Part shown: positions 1 to 64,000 of the stretch, one piece after another
Position numbering within the stretch: position 1 is the stretch's first letter
Layout: every line of letters begins with the position of its first letter
Source: Bradyrhizobium zhanjiangense
GTDB taxonomy: Bacteria; Pseudomonadota; Alphaproteobacteria; Rhizobiales; Xanthobacteraceae
Direction of reading: 5' to 3'
Assembly: GCF_004114935.1 (NCBI RefSeq)
Contig: NZ_CP022221.1
Coordinates: 744,001-808,000, forward strand
Length of the DNA stretch: 64,000 nt
Position numbers and translations under genes: made by a program
The notes under the pieces: model-generated
Told to the model about the DNA's origin: nothing
What the model saw: the letters and a program-made list of their open reading frames with translations, nothing else
Databases searched by the model: none

Positions 1-1041
1 GTCATTGAGCCCGCCCGACTGACGGCCGCGCTACGCAGAGGCGGCGTGCTGGACGCTGGCGCAGTCCGCGAGGTGAAGGTGCTGCATCGGCGTGACACCG
101 TGGTGTCGCACATTGCCCGCCTTGGACTGCGCTATGTCGGCGAATCGGCCGGCGCGCCGCAATCGCTGATCCTCAAGACGCCACATGCCGATTTTGCCAA
201 GACGCTCGCCGATGGCGGCCGGCACGAGGTGGCCTTCTATACGAAGCTCGCTCCGAACATGCCGTGGGGGTTGGTGCCGCGCTGCTTCGACGGACGTTTC
301 GACGAGCCGGGCGGGACCTGGCATCTCCTGCTCGAGGACCTCACCGATAGCCATGAGATCGCAACCCAATGGCCACTGCCGCCGTCGCGCGAGCAAATAG
401 TCGCGATCGTCACCACGCTCGCGCGTTGGCATGCGGCCTGGTGGGACCATCCCGATCTCGGCGACACGATCGGCACCTGGGCGAGCCCCGAAGACAGCGC
501 GCAGCACATGGAGACCTTTGCCGGCCATTACGACCGGTTCGCCGATCTGCTCGGCGATCGCCTCAGCGAAGAACGCCGGCTCCTCTATCGTCGCCTGATT
601 GACCAGTCGGCCCGGCTACCCGAGCGCTACCATTCGCGCCGTAACCTCAGCATCACCCATGGCGATGCCCATACCTGGAATTTTTTCCTGCCGCGCGCTG
701 GCGTTGCCGACACCGTGCGCATCTTCGATTTCGACCTGTGGGGCGTCAATGTCCCGACCAACGACCTCGCTTACATGATGGCGCTTCATTGGTTTCCGGA
801 GCGCCGGCAGGCGCTCGAGCGCCCCCTGCTCAATCTCTATCACGAGACATTGCTCGCAAGCGGCGTCACCGGATACACGCGCGGCGCGCTCGATCGTGAC
901 TACCGCTTGTCGGTGCTCTGGCACATCACTAAGCCGGTCTGGCAATGGGCCATCAACATCCCGCCGGTGATCTGGTGGCACCATCTGGAGCGGATCATGA
1001 TGGCGGTCGAGGATCTGGGGTGCGAGGAGTTGTTGGGGTAA
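1..1041 (+). CDS. Aminoglycoside-phosphotransferase-fold (ecdysteroid-kinase-like) protein, 5' truncated
   Basis: Small-molecule kinase of the APH/EcKL superfamily; the substrate cannot be told from sequence. The frame is open to base 1, and the residues before the first possible start (a GTG at 46) still look like the family's N-terminal segment (PARLTAALRRGGVL). The true start is therefore probably outside the window. The Brenner-type catalytic loop HGDAHTWNFF lies near 655-690 and the metal-binding IFDFDLWG near 720-745, so the catalytic core looks intact. An early LILKTPHAD segment (near 160-190) would be the ATP-lysine region. The gene is followed by a palindromic repeat and a convergent efflux operon, so context gives no function. 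Fold assignment is firm; function is unknown. Confidence 0.8.
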   Translation, partial: VIEPARLTAALRRGGVLDAGAVREVKVLHRRDTVVSHIARLGLRYVGESAGAPQSLILKTPHADFAKTLADGGRHEVAFYTKLAPNMPWGLVPRCFDGRFDEPGGTWHLLLEDLTDSHEIATQWPLPPSREQIVAIVTTLARWHAAWWDHPDLGDTIGTWASPEDSAQHMETFAGHYDRFADLLGDRLSEERRLLYRRLIDQSARLPERYHSRRNLSITHGDAHTWNFFLPRAGVADTVRIFDFDLWGVNVPTNDLAYMMALHWFPERRQALERPLLNLYHETLLASGVTGYTRGALDRDYRLSVLWHITKPVWQWAINIPPVIWWHHLERIMMAVEDLGCEELLG

Positions 1042-1060
1042 CTCGTCCCGCAAATCCGAT

Positions 1061-1192
1061 GTCGTCCTGGCGAAAGCCAGGACCCATTACCCCAGGGAGA
1101 GGTTGTGGCACGAGCTGGCAACCGCGAGTCTTCGCCAAATTTCCGCCGGGGGTAATGGGTCCTGGATCTGCGCTTCGCTTGTCCAGGACGAC
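1061..1192. repeat. Palindromic intergenic repeat, family B copy 1
   Basis: About 130 bp with inverted ends (GTCGTCCTGG...CCAGGACGAC) and inner arms ccaggacccatta / taatgggtcctgg. The core contains 'gagtcttcgcca', which recurs in other family B copies at 7.4, 31.4 and 36.9 kb (with one-base changes in some). It lies between convergent genes, where its foldback could also help end transcription. Confidence 0.85.
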
Positions 1193-1210
1193 AGCGGAAA
1201 CTATAGCTGC

Positions 1211-2767
1211 CTACTCCATCACCGCGTGCTCCGGCCCCGCGGCCTGCTTGCGCAGTGTGGCCTTGGTCGAGCCGATCAGCAAAGCGAGCGGGATGGTGCA
1301 GAGGATAAAGACCATCACCAGCTGGTAATCGTGCGCGAAGGCGATGATCTGCGCCTGCACGCTGACCATTCTGTCGGCCATGGCGCGGCCGGCGTCGGTG
1401 GAGAGATTGATCATGCCGCTGACGCTGGGCATCTGGAGCGCGTGGTTGAACGGGTTGATGTGCTCGGAGAGGATCGCGTAGGTCCGCCGCGTCCCCTGCG
1501 TCAGCTCGGCGATGACGACGGAAATGCCGACCGAGCTCGCGACGTTGCGCATCAGGGTCAGCATCGCGGTGCCGTCGGTGCGCAGATCGTTCGACAGCGT
1601 CAGGAACGCCACGGTCGAGAGCGGCACGAAGACGAGGCCGAAGCCGAAGCCCTGGATGACGCTGACGGTGACGATCTCCGGCACCTGGGTCAGGTCGGTC
1701 CAGCCGGTCATCTGGAACAGCGAGCCTGCAGTCAGCGCCAGCCCTGTGATGATCAGCGTGCGCGCCTCGAAATAGCGCATCATGCGGCCGACCAGCATCA
1801 TGGCGAAAAAGGTGCCCAAGCCGCGGCTCGCCAGCAGCAGGCCGGCGGTGATGATGGGATAGCCGATCACGTTCTGCATGTAGGGCGAGGCCAGCGCCAT
1901 GGTCGAGAACAGCACGAGTCCCATCACGATCATGAACACGCAGCCGGTGACGAAGTTGCGATCCCGAAACAGCGCGAAGCGGATGAACGGCGTCGAGGTC
2001 GTGAAGGAATGTGCGAGGAAGAAGTAGAAGGCGATAGCGGAGACGATGAACTCCGCCAGGATCTCGTTGGATTCCAGCCAGCCCAGCTGCTCGCCGCGGT
2101 CGAGCGCGAGCTGAAGCGCGCCGATCGCGATCGCCAGCGCGGCGAAGCCGAACCAGTCGAATTTGAGGCTGAAATCCTTCCGGGTCTCGTCCATGAAGAC
2201 GATCAGCCCGAGCACGGTGATGGCGCCGAACGGCAGATTGACGAAGAACACCCAGTGCCAGGAATAGGTCTCGGTGAGCCAGGCGCCCAGCGACGGTCCC
2301 ATGATCGGGCCCATCATCACGCCCATGCCCCAGATCGACATCGCCTTGGCGCGTTCGTGGAGCGTGTAATAATCCAGCATCACCGATTGCGACAGCGGCA
2401 CCAGCGCGGCGCCGAACACGCCTTGCAGCAGGCGGAACAGCACCATCTGGTTGATGTCCTGCGCGAGGCCGCACAGCACCGACGCCATGGTGAAGCCGGC
2501 CGAGCAGATGATGAAGATGCGCTTGCGGCCGAAGCGGTTGGCGATCCAGCCGACCGGCGCCGTCATGATCGCGGCGGCGACGATGTAGGAGGTCAGCACC
2601 CAGTTGATCTGGTCCTGCGAGGCCGAGAGCGTGCCCTGCATGTAGGGCAAAGCGACATTGGCGATGGTGGTGTCCAACGCCTGCATGATGGTCGCGGTCA
2701 TGGCGCAGATCGTCACCATGTTCCGGCGCAGGCCGGGGACCATCAGGCTGGCATTGGGGCCGGACAT
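1211..2767 (-). CDS. emrB: DHA2-family MFS multidrug efflux permease, EmrB type
   Basis: Inner-membrane proton-driven drug exporter, 518 aa, the usual size for 14-helix DHA2 pumps. Early residues (NMVTICAMTATIMQALDTTIANVALPYM) carry the conserved LDxTIxNVALP signature. The A-loop region NRFGRKR follows near residue 75, and motif C-like GMGVMMGPIMGPSLG near 150. The start is the ATG at 2767 (MSGPNASL), four bases after the upstream gene's stop; an earlier in-frame ATG at 2815 would lie inside emrA. It works with the EmrA-type adaptor encoded immediately upstream and an outer-membrane channel not encoded here. Presumably controlled by the MarR protein of the same operon. Substrates are not inferable. 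Confidence 0.93.
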   Translation of the reverse strand: MSGPNASLMVPGLRRNMVTICAMTATIMQALDTTIANVALPYMQGTLSASQDQINWVLTSYIVAAAIMTAPVGWIANRFGRKRIFIICSAGFTMASVLCGLAQDINQMVLFRLLQGVFGAALVPLSQSVMLDYYTLHERAKAMSIWGMGVMMGPIMGPSLGAWLTETYSWHWVFFVNLPFGAITVLGLIVFMDETRKDFSLKFDWFGFAALAIAIGALQLALDRGEQLGWLESNEILAEFIVSAIAFYFFLAHSFTTSTPFIRFALFRDRNFVTGCVFMIVMGLVLFSTMALASPYMQNVIGYPIITAGLLLASRGLGTFFAMMLVGRMMRYFEARTLIITGLALTAGSLFQMTGWTDLTQVPEIVTVSVIQGFGFGLVFVPLSTVAFLTLSNDLRTDGTAMLTLMRNVASSVGISVVIAELTQGTRRTYAILSEHINPFNHALQMPSVSGMINLSTDAGRAMADRMVSVQAQIIAFAHDYQLVMVFILCTIPLALLIGSTKATLRKQAAGPEHAVME

Positions 2768-2771
2768 CGGA

Positions 2772-3941
2772 TCAGTCCTTGTCGTGGTCCTGGCCCGCTG
2801 TCGCCGACAGGCCAAACAGGCCGGCGAGTGAGCGCCGGTGGCCGGTGTCGATGGTGGCGTAGACGCTCATGCCGGCTTTCAGCTTCCGCACGTATTTGTC
2901 GGTCTCGTCGAAATAGATCCTGACCGGCACGCGCTGCACCACCTTGACGAAATTGCCGGTGGCATTTTGCGGCGGCAGGATCGCGAATTGCGCGCCGGTG
3001 CCGGGCGAGAGCGAGCCGATCTTGCCCTTGAAGACGTGATTCGGGAACGCGTCGACCTCGAGCGTGACGGGCTGGCCTTCTGCCACATAGGTGAGGTCGC
3101 TCTCCTTCGGATTGGCGTCGACCCAGGGATGCGCGACGTCGATGATGGAGAACACGGGCGCGCCGGCGGCAACGTAACGGCCGAGCTGAATCTGCTCGAC
3201 CTGCGTCGCCACGCCGTCCATCGGCGCGCGCAGCACGGTGTGGTCGAGGTTGCGCTGGGCGTCGTCCAGCTTGGCTTTCGCCTGCGCGTAGGGCGGGAAC
3301 TGCTCCAGCGGCAACGCGGGATCGCCGAGCAATTGCGTCTTGGCGTTGGAGAGCTGCTGCTTGATGAATTGCGCCTGCGCGCCCGCGGTGACCAACGCAT
3401 TCGCCGCGTTGTCGAGATCGAGCTGCGAACCGTAATTGTTCTTCACCAGCGCCTGCTTGCGCTCGACGTCGCGCTGCTTGAGGTCGACGCCCTGTTGGGC
3501 AAGGTTGAGCATGTCGCCATAGATCTTGATGTTGGCAACGAGGTTGTCGTAGGTCGTGCGGGCCTGGGCGAGCTGTGCCTTGGCTTCATCTACCGCGTGG
3601 CGGAAGGGAACGGGGTCGATCTCGAACAGCTCGTCGCCTTGCTTGACGACCTGACCTTCTTTCACGACCACCTTCTGGATCTTGCCGGAGATGTCGGGCG
3701 TCACCAGCACCTTCTGCGCGCCGACATAGGCGTCGTCGGTGCCGACATAGCGGCCGCCATGCAAATAGAAGGTGATGCCGCCGATGGCGACGATGACAGG
3801 CAGGACGACCAGAAGCAGGAAACGGCGATAGCGGCGCAGGCCCGCCACCAGACGGCGGCGGGGGTCGCTGCCGGCTTTCTTGGTCGGCTTGCCGCTGTCG
3901 CTCTTCTGCTCGGGCTGGAACTTGAGAACCTGATCAGCCAT
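2772..3941 (-). CDS. emrA: HlyD/EmrA-type periplasmic adaptor of the efflux pump
   Basis: Membrane-fusion protein, 389 aa, linking an MFS pump to an outer-membrane channel. It has a short basic cytoplasmic N-terminus and one membrane helix (RFLLLVVLPVIVAIGGITFYL, about residues 36-56). A lipoyl half-motif follows (VGTDDAYVGAQKVLVTPDIS..VKEGQVVKQGDELFEID), then a long coiled-coil hairpin rich in Q/A/K (about 120-225), the second lipoyl half and a beta-barrel domain. The start is the ATG at 3941 (MADQVLKF); the frame upstream overlaps marR and encodes nothing family-like. It overlaps the marR 3' end by 8 bp and is 4 bp from emrB, so the three genes are almost certainly cotranscribed and translationally coupled. 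Confidence 0.93.
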   Translation of the reverse strand: MADQVLKFQPEQKSDSGKPTKKAGSDPRRRLVAGLRRYRRFLLLVVLPVIVAIGGITFYLHGGRYVGTDDAYVGAQKVLVTPDISGKIQKVVVKEGQVVKQGDELFEIDPVPFRHAVDEAKAQLAQARTTYDNLVANIKIYGDMLNLAQQGVDLKQRDVERKQALVKNNYGSQLDLDNAANALVTAGAQAQFIKQQLSNAKTQLLGDPALPLEQFPPYAQAKAKLDDAQRNLDHTVLRAPMDGVATQVEQIQLGRYVAAGAPVFSIIDVAHPWVDANPKESDLTYVAEGQPVTLEVDAFPNHVFKGKIGSLSPGTGAQFAILPPQNATGNFVKVVQRVPVRIYFDETDKYVRKLKAGMSVYATIDTGHRRSLAGLFGLSATAGQDHDKD

Positions 3942-4416
3942 AGCGCTGCTCCCTACGCGCTTGCTCCGCGCCGCTGGTCTGGGTCGCGTTCCGCACGTTT
4001 TCCTTGATTGTTTCGAGTTGGGTGAGGAGGCGGTGCGCATCAGCCGGGGCGATGCCATCGAGCGCGTTGGCGGTGATTTCGGACCGGAGCCCGCTCATCC
4101 GGCCGAGCAGCTGCCGGCCGGCCTTCTTCAGGTACAGGCGCTTGACCCGGCGGTCCGAGGCGTCGCTGCGGCGTTCGATCCAATCATTGTCGCAGAGCTT
4201 GTCGATCAGGCGCGTCAGCGTGATCGGCTGCACCTCCAGGAGCTCGGCGAGCTCCGACTGCTTCATGCCCTCGCTGCGCTCCACCTTGGCCAGCACCGCC
4301 CATTGCGCGCGGGTGATGCCGAAGCGCGACGCCTCCTTGTCGGCATAGACGCGCAGCAGGCGATAGAGCTCGGCGAGCGTGAACAGGAAGTTCTGGTCGA
4401 CAGACCCGCGGGTCAT
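3934..4416 (-). CDS. MarR-family transcriptional regulator of the efflux operon
   Basis: 160-aa winged-helix regulator. The body FGITRAQWAVLAKVERSEGMKQSELAELLEVQPITLTRLIDKL is the typical MarR helix-turn-helix, followed by the wing 'ERRSDASDRRVKRLYL' with its conserved D-x-R. The start is the ATG at 4416 (MTRGSVDQNF) with a GGAG seven bases upstream; the longer frame to 4521 would remove the promoter and operator region. First gene of marR-emrA-emrB, so probably a ligand-released repressor of its own operon. An inverted repeat 30 bp upstream is the likely operator. Cys residues and ligand cannot be judged. Confidence 0.92.
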   Translation of the reverse strand: MTRGSVDQNFLFTLAELYRLLRVYADKEASRFGITRAQWAVLAKVERSEGMKQSELAELLEVQPITLTRLIDKLCDNDWIERRSDASDRRVKRLYLKKAGRQLLGRMSGLRSEITANALDGIAPADAHRLLTQLETIKENVRNATQTSGAEQARREQRYG

Positions 4417-4446
4417 GAGCTTAATCTCCAATGAGCCTGCAATATA

Positions 4447-4460
4447 ATAAGCAAGCTTAT
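4447..4460. promoter_or_regulatory. Candidate MarR operator
   Basis: Perfect inverted repeat ATAAGC-AA-GCTTAT in a locally AT-rich stretch (4440-4472), 30 bp upstream of the marR start and about 105 bp upstream of the divergent zur-like gene. Size, symmetry and placement suit a MarR dimer. Inferred from position only. Confidence 0.5.
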
Positions 4461-4564
4461 GATTATTCCAGCGCAGATTGATGCGACGCTGTCCCGCAGC
4501 GAGAGCATGGCTGACAGCCATCCGAAGTGTCGCGCTTTGGGTTCCCTCGCCGAAATGCTAGAAA

Positions 4565-5068
4565 ATGGGCCGCATGACCCTCGCAAAGCCGGCATTCCCC
4601 GCGCCTGACCACGATCACGGCCGCTGCACTGCGGATGCGCTGGCGCATGCCGAACAGGTCTGCGAGCAGCGCGCGCAGAAATTCACGCCGATACGCCGTC
4701 AGGTGCTCGGGGCGCTGCTCTCCAGCCACCGTCCACTCGGCGCCTATGAGGTGATCGACGAGCTCGCCAAGTCGATGGCGCGACCGGCGCCGATCACGGT
4801 CTATCGTGCCCTCGATTTCTTGATGGCCAACGGCCTCGTGCATCGCATCGAGAGCCGCAATGCCTATCTCGCCTGCGCCGCCCATGACCACGACGCGACC
4901 TCGGCCGTCGCGTTCCTGATCTGCGAGCGCTGCGGCCTGGTCGGCGAGATCCCGTCGGCCTCCTTCGCCAAGGATCTCAATGCCGCCGCGCGCAGCTCAG
5001 GCTTCGCCCCCAAATTGTCCGTGGTGGAGATCACGGGCGTCTGCACCCATTGTCAGAAAGCTGCTTAA
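4565..5068 (+). CDS. zur: Fur-family regulator, Zur-like
   Basis: 167-aa metal-dependent repressor. The N-terminal winged helix (FTPIRRQVLGALLSSHRPLGAYEVIDEL...PITVYRALDFLMANGLVHRIESRNAYLAC) is classic Fur fold. The C-terminal dimerisation domain has two CxxC pairs (CERC and CTHC) and a His-rich HDHD segment. The 'RPAPITVYRALDFL' and double CxxC pattern fits the zinc-uptake regulator better than iron Fur or Irr, which is also a fused-type Fur protein in these bacteria. No znuABC genes are adjacent. The start is uncertain: the ATG at 4565 has a poor ribosome site and an ATG at 4574 is equally possible. Divergent from marR. Confidence 0.82.
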   Translation: MGRMTLAKPAFPAPDHDHGRCTADALAHAEQVCEQRAQKFTPIRRQVLGALLSSHRPLGAYEVIDELAKSMARPAPITVYRALDFLMANGLVHRIESRNAYLACAAHDHDATSAVAFLICERCGLVGEIPSASFAKDLNAAARSSGFAPKLSVVEITGVCTHCQKAA

Positions 5069-5103
5069 AGCAACAACGGCACAAAGCCGGTATTCGGGAA
5101 GAG

Positions 5104-6057
5104 ATGTCCTCGCCACAAGCCATACCATCCGCCGCACGTCCCCTCAGTGCCGGCGCCATCGCCCTGATGCTGATGCTGTGCCTGACCTGGGGGTTCAACC
5201 AGATTGCGGTGAAGCTGGTGCTGCCGGACATCCCGCCGATGCTCCAGGCCACGATCCGCTCAATGGGCGCGCTGCCGGTGCTGTTCATCATCGGCACCTT
5301 ACGTGGCGTCAATTTCTTCGAACGTGACGGCACCTGGAAGCCCGGCCTCATCGCCGGACTGATGTTCGGCATCGAGTTCGTTCTGATCTTCCAGGGCCTG
5401 CGCTTCACGCCGGCGTCGCGCGCGGTCGTGTTCCTCTACACCGCCCCGTTCTTCGTCGCGCTCGGCTCCTACCAAGTGCTCGGCGAGCGGCTCGGCGGTA
5501 CGCAATGGCTGGGGCTCGCCGTGAGCTTTGCCGGCGTCGCACTCGCCATCGGCGTGCCGCAGCCGGATGTCGATGCCAAGGTGTTGCTCGGCGACCTCAT
5601 GATCGTCGGCGGCGCGGCGTTGTGGGCGGCGACCACGCTGGTCGCCAAGGGCACGCGGCTGCGCTTCGCCGCGCCCGAGAAGGCGCTGGGCTACCAGGTC
5701 GCGACCTCGATCCCGATCCTGGGGCTGGCAGCCTGGCTGTTCGGCGAATCCATCACGCACACGCCGGCGCCACTATCGCTCGCCCTCATGGCCTTCCAGG
5801 CGATCTGGGTGGTGGGAACCACGTTCACGCTTTGGTTCGCGCTGGTGAAGGCTTATTCGGCCAGCAAATTGTCGGCTTTTACCTTCATCACCCCTTTGTT
5901 TGGCGTGGTCGGTAGCTATTTCATCATGCACGACACCTTAAGCCTGACATTCGGGGCCGCTGCGGTCCTTGTAATTGTTGGGCTTTTTCTGGTTAACCGT
6001 CCGAACCAAACGGCTGCGGCGCCGCGCGATGCATTGCTGAACGTCACCAAAACCTGA
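5104..6057 (+). CDS. EamA/DMT-family transporter
   Basis: Ten-helix drug/metabolite exporter, 317 aa, with two tandem EamA repeats. The first runs from about residue 20 (LMLMLCLTWGFNQIAVKLV..., with the family-typical WG-N near helix 1) and the second from about 165 (GDLMIVGGAALWAATTLVAKG...). The repeat-end signature FTPASRAVVFLYTAPFFVALGSY is characteristic. The start at 5104 has GGGAAGAG just before it; the longer frame would overlap the zur-like gene. Only 12 bases separate its stop from the ispG ATG, so it may be cotranscribed with ispG. Substrate unknown (family members export amino acids, metabolites or drugs). Confidence 0.88.
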   Translation: MSSPQAIPSAARPLSAGAIALMLMLCLTWGFNQIAVKLVLPDIPPMLQATIRSMGALPVLFIIGTLRGVNFFERDGTWKPGLIAGLMFGIEFVLIFQGLRFTPASRAVVFLYTAPFFVALGSYQVLGERLGGTQWLGLAVSFAGVALAIGVPQPDVDAKVLLGDLMIVGGAALWAATTLVAKGTRLRFAAPEKALGYQVATSIPILGLAAWLFGESITHTPAPLSLALMAFQAIWVVGTTFTLWFALVKAYSASKLSAFTFITPLFGVVGSYFIMHDTLSLTFGAAAVLVIVGLFLVNRPNQTAAAPRDALLNVTKT

Positions 6058-6069
6058 TATTTGGACCCC

Positions 6070-7353
6070 ATGAACAAGCTCGAAAACACCATCGATTCCG
6101 ACCTCGCGGGCCCCGCGCCCCGGCACAAGACCACCCAGGTCAAGGTCGGCGACGTCTCAGTGGGCGGCGGTGCACCGATCGTCGTGCAGTCGATGACCAA
6201 CACCGACACCGCCGACATCGACGGCACCATCGCCCAGGTCGCAGCGCTCGCGCGCGCCGGTTCCGAAATGGTTCGCATCACCGTGGACCGCGAGGAAGCC
6301 GCTGCCGCCGTTCCGCATATCCGCGACGGCCTCGCCAAGCGCGGCATCAGCACGCCCTTGATCGGCGACTTCCACTATATCGGCCACAAGCTGCTTGCGG
6401 CCTATCCGGCCTGCGCCGAGGCGCTCGCCAAATACCGCATCAATCCCGGCAATGTCGGCTTCAAGGACAAGCGCGACACCCAGTTCGCCGACATCATCGA
6501 GATCGCGAACAAGAACAACAAGCCGGTGCGCATCGGCGCCAATTGGGGCTCACTCGACCAGGAACTGCTCACCAAGCTGATGGACGAGAATGCTGCCTCG
6601 GCCGATCCGCGCGACGTGCGCGCGGTGACGCGCGAGGCCATGGTGCAGTCGGCGCTCTTGTCAGCCGCGCGCGCCGAAGAGCTCGGCATGCCGAAGAACC
6701 GCATCATCCTGTCGGCCAAGGTCTCGGCGGTGCAGGATCTGATCGCGGTCTACCAGGATCTCGCCTCCCGTTCCGATTATGCCATCCATCTCGGTCTGAC
6801 CGAGGCCGGCATGGGCTCGAAGGGCATCGTGGCGTCCTCGGCCGCGCTCGGCATCCTGCTGCAGCAGGGCATCGGCGACACCATCCGCATCTCGCTGACG
6901 CCGGAGCCCGGCGGCGACCGTACCCGTGAGGTGCAGGTCGGCCAGGAGCTGTTGCAGACCATGGGCTTCCGCACCTTCGTGCCGCTGGTCGCGGCGTGTC
7001 CCGGTTGCGGCCGCACCACCTCGACCACGTTCCAGGAACTGGCCCGCTCGATCCAGGATTTCATCCGCGACGAGATGCCGACCTGGAAGACGAAATATCC
7101 CGGCGTGGAAGAGCTCAACGTCGCGGTGATGGGCTGCATCGTCAACGGTCCCGGCGAATCCAAGCACGCCAATATCGGCATCTCGCTTCCCGGCACCGGC
7201 GAAGCGCCGGCCGCGCCGGTGTTCGTCGACGGCAAGAAGTTCCGCACCTTGCGCGGGCCCACGATCTCCGCCGACTTCAAGGCGCTGGTGATCGACTACA
7301 TCGACCAGCGCTACGGCCAGGGCGCCAAGGTGCCGGTGACGGCGGCGGAGTAG
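6070..7353 (+). CDS. ispG: 4-hydroxy-3-methylbut-2-enyl diphosphate synthase (IspG/GcpE)
   Basis: Seventh-step enzyme of the MEP isoprenoid pathway: reductive conversion of MEcPP to HMBPP using a [4Fe-4S] cluster. 427 aa, normal for proteobacterial IspG without the plant insert. Seen directly: the N-terminal TIM-barrel signature [16 protein letters not shown], the central [10 protein letters not shown], and cluster-binding cysteines in ACPGCGRTT (about residue 309) and [10 protein letters not shown] (about 355). The ATG at 6070 ([11 protein letters not shown]) is preferred over a TTG three codons earlier. Electron donor is not encoded here. The polyprenyl synthase at 16 kb uses the products of the same pathway. 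Confidence 0.97.
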
Positions 7354-7380
7354 TTTTCTCTACTCTCGCCCCACACACCT

Positions 7381-7536
7381 CCGTCGTCCCGGACAAGCGC
7401 GCCGCAAGCGCGCGCAGATCCGGGACCCATAACCACAGAGTCTGTGGTTATGGCAGGTCGTCACTCCGAGTCTTCGCCAAACCTAACCCTGTGGTTATGG
7501 GTCCCGGATCTGCGCTTACGCTGTCCGGGACGACGG
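7381..7536. repeat. Palindromic intergenic repeat, family B copy 2
   Basis: Ends CCGTCGTCCCGGA / TCCGGGACGACGG. Inner arms gggacccataaccaca / tgtggttatgggtccc, plus an internal hairpin (ccacagagtctgtgg). The core again reads 'gagtcttcgccaaac'. Longest copy, lying between ispG and the dioxygenase gene. Confidence 0.85.
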
Positions 7537-7613
7537 CCATGTTTGCAGTGCAGATTGCACATCCATCGCCGCGCGCTACCATGCTCTCAATCAAAATGAT
7601 CGGGAGACACGCC

Positions 7614-8510
7614 ATGAGCTCACTCGCCGGCAAGCAAGGTCCGCGCTATCGCCACACCGCCGATGACGGCGCCCCTTATGAGACCATCGCGGTCGAAAAG
7701 CTCACGCCCATCATCGGCGCGGAAATCTCCGGCGTCGACATCGGCAGGCTCGTCGAGGGCGATAGCCGCTCCAACCGGCAGATGGACGAGATCCACCGCG
7801 CGCTTGCCGAAAACCTCGTGATCTTTTTCCGCGACCAGCACATCACGCCCAAACAGCATCTCGCCTTCGGCCGGAAGTTCGGCGAGCTGCATTTTCATCC
7901 GGCCGCACCGCACGAGGACGAAGACCCGGCGCTGATGAAGATCTACGCCGACAAGGACTCGCCGCGCGCCAACGGCGAGGGCTGGCATTCGGATGTGTCC
8001 TGCGATCTCGAGCCGCCGATGGGCTCGATCCTTTACATCAAGCAATGTCCGCCGCGCGGTGGCGACACGCTGTTCGCCAACATGTATGCGGCCTATGACG
8101 CCCTCTCGGATCGCATGAAGGCCTATCTCGACGGCTTGTCCGCGCTGCATGACGGTGAACCGATCTATCGCGGCCTCTACGCCAACTACGGCGTCGCCGA
8201 CCGTCCCTCCTATCCGCATGCCGAGCACCCGGTGGTGCGCACGCATCCGGTCACGGGCAGGAAGGCGCTCTACGTCAACCGCGGCTTCACCCGCCACATC
8301 AACGGCATCCCGCGCGACGAGAGCGATGCGATGCTCGCTTATCTCTACCTGCATGCCGAGAACCCGCTGTTCCAGTGCCGCTTCCGCTGGACCGAGAATG
8401 CCATCGCCTTCTGGGACAACCGCTGCACCCAGCACCGCGCGATGTGGGACTACTGGCCGCATACGCGCTCCGGCACGCGGGTGACGGTGAAGGGGGAGCG
8501 GCCGGTGTGA
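7614..8510 (+). CDS. TauD/TfdA-family Fe(II)/2-oxoglutarate dioxygenase
   Basis: 298-aa cytoplasmic dioxygenase that couples 2-oxoglutarate decarboxylation to substrate hydroxylation. The iron facial triad is visible: HSD in GEGWHSDVSCD (about residue 124-126) and the distal His in NRCTQHRAMWDY (about 268). The 2-oxoglutarate Arg follows in HTRSGTRVTVKG. The N-terminal 'IGAEISGVDI' is the TauD-superfamily opening motif. The start at 7614 has GGGAG 8 bases upstream; an ATG at 7581 in frame is less likely. Members act on taurine, alkyl sulfates, aryloxyalkanoates and others, and nothing here selects one. Its stop overlaps the start of the amidase gene (GTGA), implying coupled translation. Confidence 0.92.
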   Translation: MSSLAGKQGPRYRHTADDGAPYETIAVEKLTPIIGAEISGVDIGRLVEGDSRSNRQMDEIHRALAENLVIFFRDQHITPKQHLAFGRKFGELHFHPAAPHEDEDPALMKIYADKDSPRANGEGWHSDVSCDLEPPMGSILYIKQCPPRGGDTLFANMYAAYDALSDRMKAYLDGLSALHDGEPIYRGLYANYGVADRPSYPHAEHPVVRTHPVTGRKALYVNRGFTRHINGIPRDESDAMLAYLYLHAENPLFQCRFRWTENAIAFWDNRCTQHRAMWDYWPHTRSGTRVTVKGERPV

Positions 8511-9319
8511 GGAGGTCGTGGCGCTCGATCGCCGCTATCGCCATTTCGCTGATCCCGTTCTTGCTCTTGTCGGTTGACGATAGCCAGGCGGCCAGGACGC
8601 GGAAGGCTGCAAAGACGCAAATGAGGGCGGCAGCGCCGGCCAAATGCGAGATGCCGAAATTCCGGATCGTCGTGGATGTCGGACACACCCCGGACTCCTA
8701 CGGCGCGTTGAGCGCGCGCAATGATCCGGAGTTCGGCTTCAACTTCCGTCTCGCAAGTCTGATCGCAGCAAAGCTCAAGTCCGAAGGCTTTGCCGCAACC
8801 CGCCTGCTCGTCACGGACGGCAAGGCGAGGGCGAGCCTGTTCAAGCGCGTCAGTGCCGCGAATGACGGCCGGACCGATCTGTTCCTCTCGGTCCATCACG
8901 ATTCGGTGCCGGACAAGCTGCTCGAGAGCTGGGAATTCGACGGCGCCAACAGCTATTTCAGCGACCGCTTTTCGGGACATTCGCTGTTCGTGTCGCACCA
9001 GAATCCGCACTTCGCCACCAGCCTGTTGCTGGCCCGGATGATCGGCAGGCAGTTGAAGGAGCAGGGCCTGCACTATGCGAGGCAATACACCCTTCCGGTG
9101 ATGGGCCGCTACCGGCACCAGCTGCTGGACAAGGACGTCGGCGTCTACCGCTACGACGGGCTCGTCGTGCTCTCGCGGACGAGAAGCGCCGCGGTGCTGC
9201 TCGAGGCCGGCTCGATCATCAACCGCGACGAGGAGATGGAAATGAATTCGTCGGAGCGGCAGGACGCGGTTGCGGGGGCCGTTGCGGCCGCGATGAGGGA
9301 GTTTTGCGAGCGGCGGTAG
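8507..9319 (+). CDS. N-acetylmuramoyl-L-alanine amidase (Amidase_3), secreted
   Basis: 270-aa zinc amidase predicted to cleave the MurNAc-L-Ala bond of peptidoglycan in the periplasm. A signal peptide (RRSWRSIAAIAISLIPFLLL..., about 1-29) is present. Zinc ligands look to be His in VVDVGHTPDS, Glu in NDPEFGFNF and His in SVHHDS, with the catalytic Glu in VLLEAGSII. The GTG start at 8507 is chosen because GGGGGAG precedes it by 8 bases and it abuts the dioxygenase stop. Lacks an AMIN domain, so targeting differs from AmiC-type proteins. An amidase coupled to a dioxygenase is an unusual pairing. Confidence 0.88.
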   Translation: MRRSWRSIAAIAISLIPFLLLSVDDSQAARTRKAAKTQMRAAAPAKCEMPKFRIVVDVGHTPDSYGALSARNDPEFGFNFRLASLIAAKLKSEGFAATRLLVTDGKARASLFKRVSAANDGRTDLFLSVHHDSVPDKLLESWEFDGANSYFSDRFSGHSLFVSHQNPHFATSLLLARMIGRQLKEQGLHYARQYTLPVMGRYRHQLLDKDVGVYRYDGLVVLSRTRSAAVLLEAGSIINRDEEMEMNSSERQDAVAGAVAAAMREFCERR

Positions 9320-9346
9320 ATTGCTTCGCTGCGCTTGCAATGACGA
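9319..9346. repeat. Half-copy of family A palindrome
   Basis: Right arm only (gattgcttcgct...gcaatgacg) of the family A element seen complete at 11.9, 33.6 and 54.0 kb. It lies between the convergent amidase and antiporter genes. Confidence 0.6.
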
Positions 9347-9353
9347 CAGGAAG

Positions 9354-10961
9354 CTACAGCGGCGCGCCCCGATACTCTCTGTTTGCCAAACTCGCCTCCT
9401 CCAGATCGAGATCCCGCTCGATCCGCCGCCGCGTCTCGTCGGTGATCTGACCGTCGCGCAAGAGGTCGTGGATGAATTTGCGCTCGGCGACGATCAGCTC
9501 CCGGGTCAGTGCGATGCCGGCGGCGGAGACGTCGTGGTGGGTGGGATCGAGCAAATCCGGAAGCTGATTGATGCGGATCTCGTGGCGGGCACGAAGGAGC
9601 CGCATCACCTCGTCCGATACCTCCTTCTCCGCGGTCAGCGCGTCGAGCGACCTCAGTGCGGCGTCAAGCGCCTGGCGGCGTGCTGCGATCTCGGCCTCGT
9701 GCTCGCTGACATGCTCGTTGCGGCCGGCCTCGGCAATGCCGAGCCAGCGCACCACTGGCGGCAGCGTCAGGCCGACGCCGATCAGCGTGATGAAGATGAC
9801 GCCGAAGGCGACGAACAGAATCAGGTCACGGTACGGAAATGCTTCGCCGTCCGGAAGCGTGAACGGCAGCGCCAGTGCCGCCGCCAGCGACACCGCGCCG
9901 CGCACGCCGGTGAAGGCGAGCGTGAACGCCCATTGCCAGGGCGGCGACGGATCGCGCTGGCGCAGCGATTTGCTGAGCATCCGCGGCAGATAGGTCGCGG
10001 GATAGAGCCAGGCGAAGCGCGCGATCACGACGATCACCAGAACCACGGCGGTCGCGATCAGGATATCGTCGAGCGGAAAGGCCTTCGACTTCTCGTAAAG
10101 CGCGCGCATCTGGAAGCCGGTGAGCAGGAACAAGAGGCCCTCGATCAAATAGATCACGAGGTCCCAGAAGAAGATGCCCTGCAGCCGCGTCGCGGAAGAA
10201 ATCAGCAGCGGACCGTTCCAGCTCACATAAAGCCCGCAGGCGACCGTTGCGATCACTCCGGAGCCGCCGACATGCTCGGGCAGCCAGTAGGAGACGTAAG
10301 GCGTGATCAGCGACAGCGTGAGCTCGACCTGCGGATCACCCGACCATTTGCGGAAACGCAGGGAAAGCCACCCGACGCCGATGCCGAAGGCGATCTCGCC
10401 GGCGATGATGAGGAGGAATTCGCCGGCCGCCAGCGGCAGCGAGAAATGCCCGACCATGATCGCGGCGAGCGCAAAGCGGTAGAGGATCAACGCGGTGGCG
10501 TCGTTGGCGAGCCCTTCGCCCTCGAGCACGACCAGGATCCGGCGCGGCATGTGCAGCCGGCGCGCGATCGCGAGCGGCGCCACCACGTCGGGCGGCGCGA
10601 CGATGGCCCCCAGCAGGAAGCCGATGGTCCACGGCAGGCCGATCATGTAATGCGTGGCGGCCGCCACCATGGCTGCAGTGAAGATCACCGCGCCGACTGC
10701 GAGCAGCACAATCGGACGCAAATTCTTCTTGAACTCGCGCCAGCTCATGGCGACGCTTGCCGAGTAGATCAGCGGTGGCAGCACCAGCAGCAGCACCAGC
10801 TCCGGCGGCAGTTCCACCGATGGCATGCCCGGCACGAAGGCGAGGCCGACGCCGGCCAGCATCAGCAGGATGGCGGGGGCGACGTTGAAGCGGCGTGCGG
10901 CCAGCGCCACGCCTGCCAGCACGGCCAGCAGGATGAGAAAGGTCTGAAACTTCGCTTCCAT
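9354..10961 (-). CDS. CPA1-family Na+/H+ antiporter
   Basis: Inner-membrane monovalent cation/proton exchanger, 535 aa. About a dozen hydrophobic helices span residues 5-410, with CPA1 signature regions: LPPLIYSASVAMSWREFKKN, GAIVAPPDVVAP (the family's TDPVAV-like unwound helix), and VVLEGEGLANDATALILYR (with the ND pair of the ion site). The TGVRGAVSLAAALALP segment is also diagnostic. A charged cytoplasmic tail of about 110 residues (EAEIAARRQALDAALRSL...) may be regulatory. The ribosome site is weak. The gene stands alone, convergent with the amidase. Could transport K+ rather than Na+. Confidence 0.92.
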   Translation of the reverse strand: MEAKFQTFLILLAVLAGVALAARRFNVAPAILLMLAGVGLAFVPGMPSVELPPELVLLLVLPPLIYSASVAMSWREFKKNLRPIVLLAVGAVIFTAAMVAAATHYMIGLPWTIGFLLGAIVAPPDVVAPLAIARRLHMPRRILVVLEGEGLANDATALILYRFALAAIMVGHFSLPLAAGEFLLIIAGEIAFGIGVGWLSLRFRKWSGDPQVELTLSLITPYVSYWLPEHVGGSGVIATVACGLYVSWNGPLLISSATRLQGIFFWDLVIYLIEGLLFLLTGFQMRALYEKSKAFPLDDILIATAVVLVIVVIARFAWLYPATYLPRMLSKSLRQRDPSPPWQWAFTLAFTGVRGAVSLAAALALPFTLPDGEAFPYRDLILFVAFGVIFITLIGVGLTLPPVVRWLGIAEAGRNEHVSEHEAEIAARRQALDAALRSLDALTAEKEVSDEVMRLLRARHEIRINQLPDLLDPTHHDVSAAGIALTRELIVAERKFIHDLLRDGQITDETRRRIERDLDLEEASLANREYRGAPL

Positions 10962-11009
10962 GACGGTCTGTCTTGACCCGGAAGCGACTGCTGCGTCAAT
11001 GCGCGCGGC

Positions 11010-11867
11010 TCACGCCAGCCGCTCGGCCACCATCCGCCCGATCCGCGCGAACGCCGCCGCGATCTGTGCGGCGCTCGGCGTGCCGCCCTGGGTATAGGCC
11101 GCGATCAGGATCGGGGCATCCGGCCGCGGCCACACCACCGCGATATCGCCCGATGCGTCCTTGCCGTTGTTGCCGGTCTTGTCGCCGATCCTCCAGCCTG
11201 CCGGCACGCCGCCGCGCAGCCGGTTTGCGCCGGTCTTGCAGTTCACGATCCATTCGGTGAGCTGCGCGCGCGAGGTCAGTGACAATGCTTCCCCCAGCAC
11301 GAGGCGGCGCAGGTTTCCGGCCATCGCCGCCGGCGTCGTGGTGTCCCGGGGATCGCCCGGCCGGGAGCGGTTGAGTTCGGGCTCGTTGTGGTCGAGCCGC
11401 GAGGTGGTATCGCCGATCGATCGCCAGAACGCGGTGAGCGCGGCCGGCCCGCCGATCCGCGCCAGCAGCAGATTGGCGCAGGTGTTGTCGCTGAGCTCGA
11501 CGATCGCCTTGCACATCTCAGTGACCGACATTGCGCCGGCCGCGAGATTTTGCTTGGCAACCGGCGCGTACTCCAAGAGGTCGGCTTGGCCGTAAGGAAT
11601 CATAGCCGCAAGCTGCTCCTCGCCGCGATCGACCCGCGCCAGTACACAAGCGGCGAGCGAGGCCTTGAATGTCGAGCACATCACGAACCGTTCGTCGGCG
11701 CGCCAGGCGAGCTTTGCGCCGGTCGCGAGGTTCTCCGCATAGACCCCGATCCGCCCGCCGCTCTCGCGTTCGTAGGTTTCGAGCTCAGGCGGCGCAGCCG
11801 CGGCAAGCGCGGGAGAAGCGGCCATCCAGCACAGCGAGGCGAGCAGGGCGCGGCGATCGAGAGACAT
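11010..11867 (-). CDS. bla: Class A beta-lactamase
   Basis: 285-aa serine beta-lactamase exported to the periplasm. All class A motifs are present: the nucleophile S65-T-F-K, S126-D-N, the omega-loop Glu in E162-P-E-L-N, and K230-T-G. The N-terminus MSLDRRALLASLCWMAASPALAAA has twin arginines followed by a hydrophobic core, so Tat export is likely. A cysteine sits just before the active serine, as in many environmental class A enzymes, but no partner follows KTG (NNGK), so the carbapenemase-type disulfide is absent. The start at 11867 is chosen for the signal peptide; ATGs upstream would run into a palindromic repeat. No ampR-like regulator is adjacent. Confidence 0.93.
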   Translation of the reverse strand: MSLDRRALLASLCWMAASPALAAAAPPELETYERESGGRIGVYAENLATGAKLAWRADERFVMCSTFKASLAACVLARVDRGEEQLAAMIPYGQADLLEYAPVAKQNLAAGAMSVTEMCKAIVELSDNTCANLLLARIGGPAALTAFWRSIGDTTSRLDHNEPELNRSRPGDPRDTTTPAAMAGNLRRLVLGEALSLTSRAQLTEWIVNCKTGANRLRGGVPAGWRIGDKTGNNGKDASGDIAVVWPRPDAPILIAAYTQGGTPSAAQIAAAFARIGRMVAERLA

Positions 11868-11921
11868 GGGGGACTTTCGGGCGAGTGTGGCAGGGAGATG
11901 TAGCTTATGCTCCATCCGCAC

Positions 11922-12008
11922 CGTCATTGCGAGCGCAGCGAAGCAATCCAGAGTCTCTCCGCGGAGGGATTCTGGATTGCTTCGTCGCAAGGGCTCCTCG
12001 CAATGACG
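11922..12008. repeat. Palindromic intergenic repeat, family A copy 1
   Basis: Arms cgtcattgcgagc / cgcaatgacg at the ends and gaagcaatccaga / tctggattgcttcg inside. Between the beta-lactamase promoter side and the NTF2-like gene. Confidence 0.85.
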
Positions 12009-12089
12009 TGTGGCGAGAGTTGGCCCCGCACTGACGGAGAATAGAAGAGAGCGAGTCCGAATTCGGGCAGCGGAGGGTCGAGAGACCCT

Positions 12090-12464
12090 TCACTCCCTCA
12101 GGTCGTACCGATACGACTTCGACACGATCTGCCAGCCGTCGGCGAGTTTCATCGCCACCAAATAGTCGGTGAAATAGCGCGGCGGCAATTGGCACCGGAC
12201 CTTGATGAAGGCGGTGTTGTCGTCCGAACGGTCGATGGTGACGATGAAATCCTCGCGCGGCTTGCCTTCGGCCTTGCCGGAGGGGCGCTTGCGCACGCGG
12301 TCGAGCCAGTCCGGCACGGTCAGCACCTGCAATTCGCCCTTCTCGACCCAGCGCAGGTCGGCGGAGGGATGGAAGATGGCGCCGAGCTTTTCGGCGTCGC
12401 CCTCATAGAGGCCGTCGAAATAGGATTGCACGACGGCTTCGACACTTGAACGATTTGGGCTCAT
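12090..12464 (-). CDS. NTF2-like (SnoaL/lumazine-binding-like) protein
   Basis: 124-aa protein with the NTF2-like cone fold: N-terminal helix 'VEAVVQSYFDGLYEGDAEKLGAIFHPSADLRWV', a central basic segment, and terminal strands 'FIKVRCQLPPRYFTDYLVAMKLADGWQIVSKSYRY'. The pattern matches the putative lumazine-binding/nuclear-transport-factor-2 group, whose members are diverse small enzymes or ligand binders. No signal peptide. GAAGGGAT precedes the ATG. Divergent from the GFA gene with about 90 bp between. Function unknown. Confidence 0.82.
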   Translation of the reverse strand: MSPNRSSVEAVVQSYFDGLYEGDAEKLGAIFHPSADLRWVEKGELQVLTVPDWLDRVRKRPSGKAEGKPREDFIVTIDRSDDNTAFIKVRCQLPPRYFTDYLVAMKLADGWQIVSKSYRYDLRE

Positions 12465-12557
12465 GGGTCATCCCTTCGAATGATGGCTTGGGGTGAACTT
12501 AGTCGTGCGCATCAAAATGCGCTATGGGTGTCTGTCGCCAATTGCGAGGACGCTGAA

Positions 12558-12986
12558 ATGACCGCATCAGAGAAATCGAACGCCCGTATCCTGATCGGCG
12601 AATGCTATTGCCGCACCGTGCGCTTCGAGGTGGCGGATGCGTTCTCCTATGCGATGAACTGCCACTGCTCGAACTGTCGCCGCACCACCGGCGCCGCCTT
12701 CAAGCCGTTCGCCGGCATTACCCAGGACCAGCTCCGCATCGTCAGGGGCGGCGACCAGCGAATCATTTTCGGCGACGACACCACCCATGACGCGCACTGC
12801 GCCCGGTGCGGCTCGCTGCTCTATTCCCGGGTGCGTGGAGGAGCATGGGTCCATGTTGCCATGGGAACCCTGGTCGATACCCCCTCGATCCGGCCGAGCG
12901 CCCATATTTTCGTGGGCTCGAAGGCGCCCTGGCATGAAATTACGGACAATCTGCCGCAATATCGGGAGCACATCGGCGTTGTCTGA
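12558..12986 (+). CDS. GFA-family (glutathione-dependent formaldehyde-activating enzyme-like) protein
   Basis: 142-aa zinc protein of the GFA/CENP-V fold. Zinc-binding cysteines are all visible: GECYCRTVRFE, NCHCSNCRRTTG and HCARCGSLLY. The last third (VAMGTLVDTPSIRPSAHIFVGSKAPWHEI) is the conserved family tail. The start at 12558 (MTASEKSN) follows GAGG by 9 bases; the frame upstream is less likely. Family members include Paracoccus Gfa, but most are uncharacterised, so formaldehyde chemistry is not implied. Confidence 0.88.
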   Translation: MTASEKSNARILIGECYCRTVRFEVADAFSYAMNCHCSNCRRTTGAAFKPFAGITQDQLRIVRGGDQRIIFGDDTTHDAHCARCGSLLYSRVRGGAWVHVAMGTLVDTPSIRPSAHIFVGSKAPWHEITDNLPQYREHIGVV

Positions 12987-13155
12987 GGGAACCCGATCCT
13001 CCCGGCGAACCCGCGATCCCGCTGGTGCGACAAACAAAAGTGGCCTTTCCGCTTGTCGTTGGCACCTTCGTGACCTCCATCACAAGCGCCCGCGGTGGAT
13101 CTTGCTAAAGCGGTCCCAAAGGGCCCAAGCGGCCCCGAATTTCGGAAGTCGTGTC

Positions 13156-14964
13156 ATGCGCAATTTGCTCAGACTTTGTCCGCTTCTCCTCGCCCTCGCG
13201 CTGCTGCTCGGCGCCCAACCTGCTTTCGCCGGCAAGCGCGTTGCGCTGGTGCTCGCCAATTCGGCCTATCAGCACGCGCCGTCGCTGGCCAATCCCGTCA
13301 ATGACGGTTCGGTGATGGCGAAGACGCTGAAGGAGGCCGGCTTCGATGTCGTCGATTCCCGGCACGATTTGTCGGCGCTGGATACGCGGCGGGTACTCCG
13401 CGACTTTGCGGATGCGACCCGCGATGCCGACATCGCCGTGGTCTACTATGCCGGCCACGGCATCGAGGTCGAAGGCTCCAACTATCTGATCCCCGTCGAT
13501 GCCAAGCTCGAGCGCGACACCGACGTCTACGACGAGGCGCTTTCGCTCGATCGCATCCTGGTCGCGGTCGAGCCCGCAAAGCAGCTCCGCCTGGTGATCC
13601 TGGATGCCTGCCGCGACAATCCGTTCGGCAAGAGGATGAAGCGCACGATTGCTTCGCGCGGCATCGGCCGCGGCCTCGCCCAGGTCGAGCCGACCAGCCC
13701 CAACACGCTGATCGCCTATTCGGCCAAGGCCGGCTTCACGGCGCAGGACGGCGACGGCGCCAACAGCCCGTTCACGGTGGCGCTGTCGAAGCATCTGACG
13801 ACGCCAGGCCTCGACGTCCGTCGCGCCTTCGGCTTCGTGCGCGACGACGTGCTCAAGTCGACCGGCAACAAGCAGGAGCCGTTCGTCTATGGCTCGCTCG
13901 GCGGCGAGGATGTTCCGCTGGTGCCGGTGAAGATGACGGCTGCGGCCCCCGCGCCTGCGGCGAACCCGCAGGCCGATATCCGCCGCGATTACGAGCTCGC
14001 GCTCCAGGTCGGCAACAGAGCGGCGTGGGATGCCTTCCTCGCCCAGCATCCCGACGGTTTCTATGCGAGCCTTGCCAAGCTCCAGGTCGAGAAGATCGGC
14101 GCCGAGCAGGCTCATGCCGCGGCGATCGCGAAGGCGAAGCAGGCCGAGGCCGAGCGCGATCGTCTCGCCGCCCTCGGCGCGCAGAAGGATGCGCAGGTCA
14201 AGGCTGCGGCCGATGCGAAAGCCGCCGAACAGGCGCAGCTTGCCGCCCAGAAAGCGAAGGAGCAGGCGCAGCAGCAGGCCGCCGTGGCTGAGCAGCAGCG
14301 CGTCGACCTCGCCGCTGCGGCACCGGGCGCTGCCCCGGCCAGCACGGCCAGCACCAACGTCGCCGCGCTGACGCCTGCGATTGCACCGGCCGATCTCAGC
14401 CGCTCGGTGCAGACCGAACTCGGCCGCGTCGGCTGCTTCTCCGGGCAGGCCGACGGCAATTGGAATACGTCGTCGCAGCGGTCGCTGTCGCAGTTCAACC
14501 GTTATGCCGGCACCAAGCTCGACGTGAAGGTGGCGAGCACCGATGCGCTCGATGCGGTCAAGTCAAAACCGTCGCGCGTCTGCCCGCTGGTCTGTGAGCA
14601 CGGCTTCAAGGCCGACGGCGACAAGTGCAGCAAGATCGTCTGTCGTGACGGCTATGCGGTCAACGACGACAATGAGTGCGAGAAGCAGCGTGCCGCCAAG
14701 CCCGCAACGGCCAAGCGTGTAACTGCCAAGCGCGACGACGGAGATGAGCGTCCTGCACGGCAGCGTCGGCAGTCCGCTGGCGCAGCGGGCGGTTATGGCG
14801 CCGCTGCCGGCATTGCTGCTGCCGCTGGCGCCGGCCGCGCGACAGGTGGCGGGCAGGTCTACTGCAATAGCGGTGGCTGCCGTCCGGTGCATCGCGGCTG
14901 CCGTCTCGAATATCGCGGCGGCGGCGGCCCCGGCAACGACGCCAATGCCGAGGTCTGTTACTAG
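13156..14964 (+). CDS. Secreted caspase-like (peptidase C14) protein with coiled-coil and peptidoglycan-binding-like tail
   Basis: 602 aa. Residues 1-25 are a signal peptide ending QPAFA. Residues 26-265 form a metacaspase/caspase-like domain with the catalytic dyad in VVYYAGHG (His101) and VILDACRDNPF (Cys152). Residues about 310-380 are an Ala/Gln/Lys-rich coiled coil. Residues about 415-480 resemble a peptidoglycan-binding-like repeat (SRSVQTELGRVGCFSGQADGNW). Then comes a cysteine-rich stretch with 'CEHGFKADGDKC..CRDGYAVNDDNEC', an Arg/Lys linker and a low-complexity Gly/Ala tail with further cysteines. Probably a periplasmic or envelope protease or scaffold; the target is unknown. No obvious operon partner. 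Confidence 0.85.
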   Translation: MRNLLRLCPLLLALALLLGAQPAFAGKRVALVLANSAYQHAPSLANPVNDGSVMAKTLKEAGFDVVDSRHDLSALDTRRVLRDFADATRDADIAVVYYAGHGIEVEGSNYLIPVDAKLERDTDVYDEALSLDRILVAVEPAKQLRLVILDACRDNPFGKRMKRTIASRGIGRGLAQVEPTSPNTLIAYSAKAGFTAQDGDGANSPFTVALSKHLTTPGLDVRRAFGFVRDDVLKSTGNKQEPFVYGSLGGEDVPLVPVKMTAAAPAPAANPQADIRRDYELALQVGNRAAWDAFLAQHPDGFYASLAKLQVEKIGAEQAHAAAIAKAKQAEAERDRLAALGAQKDAQVKAAADAKAAEQAQLAAQKAKEQAQQQAAVAEQQRVDLAAAAPGAAPASTASTNVAALTPAIAPADLSRSVQTELGRVGCFSGQADGNWNTSSQRSLSQFNRYAGTKLDVKVASTDALDAVKSKPSRVCPLVCEHGFKADGDKCSKIVCRDGYAVNDDNECEKQRAAKPATAKRVTAKRDDGDERPARQRRQSAGAAGGYGAAAGIAAAAGAGRATGGGQVYCNSGGCRPVHRGCRLEYRGGGGPGNDANAEVCY

Positions 14965-14985
14965 CGATCGCGGTATCCCCACATG

Positions 14986-15090
14986 GTCGTCCTGGCGAAA
15001 GCCAGGACCCATTGCCACCGGCCTTGATTTGGCAACTCAGCGCAGCAACTTCTCCCTGGGGTAATGGGTCCTGGCTTTCGCCAGGACGAC
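14986..15090. repeat. Palindromic intergenic repeat, family B copy 3
   Basis: Near-perfect long foldback: ggtcgtcctggcgaaagcca at the left and the complementary arm at 15065-15090. The core differs from other copies (ggcaactcagcgcagc). Lies between convergent genes. Confidence 0.85.
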
Positions 15091-15104
15091 TCCCTGGAGT
15101 GAGT

Positions 15105-15788
15105 TCAGGTCGCAATCGCGCTTGCAGCGATGTTCACCGTCAGCGCCAACAACGCCGTGTTGTAGATGAAGGACACGATGCCGTGCGCCGTCGCCGTGCG
15201 GCGGATGGTCTTGTCGGTGATGCCGACGTCGGAGACCTGCGCGGTCATGCCGATCACGAACGAGAAATAGACGAAATCCCAATAATCGGCGTGGTCTTCC
15301 TTGTCGCCGCTCGGAAACTGAAGGCCTCCTGCCGTACCGTGCCGATAATAATCATGCGCGTAATGCAGCGCGAAGGTCGTGTGCACCGCAGCCCATGACA
15401 GCGCGATCGTGGTGATCGCGATCGTCAGCTCCAGGACGCCGCGATGCGACGTGCCGAGCTCGGAGACGATCGCCGCGATGCTGGCGAAGGCGCCGGTCGC
15501 CGTCACCAGCAGGATGACGAAGCGGCCGTCGTCCTGCATCGCGGCGGCGCGACGGATGTGCTGGTGGTCGTTGCACAGCATCATCGCATAGACCAGCACG
15601 AGATAGACCGCGATCAGCGCGTCCCAGCCGAACAAGAGCCGCGTCACCAGCCGGTGCGTGCCCGGCAGCAGCAGGCAGACGAGGACGCCGATAGCGAGTG
15701 CGATGAACGTTCGCGGCCGGGCATAAAGCAGCCGCATCGGCCGCGACATCTGGCGGAAGCGGACGAGGACGGGATCTTCTTTTTGCAT
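15105..15788 (-). CDS. DUF1345 integral membrane protein
   Basis: 227-aa polytopic membrane protein of the DUF1345 family, function unknown. Hydrophobic helices lie at about residues 22-42, 50-68, 85-105, 117-137 and 195-220. The segment 'HTTFALHYAHDYY' and the following 'GDKEDHADYWDFVYFSFVIGMTAQVSDVGIT' are the conserved family block. The ATG at 15788 (MQKEDPVL) is chosen; an ATG ten codons upstream (15818) is also possible and neither has a good ribosome site. Separated from ispA by a repeat of about 120 bp. Confidence 0.85.
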   Translation of the reverse strand: MQKEDPVLVRFRQMSRPMRLLYARPRTFIALAIGVLVCLLLPGTHRLVTRLLFGWDALIAVYLVLVYAMMLCNDHQHIRRAAAMQDDGRFVILLVTATGAFASIAAIVSELGTSHRGVLELTIAITTIALSWAAVHTTFALHYAHDYYRHGTAGGLQFPSGDKEDHADYWDFVYFSFVIGMTAQVSDVGITDKTIRRTATAHGIVSFIYNTALLALTVNIAASAIAT

Positions 15789-15828
15789 GCAGATCGTCCG
15801 GTAAGTCCTGAGCGACATCGCTGGTGCG

Positions 15829-15949
15829 CTCCCTCCCCCGCTTGCGGGGGAGGGTTGGGGAGAGGGTGTCTCCACAAGCGAAAACCCCCGAGGGGAGAGA
15901 GCCCTCACCCGCGCCTTCGGCGCGACCTCTCCCGCAAGCGGGAGAGGTG
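15829..15949. repeat. Palindromic repeat, family E copy 1
   Basis: Two nested hairpins: ctcccccgc-ttgc-gggggag on the left and acctctcccgc-aagc-gggagaggt on the right. Outer complementarity is gagagggtg / agccctcac. Purine/pyrimidine-skewed arms suit a transcription stop or RNA-stability element between ispA and the DUF1345 gene. Confidence 0.75.
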
Positions 15950-15960
15950 CAAACCCAACG

Positions 15961-16884
15961 TCAGTTCTTCCGTTCGGCGACGAAGCGCGCCGCGGCTTGC
16001 AGCACGGCGGCGCGGTCGCCGAAGATCGACACGGCGCTGTCGGCGCGCGCGAGCAGGTCGCGCACGCGCTGCTTGGCGCCTTCGATGCCGAGCTGGGTGA
16101 CGAAGGTGGTCTTGCCGAGCGCGGCGTCCTGGCCCGAAGGCTTGCCGAGCGCTGCCGCATCGCCTTCGACGTCGAGCAGGTCGTCCGCGATCTGGAAGGC
16201 CTCGCCGAGCGCGCGGCCGTAATCGTCGAGCGCCTGGTATTCTTTCTGCGAGGCCTGGCCGAGGATCGCACCGGCGATGCAGCCATAGCGCAGCAGTGCG
16301 CCGGTCTTCATCTGCTGAATACGGGCGACATCGATCGGTTCGTTGCCGCCGAAGCGGCCTTCGCCGGCGAGATCGAGGATCTGGCCACCGACCATGCCGC
16401 CAATGCCGGCGCAGCGCGCCAGCGCGCGCGTCAACAGCAGCCGCACATTGGCATCGCGATGGATCTCGTCGCGGGTGACGATGTCGAAGGCGAGCGTCAA
16501 CAGGCCGTCGCCGGCGAGGATCGCGGTGGCGTCGTCGGTCTGCTTGTGCAGGGTGGGGCGGCCGCGGCGCAGGTCCGAATTGTCCATGGCCGGCAGATCG
16601 TCATGGATCAGCGAATAGCAGTGAATGCATTCGAGCGCGGCGCCCACGAGCAGTGCCGCTTCGCGCGGAACGCCGAATACGGTCGCGCTCTCGACCACAA
16701 GGAACGGCCGAAGACGCTTGCCGCCGTTCAGGCTCGAATAGCGCATTGCGTCCATCAGTCGCTTGGGCCGGGCGATCTCGTCGTGCAGGATGTCGTCCGA
16801 CAGCAGGCGCCCGAGCAGGGCCTCGGTGTCATCAGCGGTCTTGTCCAGACGTTTGGCGAAATCGGACGGGGACGTGCCGGTCAT
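15961..16884 (-). CDS. ispA: Polyprenyl (farnesyl-type) diphosphate synthase
   Basis: 307-aa head-to-tail prenyl transferase, which condenses IPP with allylic diphosphates. The first Asp-rich motif is [18 protein letters not shown] with the two-residue insert typical of bacterial farnesyl synthases, and the second is [18 protein letters not shown] (IPP binding) and the KT of MKTGAL are also present. The ATG at 16884 (MTGTSPSDF) follows GGAG by 10 bases; the frame extends to a TTG at 16920 with no advantage. Chain length (C15 or C20) cannot be settled. Divergent from mtgA. Confidence 0.9.
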
Positions 16885-17045
16885 CAAGAAGGGCTCCAGA
16901 ACTAAAATTCGGCCGGACAATCCTTTATGCGCCCGCCTCAGTCAATCGTTTGGAAGGCCTAAAAAGTGCTGGAAAAGGCCAGAATTATCACAGACTTAAT
17001 GGCCCAGCCCGTGGCCGCGTTTCATTTTGCGCCGGAAAGGTCGAT

Positions 17046-17720
17046 TTGCGCATCGTCAAGATCCTGCTGGTCGTGCTCGCGGTCGTGGCTCTCGCGCCCT
17101 ATGTGATCGCGCCGTTTTACCGGACCGGCCATCCGGTTTCGACGCTGATGGCCTGGCGTTCGCTTCGGGGCGCGCCGATGCAGCGGCAATGGATCGATCT
17201 GGCGGCGATGTCGCCCTATCTGCCGCGGTCGGTGGTGGCAGCCGAGGACGCCCATTTCTGCAAGCATCGTGGCATCGACTGGGGTGCGCTGCGTGAGGCG
17301 ATCGATGACGCCCAGGAGGACGGTACGCCGTTCCGGGGCGCCTCCACCATCACTCAGCAGGTCGCAAAAAACCTGTTCCTCTGGCAGGGGCGGGACTTCG
17401 TCCGCAAGGCGCTGGAATTCCCGCTGGCGCTGTGGATCGACCTCGTCCTGCCCAAACCGCGGATCCTGGAGATTTACCTCAACATCGCAGAGCTCGGTCC
17501 ACAGGGGCAGTTTGGCGTCGAAGCGGCCAGCCTCTATGCCTTCGGCAAGTCGGCCGCCAACCTCTCCCCCCGGGAAGCCGCCCTTCTGGCCTCGACCCTG
17601 CCCAATCCGGTCAAACGCAGTGCCCGGACCCCGGGACCCGGTGTCAGGCGGCTGGCGGCGACCTATATGGCGCGGGGGCAGGCGAGCTCGCTTGCGACCT
17701 GCTGGCGCGAAAATCGCTGA
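17046..17720 (+). CDS. mtgA: Monofunctional biosynthetic peptidoglycan transglycosylase
   Basis: 224-aa GT51 enzyme polymerising lipid II into glycan strands on the periplasmic side. N-terminal anchor helix ([22 protein letters not shown]). Catalytic motifs: [13 protein letters not shown] (catalytic Glu), [27 protein letters not shown] and [12 protein letters not shown]. The likely start is a TTG at 17046, with GGAAAGG six bases upstream and the membrane helix immediately after; no ATG or GTG lies nearby in frame. Usual MtgA length. The following gene is rpmF, 170 bp away. Confidence 0.93.
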
Positions 17721-17889
17721 TTTCGGGCCCATTTCGGGCGTATTTTCCGGCCCAAGAGCCTAGCTTTACGGCCAGCCTTCCTCTATAAGCGCGGCCTTGA
17801 TCGGCATTCAGCTCGCCTCGTATTGCGGGTGCTGAGCCGTCCTTTCGCGGACGATGCCCTGATGACACCAATCCCTAGAGGATATTGAA

Positions 17890-18072
17890 ATGGCCGTTCC
17901 GAGAAGAAAAACCTCGCCGTCGCGCCGTGGCATGCGCCGCTCGGCAGACGCCATCAAGAAGCCGACCTATGTGGAAGACAAGGACTCCGGCGAGCTCCGT
18001 CGTCCGCACCATCTCGACCTCAAGACCGGCATGTACAAGGGCCGCCAGGTCCTGAAGAAGAAAGAGTCCTGA
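17890..18072 (+). CDS. rpmF: 50S ribosomal protein L32
   Basis: 60-aa basic ribosomal protein starting [18 protein letters not shown], diagnostic of L32. No zinc-ribbon cysteines, so this is the C-minus form typical of alphaproteobacteria. AGAGGATATTGAA precedes the ATG. A 170-bp leader separates it from mtgA and a small terminator overlaps its stop codon, so it is probably transcribed alone. Confidence 0.98.
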
Positions 18073-18089
18073 AGGCAGGACCTTTCTTT
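18066..18089 (+). terminator. Candidate intrinsic terminator after rpmF
   Basis: GTCCTG-AAGG-CAGGAC followed by CTTTCTTT. The 6-bp stem begins within the rpmF stop codon. Short but followed by a T-rich run. Confidence 0.55.
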
Positions 18090-18214
18090 AGGCGGGAGGA
18101 TTGGGCCCGCCTGATTTCGGCCAACCCATGAGATAGACGGTGACGGCGGCGGAGCAAATGCTTCGCCGCCGCATTGTCCTGTCCGGATATCTTGATCGAG
18201 AAGGCATTTTGCCG

Positions 18215-18847
18215 ATGGTCGGTTTCCCGCTGCTTCTGATTCCGCTCGCGGTCTACAACATCATCGCCTTCCTGATGCCGACGGTGTCCTTTACGGACGT
18301 GCTGTTCAAGGTGCCGATGGTGTCCGGTGAGACCTGGCCGGTTACGCTCGCCGACCTGCTGCTCGCGCTCGGCGTGGTGCTGCTGCTGCTCGAGGTGGTC
18401 AAGGGCGCGCGGCCCGGCTCGAAATTCCTGATGGATCACCTGCTGTCGCTGATCGTGTTCGGCGCGGCCGCCGCCGAATTCGTGATGTGGCCCAAATTCG
18501 GCAACTCCACCTATTTCCTGCTGGTGCTGCTCGCGATGGCCGACTTCCTCGGCGGCATCGCCCAGCGCACGCGCCGTCGCGTCACCTATGTCGCCGAGAC
18601 GACGGTGGCGGCGCCACGCAAGGCCAAGCGCCAGGAAGCGCCGGAGGAGGATGTGGCGTCCGAGCGCAAGTTCGAGCCGGTGATTGCGCCGCAGCCGGCA
18701 CCGTCGGCGCAATCCGTCGCCGAATCCGTGCTGATGGATCATCCGGCGCCCAAGCCGGTGCAGGGCGCGCCCTCGCCGGAAATCCCCTCGCCGCAGCTTC
18801 AGCCGGGCAACGGCACGCCGTCCTCTCCCGACGCGCCACCGCGCTGA
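18215..18847 (+). CDS. Hypothetical membrane protein with proline-rich tail
   Basis: Not recognised. 210 aa: hydrophobic helices at about residues 2-24, 45-62, 78-95 and 100-118, then a charged, Pro/Ala-rich cytoplasmic tail of about 85 residues (APRKAKRQEAPEEDVAS...PSSPDAPPR). The start is taken at the ATG 18215 (MVGFPLLLIPLAVYN) with GAGAAGG 11 bases upstream; the frame opens earlier, to a GTG at 18140, which would add 25 residues. It follows rpmF by about 140 bp and is convergent with the next small gene. Codon use matches its neighbours. Confidence 0.7.
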   Translation: MVGFPLLLIPLAVYNIIAFLMPTVSFTDVLFKVPMVSGETWPVTLADLLLALGVVLLLLEVVKGARPGSKFLMDHLLSLIVFGAAAAEFVMWPKFGNSTYFLLVLLAMADFLGGIAQRTRRRVTYVAETTVAAPRKAKRQEAPEEDVASERKFEPVIAPQPAPSAQSVAESVLMDHPAPKPVQGAPSPEIPSPQLQPGNGTPSSPDAPPR

Positions 18848-19108
18848 TCAAGCCACCTGCCGTGTCCGCGCGCTGACGCTTTGCAGCGGGCGCTTGCTGC
18901 CATAGGCCATCAGCGCGTCTTCGGACGAGGCGCGGCGAAGCCGGCTCGTCTGGGGCATGTGCTCGGCATTGGCGATCAATTGGGTGACGAAGCTGGGATC
19001 GGGGCGCGGCAGCGGCGCCTTGTGGACCCATTGCAACGTCGGCATCAGCGGCACGAGGCCCGTGCCCGTGCCGTTGTCCGCCGCGTCCGATCGATCAGTA
19101 CTCAACAT
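18848..19108 (-). CDS. Small conserved-looking hypothetical protein
   Basis: Not recognised. 86 aa from the ATG at 19108 (MLSTDRSDAADNG), with a weak GGTGA upstream; the frame continues to 19249. The C-terminal half (DPSFVTQLIANAEHMPQTS and RRASSEDALMAYGS) has balanced composition unlike an antisense shadow and resembles small hypothetical proteins of Bradyrhizobium. No membrane segment or cysteines. Abuts the stop of the preceding convergent gene. Could still be a chance ORF. Confidence 0.5.
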   Translation of the reverse strand: MLSTDRSDAADNGTGTGLVPLMPTLQWVHKAPLPRPDPSFVTQLIANAEHMPQTSRLRRASSEDALMAYGSKRPLQSVSARTRQVA

Positions 19109-19329
19109 CGCAATCACCGTTGATCCGGCCGGATTGTCGCATTTCGGGACGCTGGCGCCGGTGCGTGTCATGTACTCGCAAGCCCTATGCCGGCTGGGCC
19201 CGATTGGTTCCCCGAGGTCGGCAAACGTGGTTTCCAAATTGTTTATCAACTTTGCCTAGGGTCGAGGGCGAATCTGGCTTTATTCTGTGCCGGCTCAGGA
19301 CTTTCCCACTGTCCCGAAACGAGGCGATT

Positions 19330-21024
19330 TTGACTCCAGCATTGCCGCAAGCCTCCGACATCCTGGCCGCGCTCGGCCAGGCCGTGTTCGCCTGGGACAT
19401 CGCCAGCGACGTCATCGTCTGGGGTGAGCAGGTCAGCGCCGTCTTCCCGGGCATTCCACCCGAGCGGCTCGCCACCGGGGTGGAATTCGCCAAGCTGATC
19501 GAGCCGGCGCAATCGCTGCGGACCGCTGCGCTGGCACAGACCTCCGCCGTGCACGGTGCCGACGGCACACCTTACCGGGTCGAGTACGGCGTGCGCATGA
19601 GCGCCTCCGATCCCGTAGTCTGGATCGAGGAGACCGGCCGCTGGTTTGCCGGTCCCGACGGCCGCCCCACGCGCGCGATCGGCTCCGTCCGCATCAACAA
19701 TGAGCGTCACGCCCGCGACGAGGAATTGAGGAAGCTGGCCCGGCTCGATCCCTTGACCGGCGAGCTCAACCGCTCCCATCTGATCGCGTCGCTGGCCGAG
19801 GCGATCGAGGAGACGACCCGCTTCCGCTCGACCGCAGCCTTCATGCTGGTCGGCATCGATCATCTCGCCCGCGTCAACGACGCCTTCGGCTTCGACGTCG
19901 CCGACGCGGTGATCCTCGACGTCGCCAAGCGCATTCGTGCGCGCTTGCGCGGCGGCGACGTGCTCGGCCGCTTCTCCGGCAACAAGTTCGGCCTGATCCT
20001 GAAGAACTGCACCGTCGACGACATGAACGTTGCCGCCGAGCGCTTCCTCGCCGGCATCCGCGACGAGGTGGTGCCGACGAAATCAGGCCCGGTCTCGGTC
20101 ACCGCATCGATCGGCGCGGTCAGCGTGCCGCGCTATGCCCGCAACACCGACGAGGCGGTCAACCGCGCCCATGAGACGCTGGATGCCGCCAAGCGCCGCC
20201 GCGTCGGCTCGTTCGCGACATGGCGCCCGGATGCCGCGCGCGACGCGCAGCGCCGCGTCAATATCCGCGTCACCGACGAGATCGTCACCGCGCTGAACGA
20301 GCGCCGCATCAAGCTCGCCTATGAGCCGGTAGTCTCCGCCGCCTCGCGCGAACGCGCCTTCCACGAGTGCCTGGTGCGGATGGATCAGGGCGATGGCCAG
20401 GTGCTGCTCGCACCCGACATCGTGCCGGTCGCCGAACGGCTCGGCCTGATTCGCCTGGTCGATCATCGCGTGCTCGAGCTCGTGGTCGCCGAGCTTGCGG
20501 CCGCGCCCGACATCTGCCTCAGCCTCAACATCTCGCCTGATACCACCATGGATCCGGACTGGTGGGCGGGGATCGAGTCGCTGATGCTGGCCCATCCCGG
20601 CGTCGCCGAGCGGCTGATCGTCGAAATCACCGAAACGGTCGCGATCCAGGACATCGACGACGTCCGCGGCTTTGTCACGCGGCTGAAGAATTTCGGCAGC
20701 CGCATTGCCATCGACGATTTCGGCGCCGGCTACACCTCCTTCAGGAACCTGCGCAAGCTCGGCGTCGACATCGTCAAGATCGACGGCGCCTTCGTCCAGA
20801 ACGTCACCCGGTCCGCCGACGACCGCGCCTTCGTGCACACCCTGATCGACCTCGCCCGACGCCTCGATATCAAGACGGTCGCCGAATGGGTGCAGGACGA
20901 AGAGACCGCAAGCATGCTGCGCGATTGGGGTTGCGACTACATCCAGGGCCGTTTGATTGGACTGGCGTCTGCCGAGCGGCCGTGGGCGGCTTCAACGGAT
21001 AGTGCGCTGCCTGCTGCAAGCTGA
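19330..21024 (+). CDS. PAS-like/degenerate GGDEF/EAL protein, probable c-di-GMP phosphodiesterase
   Basis: 564 aa, cytosolic. N-terminal PAS-like sensor (about 8-125), GGDEF-fold domain (about 135-295) and EAL domain (about 310-550). The GGDEF signature is replaced by S-G-N-K-F (216-220), so diguanylate cyclase activity is unlikely. EAL residues are kept: E of ECLVRM (346), LNISPD, VEITETV, IAIDDFGAGYTSF, VKIDGAFV, VAEWV and YIQGRL, so phosphodiesterase activity is plausible. The start is a TTG at 19330, with GAGGCG five bases before; upstream codons in frame do not resemble protein. The degenerate GGDEF may bind GTP to activate the EAL domain, as in some relatives. A palindrome lies just downstream. 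Confidence 0.88.
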   Translation: MTPALPQASDILAALGQAVFAWDIASDVIVWGEQVSAVFPGIPPERLATGVEFAKLIEPAQSLRTAALAQTSAVHGADGTPYRVEYGVRMSASDPVVWIEETGRWFAGPDGRPTRAIGSVRINNERHARDEELRKLARLDPLTGELNRSHLIASLAEAIEETTRFRSTAAFMLVGIDHLARVNDAFGFDVADAVILDVAKRIRARLRGGDVLGRFSGNKFGLILKNCTVDDMNVAAERFLAGIRDEVVPTKSGPVSVTASIGAVSVPRYARNTDEAVNRAHETLDAAKRRRVGSFATWRPDAARDAQRRVNIRVTDEIVTALNERRIKLAYEPVVSAASRERAFHECLVRMDQGDGQVLLAPDIVPVAERLGLIRLVDHRVLELVVAELAAAPDICLSLNISPDTTMDPDWWAGIESLMLAHPGVAERLIVEITETVAIQDIDDVRGFVTRLKNFGSRIAIDDFGAGYTSFRNLRKLGVDIVKIDGAFVQNVTRSADDRAFVHTLIDLARRLDIKTVAEWVQDEETASMLRDWGCDYIQGRLIGLASAERPWAASTDSALPAAS

Positions 21025-21029
21025 GAAGC

Positions 21030-21122
21030 CGTAGGGTGGGCAAAGCGAAGCGTGCCCACCATCGTGCTGTGTCGTTGGAAAGATGGTGGGCACGGCGCAA
21101 GCGCGCCTTTGCCCACCCTACG
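21030..21122. repeat. Palindromic intergenic repeat, family D
   Basis: 93 bp with cgtagggtgggcaaagcg at the left and gcctttgcccaccctacg at the right, and inner cgtgcccaccatc / gatggtgggcacg. It fills the space between convergent genes and can act as a two-way terminator. Only copy in the window. Confidence 0.85.
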
Positions 21123-21129
21123 AAATCTC

Positions 21130-22638
21130 TCATGCCCCTTCGTCCAATGCCACCAGCTCGCGCTTCTTGCGCAGCGCGGGCAATAGCGGCGCGATCAGCA
21201 GCACCGTTGCGAGTGCAAGGCAGGCCGCCGAGATCGGCCGCTGCACGAAGGTCCAGAGATCGCCCTGCGACAGGATCAGCGACTTGCGCAGATTGTTCTC
21301 CAGCATCGGTCCGAGCACGAAGGCGAGCACGAGCGGCGCCGGCTCATAGCCGAGCTTGCGCATGAAATAGCCGATGATCCCGAACGCGATCATGACGTAG
21401 ACGTCGAACACGTTGTTGCTCGAGCAGTAGACGCCCAGGATCGTGAACAGGATGATCAGCGGGAACAGGATGTTGTAGGGCAGCTTCAAGAGCTGCACCC
21501 ACATGCCGATCATCGGCAGATTGAGGATCAGCAGCATGACATTGCCGATATACATGCTGGCGACGATGCCCCAGAACAGGCCGGGATTCTGCGTGATCAG
21601 CAGCGGTCCCGGCTGCAGGCCATGAATGACGAAGGCGCCGAGCAGCAGCGCCATCACCACGTTCGGCGGGATGCCCAAAGTCATCAGCGGAATGAACGCG
21701 CCGCCGGCCGCTGCATTGTTGGCGGATTCGGGGCCCGCGACGCCCTCGATCGCGCCGTGGCCGAACCGCTCTGGCGTTTTCGACAGCCGCTTCTCCAGCG
21801 CATAGGACGCGAACGAGGCCACCACGGCACCGCCGCCCGGCAGGATGCCGAGCAGAAAGCCGAGCAGGGTGCCGCGCGCCACCGGGCCGGCACTCGCCTG
21901 CCAATCCGCCTTGTTGGGCAAGAGTTGTGTGATCTTGGCGTTGATGATGTCGCGCTTGATCGCCTGCTCGGTATTGAGCAGCACCTCGGCAACGCCGAAC
22001 AGGCCCATCACGACGGGCACGAGGCCGATGCCGTCGATCAGCTCCATGCGGCCGAAGGTGAGCCGCGGCTGCGCCGTGATGCTGTCGAGGCCGATCAGGC
22101 CGAGCACGACGCCGATGCAGGCCATCAGCAGCGCCTTCGGCATCGAGCCCTGCGTCAGGAAGGTGAGCACGACGAGGCCGAGCACCATCAGGCTGAAATA
22201 CTCGGCCGGGCCGAACGCGATGGCGATGCTGGCAAGCCTGGGCGCCACCAGCATCAGCGCGACCAGCGCGAAGGTGCCGGCGATGAAGGAGCCGAACGCG
22301 GAGATGCCGAGCGCGGGGCCGGCGCGGCCCTGCTTCGCCATCTGGTGGCCGTCGATGCAGGTGACGACGGAGGCCGCTTCGCCGGGGATGTTGACCAGGA
22401 TCGAGGTGGTCGAGCCGCCATACATCGAGCCGTAATAGATGCCGGCCATCATGATGATGCCGGATTCCGGCGTGCCCGAGAGTGTCACGGGCAGCAGCAG
22501 CGACATCGCCGAGATTGGGCCGATGCCCGGCAGCACGCCGACCAGCGTGCCGATGAAGACACCGATGAAGCAATAGAGCAGGTTGATCCCGGTCAGCGCG
22601 ACGCCGAACCCATGGGCGACATTGGCAAGCGTATCCAT
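21130..22638 (-). CDS. tctA: Tripartite tricarboxylate transporter large permease (TctA)
   Basis: 502-aa inner-membrane permease of the TTT family (secondary, binding-protein-dependent). TctA signature [25 protein letters not shown] lies at about residues 28-52, and the repeat of that motif [21 protein letters not shown] near 255. [27 protein letters not shown] is the central conserved loop. About 12 helices. Only four bases separate it from tctB and a palindrome follows. Partners TctB and TctC are encoded immediately upstream on the same strand. Transport substrate is a carboxylate of unknown identity. Confidence 0.95.
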
Positions 22639-22642
22639 GCGA

Positions 22643-23128
22643 TCAGCCGATCCCGAACAGGCCCGAGGGCAGCTGGATCAAAAGCAGCCGCTTGAGCACC
22701 CACCACATGCCTGATGGCACCAGCACCGCGATCGGAATCGCCAGCGTCCAGCGCACGGGATCGATCAGGCGCAACAGCAGCAGCATCAACGGGATCGACG
22801 ACAACAGGAATCCCAGTGGCTCCAACGCGAACGAGAAGGCGGTGAGGCAGGCGATGACGAGAAGAGGCTTGCTCCAGCGCACATTTTCCCAGCGGGAGGC
22901 CAGCGTTGGCCCGCCCTCGGTGATGGCCGAGATGATGATGGAGGTTGCGAACACGCAGATCAGGATGCCCGTGTAGAACAGCACGTAACCGGAGCCAGGA
23001 TCGTTGATGGTGCCGAGCTTGAGCTTCAGCCCCGACCAGATCACGAAGCCGCCGAGCGCGAGCCCGATCAGCCCGCCCCAAAGTTCGGAATTGCTGAGGC
23101 GGAGTTTGACGTTGGTTTGGTTGGTCAT
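22643..23128 (-). CDS. tctB: Tripartite tricarboxylate transporter small permease (TctB)
   Basis: 161-aa four-helix membrane protein. Helices at about 18-38, 48-70, 88-118 and 125-145. The WGGLIGLALGGFVIW opening and the DPGSGYVLFYTGILI segment fit the DUF1468/TctB family. Start at 23128 (MTNQTNVK) with GAGG nine bases upstream. Second gene of the tctC-tctB-tctA operon, separated from tctC by a palindromic repeat that may alter stoichiometry of binding protein and permease. Confidence 0.9.
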   Translation of the reverse strand: MTNQTNVKLRLSNSELWGGLIGLALGGFVIWSGLKLKLGTINDPGSGYVLFYTGILICVFATSIIISAITEGGPTLASRWENVRWSKPLLVIACLTAFSFALEPLGFLLSSIPLMLLLLRLIDPVRWTLAIPIAVLVPSGMWWVLKRLLLIQLPSGLFGIG

Positions 23129-23148
23129 GTGAGATACCTCTCGACCAC

Positions 23149-23253
23149 CGTCACCCTGAGGTGGCCGCTTCTTCAGCGGCCCTCGAAGGGCGACGGTGCC
23201 CGTCTGCATCCTTCGAGGCGAGCCGCAAGTGCGGCCCGCGCCTCAGGATGACG
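23149..23253. repeat. Palindromic intergenic repeat, family F
   Basis: Ends cgtcaccctgagg / cctcaggatgacg, inner hairpins gccgcttcttcagcggc and gccgcaagtgcggc. It lies inside the tct operon, between tctC and tctB. Confidence 0.8.
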
Positions 23254-23276
23254 CCGGCATGTGTGGCAGCAGAACT

Positions 23277-24254
23277 CTACTTCTTCGCAAGCCCGAGCGT
23301 GTCGATCACTTTGCGCTCAGACTCCGTGACCTCGACGACGAACTTCTTGTAGTCCTCGGTGTTCTTGTAGTTCGGCACCATGTCGTATTTGGCGAGCGTT
23401 GCCACGACGGCGGGGTCCTCGACTGCCTTCTTGAAGGCATCGTGCAGCTTGGCGACGATTTTGGGATCCATTCCCTTCGGGCCGGCGATGCCAAACGGGG
23501 AATCATAGACCATGGGATAGCCGAGCTCCTTCAGCGTCGGCACATCGGGGTAATTCGGCGAGCGGGCACCGGTCCACACCATCAATAACCGCAGCTTGCC
23601 GGCATCGACCAGCGGCCGCCATCCCGTGGAATCAGCCTGAAGCATCGTATGCTGCCCCAGGACCGCGGCGTTGGTTTCCGCGCCGCCCTTAAAGGGGACC
23701 TGGGTCAGCTTGATGCCGGACATCGCCGCGATCTGCTCCATGCCGATATGCAGCGAGGTCCCGGTGCCCGGCGTCGCGTAGGTCACCTTGCCCGGGTTCG
23801 CCTTGGCGAACTCCACCACGTCCTTCCAGCTCTTGAACTGGGATTCCGCGTTGGTGGTGACGCCGAAGGTATAGCCGGTGAGATGGATGATGTAGGTGAA
23901 GTCCTTGGCCGGATCCCACGACACCTCCTGCATCAGAGGCAGGCGGAAGACGGTGATCGGGATCTGCGAGATGGTGTAGCCGTCCGGCTTCGCGCCCGCG
24001 GCCATTGTCGCAGGTCCCACCGTGCCGCCGCCGCCGGCCTTGTTGTCGATCACGATGGGCTGTCCCAGGACCTTCGAAGCGCTGTCCGCGATCGCGCGCA
24101 TCGAGATGTCGGTCGAACCGCCGGCCGGCCATGGCACGATCAGCGTGATCGGTTTGGTCGGATAGTCCTGCGCGCTGGCGGCAGTGGAGAGCACTGCGCC
24201 CATGACCGCATGCATGGCGGCAAAGGCAATCGTCTTCAGCCCGTATCGCGACAT
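23277..24254 (-). CDS. tctC: Tripartite tricarboxylate transporter substrate-binding protein (TctC/Bug family)
   Basis: 325-aa periplasmic binding protein. Signal peptide with AASA-QDYPTKP cleavage (about 28/29). Bug-family signatures: YPTKPITLIVPWPAGGSTDISMRAIAD, then PIVIDNKAGGGGTVGP, TYATPGTGTSLHIGMEQIAA and the late loop KLRLLMVWTGARSPNYPDVPTLKELGYP. These proteins are usually Asp-less binders of carboxylates. GGGAGGCG precedes the ATG. First gene of tctCBA; no two-component tctDE regulator adjoins. Confidence 0.95.
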   Translation of the reverse strand: MSRYGLKTIAFAAMHAVMGAVLSTAASAQDYPTKPITLIVPWPAGGSTDISMRAIADSASKVLGQPIVIDNKAGGGGTVGPATMAAGAKPDGYTISQIPITVFRLPLMQEVSWDPAKDFTYIIHLTGYTFGVTTNAESQFKSWKDVVEFAKANPGKVTYATPGTGTSLHIGMEQIAAMSGIKLTQVPFKGGAETNAAVLGQHTMLQADSTGWRPLVDAGKLRLLMVWTGARSPNYPDVPTLKELGYPMVYDSPFGIAGPKGMDPKIVAKLHDAFKKAVEDPAVVATLAKYDMVPNYKNTEDYKKFVVEVTESERKVIDTLGLAKK

Positions 24255-24458
24255 CGAAACGCCTCCCTCGCAGCGGCCTCGCTCGGGCCGCCATCTCTCG
24301 TTCTTGTGGGGCGATTGTTTCCGAAATCACGAGAGAAGAAAAGCGCCATTGCGCGTGTGCCAGGCAAGGGCGAGACGCCAATTCCGCCGGAAACCATCCA
24401 TGCGACAATTGGTCGTTTGGAGGCGTGCCGAGATACGGAATTTGAGTGGGGAAAGCCG

Positions 24459-27326
24459 CTACGCCACGCGGCGGACTGCGCTCAGCGTCTCGATGGTGCC
24501 GCCGACCTCGGCCGCCGGGCACGGCTTGCCGAAATAATAGCCCTGCACGGCGGTGCAGCCGCATTCGCGCACGAAGTCGAGTTGCTCGGCGGTCTCCACA
24601 CCCTCCGCCGTAGTCTCGACGCCGAGCACGGAGCCGAGGCTGGCGATGGTGCGGACGATGGCAACGCTTTCCGGGCTTTCGCCGAGCGTGCCGACGAAAG
24701 AGCGGTCGATCTTGATGCGGTCGAACGGAAATTTGCGCAAATAGCTCAGCGAGGAATAGCCGACGCCGAAATCGTCGAGGCTGACCCGCACGCCGAGTGC
24801 GCGGAGCTGGTGCAGGATCTCGATCGTCGCCTCGCTGTCGTCGAGCAGCGCCGTCTCGGTGACCTCGAGCTCGAGACGTTGTGGCGGCAGGCCGGCTTCC
24901 GCAAGTGCGCTCGTGACCATCGCCACCAGGCCGCGCGAGCGGAACTGCACCGGCGACAGGTTTACCGCGACGGTGCCCCCGGGCCAGGAGACGGCGGTCG
25001 CACAGGCGGTGCGCAGCACCCATTCGCCGATCGGGACGATCAGCCCGGTCTCCTCCGCGATCGGAATGAAATCGGCCGGCGAGACGAAGCCGCGCGAGGG
25101 ATGTTTCCAGCGCAACAGCGCTTCGAAGCCGGTGAGCTCGGAGTTGTCGAGCCGTACCTGCGGCTGGAACACGAGGTGGAATTCACGTGATTCCAACGCG
25201 CCGCGCAGATCCTGCTCCAGCGCGTGCCGGCTGCGCGCCTCCTCTTCCATCTCGGGCTCGAACAGCTGATAAGCGCCGCGTCCCTTGGCCTTGGCCTGGT
25301 AGAGGGCGAGGTCGGCGCATTTCATCAGTTCGTCGGCATCGAGCCCGTGATCGGGCGCGATCGCGATGCCGACGGAGACGCCGACATGGATCGACTGGCT
25401 TTCCAGCGGCGGCGGATGGCCGATGATCTCGACCAGGCGACGGGCGAGCTTTTCAGCCGCTTGTGGCTGCGGTCCGCGCTGGAGTACGGCAAACTCGTCG
25501 CCGCCGAGCCGCGCGACGGTATCATGCTCGCCGACATTCTCCTTTAGTCGCGCCGCAACCCAGCGCAGCAGGCGGTCGCCTGCGGCGTGGCCGAGGCGGT
25601 CGTTGACAGTCTTGAAATTGTCGAGGTCGAAATACAGCACGGCCATTGCGCCGCCGGCGATCGCGACATGGTTCAGCCCTTCACCCATCTTCTCGCGGAA
25701 CAGCGTGCGGTTGGGCAGGTCGGTCAACGAATCGTGGCGCGCCATGTGCGCGACGCGGGCTTGGGCCTTGTGGCGCTCGGTGACGTCCTCATAGGTGACG
25801 ACCCAGCCGCCAAGCTCCATCCGCTTGTGATTGAGCTTGATGATGCGGCCGTCGTTCAAATGGCGGTGCAGCGTGTGCTCGCCCTCGCGCAGCCTCTCGA
25901 CATAGTCGGCATAGAGCCGCGCGCCTGTGGTGTTCGGATCAATGCCCAGTTCGCAGCTATGCTCCATGATCTCGCGCATCGAGACGCCCGGTTTCACGAT
26001 CTCGGGCGACAGCCCGTACATCTCGATATAGCGGCGGTTGCAGACGATGATGCGCAGGCTCGAATCGAGCATGCACAGGCCCTGGCTCATGTTGTTCAGT
26101 GCGGCGTCGAAACGTCGATACTGCTCGCTCAGCTCCTCAATCGCGCGTTCGCGTTCGGTGATGTCCTCGTAGGTGGCGACGAAGCCGCCGTCTGGCTGCG
26201 CGCAGTAACGCACCGAGATCACGGAGCCATTGGACATGCGCCGTCGCATCGACGAGGAATCGCGGTTCGCAATCCTTGCGCTGGCGGCTTCCAGGAGCTG
26301 TTGCGGGCTGTATTCGGAAGCGAATGCGCCGTTCGCCATCGAACGCTCGATCAGCTCGGAAAGATGCGTGCCGGGCCGGGTCTCTTCGGGCGACAGCCGG
26401 TAGATCTTGCGGTAGTTTGTATTGCAGACGCGGAGCCGCATGTCGCTGTCGTAGAAGGCGAGTCCGTGCGCCATGTTCTCCAGCGCTGCATCGAGGATGA
26501 AGTTCTGCTGCCTCAGCGTCTCCTCGTATTGCAGCCGCTCGGTGACGTCTTCGTGCACCGTCACCCAGCCGCCGTCGGGCAGGAAGCGGGAGACCGCCTG
26601 CACCATCCGCCCGTCATAGCGCATCACCAGCAGGGTTTTTGCCTTCCTGGCGCGCACGTCGTCCAGCCTGGTGTCATGGAATTCATCGGCCGACATGCCC
26701 GGCAGGTTGCCGCGCGAAAGCCAGTGGTCGATGGCCGCGCTGTGCGTGACGCCCGGCTTCATGATCTCCGGGTCGAGGTTGTAGAGCTTCAGGAAACGTT
26801 CGTTGCAGACGACGACGCGGCTGTCGGCATCGTACATGATGAGGCCGTGCGACATGTTCGCGAGCGCGTGCTGGCTGCGCTCGGTCTGCACGCGCAATTC
26901 CGCCTCGAGCCGGGCGAGACGACTGACGTCGTCGCAGATCGTCATCCAGCCGCCGCCGGGGAGGGGCTTCAACTCGAGCGCCATGACGAGGCCGCTTGCA
27001 AGCCGCTGTTCGGTGCGGAATGGTTTGCCCGCTGCGATTTGCGCAATCCGCGCCGAATACAGCGCATCGAGCTCGTCCTGGGGGAAGTTCCCGCGTGTCG
27101 CGCTGTGGGCAAGCACCTCGCGATAGCTCGTGCCCACCCGCACGATATCGGCCGACATGTCGAACAGCGTGAGGTAGCGCTGATTGACCAGCACGATCCG
27201 GTTGTCGGCATCGTAGACGCAGACGCCCTGCTCCATGTGGTCGAGCGCAAGCTGGCCGAGCGCGATCAGGGCCGCGGGGGCCTGTTCGCGGTGTGCACCA
27301 TGCTCATTGTCGCAGGTCGACATCAT
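24459..27326 (-). CDS. Four-PAS GGDEF-EAL dual-domain c-di-GMP protein
   Basis: 955 aa, no membrane helices. Four consecutive PAS units, each beginning with an 'ALxxMxxGLxxYDxxxRxxxCNxRY'-like block (about 27-135, 153-262, 278-392, 406-515) and ending in 'xxEDVTER'. Then a GGDEF domain with an intact R-L-G-G-D-E-F (606-612) and an EAL domain with G-F-E-A-L-L-R-W (733-740), plus DDFGVGYSSLSYL and KIDRSFV. Both catalytic halves look active. The PAS repeats are mutually similar and probably arose by duplication; no heme-binding residue is obvious. The first of two adjacent ATGs is used. Lies 205 bp downstream of the tctC start on the same strand. Confidence 0.92.
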   Translation of the reverse strand: MMSTCDNEHGAHREQAPAALIALGQLALDHMEQGVCVYDADNRIVLVNQRYLTLFDMSADIVRVGTSYREVLAHSATRGNFPQDELDALYSARIAQIAAGKPFRTEQRLASGLVMALELKPLPGGGWMTICDDVSRLARLEAELRVQTERSQHALANMSHGLIMYDADSRVVVCNERFLKLYNLDPEIMKPGVTHSAAIDHWLSRGNLPGMSADEFHDTRLDDVRARKAKTLLVMRYDGRMVQAVSRFLPDGGWVTVHEDVTERLQYEETLRQQNFILDAALENMAHGLAFYDSDMRLRVCNTNYRKIYRLSPEETRPGTHLSELIERSMANGAFASEYSPQQLLEAASARIANRDSSSMRRRMSNGSVISVRYCAQPDGGFVATYEDITERERAIEELSEQYRRFDAALNNMSQGLCMLDSSLRIIVCNRRYIEMYGLSPEIVKPGVSMREIMEHSCELGIDPNTTGARLYADYVERLREGEHTLHRHLNDGRIIKLNHKRMELGGWVVTYEDVTERHKAQARVAHMARHDSLTDLPNRTLFREKMGEGLNHVAIAGGAMAVLYFDLDNFKTVNDRLGHAAGDRLLRWVAARLKENVGEHDTVARLGGDEFAVLQRGPQPQAAEKLARRLVEIIGHPPPLESQSIHVGVSVGIAIAPDHGLDADELMKCADLALYQAKAKGRGAYQLFEPEMEEEARSRHALEQDLRGALESREFHLVFQPQVRLDNSELTGFEALLRWKHPSRGFVSPADFIPIAEETGLIVPIGEWVLRTACATAVSWPGGTVAVNLSPVQFRSRGLVAMVTSALAEAGLPPQRLELEVTETALLDDSEATIEILHQLRALGVRVSLDDFGVGYSSLSYLRKFPFDRIKIDRSFVGTLGESPESVAIVRTIASLGSVLGVETTAEGVETAEQLDFVRECGCTAVQGYYFGKPCPAAEVGGTIETLSAVRRVA

Positions 27327-27529
27327 GGGAGTCGTGGATCTCGGCGGGCAATAGACTTAACGCAACGTAATTCAGCCGCGGAGGGTAGCGAAGAGGCCGG
27401 AAAATTCCCTTAAGCGCAGTAGTTTACGGAGGGTGACTGGCGATGCAGAGATGCGCGTGACGGCGCGAATGCGGAGGTGCGCGCAAGCCAGCGCTAGCCG
27501 GGACGACACCAAATAGTGACAGATTAGCG

Positions 27530-28405
27530 CTACGGCCCGTACAGCACGAGCTCCGTATCGGTGAGATCGGCAAGCTGTGGCCGATGCGGGCCCTTGAAAT
27601 ATTTGCGGCCGCGGCGCTCTGTGTAGAGGCCGATGAGGCCGGAAAGCGGGCTGTTGCAATCGACGGCCACCGAGATTTTGCCGAACCGCAGCAGCAGCCG
27701 GCCGATCCGGCCGGCGCAGGCGGCATATTCGGCGATGTTGCGGCAGTAGATTAGTTTCATCGCGGGCGGCGCGATGAAGCCGCGGCGGATGCGCACCGGT
27801 TGCAGGATGAAGGGGAACGTTCCCTGCGGCGTGCGGCAGACCAGGCTGAGGCAATTGTAGCGTGCATGACGCGTCAAGAGCTCGGTCTCTGTGTCGGAAA
27901 GCCCCTCGATCGCCTTGGCGTGCTGCGAGATCACCGCGATCTTGCTCCAGCGCGGGGCACGCGCCAGCGCGGGCACCGAGAAGAAGATGCCGCGGCAGTA
28001 ATCACGAAAGCCCTGCGTCTCGATGATGGGCCAGGTCCACGGCGCCGGGCTGATGTTGAGGTAAGTGACGTCCTTGTGCCGCTGCGCAATCTTGGTCAGC
28101 AGCGGCGCGTAGTTGCGATAGGCCGGATCGACATACCAGCTCGACAAATTGCACTGGATGGTAGTCTCTTCGCCGTTCTTGCGCGCCGTGTAGATCAGCA
28201 GCAGCACGCCGACCGGTGTGCCGTCATCCTCGAGCATGTAGCCGAAGCGCGGATAGCCCTCCGGCACGGTCCGGAAGGCCTGCCGGCGCAGGCCCTGGAT
28301 CCAATAGTCACGCGAGCGGCCGACGAAGCCGCGCGTCAGGAGGTCCGCGATGGCTTCGACATCGGACTCGGTGATTTCGCGGCATCGGACCTTGGTGTGG
28401 ATCAC
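27530..28405 (-). CDS. GNAT-like acyltransferase of the aminoacyl-carrier-protein cluster
   Basis: 291 aa. The opening VRCREITESDVEAIADLLTRGFVGRSRDYWIQGL and the following strand 'PRFGYMLEDDGTPVGVLLLIYT' look like a GNAT N-acetyltransferase half; a second half (about 150-290) is less familiar but contains 'ETQGFRDY', a typical GNAT late motif. Start set at the GTG 28405, 40 bases after the ligase stop; a CTG a little upstream is an alternative. Third gene in the acyl-CoA-dehydrogenase / ligase / acyltransferase run, so it may move the aminoacyl group from the carrier protein to an acceptor. That role is inference; the fold call is moderate. Confidence 0.72.
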   Translation of the reverse strand: MIHTKVRCREITESDVEAIADLLTRGFVGRSRDYWIQGLRRQAFRTVPEGYPRFGYMLEDDGTPVGVLLLIYTARKNGEETTIQCNLSSWYVDPAYRNYAPLLTKIAQRHKDVTYLNISPAPWTWPIIETQGFRDYCRGIFFSVPALARAPRWSKIAVISQHAKAIEGLSDTETELLTRHARYNCLSLVCRTPQGTFPFILQPVRIRRGFIAPPAMKLIYCRNIAEYAACAGRIGRLLLRFGKISVAVDCNSPLSGLIGLYTERRGRKYFKGPHRPQLADLTDTELVLYGP

Positions 28406-28445
28406 GCTCGTCTTGCCCGTGGAAATGATCAGCCTCGTGGTTTCG

Positions 28446-29426
28446 TTAGCGCCAGCCTTCGCCGTGGGCCTCGGCCGCAACATGCGGCTGCAGGCCCAGG
28501 ACGTCCCGTACCTTGGCGGGCCAGGCGGAAAGATCGGTGCCGTGGGTGTGGAACATGGCAACGGCCAGGCGGTCCATGCCGAAGGCAACGCAGCCGGTAT
28601 GGGCCGGCTCGCCATTGGCCTCCCTAATGTCCCAGGTCGTGCCGAAATGCTCGCGGTGATAGTTGAAGCTCATGCAGGCGGTCGGCTGCTCTTCCGAGCG
28701 CAGCGGGATCAGGAGCTCGAACTTCAGCTGCTGCTGTTTCTGGCTCACCGCCTTCATCTGGCCGACGCGGCCGAAGAAGGGATCGCTGGCATAGTCGACG
28801 CGGAAGGTGAGGCCGAGATCGCGCGCGATCGTCTGCGCGCGGACCATCCAGCGCTCGCGGAAGTCGGCGACGTCATCGGGGCTGCCGATGCAGACATATT
28901 CGCGCATCCGGAACGATTGCAGCCGGTCGAGATGCTTCGACGGCTCGCGGCGGAAGCAGTCGGCGGCGACGTCGAAGCGCAGACCGCCCTTCGGCAATTG
29001 GCCGCGGCTCGCCGCGATCGGGTAGACGGGATAGCAGGCGGCCGGCGACAGCACGAGGTCGGCCGGCGAGAGCGATGAGGTCCAGTCGCCGCCGGCATCG
29101 AAGCGGCTCACCGCGGCGTTGATCTCGCGTTCGGTGCCGTGCAGGCCGCAGACGCAGCCGAGCAGGTTCGGAAAGCTCTTGAGGTAGCCGGACTTCTCCA
29201 GCTGAGCCCGGCTCATCACCGGCGGAAAGCGCATCACCTCGGTTCCGGCCTCGCGATGGCCAGTGATCAGCGTGGCGAGCTTTTCGACGATGCCCTCATA
29301 GAGCGCGGTGCGGGCGTAGACCCCGTCCGAGCCCATGCGGTGGAACAGCTTGTCGGCGAGATGATCGAGCGGATCGATGATCTGCGGTGCGGTGTCGGGC
29401 GAATTGGGGAGGACGGCAATATTCAT
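28446..29426 (-). CDS. Amino acid:[carrier protein] ligase (truncated seryl-tRNA-synthetase homologue)
   Basis: 326-aa class II synthetase catalytic core without the tRNA-binding coiled coil. It activates an amino acid with ATP and loads it on the phosphopantetheine of a carrier protein. Length and active-site zinc ligands (Cys131 in SPAACYPVYP, Glu176 in FRMREYVC, Cys279 in HTGCVAFGMDR) match, residue for residue as I recall, the characterised Bradyrhizobium enzyme Bll0957, which prefers glycine. Class II motif 2 (FRMREY) and motif 3 (GMDRLAVAM) are visible. AGGAC precedes the ATG. The cognate carrier protein is the divergent gene at 31055. The end product of this pathway is not established to my knowledge. 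Confidence 0.93.
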   Translation of the reverse strand: MNIAVLPNSPDTAPQIIDPLDHLADKLFHRMGSDGVYARTALYEGIVEKLATLITGHREAGTEVMRFPPVMSRAQLEKSGYLKSFPNLLGCVCGLHGTEREINAAVSRFDAGGDWTSSLSPADLVLSPAACYPVYPIAASRGQLPKGGLRFDVAADCFRREPSKHLDRLQSFRMREYVCIGSPDDVADFRERWMVRAQTIARDLGLTFRVDYASDPFFGRVGQMKAVSQKQQQLKFELLIPLRSEEQPTACMSFNYHREHFGTTWDIREANGEPAHTGCVAFGMDRLAVAMFHTHGTDLSAWPAKVRDVLGLQPHVAAEAHGEGWR

Positions 29427-29482
29427 GGGTCGATGTCCTGCTATCTCAAAATTGTTCTTGTTGGTTCAGTCGCCAAGGCACC

Positions 29483-30700
29483 TTAGTCACGAAGGCTCAT
29501 TGGCACGCCGCTCATCAGCGTCGCTGTCGCGGCGTTGGCGAGAATACGGTCGTTGTTGATCATGATCGGCGACGACAGCACGTCGCGCAGGTGACGGCCC
29601 ATCGTGAATTCGCCGTCGTTGCGGTAGCCGGAAAGACCCGCGGTGCGCATCGCATGCATCACCGTCTCGACCGCGAGCTCGGAGGCCTGCACCTTCAAAA
29701 GCGTGATCGAGGACTGGAAGTCGAGCGAGCCGAGCGCGCGCTCGTCATGCTCAGCGCGGTCGAAAGCGTCGATGTTGGCAGCAATCAGCGCGCGCAGCTT
29801 GGCGAGCGACATCTTGGCGGCGGTGAAATGCGCCGCGGCCGGCGGCATTTGTCCGCCGGAGCTGCGGGCCGCCTTGCGGATGAAGGCCTGCGCACGGGTC
29901 ACCGCGGCGGCGGCAATGCCGGCCCAAGCCGACGACCAGCACAGATGCGCGAATGGCGTCATGGTCTGGGCGTGGATCTTGTCGTAGGATTCCGGGAAGA
30001 CGCGGTCGGCGGGGCAATCGACCTTCAGCTCGAAACCGGTCGAGCAAGTGCCGCGCATGCCGAGCGTTTCCCAGCCCAGCGTCCGCTTCAGCGAATAATC
30101 GTCCTTGGCGAGTGCCAGCAGTACTTGGTCGGAAGCGGCAGCGTCGGTGGCGCGGCGGGCGATGGTGACGAGGCCGTCGGCCTCGGCGCCGTAGGAGATG
30201 ACGGTGGCGTCGCGTACCAGCGACACGGTATCGCCGGCGTGATCGACGGCGGCGGCGCTGGCGCGGATGTTGCCGCCGTTCTGTCCTTCGGTGGTGGAGG
30301 AGGCGAGCAGCCACTGGTCGCGCGCGACCCGGCGCATCATGGTTTCCATCCAGGGAATGCCGTGGCCGTGCCTGACGACGCAGGCGACCTTGGTCTGGTG
30401 CATCGCGTAGATCATCGCGGTGGAAGCGCAGGCACGCCCGAGCGTGTAGCAGATATCGGTGACGTCGTAGATCGAAGCGCCGAAGCCGCCGAACTCGACC
30501 GGGATCATGACGCCAAGCAGTTTTTGCTCACGCGCGACCTCGAAAGCCGTGTGGGGGAAGCGGGCGTCGCGATCGACCCCGTCTGCATCGGCCGCTGCGG
30601 CAGCGGCGGTCCGGGCGGCACGCTCGATCAGGGAAGGACCCTGCTCGAGAAAGTTCGTCTGCGTTTCGTCGACAGTGAGGACTGCTTCACGCACGTTCAT
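29483..30700 (-). CDS. Acyl-CoA-dehydrogenase-fold flavoprotein of the carrier-protein cluster
   Basis: 405 aa, ACAD superfamily: helical N-terminus 'LLGVMIPVEFGGFGASIYDVTDICYTLGRAC', middle barrel 'LLASSTTEGQNGGNIRASAA', then 'LGMRGTCSTGFEL' (the usual GMRGT flavin-domain turn) and a helical C-terminus ending SSPIMINNDRIL. Neither usual catalytic Glu position looks occupied: no ER in the helix-G segment CWSSAWAGIA and no EGT/GGT near the end. Its substrate may be carrier-bound rather than CoA-bound, given the neighbours. GGAGGCGG precedes the ATG. First gene of the three-gene minus-strand unit, 56 bp before the ligase. Confidence 0.85.
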   Translation of the reverse strand: MNVREAVLTVDETQTNFLEQGPSLIERAARTAAAAAADADGVDRDARFPHTAFEVAREQKLLGVMIPVEFGGFGASIYDVTDICYTLGRACASTAMIYAMHQTKVACVVRHGHGIPWMETMMRRVARDQWLLASSTTEGQNGGNIRASAAAVDHAGDTVSLVRDATVISYGAEADGLVTIARRATDAAASDQVLLALAKDDYSLKRTLGWETLGMRGTCSTGFELKVDCPADRVFPESYDKIHAQTMTPFAHLCWSSAWAGIAAAAVTRAQAFIRKAARSSGGQMPPAAAHFTAAKMSLAKLRALIAANIDAFDRAEHDERALGSLDFQSSITLLKVQASELAVETVMHAMRTAGLSGYRNDGEFTMGRHLRDVLSSPIMINNDRILANAATATLMSGVPMSLRD

Positions 30701-31054
30701 GCTCGTCCGCCTCCGGTTTGCCGTTCGAGATCGCCGCCATCATTCGCGATGCCGCCAGCGATCCTCCGACCATCTTTGCTTGTGAGACGAGGCTACGGAT
30801 TTAATTCAAATTCGTCGATGAAATAGAGGGTAAACAAATCCCAATTCCGAACGAACAGTTAAGGTCCGGTTGTTTGCATCACCGGAATTTCCGCGGTCGC
30901 GTTAAGACTGGAAGAGGTCTGAATTTTAGTCAATCTGAGTCATCGTTTACTAAGAAAAGCGAAGTAACCCTCGCGCCCATTGCGGGATCGACTGGCCGTG
31001 CCCATCGTAGCCGGCAGTCCGGTCCGCCTCCGATAGACAGATGGGAATTTGCCG
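30701..31054. promoter_or_regulatory. Divergent control region of the aminoacyl-carrier-protein cluster
   Basis: 354 bp without a gene between the dehydrogenase-like gene and the carrier-protein gene. The middle (about 30790-30960) is markedly AT-richer than its surroundings (tttaattcaaattc, ttaagactgg, gaattttagtcaatc, gtttactaagaaaa), as expected for two divergent promoters. I could not assign a specific sigma-factor or operator motif. Confidence 0.5.
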
Positions 31055-31327
31055 ATGCAGGCCTTCGATACCGACATGCGCAGTCGCATCATCAAGCTGG
31101 TGAAGGGCATCCTCGAACAGAACTCGCTCACGGCGGACATCACGCCGTCGGCGAAGCTCGTGGACGTTGGCCTGACTTCGATGGACATGGTCAATCTGAT
31201 GCTCGGCGTCGAGGCCGAGTTCGACTTCACCATCCCGCAAGCCGAGATCACGCCGGAGAACTTCCAGTCCGTCGAAACGCTGGAGCGGATGGTCGCGACG
31301 CAGCTGCAGCCGGCAACGGCGGCTTAG
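31055..31327 (+). CDS. Aminoacyl carrier protein (acyl-carrier-protein-like)
   Basis: 90-aa acidic four-helix carrier protein. The phosphopantetheine site is Ser42 in DVGLTSMDMVNLML, where the usual DSL is replaced by TSM as in the characterised aminoacyl carrier proteins. Start at the ATG 31055 (MQAFDTDMRS), with a GGGA about 10 bases upstream; a TTG two codons earlier is possible. Divergent from the ligase unit, the arrangement expected for the Bll0957 partner. It should receive an amino acid (glycine likely) as a thioester. It is not the fatty-acid AcpP. Confidence 0.9.
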   Translation: MQAFDTDMRSRIIKLVKGILEQNSLTADITPSAKLVDVGLTSMDMVNLMLGVEAEFDFTIPQAEITPENFQSVETLERMVATQLQPATAA

Positions 31328-31351
31328 CTCCGGCACAACTGCTTATCCGGC

Positions 31352-31473
31352 GTCGTCCCGGCGCAGGCCGGGACCCATAACCCCCGGGAGTGGTTGTGGC
31401 GCAAAGCTGGCAACCACGAGTCTCCGCCAAACTCTATCCTGTGGCTATGGGTCCCGGCCTTCGCCGGGACGAC
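31352..31473. repeat. Palindromic intergenic repeat, family B copy 4
   Basis: Arms gtcgtcccggcgcaggccgg / ccggccttcgccgggacgac, inner gggacccataa / tatgggtccc; core 'ggcaaccacgagtctccgcc'. It occupies the space between the carrier protein and mtnP; the rest of 31328-31598 holds no recognisable gene. Confidence 0.85.
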
Positions 31474-31598
31474 ATCGAGCGTAAGGCGCTTGCTTGTGCT
31501 TCTCACCGCACCGGCATTGCCCCCACCCCCGTTCCAAAACCGCTGCAAAACTGGCATAGCTTAACCATGTCGCACAGCGCGGACGGGATGGAGCAGGC

Positions 31599-32474
31599 AT
31601 GACGCAGGCGGTATTGGGCATCATTGGCGGCTCCGGCATCTATGATCTGCCGGGCCTGGAGGGTGCGCGCGAAGAGGTGATCAAGAGCCCCTGGGGCGAG
31701 CCGTCCGCGCCCGTGCGGCGCGGCACTATGGCGGGCCTGCCGGTCGTGTTCCTGCCGCGGCACGACAAGGGCCATCGGCTGTCGCCCTCCGACATCAACT
31801 ACCGCGCCAATATCGACGTTCTGAAGCGGGCCGGCGTCACCGACCTGATCTCGCTATCGGCCTGCGGTTCCTTTAGGGAGGAACTGCCGCCCGGCACCTT
31901 CGTTCTCATCGATCAGTTCGTCGATCGCACCCACAAGCGCGAGAGCTCGTTCTTCGGCCGAGGCTGCGTCGCGCACGTGTCGATGGCGCATCCGGTTTCG
32001 CCGCGGCTGCGCATTCACCTGGCCGCAGCAGCCGAGGCCGAGGGCATCGCAATCGCGCGGACCGGTACCTATGTCTGCATGGAGGGGCCGCAATTCTCTA
32101 CTTATGCGGAAAGCATGACGTACAAGACGCTGGACTACTCGGTGATCGGCATGACCAACATGCCCGAGGCGAAGCTCGCGCGTGAGGCGGAGCTCTGTTA
32201 CGCTACCGTCGCGATGGTGACGGATTTCGATTGCTGGCATCCCGACCATGATGCGGTCACCGTGCAGGACATTATCCGCGTGCTGAACTCGAATGCCGAC
32301 AAGGCGAAAGCGCTGGTGGCGCGGCTGGCGAAGGATTTTCCGCGCGAGCATGAGCCGTGTCCGATCGGCTCGGATCGTGCGCTCGACACCGCGCTGATCA
32401 CGGCGCCCGAGGCGCGCGATCCCGAGCTTTTGAAGAAGCTCGATGCGGTGGCAGGGCGCATCCTGCGTGGTTGA
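31599..32474 (+). CDS. mtnP: S-methyl-5'-thioadenosine phosphorylase
   Basis: 291-aa trimeric purine-nucleoside phosphorylase family enzyme. It splits methylthioadenosine (from polyamine and acyl-homoserine-lactone synthesis) into adenine and methylthioribose-1-phosphate. Motifs: IGGSGIYDLPGLEG, FLPRHDKGHRLSPSDINYRAN, TGTYVCMEGPQFST (substrate pocket) and IGMTNMPEAKLAREAE. GGAG is five bases before the ATG. 18 bp upstream of mtnA, which uses its product, so the pair is an operon. Confidence 0.97.
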   Translation: MTQAVLGIIGGSGIYDLPGLEGAREEVIKSPWGEPSAPVRRGTMAGLPVVFLPRHDKGHRLSPSDINYRANIDVLKRAGVTDLISLSACGSFREELPPGTFVLIDQFVDRTHKRESSFFGRGCVAHVSMAHPVSPRLRIHLAAAAEAEGIAIARTGTYVCMEGPQFSTYAESMTYKTLDYSVIGMTNMPEAKLAREAELCYATVAMVTDFDCWHPDHDAVTVQDIIRVLNSNADKAKALVARLAKDFPREHEPCPIGSDRALDTALITAPEARDPELLKKLDAVAGRILRG

Positions 32475-32492
32475 GACGAAAGGCAGAATGCC

Positions 32493-33599
32493 ATGAAGGT
32501 CGACGGCAAGCATTTTCGCAGCATCTGGCGTGAGCGTGACGGCTGGTCGGTCGGCGCGATCGACCAACGCAGGCTGCCCCACGAGTTCGTCATTGCGAAG
32601 CTGACGTCATGCGAAGACGCGGCAGTCGCCATCCGCGACATGCTGGTGCGCGGCGCGCCGCTGATCGGCGCCACCGCGACTTACGGCATGGCGCTCGCGA
32701 TGCGCGAGGACGCCTCCGACGCCGGCCTGAAGCGTGCCTATGAGACGCTCGTCGTGGCGCGGCCGACCGCGATCAATCTGAAGTGGGCGCTAGACGAGAT
32801 GCGCGCGGCGCTGGCGCCGATCGATCCGGTCGAACGGGCGGAGGCGGCCTACGCGCGTGCCGACGAGATCGTCGAACAGGACGTCGAGATCAACCGCGGC
32901 ATCGCCGGCAATGGCCTGAAGCTGATCGAGGCGATTGCGGCGAAGAAGCCGGGCGAGGTGATCAATGTCCTGACTCATTGCAACGCCGGCTGGCTTGCGA
33001 CGGTCGACTGGGGCACGGCGACGGCGCCGATCTATCTCGCGCATGAGCGCGGCATCAAGGTTCATGTCTGGGTCGACGAGACCCGTCCGCGCAACCAGGG
33101 CGCCTCGCTCACGGCCTGGGAGCTGGGCCATCACGGCGTGCCGCACACGGTGATCCCGGACAATACTGGCGGCCATCTGATGCAGCACGGCATGGTCGAT
33201 CTCGCCATCGTCGGCACCGACCGCGTCGCCGCCAATGGCGATGTCTGCAACAAGATCGGCACCTATCTGAAGGCGCTCGCCGCGCATGATAATGGTGTGC
33301 CGTTCTACGTTGCGCTGCCGTCGCCGACGATCGACTTCGCCGTTCATGATGGCATCCGCGACATCCCAATCGAGCAGCGCAGTGGCGTGGAGGTCACTGA
33401 CATGACCGGCCGCACCGCGGACGGCAGGCTCGAGACGGTTCGCATCGTGCCGGAGGGATCGCCCGTCGCGAACTATGCGTTCGACGTAACGCCGGCGCGT
33501 CTCGTCACCGGCCTCATCACCGAGCGTGGCGTGCTGAAGCCCGACCGCGCATCGCTGGCGGCGGCGTTTCCGGAGCGGATCGCCGCCGCGGCGGAATAG
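32493..33599 (+). CDS. mtnA: S-methyl-5-thioribose-1-phosphate isomerase
   Basis: 368-aa isomerase converting methylthioribose-1-phosphate to the ribulose form, second step of methionine salvage here. The catalytic Cys lies in [17 protein letters not shown] and the catalytic Asp in [20 protein letters not shown], both intact. [20 protein letters not shown] is the N-terminal phosphate loop; eIF2B-like fold. Later salvage genes (mtnB, C, D or the shunt) are not in the window, so the route from here is unknown. Confidence 0.97.
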
Positions 33600-33628
33600 T
33601 CAGTTCGCCAGTCGGGCTCGTTCAACAC

Positions 33629-33708
33629 CGTCATTGCGAGCGAAGCGAAGCAATCCAGAATCTTTCCGCGGAGACAGTCTGGATTGCTTCGCTCCGCTCG
33701 CAATGACG
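33629..33708. repeat. Palindromic intergenic repeat, family A copy 2
   Basis: Ends cgtcattgcgagcg / cgctcgcaatgacg, inner gaagcaatccagaatc / gtctggattgcttcgc. Most symmetrical family A copy; between convergent mtnA and the HAD gene. Confidence 0.88.
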
Positions 33709-33720
33709 GAGTATGACGCG

Positions 33721-34356
33721 CTAGCTCAGCTTCAGCCTCGTCGCGGCCTCGAGCTCGGCGATGGCCTGGGCTCCGCTAGTCACCTTGATCGTGGTCATGC
33801 CCATCTCGCGCGCGGGTTTCAGGTTGACGCCGAGATCGTCGAGATAAACACAATTGTTTGGGTCAACTTTCAGCGTCTCGACCATCAGCCGGTAGATACG
33901 CGGATCGGGCTTGCGCAGGCCGATCTTGGCGGATTCGATGACATGATCGAACAGCGCCATCACCTCGGCCACGTAAAGCGTGCGCCCCGTGAGGCTGCCG
34001 ATGGCGTTGGCCGGAAGGTTGTTGGTGATGCAGCCGGTCTTGAATTGCGCCGTGATGCGCTTCAGCGCCTCGACCATCTCGGGACGCAGATCGCCCTGGA
34101 GCAGCGGCAGCACGTCGCGCCCGCGCACCTCCGCGCCAAGTGCACGTGATTCCTCGGCGAACAAATGATCGAATGCGTCGATATCCACCTCGGCGCGCTC
34201 GAACTTGGCCCAGGCATTTTCCAGATGGTTGGCGGCGTTGGTGCGCCGGATGATGTCGATGGGCAGGCCACGTTCGGTCTCGAACCGGGCGAACGCCTCG
34301 AACGGTGAGCTCGTCAACACGCCGCCAAAATCAAAGATCACAGCTTCGATCGTCAA
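33721..34356 (-). CDS. HAD-superfamily (subfamily IA) hydrolase
   Basis: 211-aa phosphatase-like protein. Motif I is VIFDFGGVLT, keeping the nucleophile Asp but with Gly in place of the second Asp, as in YihX- and ACAD10-type HADs. Motif II lies in TGCITNNLPAN, the motif III Lys in IGLRKPDPRIYRLM, and motif IV in CVYLDDLGVNLKPA. The cap is alpha-helical C1 (about 15-85). Resembles the N-terminal phosphatase of epoxide-hydrolase/ACAD10 proteins. Substrate unknown. Divergent from the protease gene. Confidence 0.88.
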   Translation of the reverse strand: MTIEAVIFDFGGVLTSSPFEAFARFETERGLPIDIIRRTNAANHLENAWAKFERAEVDIDAFDHLFAEESRALGAEVRGRDVLPLLQGDLRPEMVEALKRITAQFKTGCITNNLPANAIGSLTGRTLYVAEVMALFDHVIESAKIGLRKPDPRIYRLMVETLKVDPNNCVYLDDLGVNLKPAREMGMTTIKVTSGAQAIAELEAATRLKLS

Positions 34357-34475
34357 GGTCCCGCCCTCGTCAATTCAGTGCCAAGATAGCTGACAAGACG
34401 GCTAGCACGCGCTATCGGCGAGGGCCAGCCCGAAGCAAACTCCGCCCCTGACCGAACCGACTGCAAGACGTTCCC

Positions 34476-35234
34476 ATGAAAACAATTGCGACATTCATCA
34501 CGGCCGCTCTGCTGCTCGCCACGCCTGCCCACGCCATCGTCGGCGGCGGCACGCCGCAGGCGGATGGTGTCGCGCGCGCCATTGTCACGATTGTCGGCTC
34601 GCGCGGCAATTTCTGCACCGGGAGCCTGATCGCACCAAAACTTGTGCTCACCGTCGCTCACTGCGTGCAGCCCGGTGCGGACTACAAGATCGTCGATCGC
34701 GGCGCCGACGGCCAGCCGCAATTGCTGAACGTCCGTTCTGTCGCGATCCATCCGAACTTCAACATGCAGGCGATGCAGGCGCATCGGGCGACCGCCGACG
34801 TGGCACTGTTGCAACTGGAAATTCCACTCAAGGGAAAATCGACGGTGCCAGTCGGTGCACCGAATATTCCAATCCGCGTCGGCAGCCGTTTTACCATCGC
34901 CGGCATCGGCGTCGCAGTTCGCGGCGATGGCAAGAGCGGCGGCATCACGCGTGTCGCTGCGCTTATCGCCACCGGCCAGCCCGGGACGCTCCAGATCCGG
35001 CTGGTCGATCCCGTAACCAGCGGTGGTCGCGACGGAATCGGCGCTTGTACCGGTGATTCCGGCGGTCCTGTGTTCGAGGACAAGCCGAATGGCGCCGTGC
35101 TCGTCGGCGTCGTCAGTTGGTCGACAGGGCCAAACGGCGCCGACGGTTGCGGCGGGTTGACCGGCGTCACGCCGCTCACGCTCTACCGGGACTGGATCTT
35201 GCAGACCGCACGGAGCTGGGGTGCGGCACTGTGA
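34476..35234 (+). CDS. Secreted chymotrypsin-fold serine protease
   Basis: 252 aa, S1 family. Signal peptide residues 1-20 ending TPAHA. The next residues are IVGGG, so the predicted mature N-terminus is the same as that of an activated trypsin. Catalytic His is in VLTVAHC, Asp in TADVALLQL and Ser in ACTGDSGGPV; cysteine pairs C-FCTG/AHC and ACTG/DGCGG match conserved disulfides. The position equivalent to trypsin Asp189 is Gly (GIGACTGDSGG), so the specificity is probably for small or hydrophobic residues. The C-terminus (TPLTLYRDWILQ) is the usual end helix. No inhibitor gene nearby. Confidence 0.92.
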   Translation: MKTIATFITAALLLATPAHAIVGGGTPQADGVARAIVTIVGSRGNFCTGSLIAPKLVLTVAHCVQPGADYKIVDRGADGQPQLLNVRSVAIHPNFNMQAMQAHRATADVALLQLEIPLKGKSTVPVGAPNIPIRVGSRFTIAGIGVAVRGDGKSGGITRVAALIATGQPGTLQIRLVDPVTSGGRDGIGACTGDSGGPVFEDKPNGAVLVGVVSWSTGPNGADGCGGLTGVTPLTLYRDWILQTARSWGAAL

Positions 35235-35359
35235 TTTGACCGCGACCTGATCTATGTCATCTTGAAGCGGAAGCGCGATGGGCGACACTGCCTGTCGCGG
35301 AGGAAACGCGCCGTCCGATCAAGGCCGGCCACAAAAACAAAGCAAGGCAATAAGTAACA

Positions 35360-36862
35360 ATGAATGTCGCTGTTCGCGGTCACACCGCCACCAAGCAAGC
35401 TTCCGAACATTTCGACGTACTGATCGTCGGCGCCGGCATCTCCGGCATCGGCAGCGCCTATCATATCGAAAAGCAGCTGCCGGGTACGAGCTACGTCATC
35501 CTCGAAACGCAGGCGACGTTCGGCGGCACCTGGAACACGCATCGCTATCCCGGCATCCGCTCGGACAGCGACCTCCACACCTTCGGCTACAGCTTCAAAC
35601 CCTGGGTCGGCCCGCCCATCGCGACCGCCGAGGAGATTCTCTCCTACATGAAAGAGGTGATCGACGACAACGATATCGCCCGCCACATCCGCTACAAGCA
35701 CAAGATCAATTCCGCGAGCTGGTCGAGCGAGCAGAATCTCTGGACCATCGAGGCGACGACCACCGATACGGGCGAGGCAAAGACCTTTACCGCAAACTTC
35801 CTCTGGATGTGCCAGGGCTATTACCGCCATTCGGAGGGCTATACACCGGAATGGAAGGGCGTGGACCGCTTCAAGGGTCGCATCGTCCATCCGCAGACCT
35901 GGCCGGATGATATCGATCTCGCGGGCAAGAAGGTGGTTGTGATCGGTTCGGGCGCGACCGCGGCAACACTTGTTCCGAACATCGCCGACGAGTGCGCGCA
36001 TGTCACCATGCTGCAGCGCTCGCCGACCTATTTCCGGCTCGGCCGCAACGCCATCGAGATCGCGGAGGAGTTGCGCAGGCTTCAGGTCGACGAAAAATGG
36101 ATCCATGAGATCGTGCGGCGCAAGATCCTGTTCGAGCAGGATGCGTTCACGAAGCTTTGCGTGTCCAAGCCGGAGCAGGTCAAGAAGGAGCTGATCGGCC
36201 AGATCAGCGCGGTTCTCGGTCCCGAGTACGACGTCGAGACCCACTTCACGCCAAAATACCGGCCGTGGCGGCAGCGCATCGCCTTCGTGCCGGATGCCGA
36301 TCTGTTCAAGGGCATCGCGAGCGGCAAAGCCTCCGTCGTGACCGATGAGATCGAGTGCTTCGTCGAGAACGGCATTCAGCTCAAATCCGGCAAGCTGTTG
36401 GAGGCCGATATCATCGTCACCGCGACCGGCTTCAATCTCGCCGCCCTCGGCGACATCGCCTTCGAGATCGACGGCAAGCCGCTCGCCTTCGGCGACACCG
36501 TCACCTATCGCGGCATGATGTTCACGGGCGTGCCGAACATGGTCTGGGTGTTCGGCTATTTCCGCGCGAGCTGGACCCTGCGTGTCGACCTCGTCGCCGA
36601 CTTCGTCTGCCGGCTGCTCGGTCATATGAAGGCCAAGGGCGCCAAGAAGGTCGAAGTGAGCTTGCGCCCCGAAGATCACAACATGCCGATCCTGCCCTGG
36701 ATCGATCCGGAAAACTTCAACCCCGGCTACATGATGCGCAACATGGACCTGCTGCCGAAGCGCGGCGACAAGCCGGAATGGCAGCACAGCCAGGACTACT
36801 GGGTGGAGAAGGACGAGATCCCGAAGACGGATCTGGACGATGCGGCTTTTGTGTATGGGTGA
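35360..36862 (+). CDS. Flavin-containing (Baeyer-Villiger-type) monooxygenase
   Basis: 500-aa FAD/NADPH monooxygenase. FAD Rossmann motif VGAGISGIGSAYH at the N-terminus; GGTWNTHRYPGIRSDSDLHTFGYSF is the family's substrate/FAD block. The Baeyer-Villiger fingerprint FKGRIVHPQTWP (FxGxxxHxxxWP) is complete and is followed by the NADPH motif VVVIGSGATAA; the ATGF motif is VTATGFNLAALG. Likely inserts oxygen into ketones or oxidises N/S atoms. The start is at 35360, with a stretch aagcaaggcaataag upstream giving a weak ribosome site. Stand-alone gene. Confidence 0.9.
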   Translation: MNVAVRGHTATKQASEHFDVLIVGAGISGIGSAYHIEKQLPGTSYVILETQATFGGTWNTHRYPGIRSDSDLHTFGYSFKPWVGPPIATAEEILSYMKEVIDDNDIARHIRYKHKINSASWSSEQNLWTIEATTTDTGEAKTFTANFLWMCQGYYRHSEGYTPEWKGVDRFKGRIVHPQTWPDDIDLAGKKVVVIGSGATAATLVPNIADECAHVTMLQRSPTYFRLGRNAIEIAEELRRLQVDEKWIHEIVRRKILFEQDAFTKLCVSKPEQVKKELIGQISAVLGPEYDVETHFTPKYRPWRQRIAFVPDADLFKGIASGKASVVTDEIECFVENGIQLKSGKLLEADIIVTATGFNLAALGDIAFEIDGKPLAFGDTVTYRGMMFTGVPNMVWVFGYFRASWTLRVDLVADFVCRLLGHMKAKGAKKVEVSLRPEDHNMPILPWIDPENFNPGYMMRNMDLLPKRGDKPEWQHSQDYWVEKDEIPKTDLDDAAFVYG

Positions 36863-36893
36863 AATTTCTTAGCCTAGCGTCACACTTTCCGCA

Positions 36894-37030
36894 GTCGTCC
36901 TGGCGAAGGCCAGGACCCATTAGGGAGGTGTCGTGGCACAAGCAGGTAACTACGAGTCTTCGTCAAGCTTCTCCCTGTGGTTATGGGTCCTGGATCAGCG
37001 CTCCGCTTTGCTGCGCTTGTCCAGGACGAC
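36894..37030. repeat. Palindromic intergenic repeat, family B copy 5
   Basis: Ends gtcgtcctgg / ccaggacgac, inner ccaggacccatta / ttatgggtcctgg, core 'gagtcttcgtcaagc'. Between convergent monooxygenase and response-regulator genes. Confidence 0.85.
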
Positions 37031-37076
37031 ACCATTTATTGCGCAAGCGGCGCCTCAACTCACTCGCGCGATACGC

Positions 37077-38003
37077 TCACGAATTCCGCCGCGTCGCATT
37101 GGTCGCAATCGCCGCCGCAGCCGTCCGGTTCTCCACGCCGAGCTTGGCGTAGATCTGCTCCAGATGCTTGTCGACCGTGCGCGGACTCAGTCCCAAAATC
37201 TGCGCGATGTCGCGGTTGGTCTTGCCCTTGCTGAGCCAGGCCAGCACCTCGCCTTCGCGGGTGGTGAGGCCGAGTTCGCTGATGAATTCGGGCGGCGGCG
37301 CGGTGCCGGACTCCTTGGACAGCCGCAGCAGGAACTCGTTCGGCGCGGTTTCGCCCATGTAGTAGAACCGGAGTTGCGGATTGTCGGGCAAAGAGGCCGC
37401 TTGAGATTTCGAGCTGCCCTTGCTCCTGGCCTGATCCAGCCATTGCAGCAGTGATGGCGGCAGGACGAAGTCGTCGGCCTGCGGGCCGCGGTGGTCGGAC
37501 AGCAGCCTTTGCGCCTGCGGCGTTGCCCAGAGCACGTTGCCCTGTCGGTTGACCGCGAACAGGAAGCGCCCGGAGACGTCGAGTGCGGCGCGCGCGCTCT
37601 GGGTCAGGCGGGCGTTGCCGAGATGTACGCGGATGCGCGCCAGCATCTCCTCGATCACGATCGGCTTTGTCACGTAATCGACGCCGCCGGCTTCCAGCCC
37701 GCGCACGATGTGTTCGGTTTCGGCAAGCCCCGTCATGAAGATCACGGGAACATTGGCAAGGCCGGCGTCGCGCTTCAGGCGGCGGCAGGTCTCGAATCCG
37801 TCCATACCGGGCATCACGGCGTCGAGCAGAACGATGTCGGGGGTGATCTGGTCGACGATGCGCATCGCGGCCGCGCCGTCGAGCGCCACCATCACCGTCA
37901 TCCCGGCGCTATCGAGCGCATCGGTGAGCAGCCGCAGCGTCTCGGGGGAGTCATCGACAACAAGCGCGACATCGCGCTTCCTCGACTCAATGCTCATGCG
38001 CAT
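37077..38003 (-). CDS. Response regulator: receiver, PAS-like, LuxR/FixJ-type DNA-binding domain
   Basis: 308 aa. Receiver about 11-130 with the acidic pocket DD (17-18), phospho-acceptor Asp61 (IVLLDAVMPGMDG) and Lys in YVTKPI. The middle PAS-like segment is 'SGRFLFAVNRQGNVLWATPQAQRLL'. C-terminal LuxR helix-turn-helix: LTTREGEVLAWLSKGKTNRDIAQIL, then SPRTVDKHLEQIYAKLGV. Start at 38003, with GAAGG six bases upstream, giving a 17-bp overlap with the histidine-kinase gene, so the two are translationally coupled. Likely the output of the transporter-kinase and activator of the divergent amide operon. Confidence 0.93.
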   Translation of the reverse strand: MRMSIESRKRDVALVVDDSPETLRLLTDALDSAGMTVMVALDGAAAMRIVDQITPDIVLLDAVMPGMDGFETCRRLKRDAGLANVPVIFMTGLAETEHIVRGLEAGGVDYVTKPIVIEEMLARIRVHLGNARLTQSARAALDVSGRFLFAVNRQGNVLWATPQAQRLLSDHRGPQADDFVLPPSLLQWLDQARSKGSSKSQAASLPDNPQLRFYYMGETAPNEFLLRLSKESGTAPPPEFISELGLTTREGEVLAWLSKGKTNRDIAQILGLSPRTVDKHLEQIYAKLGVENRTAAAAIATNATRRNS

Positions 38004-41000
38004 GCAACGCCTTCAATGTGGTCATGTACTGGTCGAGGTCGAAGCGGTCGACCAGCAACCGCATTTCCGCGACGAAATCGGCATGCTCGGGATGCTCGCT
38101 GCCGATCTCGTCCAGCTTCAGCTGGATCCCCTTGACGTAGCCGATCTGGCCGAGCCCGATCAGCGCCTCGATGTGCCGGACCGGCGGTTTTGATCCACTC
38201 TCGGGCCGCCAGAACGGTGCCGTGATCTCATCCGAGCCGTATTGCCATTCAATCTTGAGGAGCTGACGAATCGTCTCCAGCAGCCGCGGGATGTCGATCG
38301 GCTTCATCAGATAGCCGTCGTGGAAGGGCTGCGCCAGCGGCGTGCCGTGGGCCTCCAACGCACTCGCCGACACCATCAGGATACGCGCTTGGTGATGGCC
38401 GCTCGCACGCAAGGCCTCGGCCACGGCCCAGCCGTCCATGGCCGGCATGGAGATGTCGAGCAGGAACAGATCGGGCCGGCAATGCTGCGCCAGCGCGAGG
38501 CACCCCGGGCCGTCGGGGGCACTGAGCAGGATGAAACCGAGCGGTGTCAGCACCTCGCGCAGGAGGTCGCGATGCACGGGGTCGTCGTCGGTGATGAGGA
38601 TAGTCTTGCGCGCGCCCTGATAGCCGGAGACCGGCGCCTCCACCGGCGCGATACGCTGAGGATTGGTCACCTCCGACAGCAGGATCTTGACCTTGAACGT
38701 ACTGCCGGCGCCGACCGTGCTCATGACCTTGATGTCGCCGCCCATGACGCCGGCGAGCAGCCGGCTGATGGTGAGGCCTAGGCCAGTTCCGGTCTGTGGC
38801 TGCGAGACACCGAGCGCACCGCGCTCGAAGGGCGCGAAGATGCGCTCGAGATCGTCGCTTCGGATGCCGGGACCGGTATCGATCACCTCGAACTCGGCGA
38901 CGGGGCTGCGATAGTGCACGACAAACTGCACGCTGCCGGCCTGGGTGAACTTGATCGCGTTGGAGAGCAAATTGATCAGCACCTGGCGCAGCCGCTTCTC
39001 GTCGGCATAGACGACGAGCGGCAGCGAGGTGGGCCTCCTGAACACGAAATCGACGCCTTTGGCGGCGGCTTGAAGGCGGAACATGCCGACGAGCTGGTCG
39101 AGGAATTCGCTGAGGCGCACCTCGTCGCGTGACAAATACAGCCGCCCCGCCTCGATCTTGGAGATATCCAGGATGCCATCGATTAGGCCGGAGAGGTGAT
39201 CGGCACTGCGGCGGACGACGCGGACCTGGTCGCGCGGCTTGGTGGCGAGTGTTGCGTCCTGCTCCAGGAGCTGAGCGTAACCGCTGATGGCGTTCAGCGG
39301 CGAGCGCAGCTCGTGGCTCAGGCCGACGACATAGCGGCTCTTGGCGAGATTGGCGGATTCGGCGACCTCCTTGGCGCGCTGGAGCTCGGCGTCGGTGCGC
39401 TTGTGCGCGTCGATCTCCTGGATCAGCAGCGCGGTCTGCCGTTTCGTTTCAGCTTCCGCGGCCCGGCGGCTCTGCTGTGCCAGCACGAACAGCCAGGCCA
39501 CGACGCCGATGATGATGCTAAGCGAGAAGAACACCTTCCAGAGCACGTTGGAAACGAGCATGTTCTCGCCATATACGGTCGCCGAGGTCTGGAGATAGAT
39601 CAGTCCCAGCACCAGCGCGACAAGACCCGCGGAGACCACGAACACTCCGATGTAATGGCCGAACTGCGAATTGATCCGCTGATAAATCGGCTGCGGCAAA
39701 ATCCTGCTGAGCGCGTCGGAGAACTGCACCTGAGCGCGCGCGTGCGGCTTGCAGAGATCGTGGCAGCGGGCATCGAGCGAGCAGCATAGCGAGCAGATCG
39801 GGCCGGCATAGGCCGGACAGGAGGTGGTGTCTTCCGGCTCGAAACTGTGCTCGCAGATACAGCACTGGATCGCCTCGATATTGGCCCAGCTCTTTTTGGG
39901 CTTGCGCGCGATGTAGTATTTTCCGTCGGTAAGCCAGGCGATGACAGGCGCGGTGACGAAGGCGACGGCCAATGCGACGAACGCCGCGAGCGCCTTCATG
40001 ACAGGGCCGAACATGCCATAGAATGCCGCGATCGAGACGATGGTCGCGATCGTCATGGCGCCGACGCCGACCGGGTTGATGTCGTAGAGATGGGCGCGCT
40101 TGAACTCCATCTGCGGCGGGCGCAGGCCGAGCGGCTTGTTGATGACGAGATCGGCGACCAACGCGCCGACCCAGGCGACGGCGACGTTCGAGTAGAGCGC
40201 CAGCGTCTGCTCCAGCGTCTTGTAGACGCCGATCTCCATCAAGAGCAGCGCCACCATGACGTTGAACACCAGCCACACTACGCGACCGGGATGACTGTGC
40301 GTCAATCGCGAGAAGAAGTTCGACCAGGCAATCGAGCCGGCATAGGCATTGGTGACGTTGATCTTGATCTGCGACAGGATCACGAACATGCCGGTGAGCG
40401 CCAGCGCCATGTCCGGCTGCGACAGCACGTATCGGAATGCTTCGAGATACATGTGCGCTGGCTCGGCCGCCAGCTCGCTGGAGAGGCCGTGGCTCAGCGC
40501 AAAGAAGGCGAGAAACGAGCCCAGCAGCAATTTCAGCGCGCCGAAGATGATCCAACCGGGCCCTGCGATCAGCAGGGCGATCCACCATGACGTGCGCGAC
40601 GTGCGGCGGTCGCGCGGCAGAAACCGGAGGAAGTCGACCTGCTCGCCAATTTGCGCCACCAATGAAAATACCACGGAGGAGGCGACACCGAACAGCAACA
40701 GGTCGAAATGTCCGTTCGCGTCGCCGTGCTCGCCGGCGAACTTGCTCCACTCCGTGAACGAATAGGGATTGGCCCAGGCAATCGCGGCAAAGGGCAGGAT
40801 ATGCAGGATGACCCAGATCGGCTGCGTCCAGAGCTGGAAACGGCTGATCAGCGTGATGCCATAGGTGACGAGCGGGATGATCGCGACCGCGCTGATGAGG
40901 TAGCCGATCGGGCGTGGAATGCCGAAGCACATCTCGAGCGCGGTGGCCAGAATCACCGCTTCGATGGCGAAGAAGATGAAGGTGAAAGAGGCGTAGATCA

Positions 41001-41358
41001 GCGAGGTGACGGTCGAGCCGATATAGCCGAAGCCGGCGCCGCGTGTGAGCAGGTCAATGTCGATGCCGCATTTGGCCGCGTAATACGCAATCGGCACGCC
41101 GCAGAAAAAGATGATGGCGGAGACGACGAGGATCGCGGCGCTGGCGTTGGTGACGCCGTAGTTCAGCGTGATAGTACCGCCGATCGCTTCCAGCGCCAGA
41201 AAGGAGATCGCGCCGAGCGCCGTGTTGGCGACGCGAGCGGCGGACCAACGGCGGGCGCTCTTCGCGGTGAAGCGCAGCGCGTAGTCTTCCAGCGTCTGGT
41301 TGGCGACCCATTGGTTGTACTGGCGCCTGACGCGGTCTATTCGCTGCCGCCCTGCCAC
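37987..41358 (-). CDS. NCS1-transporter / hybrid histidine kinase fusion
   Basis: 1123 aa. Residues about 1-485 are a full NCS1 (cytosine/allantoin/hydantoin permease) domain with about 12 helices (GAISFLALEAIGGTITLNYG, IKINVTNAYAGSIAWSNFFSR). Residues 499-539 are a cysteine cluster (C499, C500, C502, C514, C522, C525, C526, C532, C536). Two further helices span about 567-590 and 602-627. The kinase H-box is GLSHELRSPLNA with phospho-His682; N box NLLSNAIKFT; G boxes DTGPGI and GTGLGL. The receiver has phospho-acceptor Asp968 (LFLLDISMPAMDG). The C-terminal 110 residues are helical and could be an Hpt-like or spacer segment, without a clear HxxKG. Start at 41358. It resembles the transporter-kinase logic of CbrA but with a different transporter family. 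Confidence 0.92.
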   Translation of the reverse strand: MAGRQRIDRVRRQYNQWVANQTLEDYALRFTAKSARRWSAARVANTALGAISFLALEAIGGTITLNYGVTNASAAILVVSAIIFFCGVPIAYYAAKCGIDIDLLTRGAGFGYIGSTVTSLIYASFTFIFFAIEAVILATALEMCFGIPRPIGYLISAVAIIPLVTYGITLISRFQLWTQPIWVILHILPFAAIAWANPYSFTEWSKFAGEHGDANGHFDLLLFGVASSVVFSLVAQIGEQVDFLRFLPRDRRTSRTSWWIALLIAGPGWIIFGALKLLLGSFLAFFALSHGLSSELAAEPAHMYLEAFRYVLSQPDMALALTGMFVILSQIKINVTNAYAGSIAWSNFFSRLTHSHPGRVVWLVFNVMVALLLMEIGVYKTLEQTLALYSNVAVAWVGALVADLVINKPLGLRPPQMEFKRAHLYDINPVGVGAMTIATIVSIAAFYGMFGPVMKALAAFVALAVAFVTAPVIAWLTDGKYYIARKPKKSWANIEAIQCCICEHSFEPEDTTSCPAYAGPICSLCCSLDARCHDLCKPHARAQVQFSDALSRILPQPIYQRINSQFGHYIGVFVVSAGLVALVLGLIYLQTSATVYGENMLVSNVLWKVFFSLSIIIGVVAWLFVLAQQSRRAAEAETKRQTALLIQEIDAHKRTDAELQRAKEVAESANLAKSRYVVGLSHELRSPLNAISGYAQLLEQDATLATKPRDQVRVVRRSADHLSGLIDGILDISKIEAGRLYLSRDEVRLSEFLDQLVGMFRLQAAAKGVDFVFRRPTSLPLVVYADEKRLRQVLINLLSNAIKFTQAGSVQFVVHYRSPVAEFEVIDTGPGIRSDDLERIFAPFERGALGVSQPQTGTGLGLTISRLLAGVMGGDIKVMSTVGAGSTFKVKILLSEVTNPQRIAPVEAPVSGYQGARKTILITDDDPVHRDLLREVLTPLGFILLSAPDGPGCLALAQHCRPDLFLLDISMPAMDGWAVAEALRASGHHQARILMVSASALEAHGTPLAQPFHDGYLMKPIDIPRLLETIRQLLKIEWQYGSDEITAPFWRPESGSKPPVRHIEALIGLGQIGYVKGIQLKLDEIGSEHPEHADFVAEMRLLVDRFDLDQYMTTLKALHAHEH

Positions 41359-41440
41359 GCTTTACCCCACTCCAGATACGGACCCGGAGCCCCTCGCAAT
41401 TTCCGTACCAAAAGCCTACGTCGGCATTTTGCGGTGCAGT

Positions 41441-41458
41441 ATACGCGATCTTGCGTAT
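41441..41458. promoter_or_regulatory. Candidate operator for the amide operon
   Basis: Inverted repeat ATACGC-N6-GCGTAT, 71 bp upstream of the binding-protein start and 83 bp upstream of the divergent kinase start. FixJ/NarL-family regulators often use such TAC...GTA dyads. It sits in the only sizeable control region of the module. Inference from position and symmetry. Confidence 0.5.
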
Positions 41459-41528
41459 GCTTGAGCTGCACAAATTCGAGCCATCCTCACGGCACCAACG
41501 CGTGTCCTCGAACAAAAGTGGGGTGCTC

Positions 41529-42788
41529 ATGTCAGACGAAGCAAACAAGGGGCTGTTATCGCCGCTCCGGCGTAAACTGTTGATGGGAATGGCGGCCGTG
41601 CCTGTTATCACGATGCTGCCACGGGCATCTTTTGCGCAGGCCCCGGCGACGTCGGCAGTCAACACCACAGGCCTCGCGGTCACGGACACCGAGGTGACGG
41701 TCGGCATCCTGCACTCGGCGACCGGCACCATGGCCATCTCCGAGACCGGCTCGATCGAAGCCGAGAAGCTCGCCATCGAGCAGATCAATGCCGCCGGCGG
41801 CGTGCTCGGGCGCAAGATCAAGTTCATCCAGGAGGACGGCGCCTCGGACTGGCCGACCTTCGCCGAAAAGGCCAAGAAGCTGCTCGTCAACGACAAGGTC
41901 GCGGCGATCATGGGCTGCTGGACCTCGGCCTCGCGCAAGGCGGTGCTGCCGGTCGTCGAGCAATACAACGGCATGCTCTATTATCCGACCTTCTACGAGG
42001 GCCTCGAGCAGTCCAAGAACGTCATCTACACCGGCCAGGAGGCGACCCAGCAGATTCTCGCCGGCCTGAACTGGATCGCCAAGGAGAAGGGCGCGAAGTC
42101 GTTCTTCTTCATCGGCTCCGACTACATCTGGCCGCGCACCTCGAACAAGATCGCGCGCAAGCATGTCGAGAACGTGCTGAAGGGCAAGGTGGTCGGCGAA
42201 GAGTACTATGCGCTCGGCAGCACCCAGTTCAACTCGGTCATAAACAAGATCAAGCTGACCAAGCCCGACGTGATCTTCACCGACGTCGTCGGCGGCTCGA
42301 ACGTCGCCTTCTACAAGCAGCTCAAGGCCGCCGGCATCGATCTCGCCAAGCAGCCGCTGCTCACGATCTCGGTGACCGAGGACGAGATCGACGGCATCGG
42401 CGGCGAGAACATTGCTGGCGCCTATGCCTGCATGAAGTACTTCCAGTCGCTCGACAATCCGAACAACAAGGCGTTCGTGCCGGCGTTCAAGAAGGCGTGG
42501 GGTGAGAAGACCGTGATCGGAGACGTCACCCAGGCTGCCTATCTCGGCCCGTGGCTGTGGAAGTTGACGGTCGAGAAGGCCGGCTCCTTCGACGTCGACA
42601 AGATCGCGGCGGCCTCGCCGGGCGTCGAGTTCAAGGGCGCGCCGGAAGGCTACGTGCGGATCCACGAAAACCATCACCTCTGGTCGAAGACCCGGGTCGG
42701 ACGCGCCAAGCTCGATGGCCAGTTCGAGCTGATCTACGAGACCGCCGATCTCGTCGAGCCGGATCCGTTCCCGAAGGGCTACCAGTAA
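41529..42788 (+). CDS. urtA: Urea/short-chain amide ABC transporter substrate-binding protein (UrtA/FmdD type)
   Basis: 419-aa periplasmic type I binding protein. The N-terminus has a twin-arginine leader (SPLRRKLLMGMAAVPVITML...SFAQA). The body VTVGILHSATGTMAISETGSIEAEKLAIEQINAAGGVLGRKI is the UrtA/AmiC-like opening, and 'GCWTSASRKAVLPVVEQYNGMLYYPTFYEG' is strongly UrtA/FmdD-like. Start at 41529 (MSDEANKG), preceded by GTGGGG. First gene of a five-gene ABC operon leading into formamidase and amidase genes, so amides (formamide, acetamide) are as likely as urea. The gene symbol follows the best-known homologue. Confidence 0.92.
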   Translation: MSDEANKGLLSPLRRKLLMGMAAVPVITMLPRASFAQAPATSAVNTTGLAVTDTEVTVGILHSATGTMAISETGSIEAEKLAIEQINAAGGVLGRKIKFIQEDGASDWPTFAEKAKKLLVNDKVAAIMGCWTSASRKAVLPVVEQYNGMLYYPTFYEGLEQSKNVIYTGQEATQQILAGLNWIAKEKGAKSFFFIGSDYIWPRTSNKIARKHVENVLKGKVVGEEYYALGSTQFNSVINKIKLTKPDVIFTDVVGGSNVAFYKQLKAAGIDLAKQPLLTISVTEDEIDGIGGENIAGAYACMKYFQSLDNPNNKAFVPAFKKAWGEKTVIGDVTQAAYLGPWLWKLTVEKAGSFDVDKIAAASPGVEFKGAPEGYVRIHENHHLWSKTRVGRAKLDGQFELIYETADLVEPDPFPKGYQ

Positions 42789-42918
42789 GGACCGCGGGGT
42801 CGCTCGCGTTCCCCTCTAGACCAAGCCGCTCCCTGGCGTGGATCGCAAGTCCATGCCCAAGACCCCGCGTCGCGAATCTGCTCGCGACGCGGGACCCTTT
42901 CCCCGACGGAGGACATCG

Positions 42919-43845
42919 ATGTTCGGCGACTACTCGCTTGGTGACCTTGGCTCCATCTTCGTCATGCAGGGCTTTGCGGGACTGATCCTGTTCTCGGTCT
43001 ACGTCCTGATGGCGTTGGGACTGGCGATCATCTTCGGCCAGATGGGCGTCATCAACATGGCCCATGGCGAGTTCATGATCTTGGGGGCTTACGTCACCTG
43101 GATGACCTCAAGCTTCTTCCAGGCCTATTTACCAAGCCTGTTCAGTGGCTACTTCTTCCTCGCGATGATCCTGGCTTTTGCCGCATCCGGCGCGCTGGGC
43201 ATGCTGGTGGAATGGGTTCTGATCCGGCATCTCTACAAGCGTCCGCTCGACACATTGCTCGCGACCTGGGGCCTCAGCCTGATGCTGCAGCAGGCCTATC
43301 GCTCCGTGTTCGGTGCCCGCGAGGTCGGCGTCGAGCTACCGCAATGGATGCTCGGGTCGTTGCACGTGACTGACAGCATCGAGGTGCCGATCAACGGCGT
43401 CTTCGTGATGTGTCTCACCGTGCTGATCACCATCGCTGTGGCCTACGTTCTCTATATGTCGCGGTGGGGCCGCCAGGTCCGTGCCGTGGTGCAGAACCGC
43501 ATCATGGCCGGCGCGGTTGGCATCAACACCGAGAGGGTCGACCGCTACACATTCGGGCTTGGTTGCGGCATTGCCGGTGTCGCTGGCAGCGCCTTCACAA
43601 TGATCGGCTCGACCGGGCCGACGTCGGGCCAGCTCTACATCGTGGACACATTCCTCGTCGTCGTGTTCGGCGGCGCCGCCAGCCTGCTCGGCACCATCGC
43701 TTCGGCCTTCTCGATCTCGCAGACGCAATCGACGCTCGAATTCTTCATGTCGGGATCGATGGCCAAGGTGCTCACGCTGCTTGCTGTCGTCGGCATCCTG
43801 ATGCTGCGACCGCAGGGTCTCTTCGCCCTCAAGGTCCGCAAGTAA
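42919..43845 (+). CDS. urtB: Urea/amide ABC transporter permease 1 (UrtB/FmdE type)
   Basis: 308-aa inner-membrane permease of the LivH family. About eight helices, with the signature 'IFGQMGVINMAHGEFMILGAYV' near residue 38-60 and 'RVDRYTFGLGCGIAGVAGSAFTMIGS' later. The start at 42919 (MFGDYSLG) has GGAGG seven bases upstream. Follows the binding protein by 130 bp, a spacing large enough for a processing site or attenuator; the gap holds no gene. Confidence 0.94.
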   Translation: MFGDYSLGDLGSIFVMQGFAGLILFSVYVLMALGLAIIFGQMGVINMAHGEFMILGAYVTWMTSSFFQAYLPSLFSGYFFLAMILAFAASGALGMLVEWVLIRHLYKRPLDTLLATWGLSLMLQQAYRSVFGAREVGVELPQWMLGSLHVTDSIEVPINGVFVMCLTVLITIAVAYVLYMSRWGRQVRAVVQNRIMAGAVGINTERVDRYTFGLGCGIAGVAGSAFTMIGSTGPTSGQLYIVDTFLVVVFGGAASLLGTIASAFSISQTQSTLEFFMSGSMAKVLTLLAVVGILMLRPQGLFALKVRK

Positions 43846-43862
43846 CGAGAAGCAGGCAAGTC

Positions 43863-45005
43863 ATGATCATCAACTCACGCTTCTTCAATCGATCCGAACT
43901 CATGGGCTTCATCGTTCTGGCCGCAATGCTGTTCGTGATCCTGCCGCTCTCGCTGGATGTATTCCGCCTCAATCTGGTCGCGAAATACCTGACCTACGCC
44001 TTCGTCGCGCTCGGCCTCGTGTTGTGCTGGGGCTATGGCGGCATCTTGAGCCTGGGTCAGGGCGTGTTCTTCGGCCTCGGCGGCTATTGCATGGCGATGT
44101 TCCTCAAGCTCGAGGCGTCCAGCGTCGAGAACACGAAAATCCAGTCGACGCCCGGCATCCCTGACTTCATGGACTGGAATCAGATCACGTCACTGCCGCT
44201 GTTCTGGCAGCCATTTCACAGCCTCACCTTCACCATCCTCGCCATCATCCTGGTCCCCGGTCTCTTCGCTCTGATCATCGGCACCGCCATGTTCAAGCGC
44301 CGCGTCGGCGGCACCTATTTCGCGATCATCACCCAGGCCGTCGCCGCCATCCTCACCATCCTGATTGTGGGTCAACAGGGCTATACCGGCGGCATCAACG
44401 GCATGACCGATCTGCGCACGCTCAAGGGTTGGGACATCCGGCCCGACCACGCCAAGATCATCCTGTACTTCGTCGAGGTGGTGCTGCTGTTCGCCTGCAT
44501 CGGCATCGCGCAGTTCATCCGCCTGACCAAGCTCGGCCGCATCCTGGTGGCGATGCGCGAGCAGGAGGACCGCGTCCGCTTCTCCGGCTACAGCGTCGCC
44601 AACTTCAAGATCTTTGCCTTCTGCATGGCCGCGGTCTTCGCCGCGATCGGCGGCGCCATGTTCGCGCTCAATGTCGGTTTCATGTCGCCGTCTTTCGTCG
44701 GCATCGTGCCGTCGATCGAGATGGTGATCTACACCGCGGTCGGCGGGCGCATGTCGATCTTCGGCGCGATATGGGGTGCGATCCTGGTGAATTTCGCCAA
44801 GACCAGCCTGTCGGAATCCTTCCCGCAACTCTGGCTGTTCGGCCTCGGTGCGTTGTTCATCGCCGTCGTGCTCGGCTTTCCGAACGGTCTATCCGGGCTC
44901 TGGGCCGATTACGTGCAGCCGCGCATTGATCGTCTGTTCGCCTCGCGCAAGTCGAAGTCGGGCTGGAACGACAACTCGGTCGCCGACGGCGCACCGGCAG
45001 AGTGA
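43863..45005 (+). CDS. urtC: Urea/amide ABC transporter permease 2 (UrtC/FmdF type)
   Basis: 380-aa LivM-family permease. Family markers: FVALGLVLCWGYGGILSLGQGVFFGLGGYCMAM near residue 45-77, GTYFAIITQAVAAILTILIVGQQGYTGGINGMTD, and the C-terminal VVLGFPNGLSGLWADYV. About nine helices and a polar tail. ATG at 43863, 18 bp after urtB. Its stop is followed by an SD-like GAGGAGG and then the four 54-bp leader repeats before urtD. Confidence 0.94.
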   Translation: MIINSRFFNRSELMGFIVLAAMLFVILPLSLDVFRLNLVAKYLTYAFVALGLVLCWGYGGILSLGQGVFFGLGGYCMAMFLKLEASSVENTKIQSTPGIPDFMDWNQITSLPLFWQPFHSLTFTILAIILVPGLFALIIGTAMFKRRVGGTYFAIITQAVAAILTILIVGQQGYTGGINGMTDLRTLKGWDIRPDHAKIILYFVEVVLLFACIGIAQFIRLTKLGRILVAMREQEDRVRFSGYSVANFKIFAFCMAAVFAAIGGAMFALNVGFMSPSFVGIVPSIEMVIYTAVGGRMSIFGAIWGAILVNFAKTSLSESFPQLWLFGLGALFIAVVLGFPNGLSGLWADYVQPRIDRLFASRKSKSGWNDNSVADGAPAE

Positions 45006-45015
45006 GGAGGCCATC

Positions 45016-45231
45016 ATGCTCATCGGTCATCACGATGCCGATGCCACGCTGGCAGTGAGGAGATAGATCATGCTCATCGGTCATCACGATGCCGATGCCA
45101 CGCTGGCAGTGAGGAGATAGATCATGCTCATCGGTCATCACGATGCCGATGCCACGCTGGCAGTGAGGAGATAGATCATGCTCATCGGTCATCACGATGC
45201 CGATGCCACGCTGGCAGTGAGGAGATAGATC
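45016..45231 (+). repeat. Four perfect 54-bp tandem repeats, each a ribosome site plus a 16-codon mini-ORF
   Basis: Unit begins ATGCTCATCGGTCATCACGA and is repeated at 45016, 45070, 45124 and 45178 without a visible mismatch. Each unit encodes MLIGHHDADATLAVRR followed by TAG, then ATC, then the next ATG. Within each unit AGGAG lies seven bases before the next ATG, so the repeat carries the start signal for its successor. The fifth ATG is the urtD start, and its first 17 bases are identical to the unit. The units thus appear to be duplications of the urtD start region. 54 is a multiple of 3, so the reverse strand also shows a repeated ORF, which is an artefact. Confidence 0.95.
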
Positions 45232-45987
<756 letters not shown>

Positions 45988-45997
45988 GGAGAGCGCG

Positions 45998-46687
45998 ATG
46001 CTGGCAATTTCAGACCTTCACGTCGCCTACGGCCAGAGCGAGGTGCTGCACGGGCTCAACGTCAAGGTCGCGCCCAACGAGATCGTGGCGATCATGGGCC
46101 GCAACGGCATGGGCAAGACCACTCTGATGAAGTCGCTGATGGGCATCCTGCCGGCGAAAAGCGGCTTGGTGACCATGGACGGTGCCGAGCTCGGTGGCCT
46201 CAAGAGCTACGAGCGCGTCGCCAAGGGCCTCGCCTATGTGCCGCAGGGCCGCATGATCTTCTCCACCATGACGGTGAAGGAGAACATCGAGACCGGGCTC
46301 GTCGTCTCCGGCGGGGCGGAGGTGCCCGGCGACATTTATGAACTCTTTCCGGTGCTGCTGGAGATGAAAGGCCGCCGCGGCGGCAATCTCTCCGGCGGCC
46401 AGCAGCAGCAGCTCGCGATCGCCCGCGCGCTCGCGACCAAGCCGAAAGTGCTGCTGCTGGATGAGCCAACCGAAGGCATCCAGCCGTCGATCATCAAGGA
46501 CATGGCGCGCACCCTCAAGCGCATCCGCGACGAGAAGGGGCTCTCGATCGTCGTGTCCGAGCAGGTCCTGAGCTTCGCGCTCGATATCGCCGATCGCGTG
46601 CTGGTGATCGAGAACGGCGAGATCGTTCGCGACGACCCGCGCGATGCCGTCGATGCCGCGCAGGTCTCGAAATATCTGTCCGTCTAA
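45998..46687 (+). CDS. urtE: Urea/amide ABC transporter ATPase 2 (UrtE type)
   Basis: 229-aa LivF-type ATPase. Walker A GRNGMGKTT, Q-loop GLAYVPQGRMIFSTMTVKEN, signature NLSGGQQQQLAIARAL, Walker B KVLLLDEPTEGIQP, His replaced by Gln/Glu context in VVSEQVLSF, as is usual for this family. ATG at 45998 with AAGGAG upstream, 10 bp after urtD. The frame reaches further upstream but overlaps urtD. Last transporter gene before fmdA (27 bp gap). Confidence 0.95.
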   Translation: MLAISDLHVAYGQSEVLHGLNVKVAPNEIVAIMGRNGMGKTTLMKSLMGILPAKSGLVTMDGAELGGLKSYERVAKGLAYVPQGRMIFSTMTVKENIETGLVVSGGAEVPGDIYELFPVLLEMKGRRGGNLSGGQQQQLAIARALATKPKVLLLDEPTEGIQPSIIKDMARTLKRIRDEKGLSIVVSEQVLSFALDIADRVLVIENGEIVRDDPRDAVDAAQVSKYLSV

Positions 46688-46714
46688 CCAACTGTGTAAA
46701 AGGGGAGCATCTCG

Positions 46715-47944
46715 ATGCCAGAGACACTGATCAAGGTCGATCTCACCAAGTCGGCCTATGAAAACGACATGGTGCACAACCGCTGGCACCCCGATATCCC
46801 GATCGTGGCCTGGGTCAATCCCGGCGACGATTTCATCATCGAGACCTATGACTGGACCGGCGGCTTCATCAAGAACAACGATTCCGCCGACGACGTGCGC
46901 GACATCGATCTGTCGATCGTGCACTTCCTCTCCGGTCCGATCGGCGTCAAGGGCGCCGAGCCTGGCGACCTGCTGGTGGTTGACTTGCTCGATGTCGGTC
47001 CGCTCAAGGAGAGCATGTGGGGCTTCAACGGCTTCTTCTCCAAGCAGAATGGCGGCGGCTTCCTCACCGACCACTTCCCGCTGGCGCAGAAGTCGATCTG
47101 GGACATCAAGGGCCTCTACACCTCGTCGCGCCACGTGCCCGGCGTGAACTTCGCCGGCCTGATTCATCCCGGCCTGATCGGCTGTCTGCCCGATCCGAAG
47201 ATGCTGGATATGTGGAACAAGCGCGAGGCCGAGCTGATCTCGACCAACCCGACCCGTGTGCCCGGCCTTGCCAATCCGCCGTTCGCACCCACCGCCCACG
47301 GCGGCCGCGCCAAGGGCGACGTTAAGGCCAAGATCGGTGCCGAAGGCGCGCGCACCGTGCCGCCGCGCGAGCACGGCGGCAATTGCGACATCAAGGATCT
47401 GTCGCGCGGCTCGAAGATCTACTTCCCGGTCTATGTGCCCGGGGCCGGTCTCTCGATGGGTGATCTGCACTTCAGCCAGGGCGACGGCGAGATCACCTTC
47501 TGCGGCGCCATCGAGATGGCCGGCTGGCTGCATTTGAAGGTCGAGGTGATCAAGGACGGCATGGCCAAATACGGCATCAAGAATCCAATCTTCAAGCCGT
47601 CGCCGATCACGCCGAACTACAAGGACTTTCTCATTTTCGAAGGCATCTCGGTCGATGAAGCCGGCAAGCAGCACTATCTCGACGTCCACATCGCCTACCG
47701 CCAGGCCTGCCTCAACGCCATCGAGTACCTGAAGAAGTTCGGTTATTCCGGCGCCCAGGCCTATTCGATCCTCGGCACCGCGCCGTGCCAGGGCCACATC
47801 TCCGGCGTGGTCGACGTGCCCAACGCCTGCGCCACGCTGTGGCTGCCGACGGAGATCTTCGACTTCGACGTGATGCCGTCGGCGGCAGGTCCCATCAAGC
47901 ATATCACAGGCGATATCCAGATGCCGATCTCGCCGGACAAATGA
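46715..47944 (+). CDS. fmdA: Formamidase (FmdA/AmdA acetamidase family)
   Basis: 409-aa hydrolase of the acetamidase/formamidase (FmdA) family, producing ammonium and formate from formamide. Conserved segments: NRWHPDIPIVAWVNPGDDFIIETYDWTGG at the start, ending with GPIGVKGAEPGDLLVVD; HFSQGDGEITFCGAIEM in the middle; and the ACATLWLPTEIFDFDVMP tail. The family is unrelated to nitrilase-type amidases. AAAAGGGGAGC precedes the ATG. It follows urtE by 27 bp, so uptake and hydrolysis are cotranscribed. Confidence 0.95.
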   Translation: MPETLIKVDLTKSAYENDMVHNRWHPDIPIVAWVNPGDDFIIETYDWTGGFIKNNDSADDVRDIDLSIVHFLSGPIGVKGAEPGDLLVVDLLDVGPLKESMWGFNGFFSKQNGGGFLTDHFPLAQKSIWDIKGLYTSSRHVPGVNFAGLIHPGLIGCLPDPKMLDMWNKREAELISTNPTRVPGLANPPFAPTAHGGRAKGDVKAKIGAEGARTVPPREHGGNCDIKDLSRGSKIYFPVYVPGAGLSMGDLHFSQGDGEITFCGAIEMAGWLHLKVEVIKDGMAKYGIKNPIFKPSPITPNYKDFLIFEGISVDEAGKQHYLDVHIAYRQACLNAIEYLKKFGYSGAQAYSILGTAPCQGHISGVVDVPNACATLWLPTEIFDFDVMPSAAGPIKHITGDIQMPISPDK

Positions 47945-47953
47945 CGCCGGGCT

Positions 47954-47994
47954 CCCTCTCCCCGTTCTTACGGGGAGAGGGTCGGGGTGAGGGG
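47954..47994. repeat. Short palindrome, family E-like copy 2
   Basis: ccctctcccc-gttctta-cggggagagggtcgggg, a truncated relative of the element at 15.8 kb. It sits between fmdA and fmdB and could reduce downstream expression. Confidence 0.6.
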
Positions 47995-48051
47995 CTGTCT
48001 CCGCATCGCGGTAGCAGTGAGCTGTGTTGAACACGCATTGGGGATGATGCG

Positions 48052-48414
48052 ATGCCGGTCTATGAATATCTCTGTGACGATTGCGGTCCGTTCAAGGACC
48101 TCAGGCCGATGGCGGAATGCGACGATCCGCAAAACTGTCCGCATTGCGAGACGCCGGCGCCGCGCGTAATCCTGACCGCACCGAATTTCTTCTGCATGCC
48201 GGCGGAGAAGCGCAAGGCGCATGCCGTCAACGAGCGCAGCGCGCATGCGCCGCAGACGCTGGCGCAATTCAAGGCTGCGCATGGTCCCGGCTGCGGCTGC
48301 TGCTCCACAGGCAAGACCACGTCAGACAAGAAAAAGCCCGCGCGTCTGATGACCAAGACCAAGAGCGGCGCCAAGGGCTTTCCCACCGCACGGCCCTGGA
48401 TGATCAGCCACTAA
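48052..48414 (+). CDS. fmdB: FmdB-type zinc-ribbon regulatory protein
   Basis: 120 aa. N-terminal zinc ribbon [14 protein letters not shown]...[12 protein letters not shown] with CxxC pairs, typical of FmdB/CxxC_CxxC_SSSS proteins associated with formamidase operons. A basic, low-complexity C-terminus contains GCGCCSTG, so a second metal site is possible. Proposed in the literature as a regulator of formamidase, with the mechanism unclear. Lies between fmdA and amiE. Confidence 0.85.
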
Positions 48415-48454
48415 CTCACGCGCCAATCTCCAACAGAGCAGAGGACCAATTCAA

Positions 48455-49495
48455 ATGCTTCACGGTGACATTTCCAGCAGCAACGACACCGTCGGCGTCG
48501 CAGTGGTCAACTACAAGATGCCCCGCCTGCACACCAAGGCGGAGGTGCTCGACAACGCCCGCAAGATCGCCGACATGATCGTCGGCATGAAGCTCGGTCT
48601 GCCCGGCATGGATCTGGTGATCTTCCCCGAATACTCCACCCAGGGCATCATGTACGACTCCAAGGAGATGTACGAGACCGCCTCGGTCGTGCCCGGCGAA
48701 GAGACCGCGATCTTCGCCGAGGCCTGCCGCAAGGCGAAAGTGTGGGGCGTATTCTCGCTCACAGGCGAACGCCACGAGGAGCATCCGCACAAGGCGCCCT
48801 ACAACACCTTGATCCTGATGAACGACAAGGGCGAGATCGTGCAGAAATATCGCAAGATCATGCCGTGGGTGCCGATCGAGGGCTGGTATCCCGGCAATTG
48901 CACCTATGTCTCCGACGGCCCGAAGGGCCTGAAGGTCAGCCTGATCATCTGCGATGACGGCAACTATCCGGAGATCTGGCGCGACTGCGCCATGAAGGGC
49001 GCCGAACTGATCGTGCGTTGCCAGGGCTACATGTATCCGGCCAAGGAGCAGCAGGTCATGATCTCCAAAGCGATGGCCTGGGCCAACAATGTCTATGTCG
49101 CGGTCGCCAACGCGGCCGGCTTCGACGGTGTCTATTCCTATTTCGGTCATTCCGCGATCATCGGCTTCGACGGACGTACACTCGGCGAGTGCGGCGAGGA
49201 GGAATACGGCATCCAGTATGCCCAGCTCTCGAAACATCTGATCCGCGATGCGCGCCGCAACGGTCAGTCGCAGAATCATCTCTACAAGTTGGTCCACCGC
49301 GGCTACACCGGCATGATCAATTCCGGCGAGAGCCCGCGCGGCGTTGCGGCCTGTCCTTATGATTTTTACAAGAACTGGATCGCCGATCCCGAAGGCACGC
49401 GCGACATGGTCGAGGCGATGACACGCTCGACGCCGGGGACCGAGGAGTGCCCGATCGACGGCATCCCGAATGAAGCTGCGGCGTCCAACTACTAG
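48455..49495 (+). CDS. amiE: Aliphatic amidase (AmiE, nitrilase superfamily)
   Basis: 346-aa cytoplasmic amidase for short aliphatic amides (acetamide, propionamide, acrylamide). Catalytic Glu59 (VIFPEYST), Lys134 (KYRKIMP), Cys166 (IICDDGN) and Glu142 (IEGWYPG) are all present and numbered as in Pseudomonas aeruginosa AmiE, which has the same length. Segments [20 protein letters not shown] and [20 protein letters not shown] are almost the AmiE sequence. AGAGGACC precedes the ATG. Third hydrolase-related gene of the module, 40 bp after fmdB. Formamidase AmiF is the alternative, but the overall match favours AmiE. Confidence 0.95.
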
Positions 49496-49693
49496 CCATT
49501 GGCGGCAGAACAGGTTGAGCGGAGCTTGATGCCGGGATGACCAGCCATCGATGTGAATGGCGATCCATAGGCGTCGACGTTCTGACATGTCTGCGCATGC
49601 GCGGAATGGGAATAGCGCCCGGCAAAATCGTGGCGCGGTTGCCACATGGACCGTTGAATCTGTCCAAGTTGCGGTCCCGTTGGCGGATTCTCG

Positions 49694-49924
49694 ATGCCCC
49701 GTAGCGCCCAGCAATTCTTCAACGGATCGCAGACCACGCCGAACGGTGCCGTCAATGGCGGCGGCGGCGTCTGGGACGCAACCACCACCAATTGGACGGA
49801 CTCGTCCGGTTCGATCAGCACCGCTTACGATCCGTCGTCATCGTCTGGCACTGTGTTCGGCAGCGGCGGTCCCTCGACGCCGGCAAGGGCGTCGTCCGTT
49901 ACGCGTGGTAGGCGCTGCCTATAG
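49694..49924 (+). pseudogene. Remnant of an autotransporter passenger domain
   Basis: 76-codon open frame: 'QFFNGSQTTPNGAVNGGGGV' then 'WDATTTNWTDSSGSISTAYD' is the Thr/Asn/Gly-rich pattern of autotransporter beta-helix passengers (start of the first repeat). It has no signal peptide, no beta-barrel and stops after 76 codons in a changed, basic composition. So it looks like the surviving start of a decayed large adhesin gene. The remaining 49496-49693 shows no recognisable gene. Family identification is from pattern only. Confidence 0.6.
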
Positions 49925-49943
49925 GGCCACGGTGGGACTGCCA

Positions 49944-50102
49944 TCCTCCCCTGGAGGGGGAGGATCGGTTCGCATGTAGCGGAGCGCAATGCGAACCGAG
50001 GTGGGGTGACAGTCTCTCCGTATTTTTCACTGCCCGTGTGGAGAGATCACCCCACCCCGCTCGCGCTGCGCGCGATCGGCCCTCCCCCTCCAGGAGAGGG
50101 TA
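49944..50102. repeat. Palindromic intergenic repeat, family G
   Basis: About 159 bp: cctcccctggagggggagg on the left, ccctccccctccaggagagg on the right, and inner cgaggtggggtgacagtctctcc / gagagatcaccccacc. Closes the space between the amide module and the MCE gene. Confidence 0.8.
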
Positions 50103-50106
50103 GGCA

Positions 50107-50925
50107 TCACCGCTGCTGCTCTGGCCTGCGCGGCGGTCGCGGCGCCACGGGCGTTCCCGCCATCTTGTTGGCGGTCTCGCTGATATCGAGCAGCGAGCGG
50201 CGGATGTCCTCGAGGTACCCCGCCGATTTCTTCTTCATGGTGTCGGCGAGCTCGTGCAGCCCCTGTATCTTCTCGAACAGCTCGTCGGCCTTGCCATTGA
50301 CGAAGCCGGGCACCACACCCTCGATCTTCGTGACCGCCCTGTCGAAGCCCGCGAAGGCGCTGTCGACCTTGGCCATGACCGAGTCGATTTCGCCGCCCTT
50401 GCTCCTGAGATCGGCAGTATGGTTCTCGAATGTGCGCAGGCCCTCCTTGATCGCAGGGGCGTTGCTCACGATCGTACGGTCGACGCTGTGCAGGGTCTCC
50501 ACGATGGACTCCGCGTCGCTGAGATCGGCGGTCAGTACGGGAATGCCGTCCGAGTCCAGCGGCACCGGCGGCGCGGAGGGGGCGCCCCCGATCAGCGAGA
50601 TCGCGGCAACGCCAGTCAGACCCTGGAACTCGATGCCAGCGACGGTGTCCTTGCGGATCGGTGCGGTGTTGTCGAGCATCACGAGCGCCACGATCCTGCG
50701 GGGACTGTCCAGCTTGATCGACAGGATCTGGCCCGCAGGCACGCCGTCGAAATTGACCGGCCCGCCGCGACGCAGTCCGCTGGCGGAGCCGCCTTCGAAC
50801 ACCACGCGCAACTGGCTGCGGCTTTGGATGGTGCGCCATTTCTGCACGCCCAGCAGGCCGCCGAATGCCACGGCGATCACCGCCAGCGTCGCCGTTCCGA
50901 TCACAAGATTGCTCGCGCGTGCCAT
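50107..50925 (-). CDS. MlaD/MCE-domain lipid-transport protein
   Basis: 272 aa. One N-terminal membrane anchor (NLVIGTATLAVIAVAFGGLLGV), then an MCE domain (LRVVFEGGSASGLRRGGPVNFDGVPAGQILSIKLD) and a helical C-terminal region (about 120-255) with coiled-coil character. MCE proteins form hexameric periplasmic tubes or rings carrying phospholipids or sterols. ATP-binding and permease partners (mlaE/mlaF) are not encoded next to it. The ATG at 50925 is used; a TTG seven codons upstream is possible. Ends only 5 bp from the palindrome. Confidence 0.88.
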   Translation of the reverse strand: MARASNLVIGTATLAVIAVAFGGLLGVQKWRTIQSRSQLRVVFEGGSASGLRRGGPVNFDGVPAGQILSIKLDSPRRIVALVMLDNTAPIRKDTVAGIEFQGLTGVAAISLIGGAPSAPPVPLDSDGIPVLTADLSDAESIVETLHSVDRTIVSNAPAIKEGLRTFENHTADLRSKGGEIDSVMAKVDSAFAGFDRAVTKIEGVVPGFVNGKADELFEKIQGLHELADTMKKKSAGYLEDIRRSLLDISETANKMAGTPVAPRPPRRPEQQR

Positions 50926-51076
50926 GCAGGGCGATTTTACGGCCAAAGCGGGGAAGTTGGAAGAAGCCGGGATGGGCCTTGGCCGCTATACTAGGACAGG
51001 CGGGTTAACGACTTGTCTGCCGTGGCACGAAGTGCGAAGCGGAAGCATAACCCGCCACTTACGCATTTGCCTCATC

Positions 51077-53296
51077 TCAATGCCCGGCCGCGCGCTTTGC
51101 CGCAGCATTATTCAGGACAATGAGGGCGTCGACGGCCACGCCTGTCTTGGTGTTGATCAGAAACGGGTTGATGTCGATCGAGGCGATCCGGTCGCCGGCA
51201 TCTGCGATCAGGCTGGAGAGGCCGACGAGCGCCTTCACTGCGGAGGTCTCGTGCAGTGCCGGCTTGCCGCGATAGCCACGCACCTTGATCCCGGCCTTGG
51301 TGCGGCCGATCAGCAGCCGCGCCTCGGCCTCATCAAGCGGCGCGCCGGCGAGTGCGACGTCCTTCATCAGCTCGATATCGATGCCGCCGGTGCCGAACAG
51401 CACGACCGGTCCCATCTCGGCATCGAGCGAGGCGCCGACCACGAGCTCGAGCTCGGCCTTGACCTGTTGCGCGATCAGGATGCCGTCGAGCCTCGGCTTG
51501 CCCTTCAGCTTCGCCACCCGCGAGGTGATGTCGGCGAACGCCTTCTTCACCTCGGCGGCATTGTTGAGGTTCAGCACCACGCCGCCGATGTCGGATTTGT
51601 GCAAGATCTCGGCGCTGACGACTTTCGCGACAACCGGGAAACCGATCTGCTTGGCGATCTTCGCGGCTTCCGCCGCCGTCTGCGCAATTGCTTCCTTCGA
51701 GATCGGGATGCCGTATGCCTTCAGGAGTTTCTTGGAAGCAACCTCGTCGAGCGCCGCGCCGTTCGCCGATTTCAGCGTCTTCTCCAGCACGGCACGCGCG
51801 GCCGGCTTCGAGCGTGAGGCGATGTCCGGCACTTCCTTGCGCAGCTTCGCATAGTCGAGCAGCGACTTGATCGCGGTCACCGCGCGGTCCATACCCTGCA
51901 TGACTGCCAGATGCGGCAGCGACTTGCGCAGGGCCTTGGTGAATTCGGTGAAGCCGATCGACATCGCGCTGATATAGATCACGGGCTTTGCAGCCCTGCT
52001 CGCCATCTCGTTGACGATGCGCAAATTGCGCTCGCGCAGCTCGTGCGGCGCCTTCGGCAGCTCGGCGTCGATGATGACGACGTCGATATCGGGATCGTCG
52101 ATCATCAGCTTGATCGACTTCATATAGACCGAGGGATCCACCACGGCGGCAAAGCCTGCGTCGAGCGGATTGCCGACGATCGATCCGGGGCCGAGCATCT
52201 TTGCCAGCTCCGAGCTGACATGCGGGCTCAGCGGTGCGAAGTTCAGGCCCGCGGCATAGAAAGCGTCGATCAGCATGCCGCGCTTGCCGCCGGAGAGCGT
52301 AACTGCGGCGAGCCGGTCGCCTCTGGGTGCCACGGCGTGGACGAAGCACTCGGTGGTCTCGATCAGCTCGTCAAGCCCACCGACCCGAATGACGCCTTCG
52401 CGCGTTGCAACGGCGTCGAACGTCTCGATCGATCCGGCGAGCGCGCCGGTATGCGCCATCGCCGCAGCGCGGCCGCCCTCGGACGAGCCGAGCTTGAGCG
52501 CGATTACGGGCTTGCTCGCGGCGCGCGCCGCCTTGCAGGCATCGCGGAAGGCTTTGGCGTTGCGCACGCCTTCGAGATAGACGACGATCACCTTGATGCT
52601 CGGGTCCTCGGCGAAATAGCGCATCAGATCCGGCGTCTCCAGCCCGGCTTCGTTGCCGGTCGTCACCATGTAGCCGACGCCGACGCCCCGATCTTCCAGC
52701 GCCTGGCGAATCGCCATCACGATGGCGCCGGATTGTCCGGCAATCGCCACCGCCCCCTGTTCCATGGTGACGACACGGTCGTCGATATTGGTGAAGAGCT
52801 TCTCGCCGGCGCTCAGATTGCCGAGACAGTTTGGTCCTGTGACCGCAAGTCCGGTCTCGCGCACGGCGGCCTGCAATTCGGCGGCGAGCTTCTGGCTCTC
52901 CTCATCCTGCAACTCGCTGAAGCCCGAGGTGACGATGGTGGCCGAACGTGCGCCGGCCGCAGCGGCATCGCGGATCACCTGCACCGCAGAGCGCGCCGGC
53001 ACCAGCACCAGGACGTGATCGGGCCTTTCGGGGAGGCTGGCAAAGTCCTTGTGGCAGGGGACGCCCCAGATGGTGTCGCGCCTGGCGTTGACGGGATAGA
53101 GTCCGCCCTCGTAGCCGTACTTGATCAGATTGTTCCAGATGCGCTCGGCATAATTGCCGGGCTTGTCGGTCGCGCCCACCAGCACGATGTTGCGCGGGTG
53201 CAGCATGGCATGGATGCCCTTGACCACGTCGCTGGCGTCATGTGACGGAGACCATGGGCGCGGAGAGAGGGATGCAGCAGATACGCGAGCTTCCAT
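51077..53296 (-). CDS. ADP-forming acyl-CoA synthetase (CoA-binding plus ATP-grasp)
   Basis: 739-aa fused acyl-CoA:ADP ligase related to acetyl-CoA synthetase (ADP-forming) and Pat/AcdA-B proteins. CoA-binding domain with 'MLHPRNIVLVGATDKPGNYAER' and 'GLAVTGPNCLGNLS'. The succinyl-CoA ligase alpha-like part holds the phospho-His loop (AAAMAHTGALAGS). The C-terminal ATP-grasp has 'IGFPVVAKVVSAEILHKSDIGGVVLNL' and 'LVVGASLDAEMGPVVLFGTGGI'. Reversible formation of acyl-CoA from acid, ATP and CoA. GTGAGG precedes the ATG. Isolated on its strand, 115 bp from the sortase gene. Substrate unknown. Confidence 0.9.
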   Translation of the reverse strand: MEARVSAASLSPRPWSPSHDASDVVKGIHAMLHPRNIVLVGATDKPGNYAERIWNNLIKYGYEGGLYPVNARRDTIWGVPCHKDFASLPERPDHVLVLVPARSAVQVIRDAAAAGARSATIVTSGFSELQDEESQKLAAELQAAVRETGLAVTGPNCLGNLSAGEKLFTNIDDRVVTMEQGAVAIAGQSGAIVMAIRQALEDRGVGVGYMVTTGNEAGLETPDLMRYFAEDPSIKVIVVYLEGVRNAKAFRDACKAARAASKPVIALKLGSSEGGRAAAMAHTGALAGSIETFDAVATREGVIRVGGLDELIETTECFVHAVAPRGDRLAAVTLSGGKRGMLIDAFYAAGLNFAPLSPHVSSELAKMLGPGSIVGNPLDAGFAAVVDPSVYMKSIKLMIDDPDIDVVIIDAELPKAPHELRERNLRIVNEMASRAAKPVIYISAMSIGFTEFTKALRKSLPHLAVMQGMDRAVTAIKSLLDYAKLRKEVPDIASRSKPAARAVLEKTLKSANGAALDEVASKKLLKAYGIPISKEAIAQTAAEAAKIAKQIGFPVVAKVVSAEILHKSDIGGVVLNLNNAAEVKKAFADITSRVAKLKGKPRLDGILIAQQVKAELELVVGASLDAEMGPVVLFGTGGIDIELMKDVALAGAPLDEAEARLLIGRTKAGIKVRGYRGKPALHETSAVKALVGLSSLIADAGDRIASIDINPFLINTKTGVAVDALIVLNNAAAKRAAGH

Positions 53297-53410
53297 GGCG
53301 TGACCTCACCTGTTGTTCTTCTTGGTGGCGCGTCACTCTGTTCTATGGCGAGTTCTCCGCAGTAGCAACCACATGGTATGCCGCGTGATGGAATGAGCGA
53401 TGCATCGCCG

Positions 53411-53980
53411 TCATTCATCAGCTCCAATCAGGACGCCATGCAGGACATAACGCTCGGGACCGGACGTGACAGCGTCGAACGGCCAGCAGGTCGCGAGCAC
53501 CAGCTCGAAATCCTCTGTCGCGGGATCGATGCCCGATGCGTCGAAACGGACGACGGCCGAAGAATCCGCGCGATAGCGGAAATGCTTGCCGTCGCGGCGG
53601 GTGATTTCGATCACGTCTCCGATGGCAATATTCCGCAAGAAGCGGAAATGCGTATCGCGATGGGCGGCATAGACGGCAACGCCGCGTTCACCGGCATCGA
53701 CCGTCCGCTCGACATGGCCGGGTCCGAAAGCGAGCGCTTGGCCGCTCGTGCCGTCTAGCACGATCGCGCTGGCGCCGATCCGTTTCACCTCGATCCGTGC
53801 GACCGGCCAGGTGTCGGCCCAAGACCATGGCTTGACCAGCTCTCCCGTCGCCACGCTTCGGTCGAATGCACGCTCCAGCAGCACCTGGGCGAGCCAGGCC
53901 TTGGCGTGGATATAGGCACCGTCGCCAAACAGGATGAGGCCGATCAGCGCCAGGACCAAGGGAGAGATGAAGCGGGGCAT
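53411..53980 (-). CDS. Gram-negative (class GN) sortase
   Basis: 189-aa membrane-anchored transpeptidase. N-terminal anchor (ISPLVLALIGLILFGDGAYI) and a sortase beta-barrel with catalytic His107 (VYAAHRDTHF), Cys165 (LVLATCWPF) and Arg177 (GPERYVLHG). The family is the proteobacterial sortase group always found with a single VIT/VWA substrate gene; here that gene lies just upstream on the same strand (54197-56458), with a palindrome between. Should attach the substrate's LPKTA signal to an envelope nucleophile not yet known in such organisms. Confidence 0.9.
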   Translation of the reverse strand: MPRFISPLVLALIGLILFGDGAYIHAKAWLAQVLLERAFDRSVATGELVKPWSWADTWPVARIEVKRIGASAIVLDGTSGQALAFGPGHVERTVDAGERGVAVYAAHRDTHFRFLRNIAIGDVIEITRRDGKHFRYRADSSAVVRFDASGIDPATEDFELVLATCWPFDAVTSGPERYVLHGVLIGADE

Positions 53981-53994
53981 TGTGTTTCATTTCC

Positions 53995-54117
53995 CGTCAT
54001 TGCGAGCCGCCGGGTCCGCGCGAAGCGTGGCCCGATGACAGGCTCCGCGAAGCAATCCAGACCGTCTTCGGAGCGGCAGTCTGGATTGCTTCGTCGCTTC
54101 TTCTCCTCGCAATGACC
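53995..54117. repeat. Palindromic intergenic repeat, family A copy 3 (with insertion)
   Basis: Same ends and inner arms as the other family A copies (cgtcattgcgagc, gaagcaatccagac / gtctggattgcttcg, gcaatgac), lengthened by about 35 bp in the left arm (ccgggtccgcgcgaagcgtggcccgatgacag). It separates sortase and its target inside their operon. Confidence 0.85.
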
Positions 54118-54196
54118 ATCCAAAAAGGCGCGCGCGGCCATTGGTATGGGACGGGCAGCCGCGCGCGCTAACAGAGGAGTTCGGGGGGCTCCTCTC

Positions 54197-56458
54197 TCAA
54201 GCGGCGTCAGTGAGCAAAGGCTGACGCCGGTTGAACACGAACAGGATCAGGGCGAGCACGATCAGGATCAGGCCCGCGATCATCTTCAGCTCGGCCGAGG
54301 TTGCGGTCTTGGGCAGACGGATCGCATCAGGTGCAGCAGGTGTCGGCCGCCTCGCCGCCGACTGATTGCGCGCGTCGGCATGGCGCTCATGCAGCTGTGC
54401 CGGCAATTGCTGTCGTTCGCCAAACACCTTCTCGAAATCCCAGCCGGCCGGCAGGTTGATCGGCAATTCGCTGAGCTTGAGCGGCTCGCCTTCGGGGCGG
54501 CTCGGCGTCTTGTCGACCGCGACCAGGCTGGTCAGCCGCGTGACGATCTGATGGTCGAGCGCCAGCGCCAGGATCGCCTTGTCGGATTCTTCTGGCGTCA
54601 TCTCGCGCAGGGTGCGCGCAACTTCAGCATCGCCGATCTTGCGCCTGGCCCAGAGTTTTGACAGGCCCTTGCCTTCGGCGGCATTTTGTAGTGGCAGCGT
54701 CACCGACCACGGGCGATCGCCGACGCGGCCCTTGATCTCGAGCGAGCCCGCGAGCTTGTCGAGTTTTGCCGCCAGCACCAAGGGCTCGTCGCGGTAGACG
54801 TCGGGAATGATCGCCGGGGTGACATCGGCCTTGGCCTCCGAGAATTTTGCGCTGAGACCGGTCACGGCCGGATTTTCCAGCTTGGCGAACAGGCCGCGCA
54901 TGCGCTCCTCCACCTGCTCGACGGAGCCGATATGGGTGAAGGCGCCGCGGCCGAGCTCGGAAGCGCGGGTCATCAGATAGGTGTTGGGCGCGGACCCGAT
55001 GCCGACCATGAACACGCGCGAGCGCCCGCGCATCGCCGTGATGGTTTCGAACAATTGCTGCTCATTGCCGATCGCGCCGTCGGTCAGGAAGACGACCTGG
55101 CGAACCATGCTGGTGTCGCCGAGCGTGTCGGTCAGCGCCGCGCGCATCGCCGGAACCATCTCGGTGCCGCCGCGCGCCTGCAAGGCGCTGACGAAGGAGG
55201 TGGCTTCACCGACATGCGCGGCATCCGCCGGCACGGAAGCCGCAAACAGCACGTCCATGGTGTCGTCGAAGCGGATCACGTTGAATCGGTCGTTCGGCTG
55301 AAGACGAGAGAGCGCATAAGTCAGGCTGGCCTTGGCCTGAACGATCGACGTGCCGCCCATCGATCCCGAATTGTCGATCACGAACACGACCTCGCGTGGC
55401 AGCGGTTTCTGCATCGCCTGCTCGGCGGTCGCCGGGGTGACGAAGGCGAGCAGGTAATCGGCATCGCCGACATGCTCTCGGAACAGGCCGACCGATGGCG
55501 CCTTCGCTGCGGCCGGCTTCCAGGTCAACTCGAAATCGCGATCGGCCGGTACGGCGCCCTCGGTGAGCGTGACGACGCGCGTCGCGTCGTCCGGGCTCTC
55601 GACCTTGACGTTGTGGTGGTGGCTCTTGACCTCGCCGAGCGCAAAGCCGGACTTCAGGCGCACCGTGATGCTGGTTGGATTGACCGGCGCATTCTTGGCG
55701 GGATCCAGCACGGGAGGCGAGATACGGTCACGGTCCGGAACCGGGTCCGAATGAGTCGCGCCCCAACCCGAGCCGTCGTTGCGGAAGTCGACACTCTGCA
55801 CGATCGGCGCCGGACTGTAGCGCGGTGCCACCACCAGCGGCAGGCGCAGCGAATATTCGTTGCCGGATTGATGCACCGGCTCCTGGTATTCGATCTGCAC
55901 CAGCACGGTTTCGCCGGGACCGATGTTGGCAACCGAGTTGGTGAAGATGTTCGGCCGCTCCTGCTCGGTGAGCGCGGCCTTCTGCCCGGCGCGGCGCGCC
56001 TGTTCGTAGATCACGCGGGCCTGCTGCCGCACCTTGATGTCGCCGACGATGACGCGGTCGCCGACCACCATCTTCAGCGTATCCACGGCGCCGTCGGTCG
56101 CGAGCGGATAGACATAGGTTGCCTCGACCCAGTCCTTGGTCGGGTTGCGGAAGACCTGAGTGACCCGGGCGCGCAGCGTGGGGCCGGACACTGTGACGTC
56201 GATGTCGATGCCGAGGCGGATTGCTTCGGTGTAGGCGCCGTCCTGCTTCAGGAGCAGAGTGCCGGACCTGGCATCGCCGGGCTGGAGCAGGCTGGCCTGT
56301 TCGGTCGTTGCCGACCAACTCGTCCCGAAGCTCACCAGCAGGGCCAGGAAGGCGACCAGCATCACTGCAATGCTCTGCGCGAGAAGGAACAGTCCGACCT
56401 TGATGAGCCGGCTCAACAGGGGGTGCTCGTCGCTGTCGGCGGTGTCGTAGGTGTCCAT
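54197..56458 (-). CDS. VIT/von Willebrand-A domain protein with C-terminal LPKTA sorting signal
   Basis: 753 aa. N-terminal membrane or signal segment (VGLFLLAQSIAVMLVAFLALLVSFG, about 18-42). VIT domain about 75-190 (ARVTQVFRNPTKDWVEATYVYPLATDGAVD). VWA domain about 320-500 with MIDAS DNSGSMGGTS and ARGGTEM. Then a C-terminal beta region and, in the last 39 residues, L-P-K-T-A-T (starting near residue 715), a hydrophobic helix and RRQ, a complete cell-wall sorting signal. Start at 56458 (MDTYDTAD), with GGGAG nine bases upstream. Matches the 'marine proteobacterial sortase target' architecture. Function of the pair is unknown. Confidence 0.92.
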   Translation of the reverse strand: MDTYDTADSDEHPLLSRLIKVGLFLLAQSIAVMLVAFLALLVSFGTSWSATTEQASLLQPGDARSGTLLLKQDGAYTEAIRLGIDIDVTVSGPTLRARVTQVFRNPTKDWVEATYVYPLATDGAVDTLKMVVGDRVIVGDIKVRQQARVIYEQARRAGQKAALTEQERPNIFTNSVANIGPGETVLVQIEYQEPVHQSGNEYSLRLPLVVAPRYSPAPIVQSVDFRNDGSGWGATHSDPVPDRDRISPPVLDPAKNAPVNPTSITVRLKSGFALGEVKSHHHNVKVESPDDATRVVTLTEGAVPADRDFELTWKPAAAKAPSVGLFREHVGDADYLLAFVTPATAEQAMQKPLPREVVFVIDNSGSMGGTSIVQAKASLTYALSRLQPNDRFNVIRFDDTMDVLFAASVPADAAHVGEATSFVSALQARGGTEMVPAMRAALTDTLGDTSMVRQVVFLTDGAIGNEQQLFETITAMRGRSRVFMVGIGSAPNTYLMTRASELGRGAFTHIGSVEQVEERMRGLFAKLENPAVTGLSAKFSEAKADVTPAIIPDVYRDEPLVLAAKLDKLAGSLEIKGRVGDRPWSVTLPLQNAAEGKGLSKLWARRKIGDAEVARTLREMTPEESDKAILALALDHQIVTRLTSLVAVDKTPSRPEGEPLKLSELPINLPAGWDFEKVFGERQQLPAQLHERHADARNQSAARRPTPAAPDAIRLPKTATSAELKMIAGLILIVLALILFVFNRRQPLLTDAA

Positions 56459-56628
56459 TTGGCTTGCTCCCGAAGCGTGTTTGCTGGCTCTCAACATCCG
56501 CCGGCAGGGCACCTTTTCGCGAGCACCGCCGCGGCCGGCCCGGACTTGCTTCCACCGGGGCGGCCATGTGCGGTTTTGTGCTGGTTTGTCCGCCCTGCTA
56601 GGATGGGACTCTCAGGGCAGGGTTGACG

Positions 56629-57390
56629 ATGCAGACGCAGGCCGACAAGCAGCTTTCAGACGAGCAGAGCCGCGAGATCGCGGAGACAATTCGCGAGGAG
56701 CTCGCCAGACGCCGGATCTCCCGCCAGGCGCTGGCCGAGCTGGCCAAGCTCAGCCTGTCGACGCTGGAGAAGGTGCTCGGCGGCCGGCGGCCGTTCACGC
56801 TGGCGACGACGGTCCGGCTGGAGCAGGCACTGGGCGTCTCCTTGCGCAGAAGTGCCGTCGTGGTGACGCCGCCGGCCACAAACGATGTCGCGCCCGACAG
56901 CCTCGGCTCTTATGCGCATCGTGCGGTGACCTGGCTCGAGGACGTCTACGTCACCCTGCGGCCGTCGTTCGGCGACAAGGACGCGATCTTCGCCTACCGC
57001 ACCGAGATCGTCTGGGAGCCGAAAGTCTCTTCGCTGGTCTTCCGTGAGGGCGATCGCACCGACGCCGCCTATGAACATACCGGCGAGGTCGCCGTTCCCC
57101 ATCAGTCCGGCTTCATCTACCTCGTCATCATCAAGCACGGCCAGCACCGCGTGATCACGGTGTCGCGGCCGACCGTCGCCGGTGAGATGTACGGCATCAT
57201 CTCGACGCTCCGCGCCGGCCCTGGCTCGCAGCTCACGCCGATCGCGGCGCCAATCGCCTACGTGCCGCTCAAAAACGTTCCGAAGCCGTCTTTGGGGCGG
57301 GTCGGGCCCGATGACGCCAGCCATGCTTTGTATCGAAAGCATCTGCGCCGAACGGTGGAGGAGCCTTTCGCGCTCTTCCTGCCCGGATAG
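56629..57390 (+). CDS. XRE-like DNA-binding protein with unknown sensory domain
   Basis: 253 aa. The N-terminal helix-turn-helix (about 15-75) is 'REIAETIREELARRRISRQALAELAKLSLSTLEKVLGGRRPF', an XRE-type domain. The C-terminal 150 residues are not recognised: 'LGSYAHRAVTWLEDVYVTLRPSFGDKDAIFAYRTEIVWEPKVSSLVFRE..' has many aromatic residues and alternating strands like a jelly-roll ligand domain. Start at the ATG 56629, preceded by AGGG, with a TTG two codons earlier. Divergent from the VIT/VWA gene (about 170 bp), which it may control. Confidence 0.8.
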   Translation: MQTQADKQLSDEQSREIAETIREELARRRISRQALAELAKLSLSTLEKVLGGRRPFTLATTVRLEQALGVSLRRSAVVVTPPATNDVAPDSLGSYAHRAVTWLEDVYVTLRPSFGDKDAIFAYRTEIVWEPKVSSLVFREGDRTDAAYEHTGEVAVPHQSGFIYLVIIKHGQHRVITVSRPTVAGEMYGIISTLRAGPGSQLTPIAAPIAYVPLKNVPKPSLGRVGPDDASHALYRKHLRRTVEEPFALFLPG

Positions 57391-57409
57391 CCGCGCTTTG
57401 ACCTCGTTC

Positions 57410-57450
57410 AAGCAAATAAGATAGCGGCCTTTTCAGCCGCTATCTTGCTT
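57410..57450. terminator. Bidirectional terminator hairpin
   Basis: AAGATAGCGGC-CTTTTCA-GCCGCTATCTT, an 11-bp perfect stem extended by AAGC/GCTT. Placed between the stop codons of the convergent XRE-type and binding-protein genes. Confidence 0.85.
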
Positions 57451-57472
57451 GGGCGTGTTCAGCTGATGCGGG

Positions 57473-58696
57473 CTAGCCGCCCGTTTCCGCGCTGATGATG
57501 TCGCCGAACAGTTCCCACTGACCGGCCTTGAAGCGGATCATCTTGAGCTGCTCGATCGGTGCGAAATCGTTGGCGCCGGTGTTGATCTTGATGCCGGGGA
57601 TCAGCGTATCCGGCGCAAAGTCCTTCAGGCTGGCAGCCTGCTTCATCACGTTCTCGCGCGTCAGCACGTCCCCGCACTGCTTCAGCGCCTGGACCAGGGT
57701 CTGTGCGGCGGCGTAGCCGTAGACGAGGTTGGTGTCGGAGATGTTGGCGCCGGGCATGTACTTGTCGATGAAGGCCAAAAACTTCTTCATGCCCTCGTCG
57801 TCCTTCCATTGCGGGTCGGACGCGTCCTTCAGATAGGTTGCCGACAGCACGCCTTCCGAAGCATCGAGCCCGGCGGGCTTCATCACCGCGCCGATCGAGA
57901 TCGACACATCGGTCATCACATGCATCGGTTTCCATTCGAGCTCGGCGATCTTCTTGATCGCCTGCGCCGCGAATTTCGGCGTCGAGATGTTGACGAGGAC
58001 GTTGGCGCCGGTGCCCTTCAGCTTGACGATGTGGGAATCGATCGACGGCTCGGTGGTCTCGTAGCTCTCCTCCGCGACGATCAGCGAGGACGCCTTGTCG
58101 CCAAAAATCTCCTTGATGCCGGCGACGTAGTCTTTGCCGAAATCGTCATTGGCATAGAAGATCGCGACCTTGGCATCGGGCTTCGCCTGCAAGATATACT
58201 TGGCGAAGATCCGCGCCTCGACGCGGTAGCTCGGCTGGAAGCCCATGGTCCAGGGAAAACCCTTCGGGTCGTTCCACTTGCTGGCACCGGTGGCGAGGAA
58301 GAGCTGCGGCACCTTCTTGGAATTGTGATATTTCTGCACGGCGGTCTGGGTCGGCGTGCCCAGCGCGTTGAAGACCAGGAACACCTCGTCGCTCTCGATC
58401 AGCTTGCGCACCTGCTCCACGGTCTTGGGCGGCGAATAGCCGTCATCATAGGAGATCCAGTTGATCTTGCGGCCGTTGATGCCGCCCTGGTCGTTGATCA
58501 TCTTGAAATAGGCTTCCTCGGTCTTGCCGATGATGCCGTAGGCGGAAGCCGGCCCGGAATAGGCCTCGACATTGCCGATCTTGATCTCGGTGTCGCTGGC
58601 GCCCGTGTCGTATTTCTTTTGCGCGTAGGCGCCTTGTACTGAGAGCAATGTCAGCGCCGTTGCCGCGGCGAGCAGGGCGAGTTTCTTGTTCTTCAT
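57473..58696 (-). CDS. Branched-chain-amino-acid-type ABC transporter substrate-binding protein
   Basis: 407-aa type I periplasmic binding protein of the LivJ group. Signal peptide with cleavage near GAYA-QKKYDTG (about 25). Body 'IKIGNVEAYSGPASAYGIIGKTEEAYFKMINDQGGINGRKI'. The 'KWNDPKGFPWTMGFQPSYRVEARIFAKYIL' segment is common in members that bind aromatic or lipid-derived acids rather than amino acids. AAGGAAATTGCC precedes the ATG. No permease or ATPase genes adjoin, so it shares a transporter elsewhere or is an orphan. It follows the acyl-CoA ligase on the same strand after a terminator. Confidence 0.88.
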   Translation of the reverse strand: MKNKKLALLAAATALTLLSVQGAYAQKKYDTGASDTEIKIGNVEAYSGPASAYGIIGKTEEAYFKMINDQGGINGRKINWISYDDGYSPPKTVEQVRKLIESDEVFLVFNALGTPTQTAVQKYHNSKKVPQLFLATGASKWNDPKGFPWTMGFQPSYRVEARIFAKYILQAKPDAKVAIFYANDDFGKDYVAGIKEIFGDKASSLIVAEESYETTEPSIDSHIVKLKGTGANVLVNISTPKFAAQAIKKIAELEWKPMHVMTDVSISIGAVMKPAGLDASEGVLSATYLKDASDPQWKDDEGMKKFLAFIDKYMPGANISDTNLVYGYAAAQTLVQALKQCGDVLTRENVMKQAASLKDFAPDTLIPGIKINTGANDFAPIEQLKMIRFKAGQWELFGDIISAETGG

Positions 58697-58737
58697 GGCA
58701 ATTTCCTTGGGGTTTCTTGTGGGTTGGAGCAGGCACT

Positions 58738-58766
58738 TCGAAAAGAAAAAGCGCCCGCGAGGGCGC
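58738..58766 (-). terminator. Intrinsic terminator of the acyl-CoA ligase gene (minus strand)
   Basis: Read on the minus strand: GCGCCC-TCGC-GGGCGC followed by TTTTTCTTTTC. Six bases after the ligase stop and upstream of the binding-protein start, so the latter needs its own promoter or read-through. Confidence 0.85.
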
Positions 58767-58771
58767 CTCGG

Positions 58772-60322
58772 TCAGGCATTGGCGACTTTGTTGTCGACTT
58801 CGGAAGCCACCGAGAACTCCTTGCGCAAGGTCGGCTTGTGGATCTTGCCGGTGGCGTTGCGCGGTAGCGCATCGACGAAGCGGATCTGGCGCGGGCATTT
58901 GAAGCGCGCGAGGTTAGCCGCGCAATGCGCGAACACATCAGCCTCGGTCAGGTTCTGGCCAGGCTTGACCGCGACGATGGCAAGGCCCACCTCGCCCCAT
59001 TGCGGATCGGGGATGCCGATCACGGCAGCTTCCGCGATGGCGTTGAGCTGATGCAGGACGTTCTCGACCTCGGCTGGATAGACGTTCTCGCCGCCGGAAA
59101 TGTACATGTCCTTCCAACGGTCGACGATGTAGTAAAAACCTTCTTCGTCGACGCGCGTGGCATCGCCCGTATGCAGCCAGCCGTCGGTGAATGAGGTCTT
59201 GTTGGCCTCGGGCCTGTTCCAGTAGCCCGGCGTGATGTTCGGCCCCTTGACCCAGAGCTCGCCGAGCTCGCCGACATCGGCATCGCTGCCGTCGGGCCGC
59301 ACGATGCGCACCTCCGTATGCAGCACCGGCTTGCCGGCGGAACCAGCCTTGCGCGCAGCGTCCTCGCGGTCGAGCACCAGCACGGCCGGTGAGGTCTCGG
59401 TCATGCCATAGCCCTGCTGAAGCTCGACGCCGCGCGCTTCCCACACTTTCAGCAGCGGCACCGGCATCGGTGCGCCTCCGACACCGCCGACGATCAGCCG
59501 GCTGAGATCGGTGGTCGCGAAAGCCGGGTGCTGCGCCATGAATTGATAGATCGCGGGCACACCGAAGAACACGTTGATGCCCTGCGCGGGGTCATTGATC
59601 AGGCCGAGCGCCGTGCCGGGATCGAAGGCGCGCATGATCATCACGGTGCCACCGGCATGCAGCACCGGATTGGTGTAGCAATTCAGCCCGCCGGTGTGGA
59701 ACAGCGGCAGCACGGTGAGCAGCACCGAAGACGGCCCGATGCAGGCGGGGCCGCCGAGATTGACGCAATTCCAGAACGTCATGCCATGGGTGATGGTCGC
59801 GCCCTTGGGATGTCCCGTCGTGCCCGACGTGTACATGATGGTCGAGACGTCATCGAGCGTGACTTCTTCGGCGCGGTCGAGCGGTTTGGCGGCGGCGATG
59901 CCGGCCTCATAGGACCCGCCGGGTCCGAGCAGCAGGCTGGTCGCGACCCCGCAAAGCTTCGCCACGCTCAGCGCCGTCTCGGCCAGGTCGGCGTCGTGGA
60001 TCATCACCTTCGGCGCGCAATCGCCGGTGATGAACTGGAGTTCGGGAACGGTGAGGCGGGTGTTCAGCGGCACGAAGATGGCACCTAACCGCCCGCAGGC
60101 GAACTGCACCTCCAGCGTATCGGTGGTGTTCAGCGCCAGCACCGCGACGCGGTCGCCGCGCGAGACGTTGAGCGTGTGGCGCAGGAATGAGGCGAGGCGC
60201 GAGACGCGGGCATCGAGCTGCGAATAGGTGAAGCGGCGCTCGCTTGCGAGGTCGATGACCGCAACCTTGCCAGGCGTGCGCCGGCCATGATGAGCGATCC
60301 AGTCGTAGTAACGAACGGCCAA
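58772..60322 (-). CDS. AMP-forming acyl-CoA synthetase (FadD-like/long-chain or aryl)
   Basis: 516-aa ANL-superfamily ligase making acyl-CoA via acyl-adenylate. P-loop-like A3 motif YTSGTTGHPKGA, A5 'QQGYGMTETSP', A7 'GWLHTGD', A8 'FYYIVDRWKDMYISGGENVYPAEVE' and A10 'PRNATGKIHKPTLRKE' with the catalytic Lys. The start is a TTG at 60322, with GGAGGG six bases before. Substrate not determinable; the neighbours (two acyl-CoA dehydrogenases and a binding protein) point to carboxylic-acid catabolism. Confidence 0.92.
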   Translation of the reverse strand: MAVRYYDWIAHHGRRTPGKVAVIDLASERRFTYSQLDARVSRLASFLRHTLNVSRGDRVAVLALNTTDTLEVQFACGRLGAIFVPLNTRLTVPELQFITGDCAPKVMIHDADLAETALSVAKLCGVATSLLLGPGGSYEAGIAAAKPLDRAEEVTLDDVSTIMYTSGTTGHPKGATITHGMTFWNCVNLGGPACIGPSSVLLTVLPLFHTGGLNCYTNPVLHAGGTVMIMRAFDPGTALGLINDPAQGINVFFGVPAIYQFMAQHPAFATTDLSRLIVGGVGGAPMPVPLLKVWEARGVELQQGYGMTETSPAVLVLDREDAARKAGSAGKPVLHTEVRIVRPDGSDADVGELGELWVKGPNITPGYWNRPEANKTSFTDGWLHTGDATRVDEEGFYYIVDRWKDMYISGGENVYPAEVENVLHQLNAIAEAAVIGIPDPQWGEVGLAIVAVKPGQNLTEADVFAHCAANLARFKCPRQIRFVDALPRNATGKIHKPTLRKEFSVASEVDNKVANA

Positions 60323-60587
60323 AAATCCCTCCCTCGGCGGTCTTGCGCCGCTGTATTATTTATTGCCATGCACCAGGCCGGCGTGGCCTTGGTGGGCCAG
60401 CCGGAGTTTTGTGCACCATCTTTTTGATCCGGAGTTGGCCTGCGAGGAGCGAAAATCGTCTTGCGTTCAGTTGCTGGCCCTGCGGCTTCACGCGAACTGA
60501 CCCATCCGGCCAGCCACTTGGCGCAAGTGAAACCAACAAAGTTCCGTCCATGGTGGCCGAGACGAATCCGTACCAGGCGAGAGTGCT
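60323..60587. promoter_or_regulatory. Divergent control region between ligase and acyl-CoA dehydrogenase
   Basis: 265 bp without a gene. AT-rich tract 'tgtattatttattgcc' at about 60350-60368 is the best promoter-like segment. I see no clear operator; small inverted elements such as 'ggccggcgtggccttggtgggcc' (60378 region) are not convincing. Confidence 0.4.
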
Positions 60588-61724
60588 ATGAAGAGCCCGT
60601 TCTATACCGCCGAGCACGATGCCTTCCGCGAAATGATGCGCCGCTTTGTCGAGAAGGAGATTACGCCCTTCGCTCATGAGTGGGACGAGGCCGGTGAATT
60701 CCCGCGCGCGCTCTATCGCAAGGCGGCCGCTATCGGCCTGTTGGGGCTGGGATTCCCCGAGGAATATGGCGGCATCGCCGCCGACCAGTTCATGAAGATC
60801 GTGGCGAGCCAGGAGCTCGCACAGGCCGGCGCCGGCGGTGTCAGCGCCAGCCTGATGAGCCACACCATCGGCTCGCCGCCGATCGCCCGGGCGGCTCGCC
60901 CCGAGGTGAGGGCACGCGTGCTGCCGCAGGTGCTATCAGGCGAAAAGATTTCCGCCCTCGCGATCACCGAGCCGGGCGGCGGCTCCGATGTCGCGAACCT
61001 GCGCACCCGAGCGCGGCGCGACGCCGATCACTACGTCGTGAGCGGCGAGAAGACCTTCATCACCTCTGGCGTGCGAGCCGATTATCTGACCGTTGCGGTG
61101 CGTACCGGCGGCGAGGGCGCCGGTGGTGTCAGCCTGCTCCTGATCGAAGGCAACACGCCCGGCCTGTCGCGCACCAAGCTGAAGAAGATGGGCTGGTGGG
61201 CCTCCGATACCGCGACGCTACATTTCGACGCCTGCCGCGTGCCCGCCGAGAATCTGATCGGCGAGGAAGGTCAGGGCTTCAAGATCATCATGCAGAACTT
61301 CAACAGCGAGCGCATGGGCATGGCCGCGAGCTGCACCGCCTTCGCCCGCGTCTGTCTCGATGAGGCGATCGCCTACGCCAAGGAGCGCAAGACGTTCGGC
61401 AAGCCGCTGGCCCAGCATCAGGTGATCCGCCACAAGATCGTCGACATGGCGCAGAAGGTCGCGGCTTCGCAAGCGATGCTGGAGATGCTGGCCTGGCGGC
61501 TGGAGCAGGGCGAAAGCCCGGTCGCTGAAATCTGCATGATGAAGAATCAGGCGACGCAGACCATGGCGTTCTGCGCCTCGGAAGCCGTGCAAATCTTCGG
61601 CGGCGCCGGCTTCATGCGTGGCATCAAGGCCGAGCGCATCTACCGCGAGGTCAAGGTCAACGCCATCGGCGGCGGCACCGAGGAGATCATGAAGGATCTG
61701 GCTTCGAGGCAGATGGGGTTGTGA
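60588..61724 (+). CDS. Acyl-CoA dehydrogenase
   Basis: 378-aa FAD flavoprotein. Motifs: LAITEPGGGSDVANLRTRA (substrate/FAD loop), KTFITSGVRADYLTVAV, RTKLKKMGWWASDTATLHFDACRVP and the C-terminal IYREVKVNAIGGGTEEIM. The usual C-terminal catalytic Glu of medium-chain enzymes is Gly in IGGGT; Glu in NSERMGM occupies the isovaleryl-CoA-dehydrogenase position, which probably is the base. ATG at 60588; a palindromic repeat lies between it and a second, related gene. Substrate chain length not inferable. Confidence 0.93.
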   Translation: MKSPFYTAEHDAFREMMRRFVEKEITPFAHEWDEAGEFPRALYRKAAAIGLLGLGFPEEYGGIAADQFMKIVASQELAQAGAGGVSASLMSHTIGSPPIARAARPEVRARVLPQVLSGEKISALAITEPGGGSDVANLRTRARRDADHYVVSGEKTFITSGVRADYLTVAVRTGGEGAGGVSLLLIEGNTPGLSRTKLKKMGWWASDTATLHFDACRVPAENLIGEEGQGFKIIMQNFNSERMGMAASCTAFARVCLDEAIAYAKERKTFGKPLAQHQVIRHKIVDMAQKVAASQAMLEMLAWRLEQGESPVAEICMMKNQATQTMAFCASEAVQIFGGAGFMRGIKAERIYREVKVNAIGGGTEEIMKDLASRQMGL

Positions 61725-61734
61725 AAGTCTCCGC

Positions 61735-61821
61735 CGTCATGCCCGGGCTTGTCCCGGGCATCCACGATCTTGCTGCCGGGTGACGAAGGCGTGGATGGCT
61801 GGGACAAGCCCGGCCATGACG
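61735..61821. repeat. Palindromic intergenic repeat, family C
   Basis: Ends cgtcatgcccgggcttgtccc / gggacaagcccggccatgacg, core atccacgatcttgctgccgggtgacgaaggcgtggat. Between the two acyl-CoA dehydrogenase genes. Single copy in the window. Confidence 0.8.
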
Positions 61822-61857
61822 AGCACATCAGAGATACCGAGAGCTGAGCTGACAAAG

Positions 61858-63023
<1,166 letters not shown>

Positions 63024-63024
<1 letters not shown>

Positions 63025-63680
63025 TGATCACGCTCTACCACTGCGACGCCGCGCGCTCATTCCGTCCGCTCTGGATGCTGGAGGAGATGGGGCTGCCGTA
63101 CGAATTGAAGATGCTGCCATTCCCGCCGCGGGTGTTCGCCAAGGATTATCTCGGGATCAATCCGCTCGGCACCATCCCCTTTTTGATTGATGGCGAGACG
63201 CGGATGACGGAGTCCTCCGGCATCTGCCACTATCTCGGCATCAAATATGGTCCGACCCCGCTGATGGTGGGACCTGAGGATCCTGCCTATGGCGCGTTCC
63301 TGAACTGGATGTATTTCAGCGATGCCACGTTAACCTTCCCACAGACGCTGGTGCTCAGATACACCCAGCTCGAGCCGGAGGAGCGCCGCAATCCGCAGGT
63401 CGCCGGCGACTATGCGAAATGGTTCTTGGGACGCTTGCGCGCCGTCGAGGCAGCCACCGCAAATGCCGAAACCTTGTGCGCCGGCCGCTTCACAGCCGCT
63501 GACATTGTCATCGGTTATGCGCTCCGCCTCGCCGACAACATTGGGCTGGCCAAGGATTTTGGGCCAAATGTCGCAGCCTATTGGGCGCGCTTGCAGCAGC
63601 GCGACGGCTTCAAGCGCGCCGTTGCTGCGGAGCAAAAGGCCGGGATCGAGCAGAAAGTCGCTCCAAGGGTGCGGGCGTAG
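63024..63680 (+). CDS. Glutathione S-transferase family protein
   Basis: 218-aa two-domain protein. Thioredoxin-fold N-terminus 'MITLYHCDAARSFRPLWMLEEMGLPYELKMLPFPPR' with Ser in ARSFR as candidate catalytic residue, the cis-Pro in LGTIPFLID and the 'MTESSGICHYL' glutathione-binding segment. The helical C-terminal domain ends 'RFTAADIVIGYAL', 'PNVAAYWARLQQRDGFKRAV', as in MAAI/Nu-type transferases. ATG overlaps the stop of the dehydrogenase (TGATG), AAAGGAAAC upstream, so the two are coupled; it may isomerise or detoxify a CoA-derived intermediate. Confidence 0.9.
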
Positions 63681-63682
63681 TT

Positions 63683-63809
63683 GTCGTCCCGGCGAAGGCC
63701 GGGACCCATACTCCCCGAAACATGTTTTGCGAAGATTGGTCGCTCGGGATTGATATCGCCCACATCGATAGACTTCCCGATATGGGTCCCGGCCTCCGCC
63801 GGGACGACG
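63683..63809. repeat. Palindromic intergenic repeat, family B copy 6
   Basis: Ends gtcgtcccggcgaaggccgg / ccggcctccgccgggacgac, inner gggacccatac / atatgggtccc. The core (gaagattggtcgctcgggat) is unlike other copies. Remaining 63810-63953 holds no gene. Confidence 0.8.
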
Positions 63810-63953
63810 AAGAGTTCCGGGTTTTTCTTTGCCCTTCCGTAGCGCCTGTCTTTTGCGCCTCATGACAGCGCTATCCCACCGTGACAGCGCCCAAATTTCC
63901 GCTAAGGTGACCTCCGTCCGCAGTGGCCAGAGAGCCGCGCGAGGAGGATCCCC

Positions 63954-64000
63954 ATGGAAGACAAAGGTCGCGAATCCGACCATTTGATGCTGATCACGCC
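63954..64000 (+). CDS. Start of an unidentified gene, 3' truncated by window end
   Basis: ATG at 63954 with a strong GAGGAGG nine bases upstream; 15 codons visible (MEDKGRESDHLMLIT). Too short to identify. The strong ribosome site argues for a real gene. Confidence 0.6.
   Translation, partial: MEDKGRESDHLMLIT

Follow-up and report, generated by a model that had tools for sequence, protein, structure and literature searches.

Our data indicate that a small gene group in Bradyrhizobium zhanjiangense represents a version of a more widespread bacterial pathway, with another enzyme substituted at the final transfer step. The group lies within the window, i.e. the whole stretch of 64 000 nucleotides analysed here, and encodes an amino acid:[carrier protein] ligase, a stand-alone aminoacyl carrier protein, a flavoprotein of the acyl-CoA dehydrogenase fold and a GNAT-fold acyltransferase. 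In our main reading, to which we assign a probability of roughly 45%, the four genes form one unit, in which glycine would be loaded onto the carrier, oxygenated there by the flavoprotein and passed on by the GNAT-fold protein to an amine acceptor. In more general terms, some oxidation of the carrier-bound glycine and its delivery to an acceptor are very probable.

The open reading frames of the window place the four genes exactly where an earlier, sequence-only reading had located them (table 1). Open reading frames of the loci compared below were assigned with a home-made GC3 criterion, so that small genes may have been missed. The three genes on the minus strand are separated by gaps of 40 and 56 bp, and the carrier gene diverges from them at a distance of 354 bp, a layout also found in other GNAT-type loci. 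For the GNAT-fold protein, the GTG at 28405 is the most likely start, giving a length shared by many of its closest homologues.

Table 1. Features of the gene group at positions 27530..31327 of the window and the genes next to it.
Feature	Position	Strand	Remark
Acyltransferase of tandem GNAT fold, 291 aa, GTG as start codon	27530..28405	-	proposed transfer step
Amino acid:[carrier protein] ligase, 326 aa	28446..29426	-	near-identical to Bll0957; carrier loading
Acyl-CoA-dehydrogenase-fold flavoprotein, 405 aa, homologue of Bll0958	29483..30700	-	monooxygenase-like sequence marks; proposed oxidation step
Intergenic region separating the divergent flavoprotein and carrier genes	30701..31054	no strand	
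Aminoacyl carrier protein, 90 aa	31055 (ATG)..31327 (stop)	+	phosphopantetheine Ser42
MTA phosphorylase (MTAP) and MtnA genes	31599-33599		next after carrier gene

From the sequences of ligase and carrier, it is almost certain that the carrier protein is charged with glycine. The ligase is near-identical over its full length to Bll0957 (PDB 3mey; E 3.6e-217) and belongs to the NCBIfam family NF005479, 'amino acid--[acyl-carrier-protein] ligase' (482.8 bits, cut-off 357). Its residues C131, E176 and C279, i.e. the Cys-Glu-Cys set of a SerRS-like active site, which we take to be zinc ligands, are invariant in all 56 non-redundant ligases. The carrier matches chain C of PDB 4h2s, 'Aminoacyl carrier protein 1' (E 1.7e-48), and Pfam PF00550 (29.4 bits, cut-off 20.8), and stays below the cut-off of NCBIfam NF005480 (49.9 versus 72); Ser42, numbered from the ATG at 31055, had been singled out before and is indeed invariant in nine of nine aligned carriers. 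The two are practically the same proteins as Bll0957 (aa:CP ligase 1; PDB 3mey) and its carrier (PDB 4h2s). For this ligase the structure has been solved and the loading reaction has been known for years; Bll0957 itself reportedly charges its carrier with glycine (perhaps alanine), and published work on it is said to deal with loading only. As described in a study on Bradyrhizobium diazoefficiens (PMC10888616), bll0957 and bll0958 are raised together in a phaR mutant, with 3.0-fold more RNA each and increased protein as well. Our literature search with locus tags other than these two found no function.

The four genes behave as one functional unit in the sense that they have been gained and lost together and stay adjacent across the genus. 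The ligase is present in 76 of 117 Bradyrhizobium genomes, which also contain the flavoprotein (75 genomes), the GNAT-fold protein (75) and the carrier (74); the 41 ligase-free genomes contain the flavoprotein in no case, the GNAT-fold protein in two and the carrier in three. At 88 of 90 ligase matches, the GNAT gene is found less than 6 kb away. As the set is kept together throughout the genus, it is not a chance grouping. Conservation of both the flavoprotein and the acyltransferase beside the ligase thus holds within Bradyrhizobium, but elsewhere the flavoprotein is retained and the GNAT-fold protein is usually replaced by a DUF1839 protein. Because of this replacement, co-occurrence of all four genes is a feature of the GNAT branch, to which a few other genera contribute (loci L095, L098, L099 and L101).

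This exchange became apparent at 120 ligase loci, at which the partner gene encodes DUF1839 in 106 cases, GNAT in five and both in none. Forty of these loci were hand-picked and 80 are the best of at least 575 confirmed candidates matched to an Azospirillum ligase, which means that these 80 favour the DUF1839 type. Carrier, flavoprotein and ligase occur together in about 109 of the 120 loci (29+5+1 of the 40 and 71+4 of the 80), irrespective of whether one of the two partners or neither is present. In the ligase tree, GNAT-linked and DUF1839-linked ligases are on separate branches (support 100/99 and 98/89); a contig search with the Priestia ligase as the sole query yielded no relative. As far as sequence comparison can tell, the transfer slot is swapped, with either GNAT or DUF1839 on the same carrier–flavoprotein–ligase core, and in the sister clade the papain-like DUF1839 protein would occupy this slot; DUF1839 is a member of the papain-like superfamily, as is the ACP-dependent acyltransferase BtrH (PMC10318531). 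Downstream, DUF1839-type clusters also carry GH2 and, in many cases, an alpha/beta hydrolase, whereas the window locus has a divergent carrier gene, no GH2 and no DUF1839, with GNAT in the position of the latter.

An essential question is what the flavoprotein does to a charged carrier. Its acyl-CoA dehydrogenase fold is evident from two Pfam matches above cut-off (PF02771, 45.1 bits; PF00441, 30.2 bits), and to this extent the earlier designation as a dehydrogenase-fold protein stands; the catalytic and FAD marks of a dehydrogenase, however, are missing, and at the positions tested the protein looks more like a monooxygenase. An acid at either known base position occurs in none of the 117 members of its family (near-copies included) and in none of six oxygenase-type proteins from the same genome, but in 16 of 17 dehydrogenases of that genome; the R..F[GND] motif, presumably the FAD-adenine motif of acyl-CoA dehydrogenases, gives the same counts (0/117, 0/6 and 16/17) in the aligned region. 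Conversely, W210 is present in 117/117 family members and 6/6 oxygenase-type proteins and in 0/17 dehydrogenases. These control dehydrogenases stem from 30 loci (56 PF00441 matches) and were kept if their ORF matched the family profile, a filter that also removed one (L241) of the seven oxygenase-type loci chosen. The best Foldseek matches of the flavoprotein are the FMN monooxygenases TdsC and DszC.

Known categories nevertheless do not accommodate the protein. A plain acyl-CoA dehydrogenase is rejected by the lack of both base acid and R..F[GND], a prolyl-[peptidyl-carrier protein] dehydrogenase by a score of 26.1 bits with NF045652 (cut-off 650). For a group D flavin monooxygenase the motif marks fit, but profile cut-offs and tree do not: there is no match to PF08028, scores with the SfnB and DszC profiles are 60.5 (cut-off 430.9) and 41.2 (cut-off 850), and in the tree the family forms a clade of its own, nearer to dehydrogenases than to oxygenases. 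Among those neighbours that were classified, a part of the total, no flavin reductase was recognised. With DszC/TdsC and the nitrososynthases KijD3 and DnmZ, the flavoprotein has in common the fold, the tryptophan, a GMR-like segment and the absence of base and FAD-adenine motif; it differs from them in its separate clade and in reaching no oxygenase NCBIfam cut-off, and to our knowledge their substrates do not include carrier-bound glycine. The missing base, the missing FAD-adenine motif and the monooxygenase-like positions together lead us to prefer oxygenation of the carrier-bound amino acid over desaturation.

The same four-gene unit could also operate with a true dehydrogenase or oxidase that converts glycyl-S-carrier to an imine (Cα-N) or alanyl-S-carrier to dehydroalanyl, using a different base such as His252. 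This residue is invariant in all 117 flavoproteins, at a position where the dehydrogenases of the genome mostly have arginine, and both the tree and the VIA ranking group the family with dehydrogenases; an alanine permease and a racemase beside the Priestia version point in the same direction. Moreover, enzymes of this fold that work on carrier-tethered amino acids, i.e. CaeB1/ColB1 and a prolyl-ACP dehydrogenase (PDB 7xp7, 4irn, 6cxt), are dehydrogenases, with CaeB1/ColB1 acting on cysteinyl-PCP (PMC8149447). Comparable in set-up is the AzsF-AzsQ-AzsP-AzsS set of azaserine/triacsin synthesis (PMC10445470), which combines a free-standing CP, a glycine-like CP-bound group, a protein of the N-acetyltransferase family and AzsF, an enzyme of the same fold that dehydrogenates hydrazinoacetyl-CP; it differs from the window in that loading is by an AMP-dependent synthetase rather than an aaRS-like ligase, in the dehydrogenation by AzsF and in the roles of the acetyltransferases. 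CaeB1/ColB1 and AzsF equally serve our main reading, as precedents for carrier-bound amino acids being substrates of this fold. Since the base acid and the R..F[GND] motif are lacking and W210 is of the oxygenase type, we consider a dehydrogenase rather unlikely here.

For the last protein of the group, sequence profiles say little: Pfam (at E 0.01) and NCBIfam yield no match, the N-terminal part weakly matches a GNAT profile (E 0.0045), and a search of solved structures by sequence alone returned chance-level matches. The structure model (pLDDT 91.8), however, matches glucosamine N-acetyltransferases, Eis and NMT over its whole length, and we are confident of the predicted tandem GNAT fold, which bears out the GNAT-like character proposed before. 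The loop that binds the pyrophosphate of acyl-CoA, R/Q-x-x-G-x-G/A, is not kept, but reads R102-x-x-A105-x-L107 in most ligase-linked GNATs, with Ala105 in 52 of 52 and Leu107 in 77% (sequences with fewer than 240 aligned residues were dropped). In five of five scanned proteins, a full-length relative immediately follows a carrier domain in the same polypeptide, and four of these proteins also have an adenylation domain; other relatives adjoin polysaccharide genes. The altered loop, these fusions and the occupation of DUF1839's place all speak against an acyl-CoA-dependent N-acyltransferase that would cap the amine of the amino acid or product, with release by an enzyme encoded elsewhere. Such capping, which we regard as unlikely, would be in line with the annotation of database homologues as 'acyl-CoA acyltransferase' and with the two AMP ligases of the expanded type-B loci (where each gene's Pfam domains, fold and coordinates are those of one or two representatives), which could make an acyl donor. 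It would also have a parallel in AzsS, a member of the N-acetyltransferase family that succinylates free hydrazinoacetic acid (PMC10445470); the pathway of AzsS likewise includes a CP, an enzyme of the acyl-CoA dehydrogenase fold and an AMP ligase. Far less probable still is a LuxI-like synthase that transfers the aminoacyl group to S-adenosylmethionine, with MTAP and MtnA recycling the by-product: these genes do come next after the carrier gene, both here and at loci L045 and L083, but MTAP does not adjoin the ligase in other GNAT-type loci, and the whole-length fold matches are tandem GNATs. Since MTAP is a housekeeping gene, present in 115 of 117 genomes with or without the ligase, we reject this largely refuted use of S-adenosylmethionine.

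Our preferred pathway would thus begin with the ligase activating glycine (perhaps alanine) and loading it onto the stand-alone carrier, where the flavoprotein would oxidise the aminoacyl group, most likely by N-hydroxylation at the amino nitrogen of glycyl-S-carrier; the tandem-GNAT protein would then take the modified group off the carrier and transfer it to an acceptor amine, for which an amino sugar is a candidate. The load–modify–transfer order suggested by the sequence-only reading remains the best one, with firm identities of ligase and carrier, two inferred later steps and oxygenation as the preferred modification. This idea is not wholly new, because a note of 2010 already predicted for the DUF1839 form (Atu2574), which has the same core, that the aminoacyl group is modified, probably by monooxygenation, and then passed to an amino sugar (PMC2922099). 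Our additions are the GNAT form together with its expanded cluster and the evidence on the flavoprotein.

That partners are swapped on the same core implies a carrier-bound intermediate as the output of the core, on which the third gene then draws. Mass spectrometry of the carrier, with just four proteins of an innocuous laboratory strain, should thus reveal the chemistry directly. The flavoprotein evidence points to oxygen insertion, besides hydrogen loss, as something to look for, and the expanded type-B clusters offer further enzymes that could help to deduce the product. A bolder view, which we hold to be doubtful, is that an aaRS-derived ligase with a free carrier, an N-oxygenase generating an N-hydroxyglycyl group (or oxime) and interchangeable transferases with lineage-specific acceptors—GNAT in Bradyrhizobium, DUF1839 in many Alpha- and Betaproteobacteria and perhaps an ATP-grasp protein in Priestia—may constitute a widespread non-NRPS module for making undescribed conjugates of oxidised glycine.

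The flavoprotein, ligase, GNAT-like transferase and carrier genes form one unit. In 117 Bradyrhizobium genomes, evenly drawn out of a larger group (flavoprotein presence meaning a match at E up to 1e-80, and with three distant GNAT matches excluded), the ligase is present in 76, which carry the flavoprotein in 75 cases, a close GNAT in 75 and the carrier in 74, against 0, 2 and 3, respectively, in the 41 ligase-free genomes. The co-occurrence expected from the sequence-only reading, i.e. loading, flavin-dependent modification on the carrier and transfer to an acceptor, is thus found across the genus. The GNAT and carrier genes of two ligase-free genomes, G001 and G048, look like remnants, because the GNAT is a fragment in the former and contains a stop in the latter, with the carrier still present in both. 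Over 90 ligase match rows, a GNAT lies within 400 bp in 71 and at 0.4–6 kb in 17 (four of these being fragments); it is absent in two, one of which (G010, locus L049) has a DUF1839 gene in place of the GNAT.

The window belongs to a single chromosome of 9.34 Mb, with best protein matches in Bradyrhizobium, and its genome carries a single ligase and a single close GNAT copy. Ligase and carrier are near-identical to crystallised Bll0957 and its crystallised partner. On the minus strand, 56 bp separate flavoprotein from ligase and 40 bp ligase from GNAT, and the divergent carrier and flavoprotein genes share a 354-bp region. Adjacency of the carrier to two genes resembling those for S-methyl-5'-thioadenosine (MTA) phosphorylase and MtnA appears incidental, these being housekeeping genes in the genus (115/117 genomes). 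In a B. diazoefficiens phaR mutant at 0.5% oxygen, RNA of bll0957 and of bll0958 (encoding the flavoprotein homologue) is each 3.0-fold up and protein also rises, according to excerpts of PMC10888616; this supports co-regulation and says that both proteins are made.

Features in and around the studied locus (window positions, unless a locus number is given)
Feature	Position	Strand	Remark
Flavoprotein gene	29483-30700	-	first in minus-strand reading order
Amino acid:[carrier protein] ligase gene	28446-29426	-	second in minus-strand order
GNAT-like gene	27530-28405	-	third in minus-strand order; GTG start
Carrier-protein gene	31055-31327	+	divergent from flavoprotein gene
MTA phosphorylase-like and MtnA-like (IF-2B family) genes	31599-33599		after carrier gene
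955-aa protein, four PAS_7 + GGDEF + EAL	24459-27326	-	adjoins GNAT in most window-like four-gene loci examined
Ordinary acyl-CoA dehydrogenase gene (PF00441)	~61269-61715	+	acidic base present
Ordinary acyl-CoA dehydrogenase gene (PF00441)	~62542-62982	+	acidic base present
Priestia megaterium plasmid core	L062:4097-12644		Gram-positive version; AcpS also there
Unlinked Bradyrhizobium proteins fusing a carrier domain and a full-length GNAT relative	L045:15163-18321, L046:5658-9011, L047:3003-6173, L048:5899-9078, L043:16047-17927		adenylation domain ahead in four of five

Beyond this form, the putative transferase is exchanged. Among the best 80 of at least 575 named GTDB loci, retrieved with an Azospirillum-led ligase alignment that favours the DUF1839 type, DUF1839 occurs in 77, the flavoprotein in 75 and GNAT in none. 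Among 40 further loci, which we selected from order- and phylum-wide ligase searches, 29 combine DUF1839 with flavoprotein, carrier and GH2, five combine GNAT with flavoprotein and carrier, two keep the flavoprotein but have neither DUF1839 nor GNAT, and the remaining four, distant SerRS-like proteins, lack any partner. GNAT and DUF1839 share a locus in none of these 120. In a maximum-likelihood tree of 56 ligases, all 12 GNAT-linked ones fall within one 14-member branch (support 100/99), whose other two members have neither partner, and the 38 DUF1839-linked ones within a separate 41-member branch (98/89). DUF1839 proteins are papain-like in fold, with Cys-(Thr/Ser)-His as their triad, and their superfamily includes the ACP:aminoglycoside acyltransferase BtrH (excerpts of PMC10318531). 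P. megaterium has the same core of carrier, flavoprotein and ligase, followed by a transporter gene, genes for one ATP-grasp protein and one alpha/beta hydrolase, and permease and racemase genes for alanine. A constant core with a variable downstream module is what one expects if carrier, flavoprotein and ligase prepare a carrier-bound aminoacyl group, which the third gene product, GNAT or DUF1839, would then move. Counter-examples are two related Rhizobiales loci (L144, L175) with ligase and carrier but without flavoprotein, DUF1839 or GNAT, and L148, with the ligase alone.

The flavoprotein's predicted acyl-CoA-dehydrogenase fold (pLDDT 93.5) upholds the fold originally assigned, but the marks of a plain dehydrogenase are missing: among 117 family members, none has an acidic base at 251 (Ala/Ser/Thr) or 381 (Ile/Val) and none the R..F[GND] segment, each found in 16 of 17 dehydrogenase-type proteins of the source genome aligned with them, whereas Trp210 with a GMR segment marks the whole family and none of these controls. 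Six own-genome proteins that match PF08028 above PF00441 and passed the family-profile filter, with top matches all in oxygenase families (HsaA, HPAH, DszC, SfnB), show the family's pattern (acidic base 0/6, R..F[GND] 0/6, Trp 6/6); the same Trp is seen in alignments with DnmZ, KijD3 and 5z8t, and Foldseek ranks the FMN monooxygenases TdsC and DszC on top. Against an oxygenase, VIA-align ranks dehydrogenases first, albeit with all rows tied, Pfam and NCBIfam profiles give no oxygenase assignment, and the tree sets the family apart as a third clade, one that lies closer to the dehydrogenases (95/78). Because of this divided evidence, we propose with modest confidence that the flavoprotein works like an oxygenase, and do not file it as an oxygenase family member. 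His101, Glu138, His252, Trp255 and Trp259 are invariant or near-invariant in the family. Since glycine, the preferred substrate of Bll0957, has no beta carbon, ordinary desaturation is impossible for it. This leaves either oxygenation of the carrier-bound glycine or its Cα–N oxidation, the latter with a precedent in AzsF (excerpts of PMC10445470).

Larger type-B clusters occur in Bradyrhizobium at five loci, L041-L044 and L060, and at some loci from other families of the order, namely L098 and L101 and, in part, L099 and L102 (the last without GNAT). They extend the same four genes by a PLP enzyme resembling O-acetylhomoserine sulfhydrylase, an acyltransferase resembling MetA, a class-IV aminotransferase and one long AMP ligase; often a second AMP ligase and a FabG-like reductase are present too. 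In this branch, the added genes, none of which occurs near the window locus, point to a small molecule built on a homoserine-like amino acid as the product, rather than to a sugar. The fragmentary GNAT beside a retained ligase in G058, G068, G110 and G023 is a sign of type-B cluster decay.

Amino acid loading of the carrier was reportedly described in a 2010 PNAS paper, which PMC2922099 cites. The logic of loading, modification and transfer is partly anticipated in the literature, as excerpts of PMC2922099 indicate: for the DUF1839 form, that 2010 note already expected the aminoacyl group to be modified, probably by monooxygenation, and passed on to an amino sugar. A search of the open-licence literature yielded no publication that deals with the GNAT form. 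New are the GNAT/DUF1839 partner swap, the co-occurrence counts, the assignment of the putative transferase as a tandem GNAT and the carrier fusions of its relatives, the type-B cluster, and the argument from single residues against the flavoprotein being a plain dehydrogenase.
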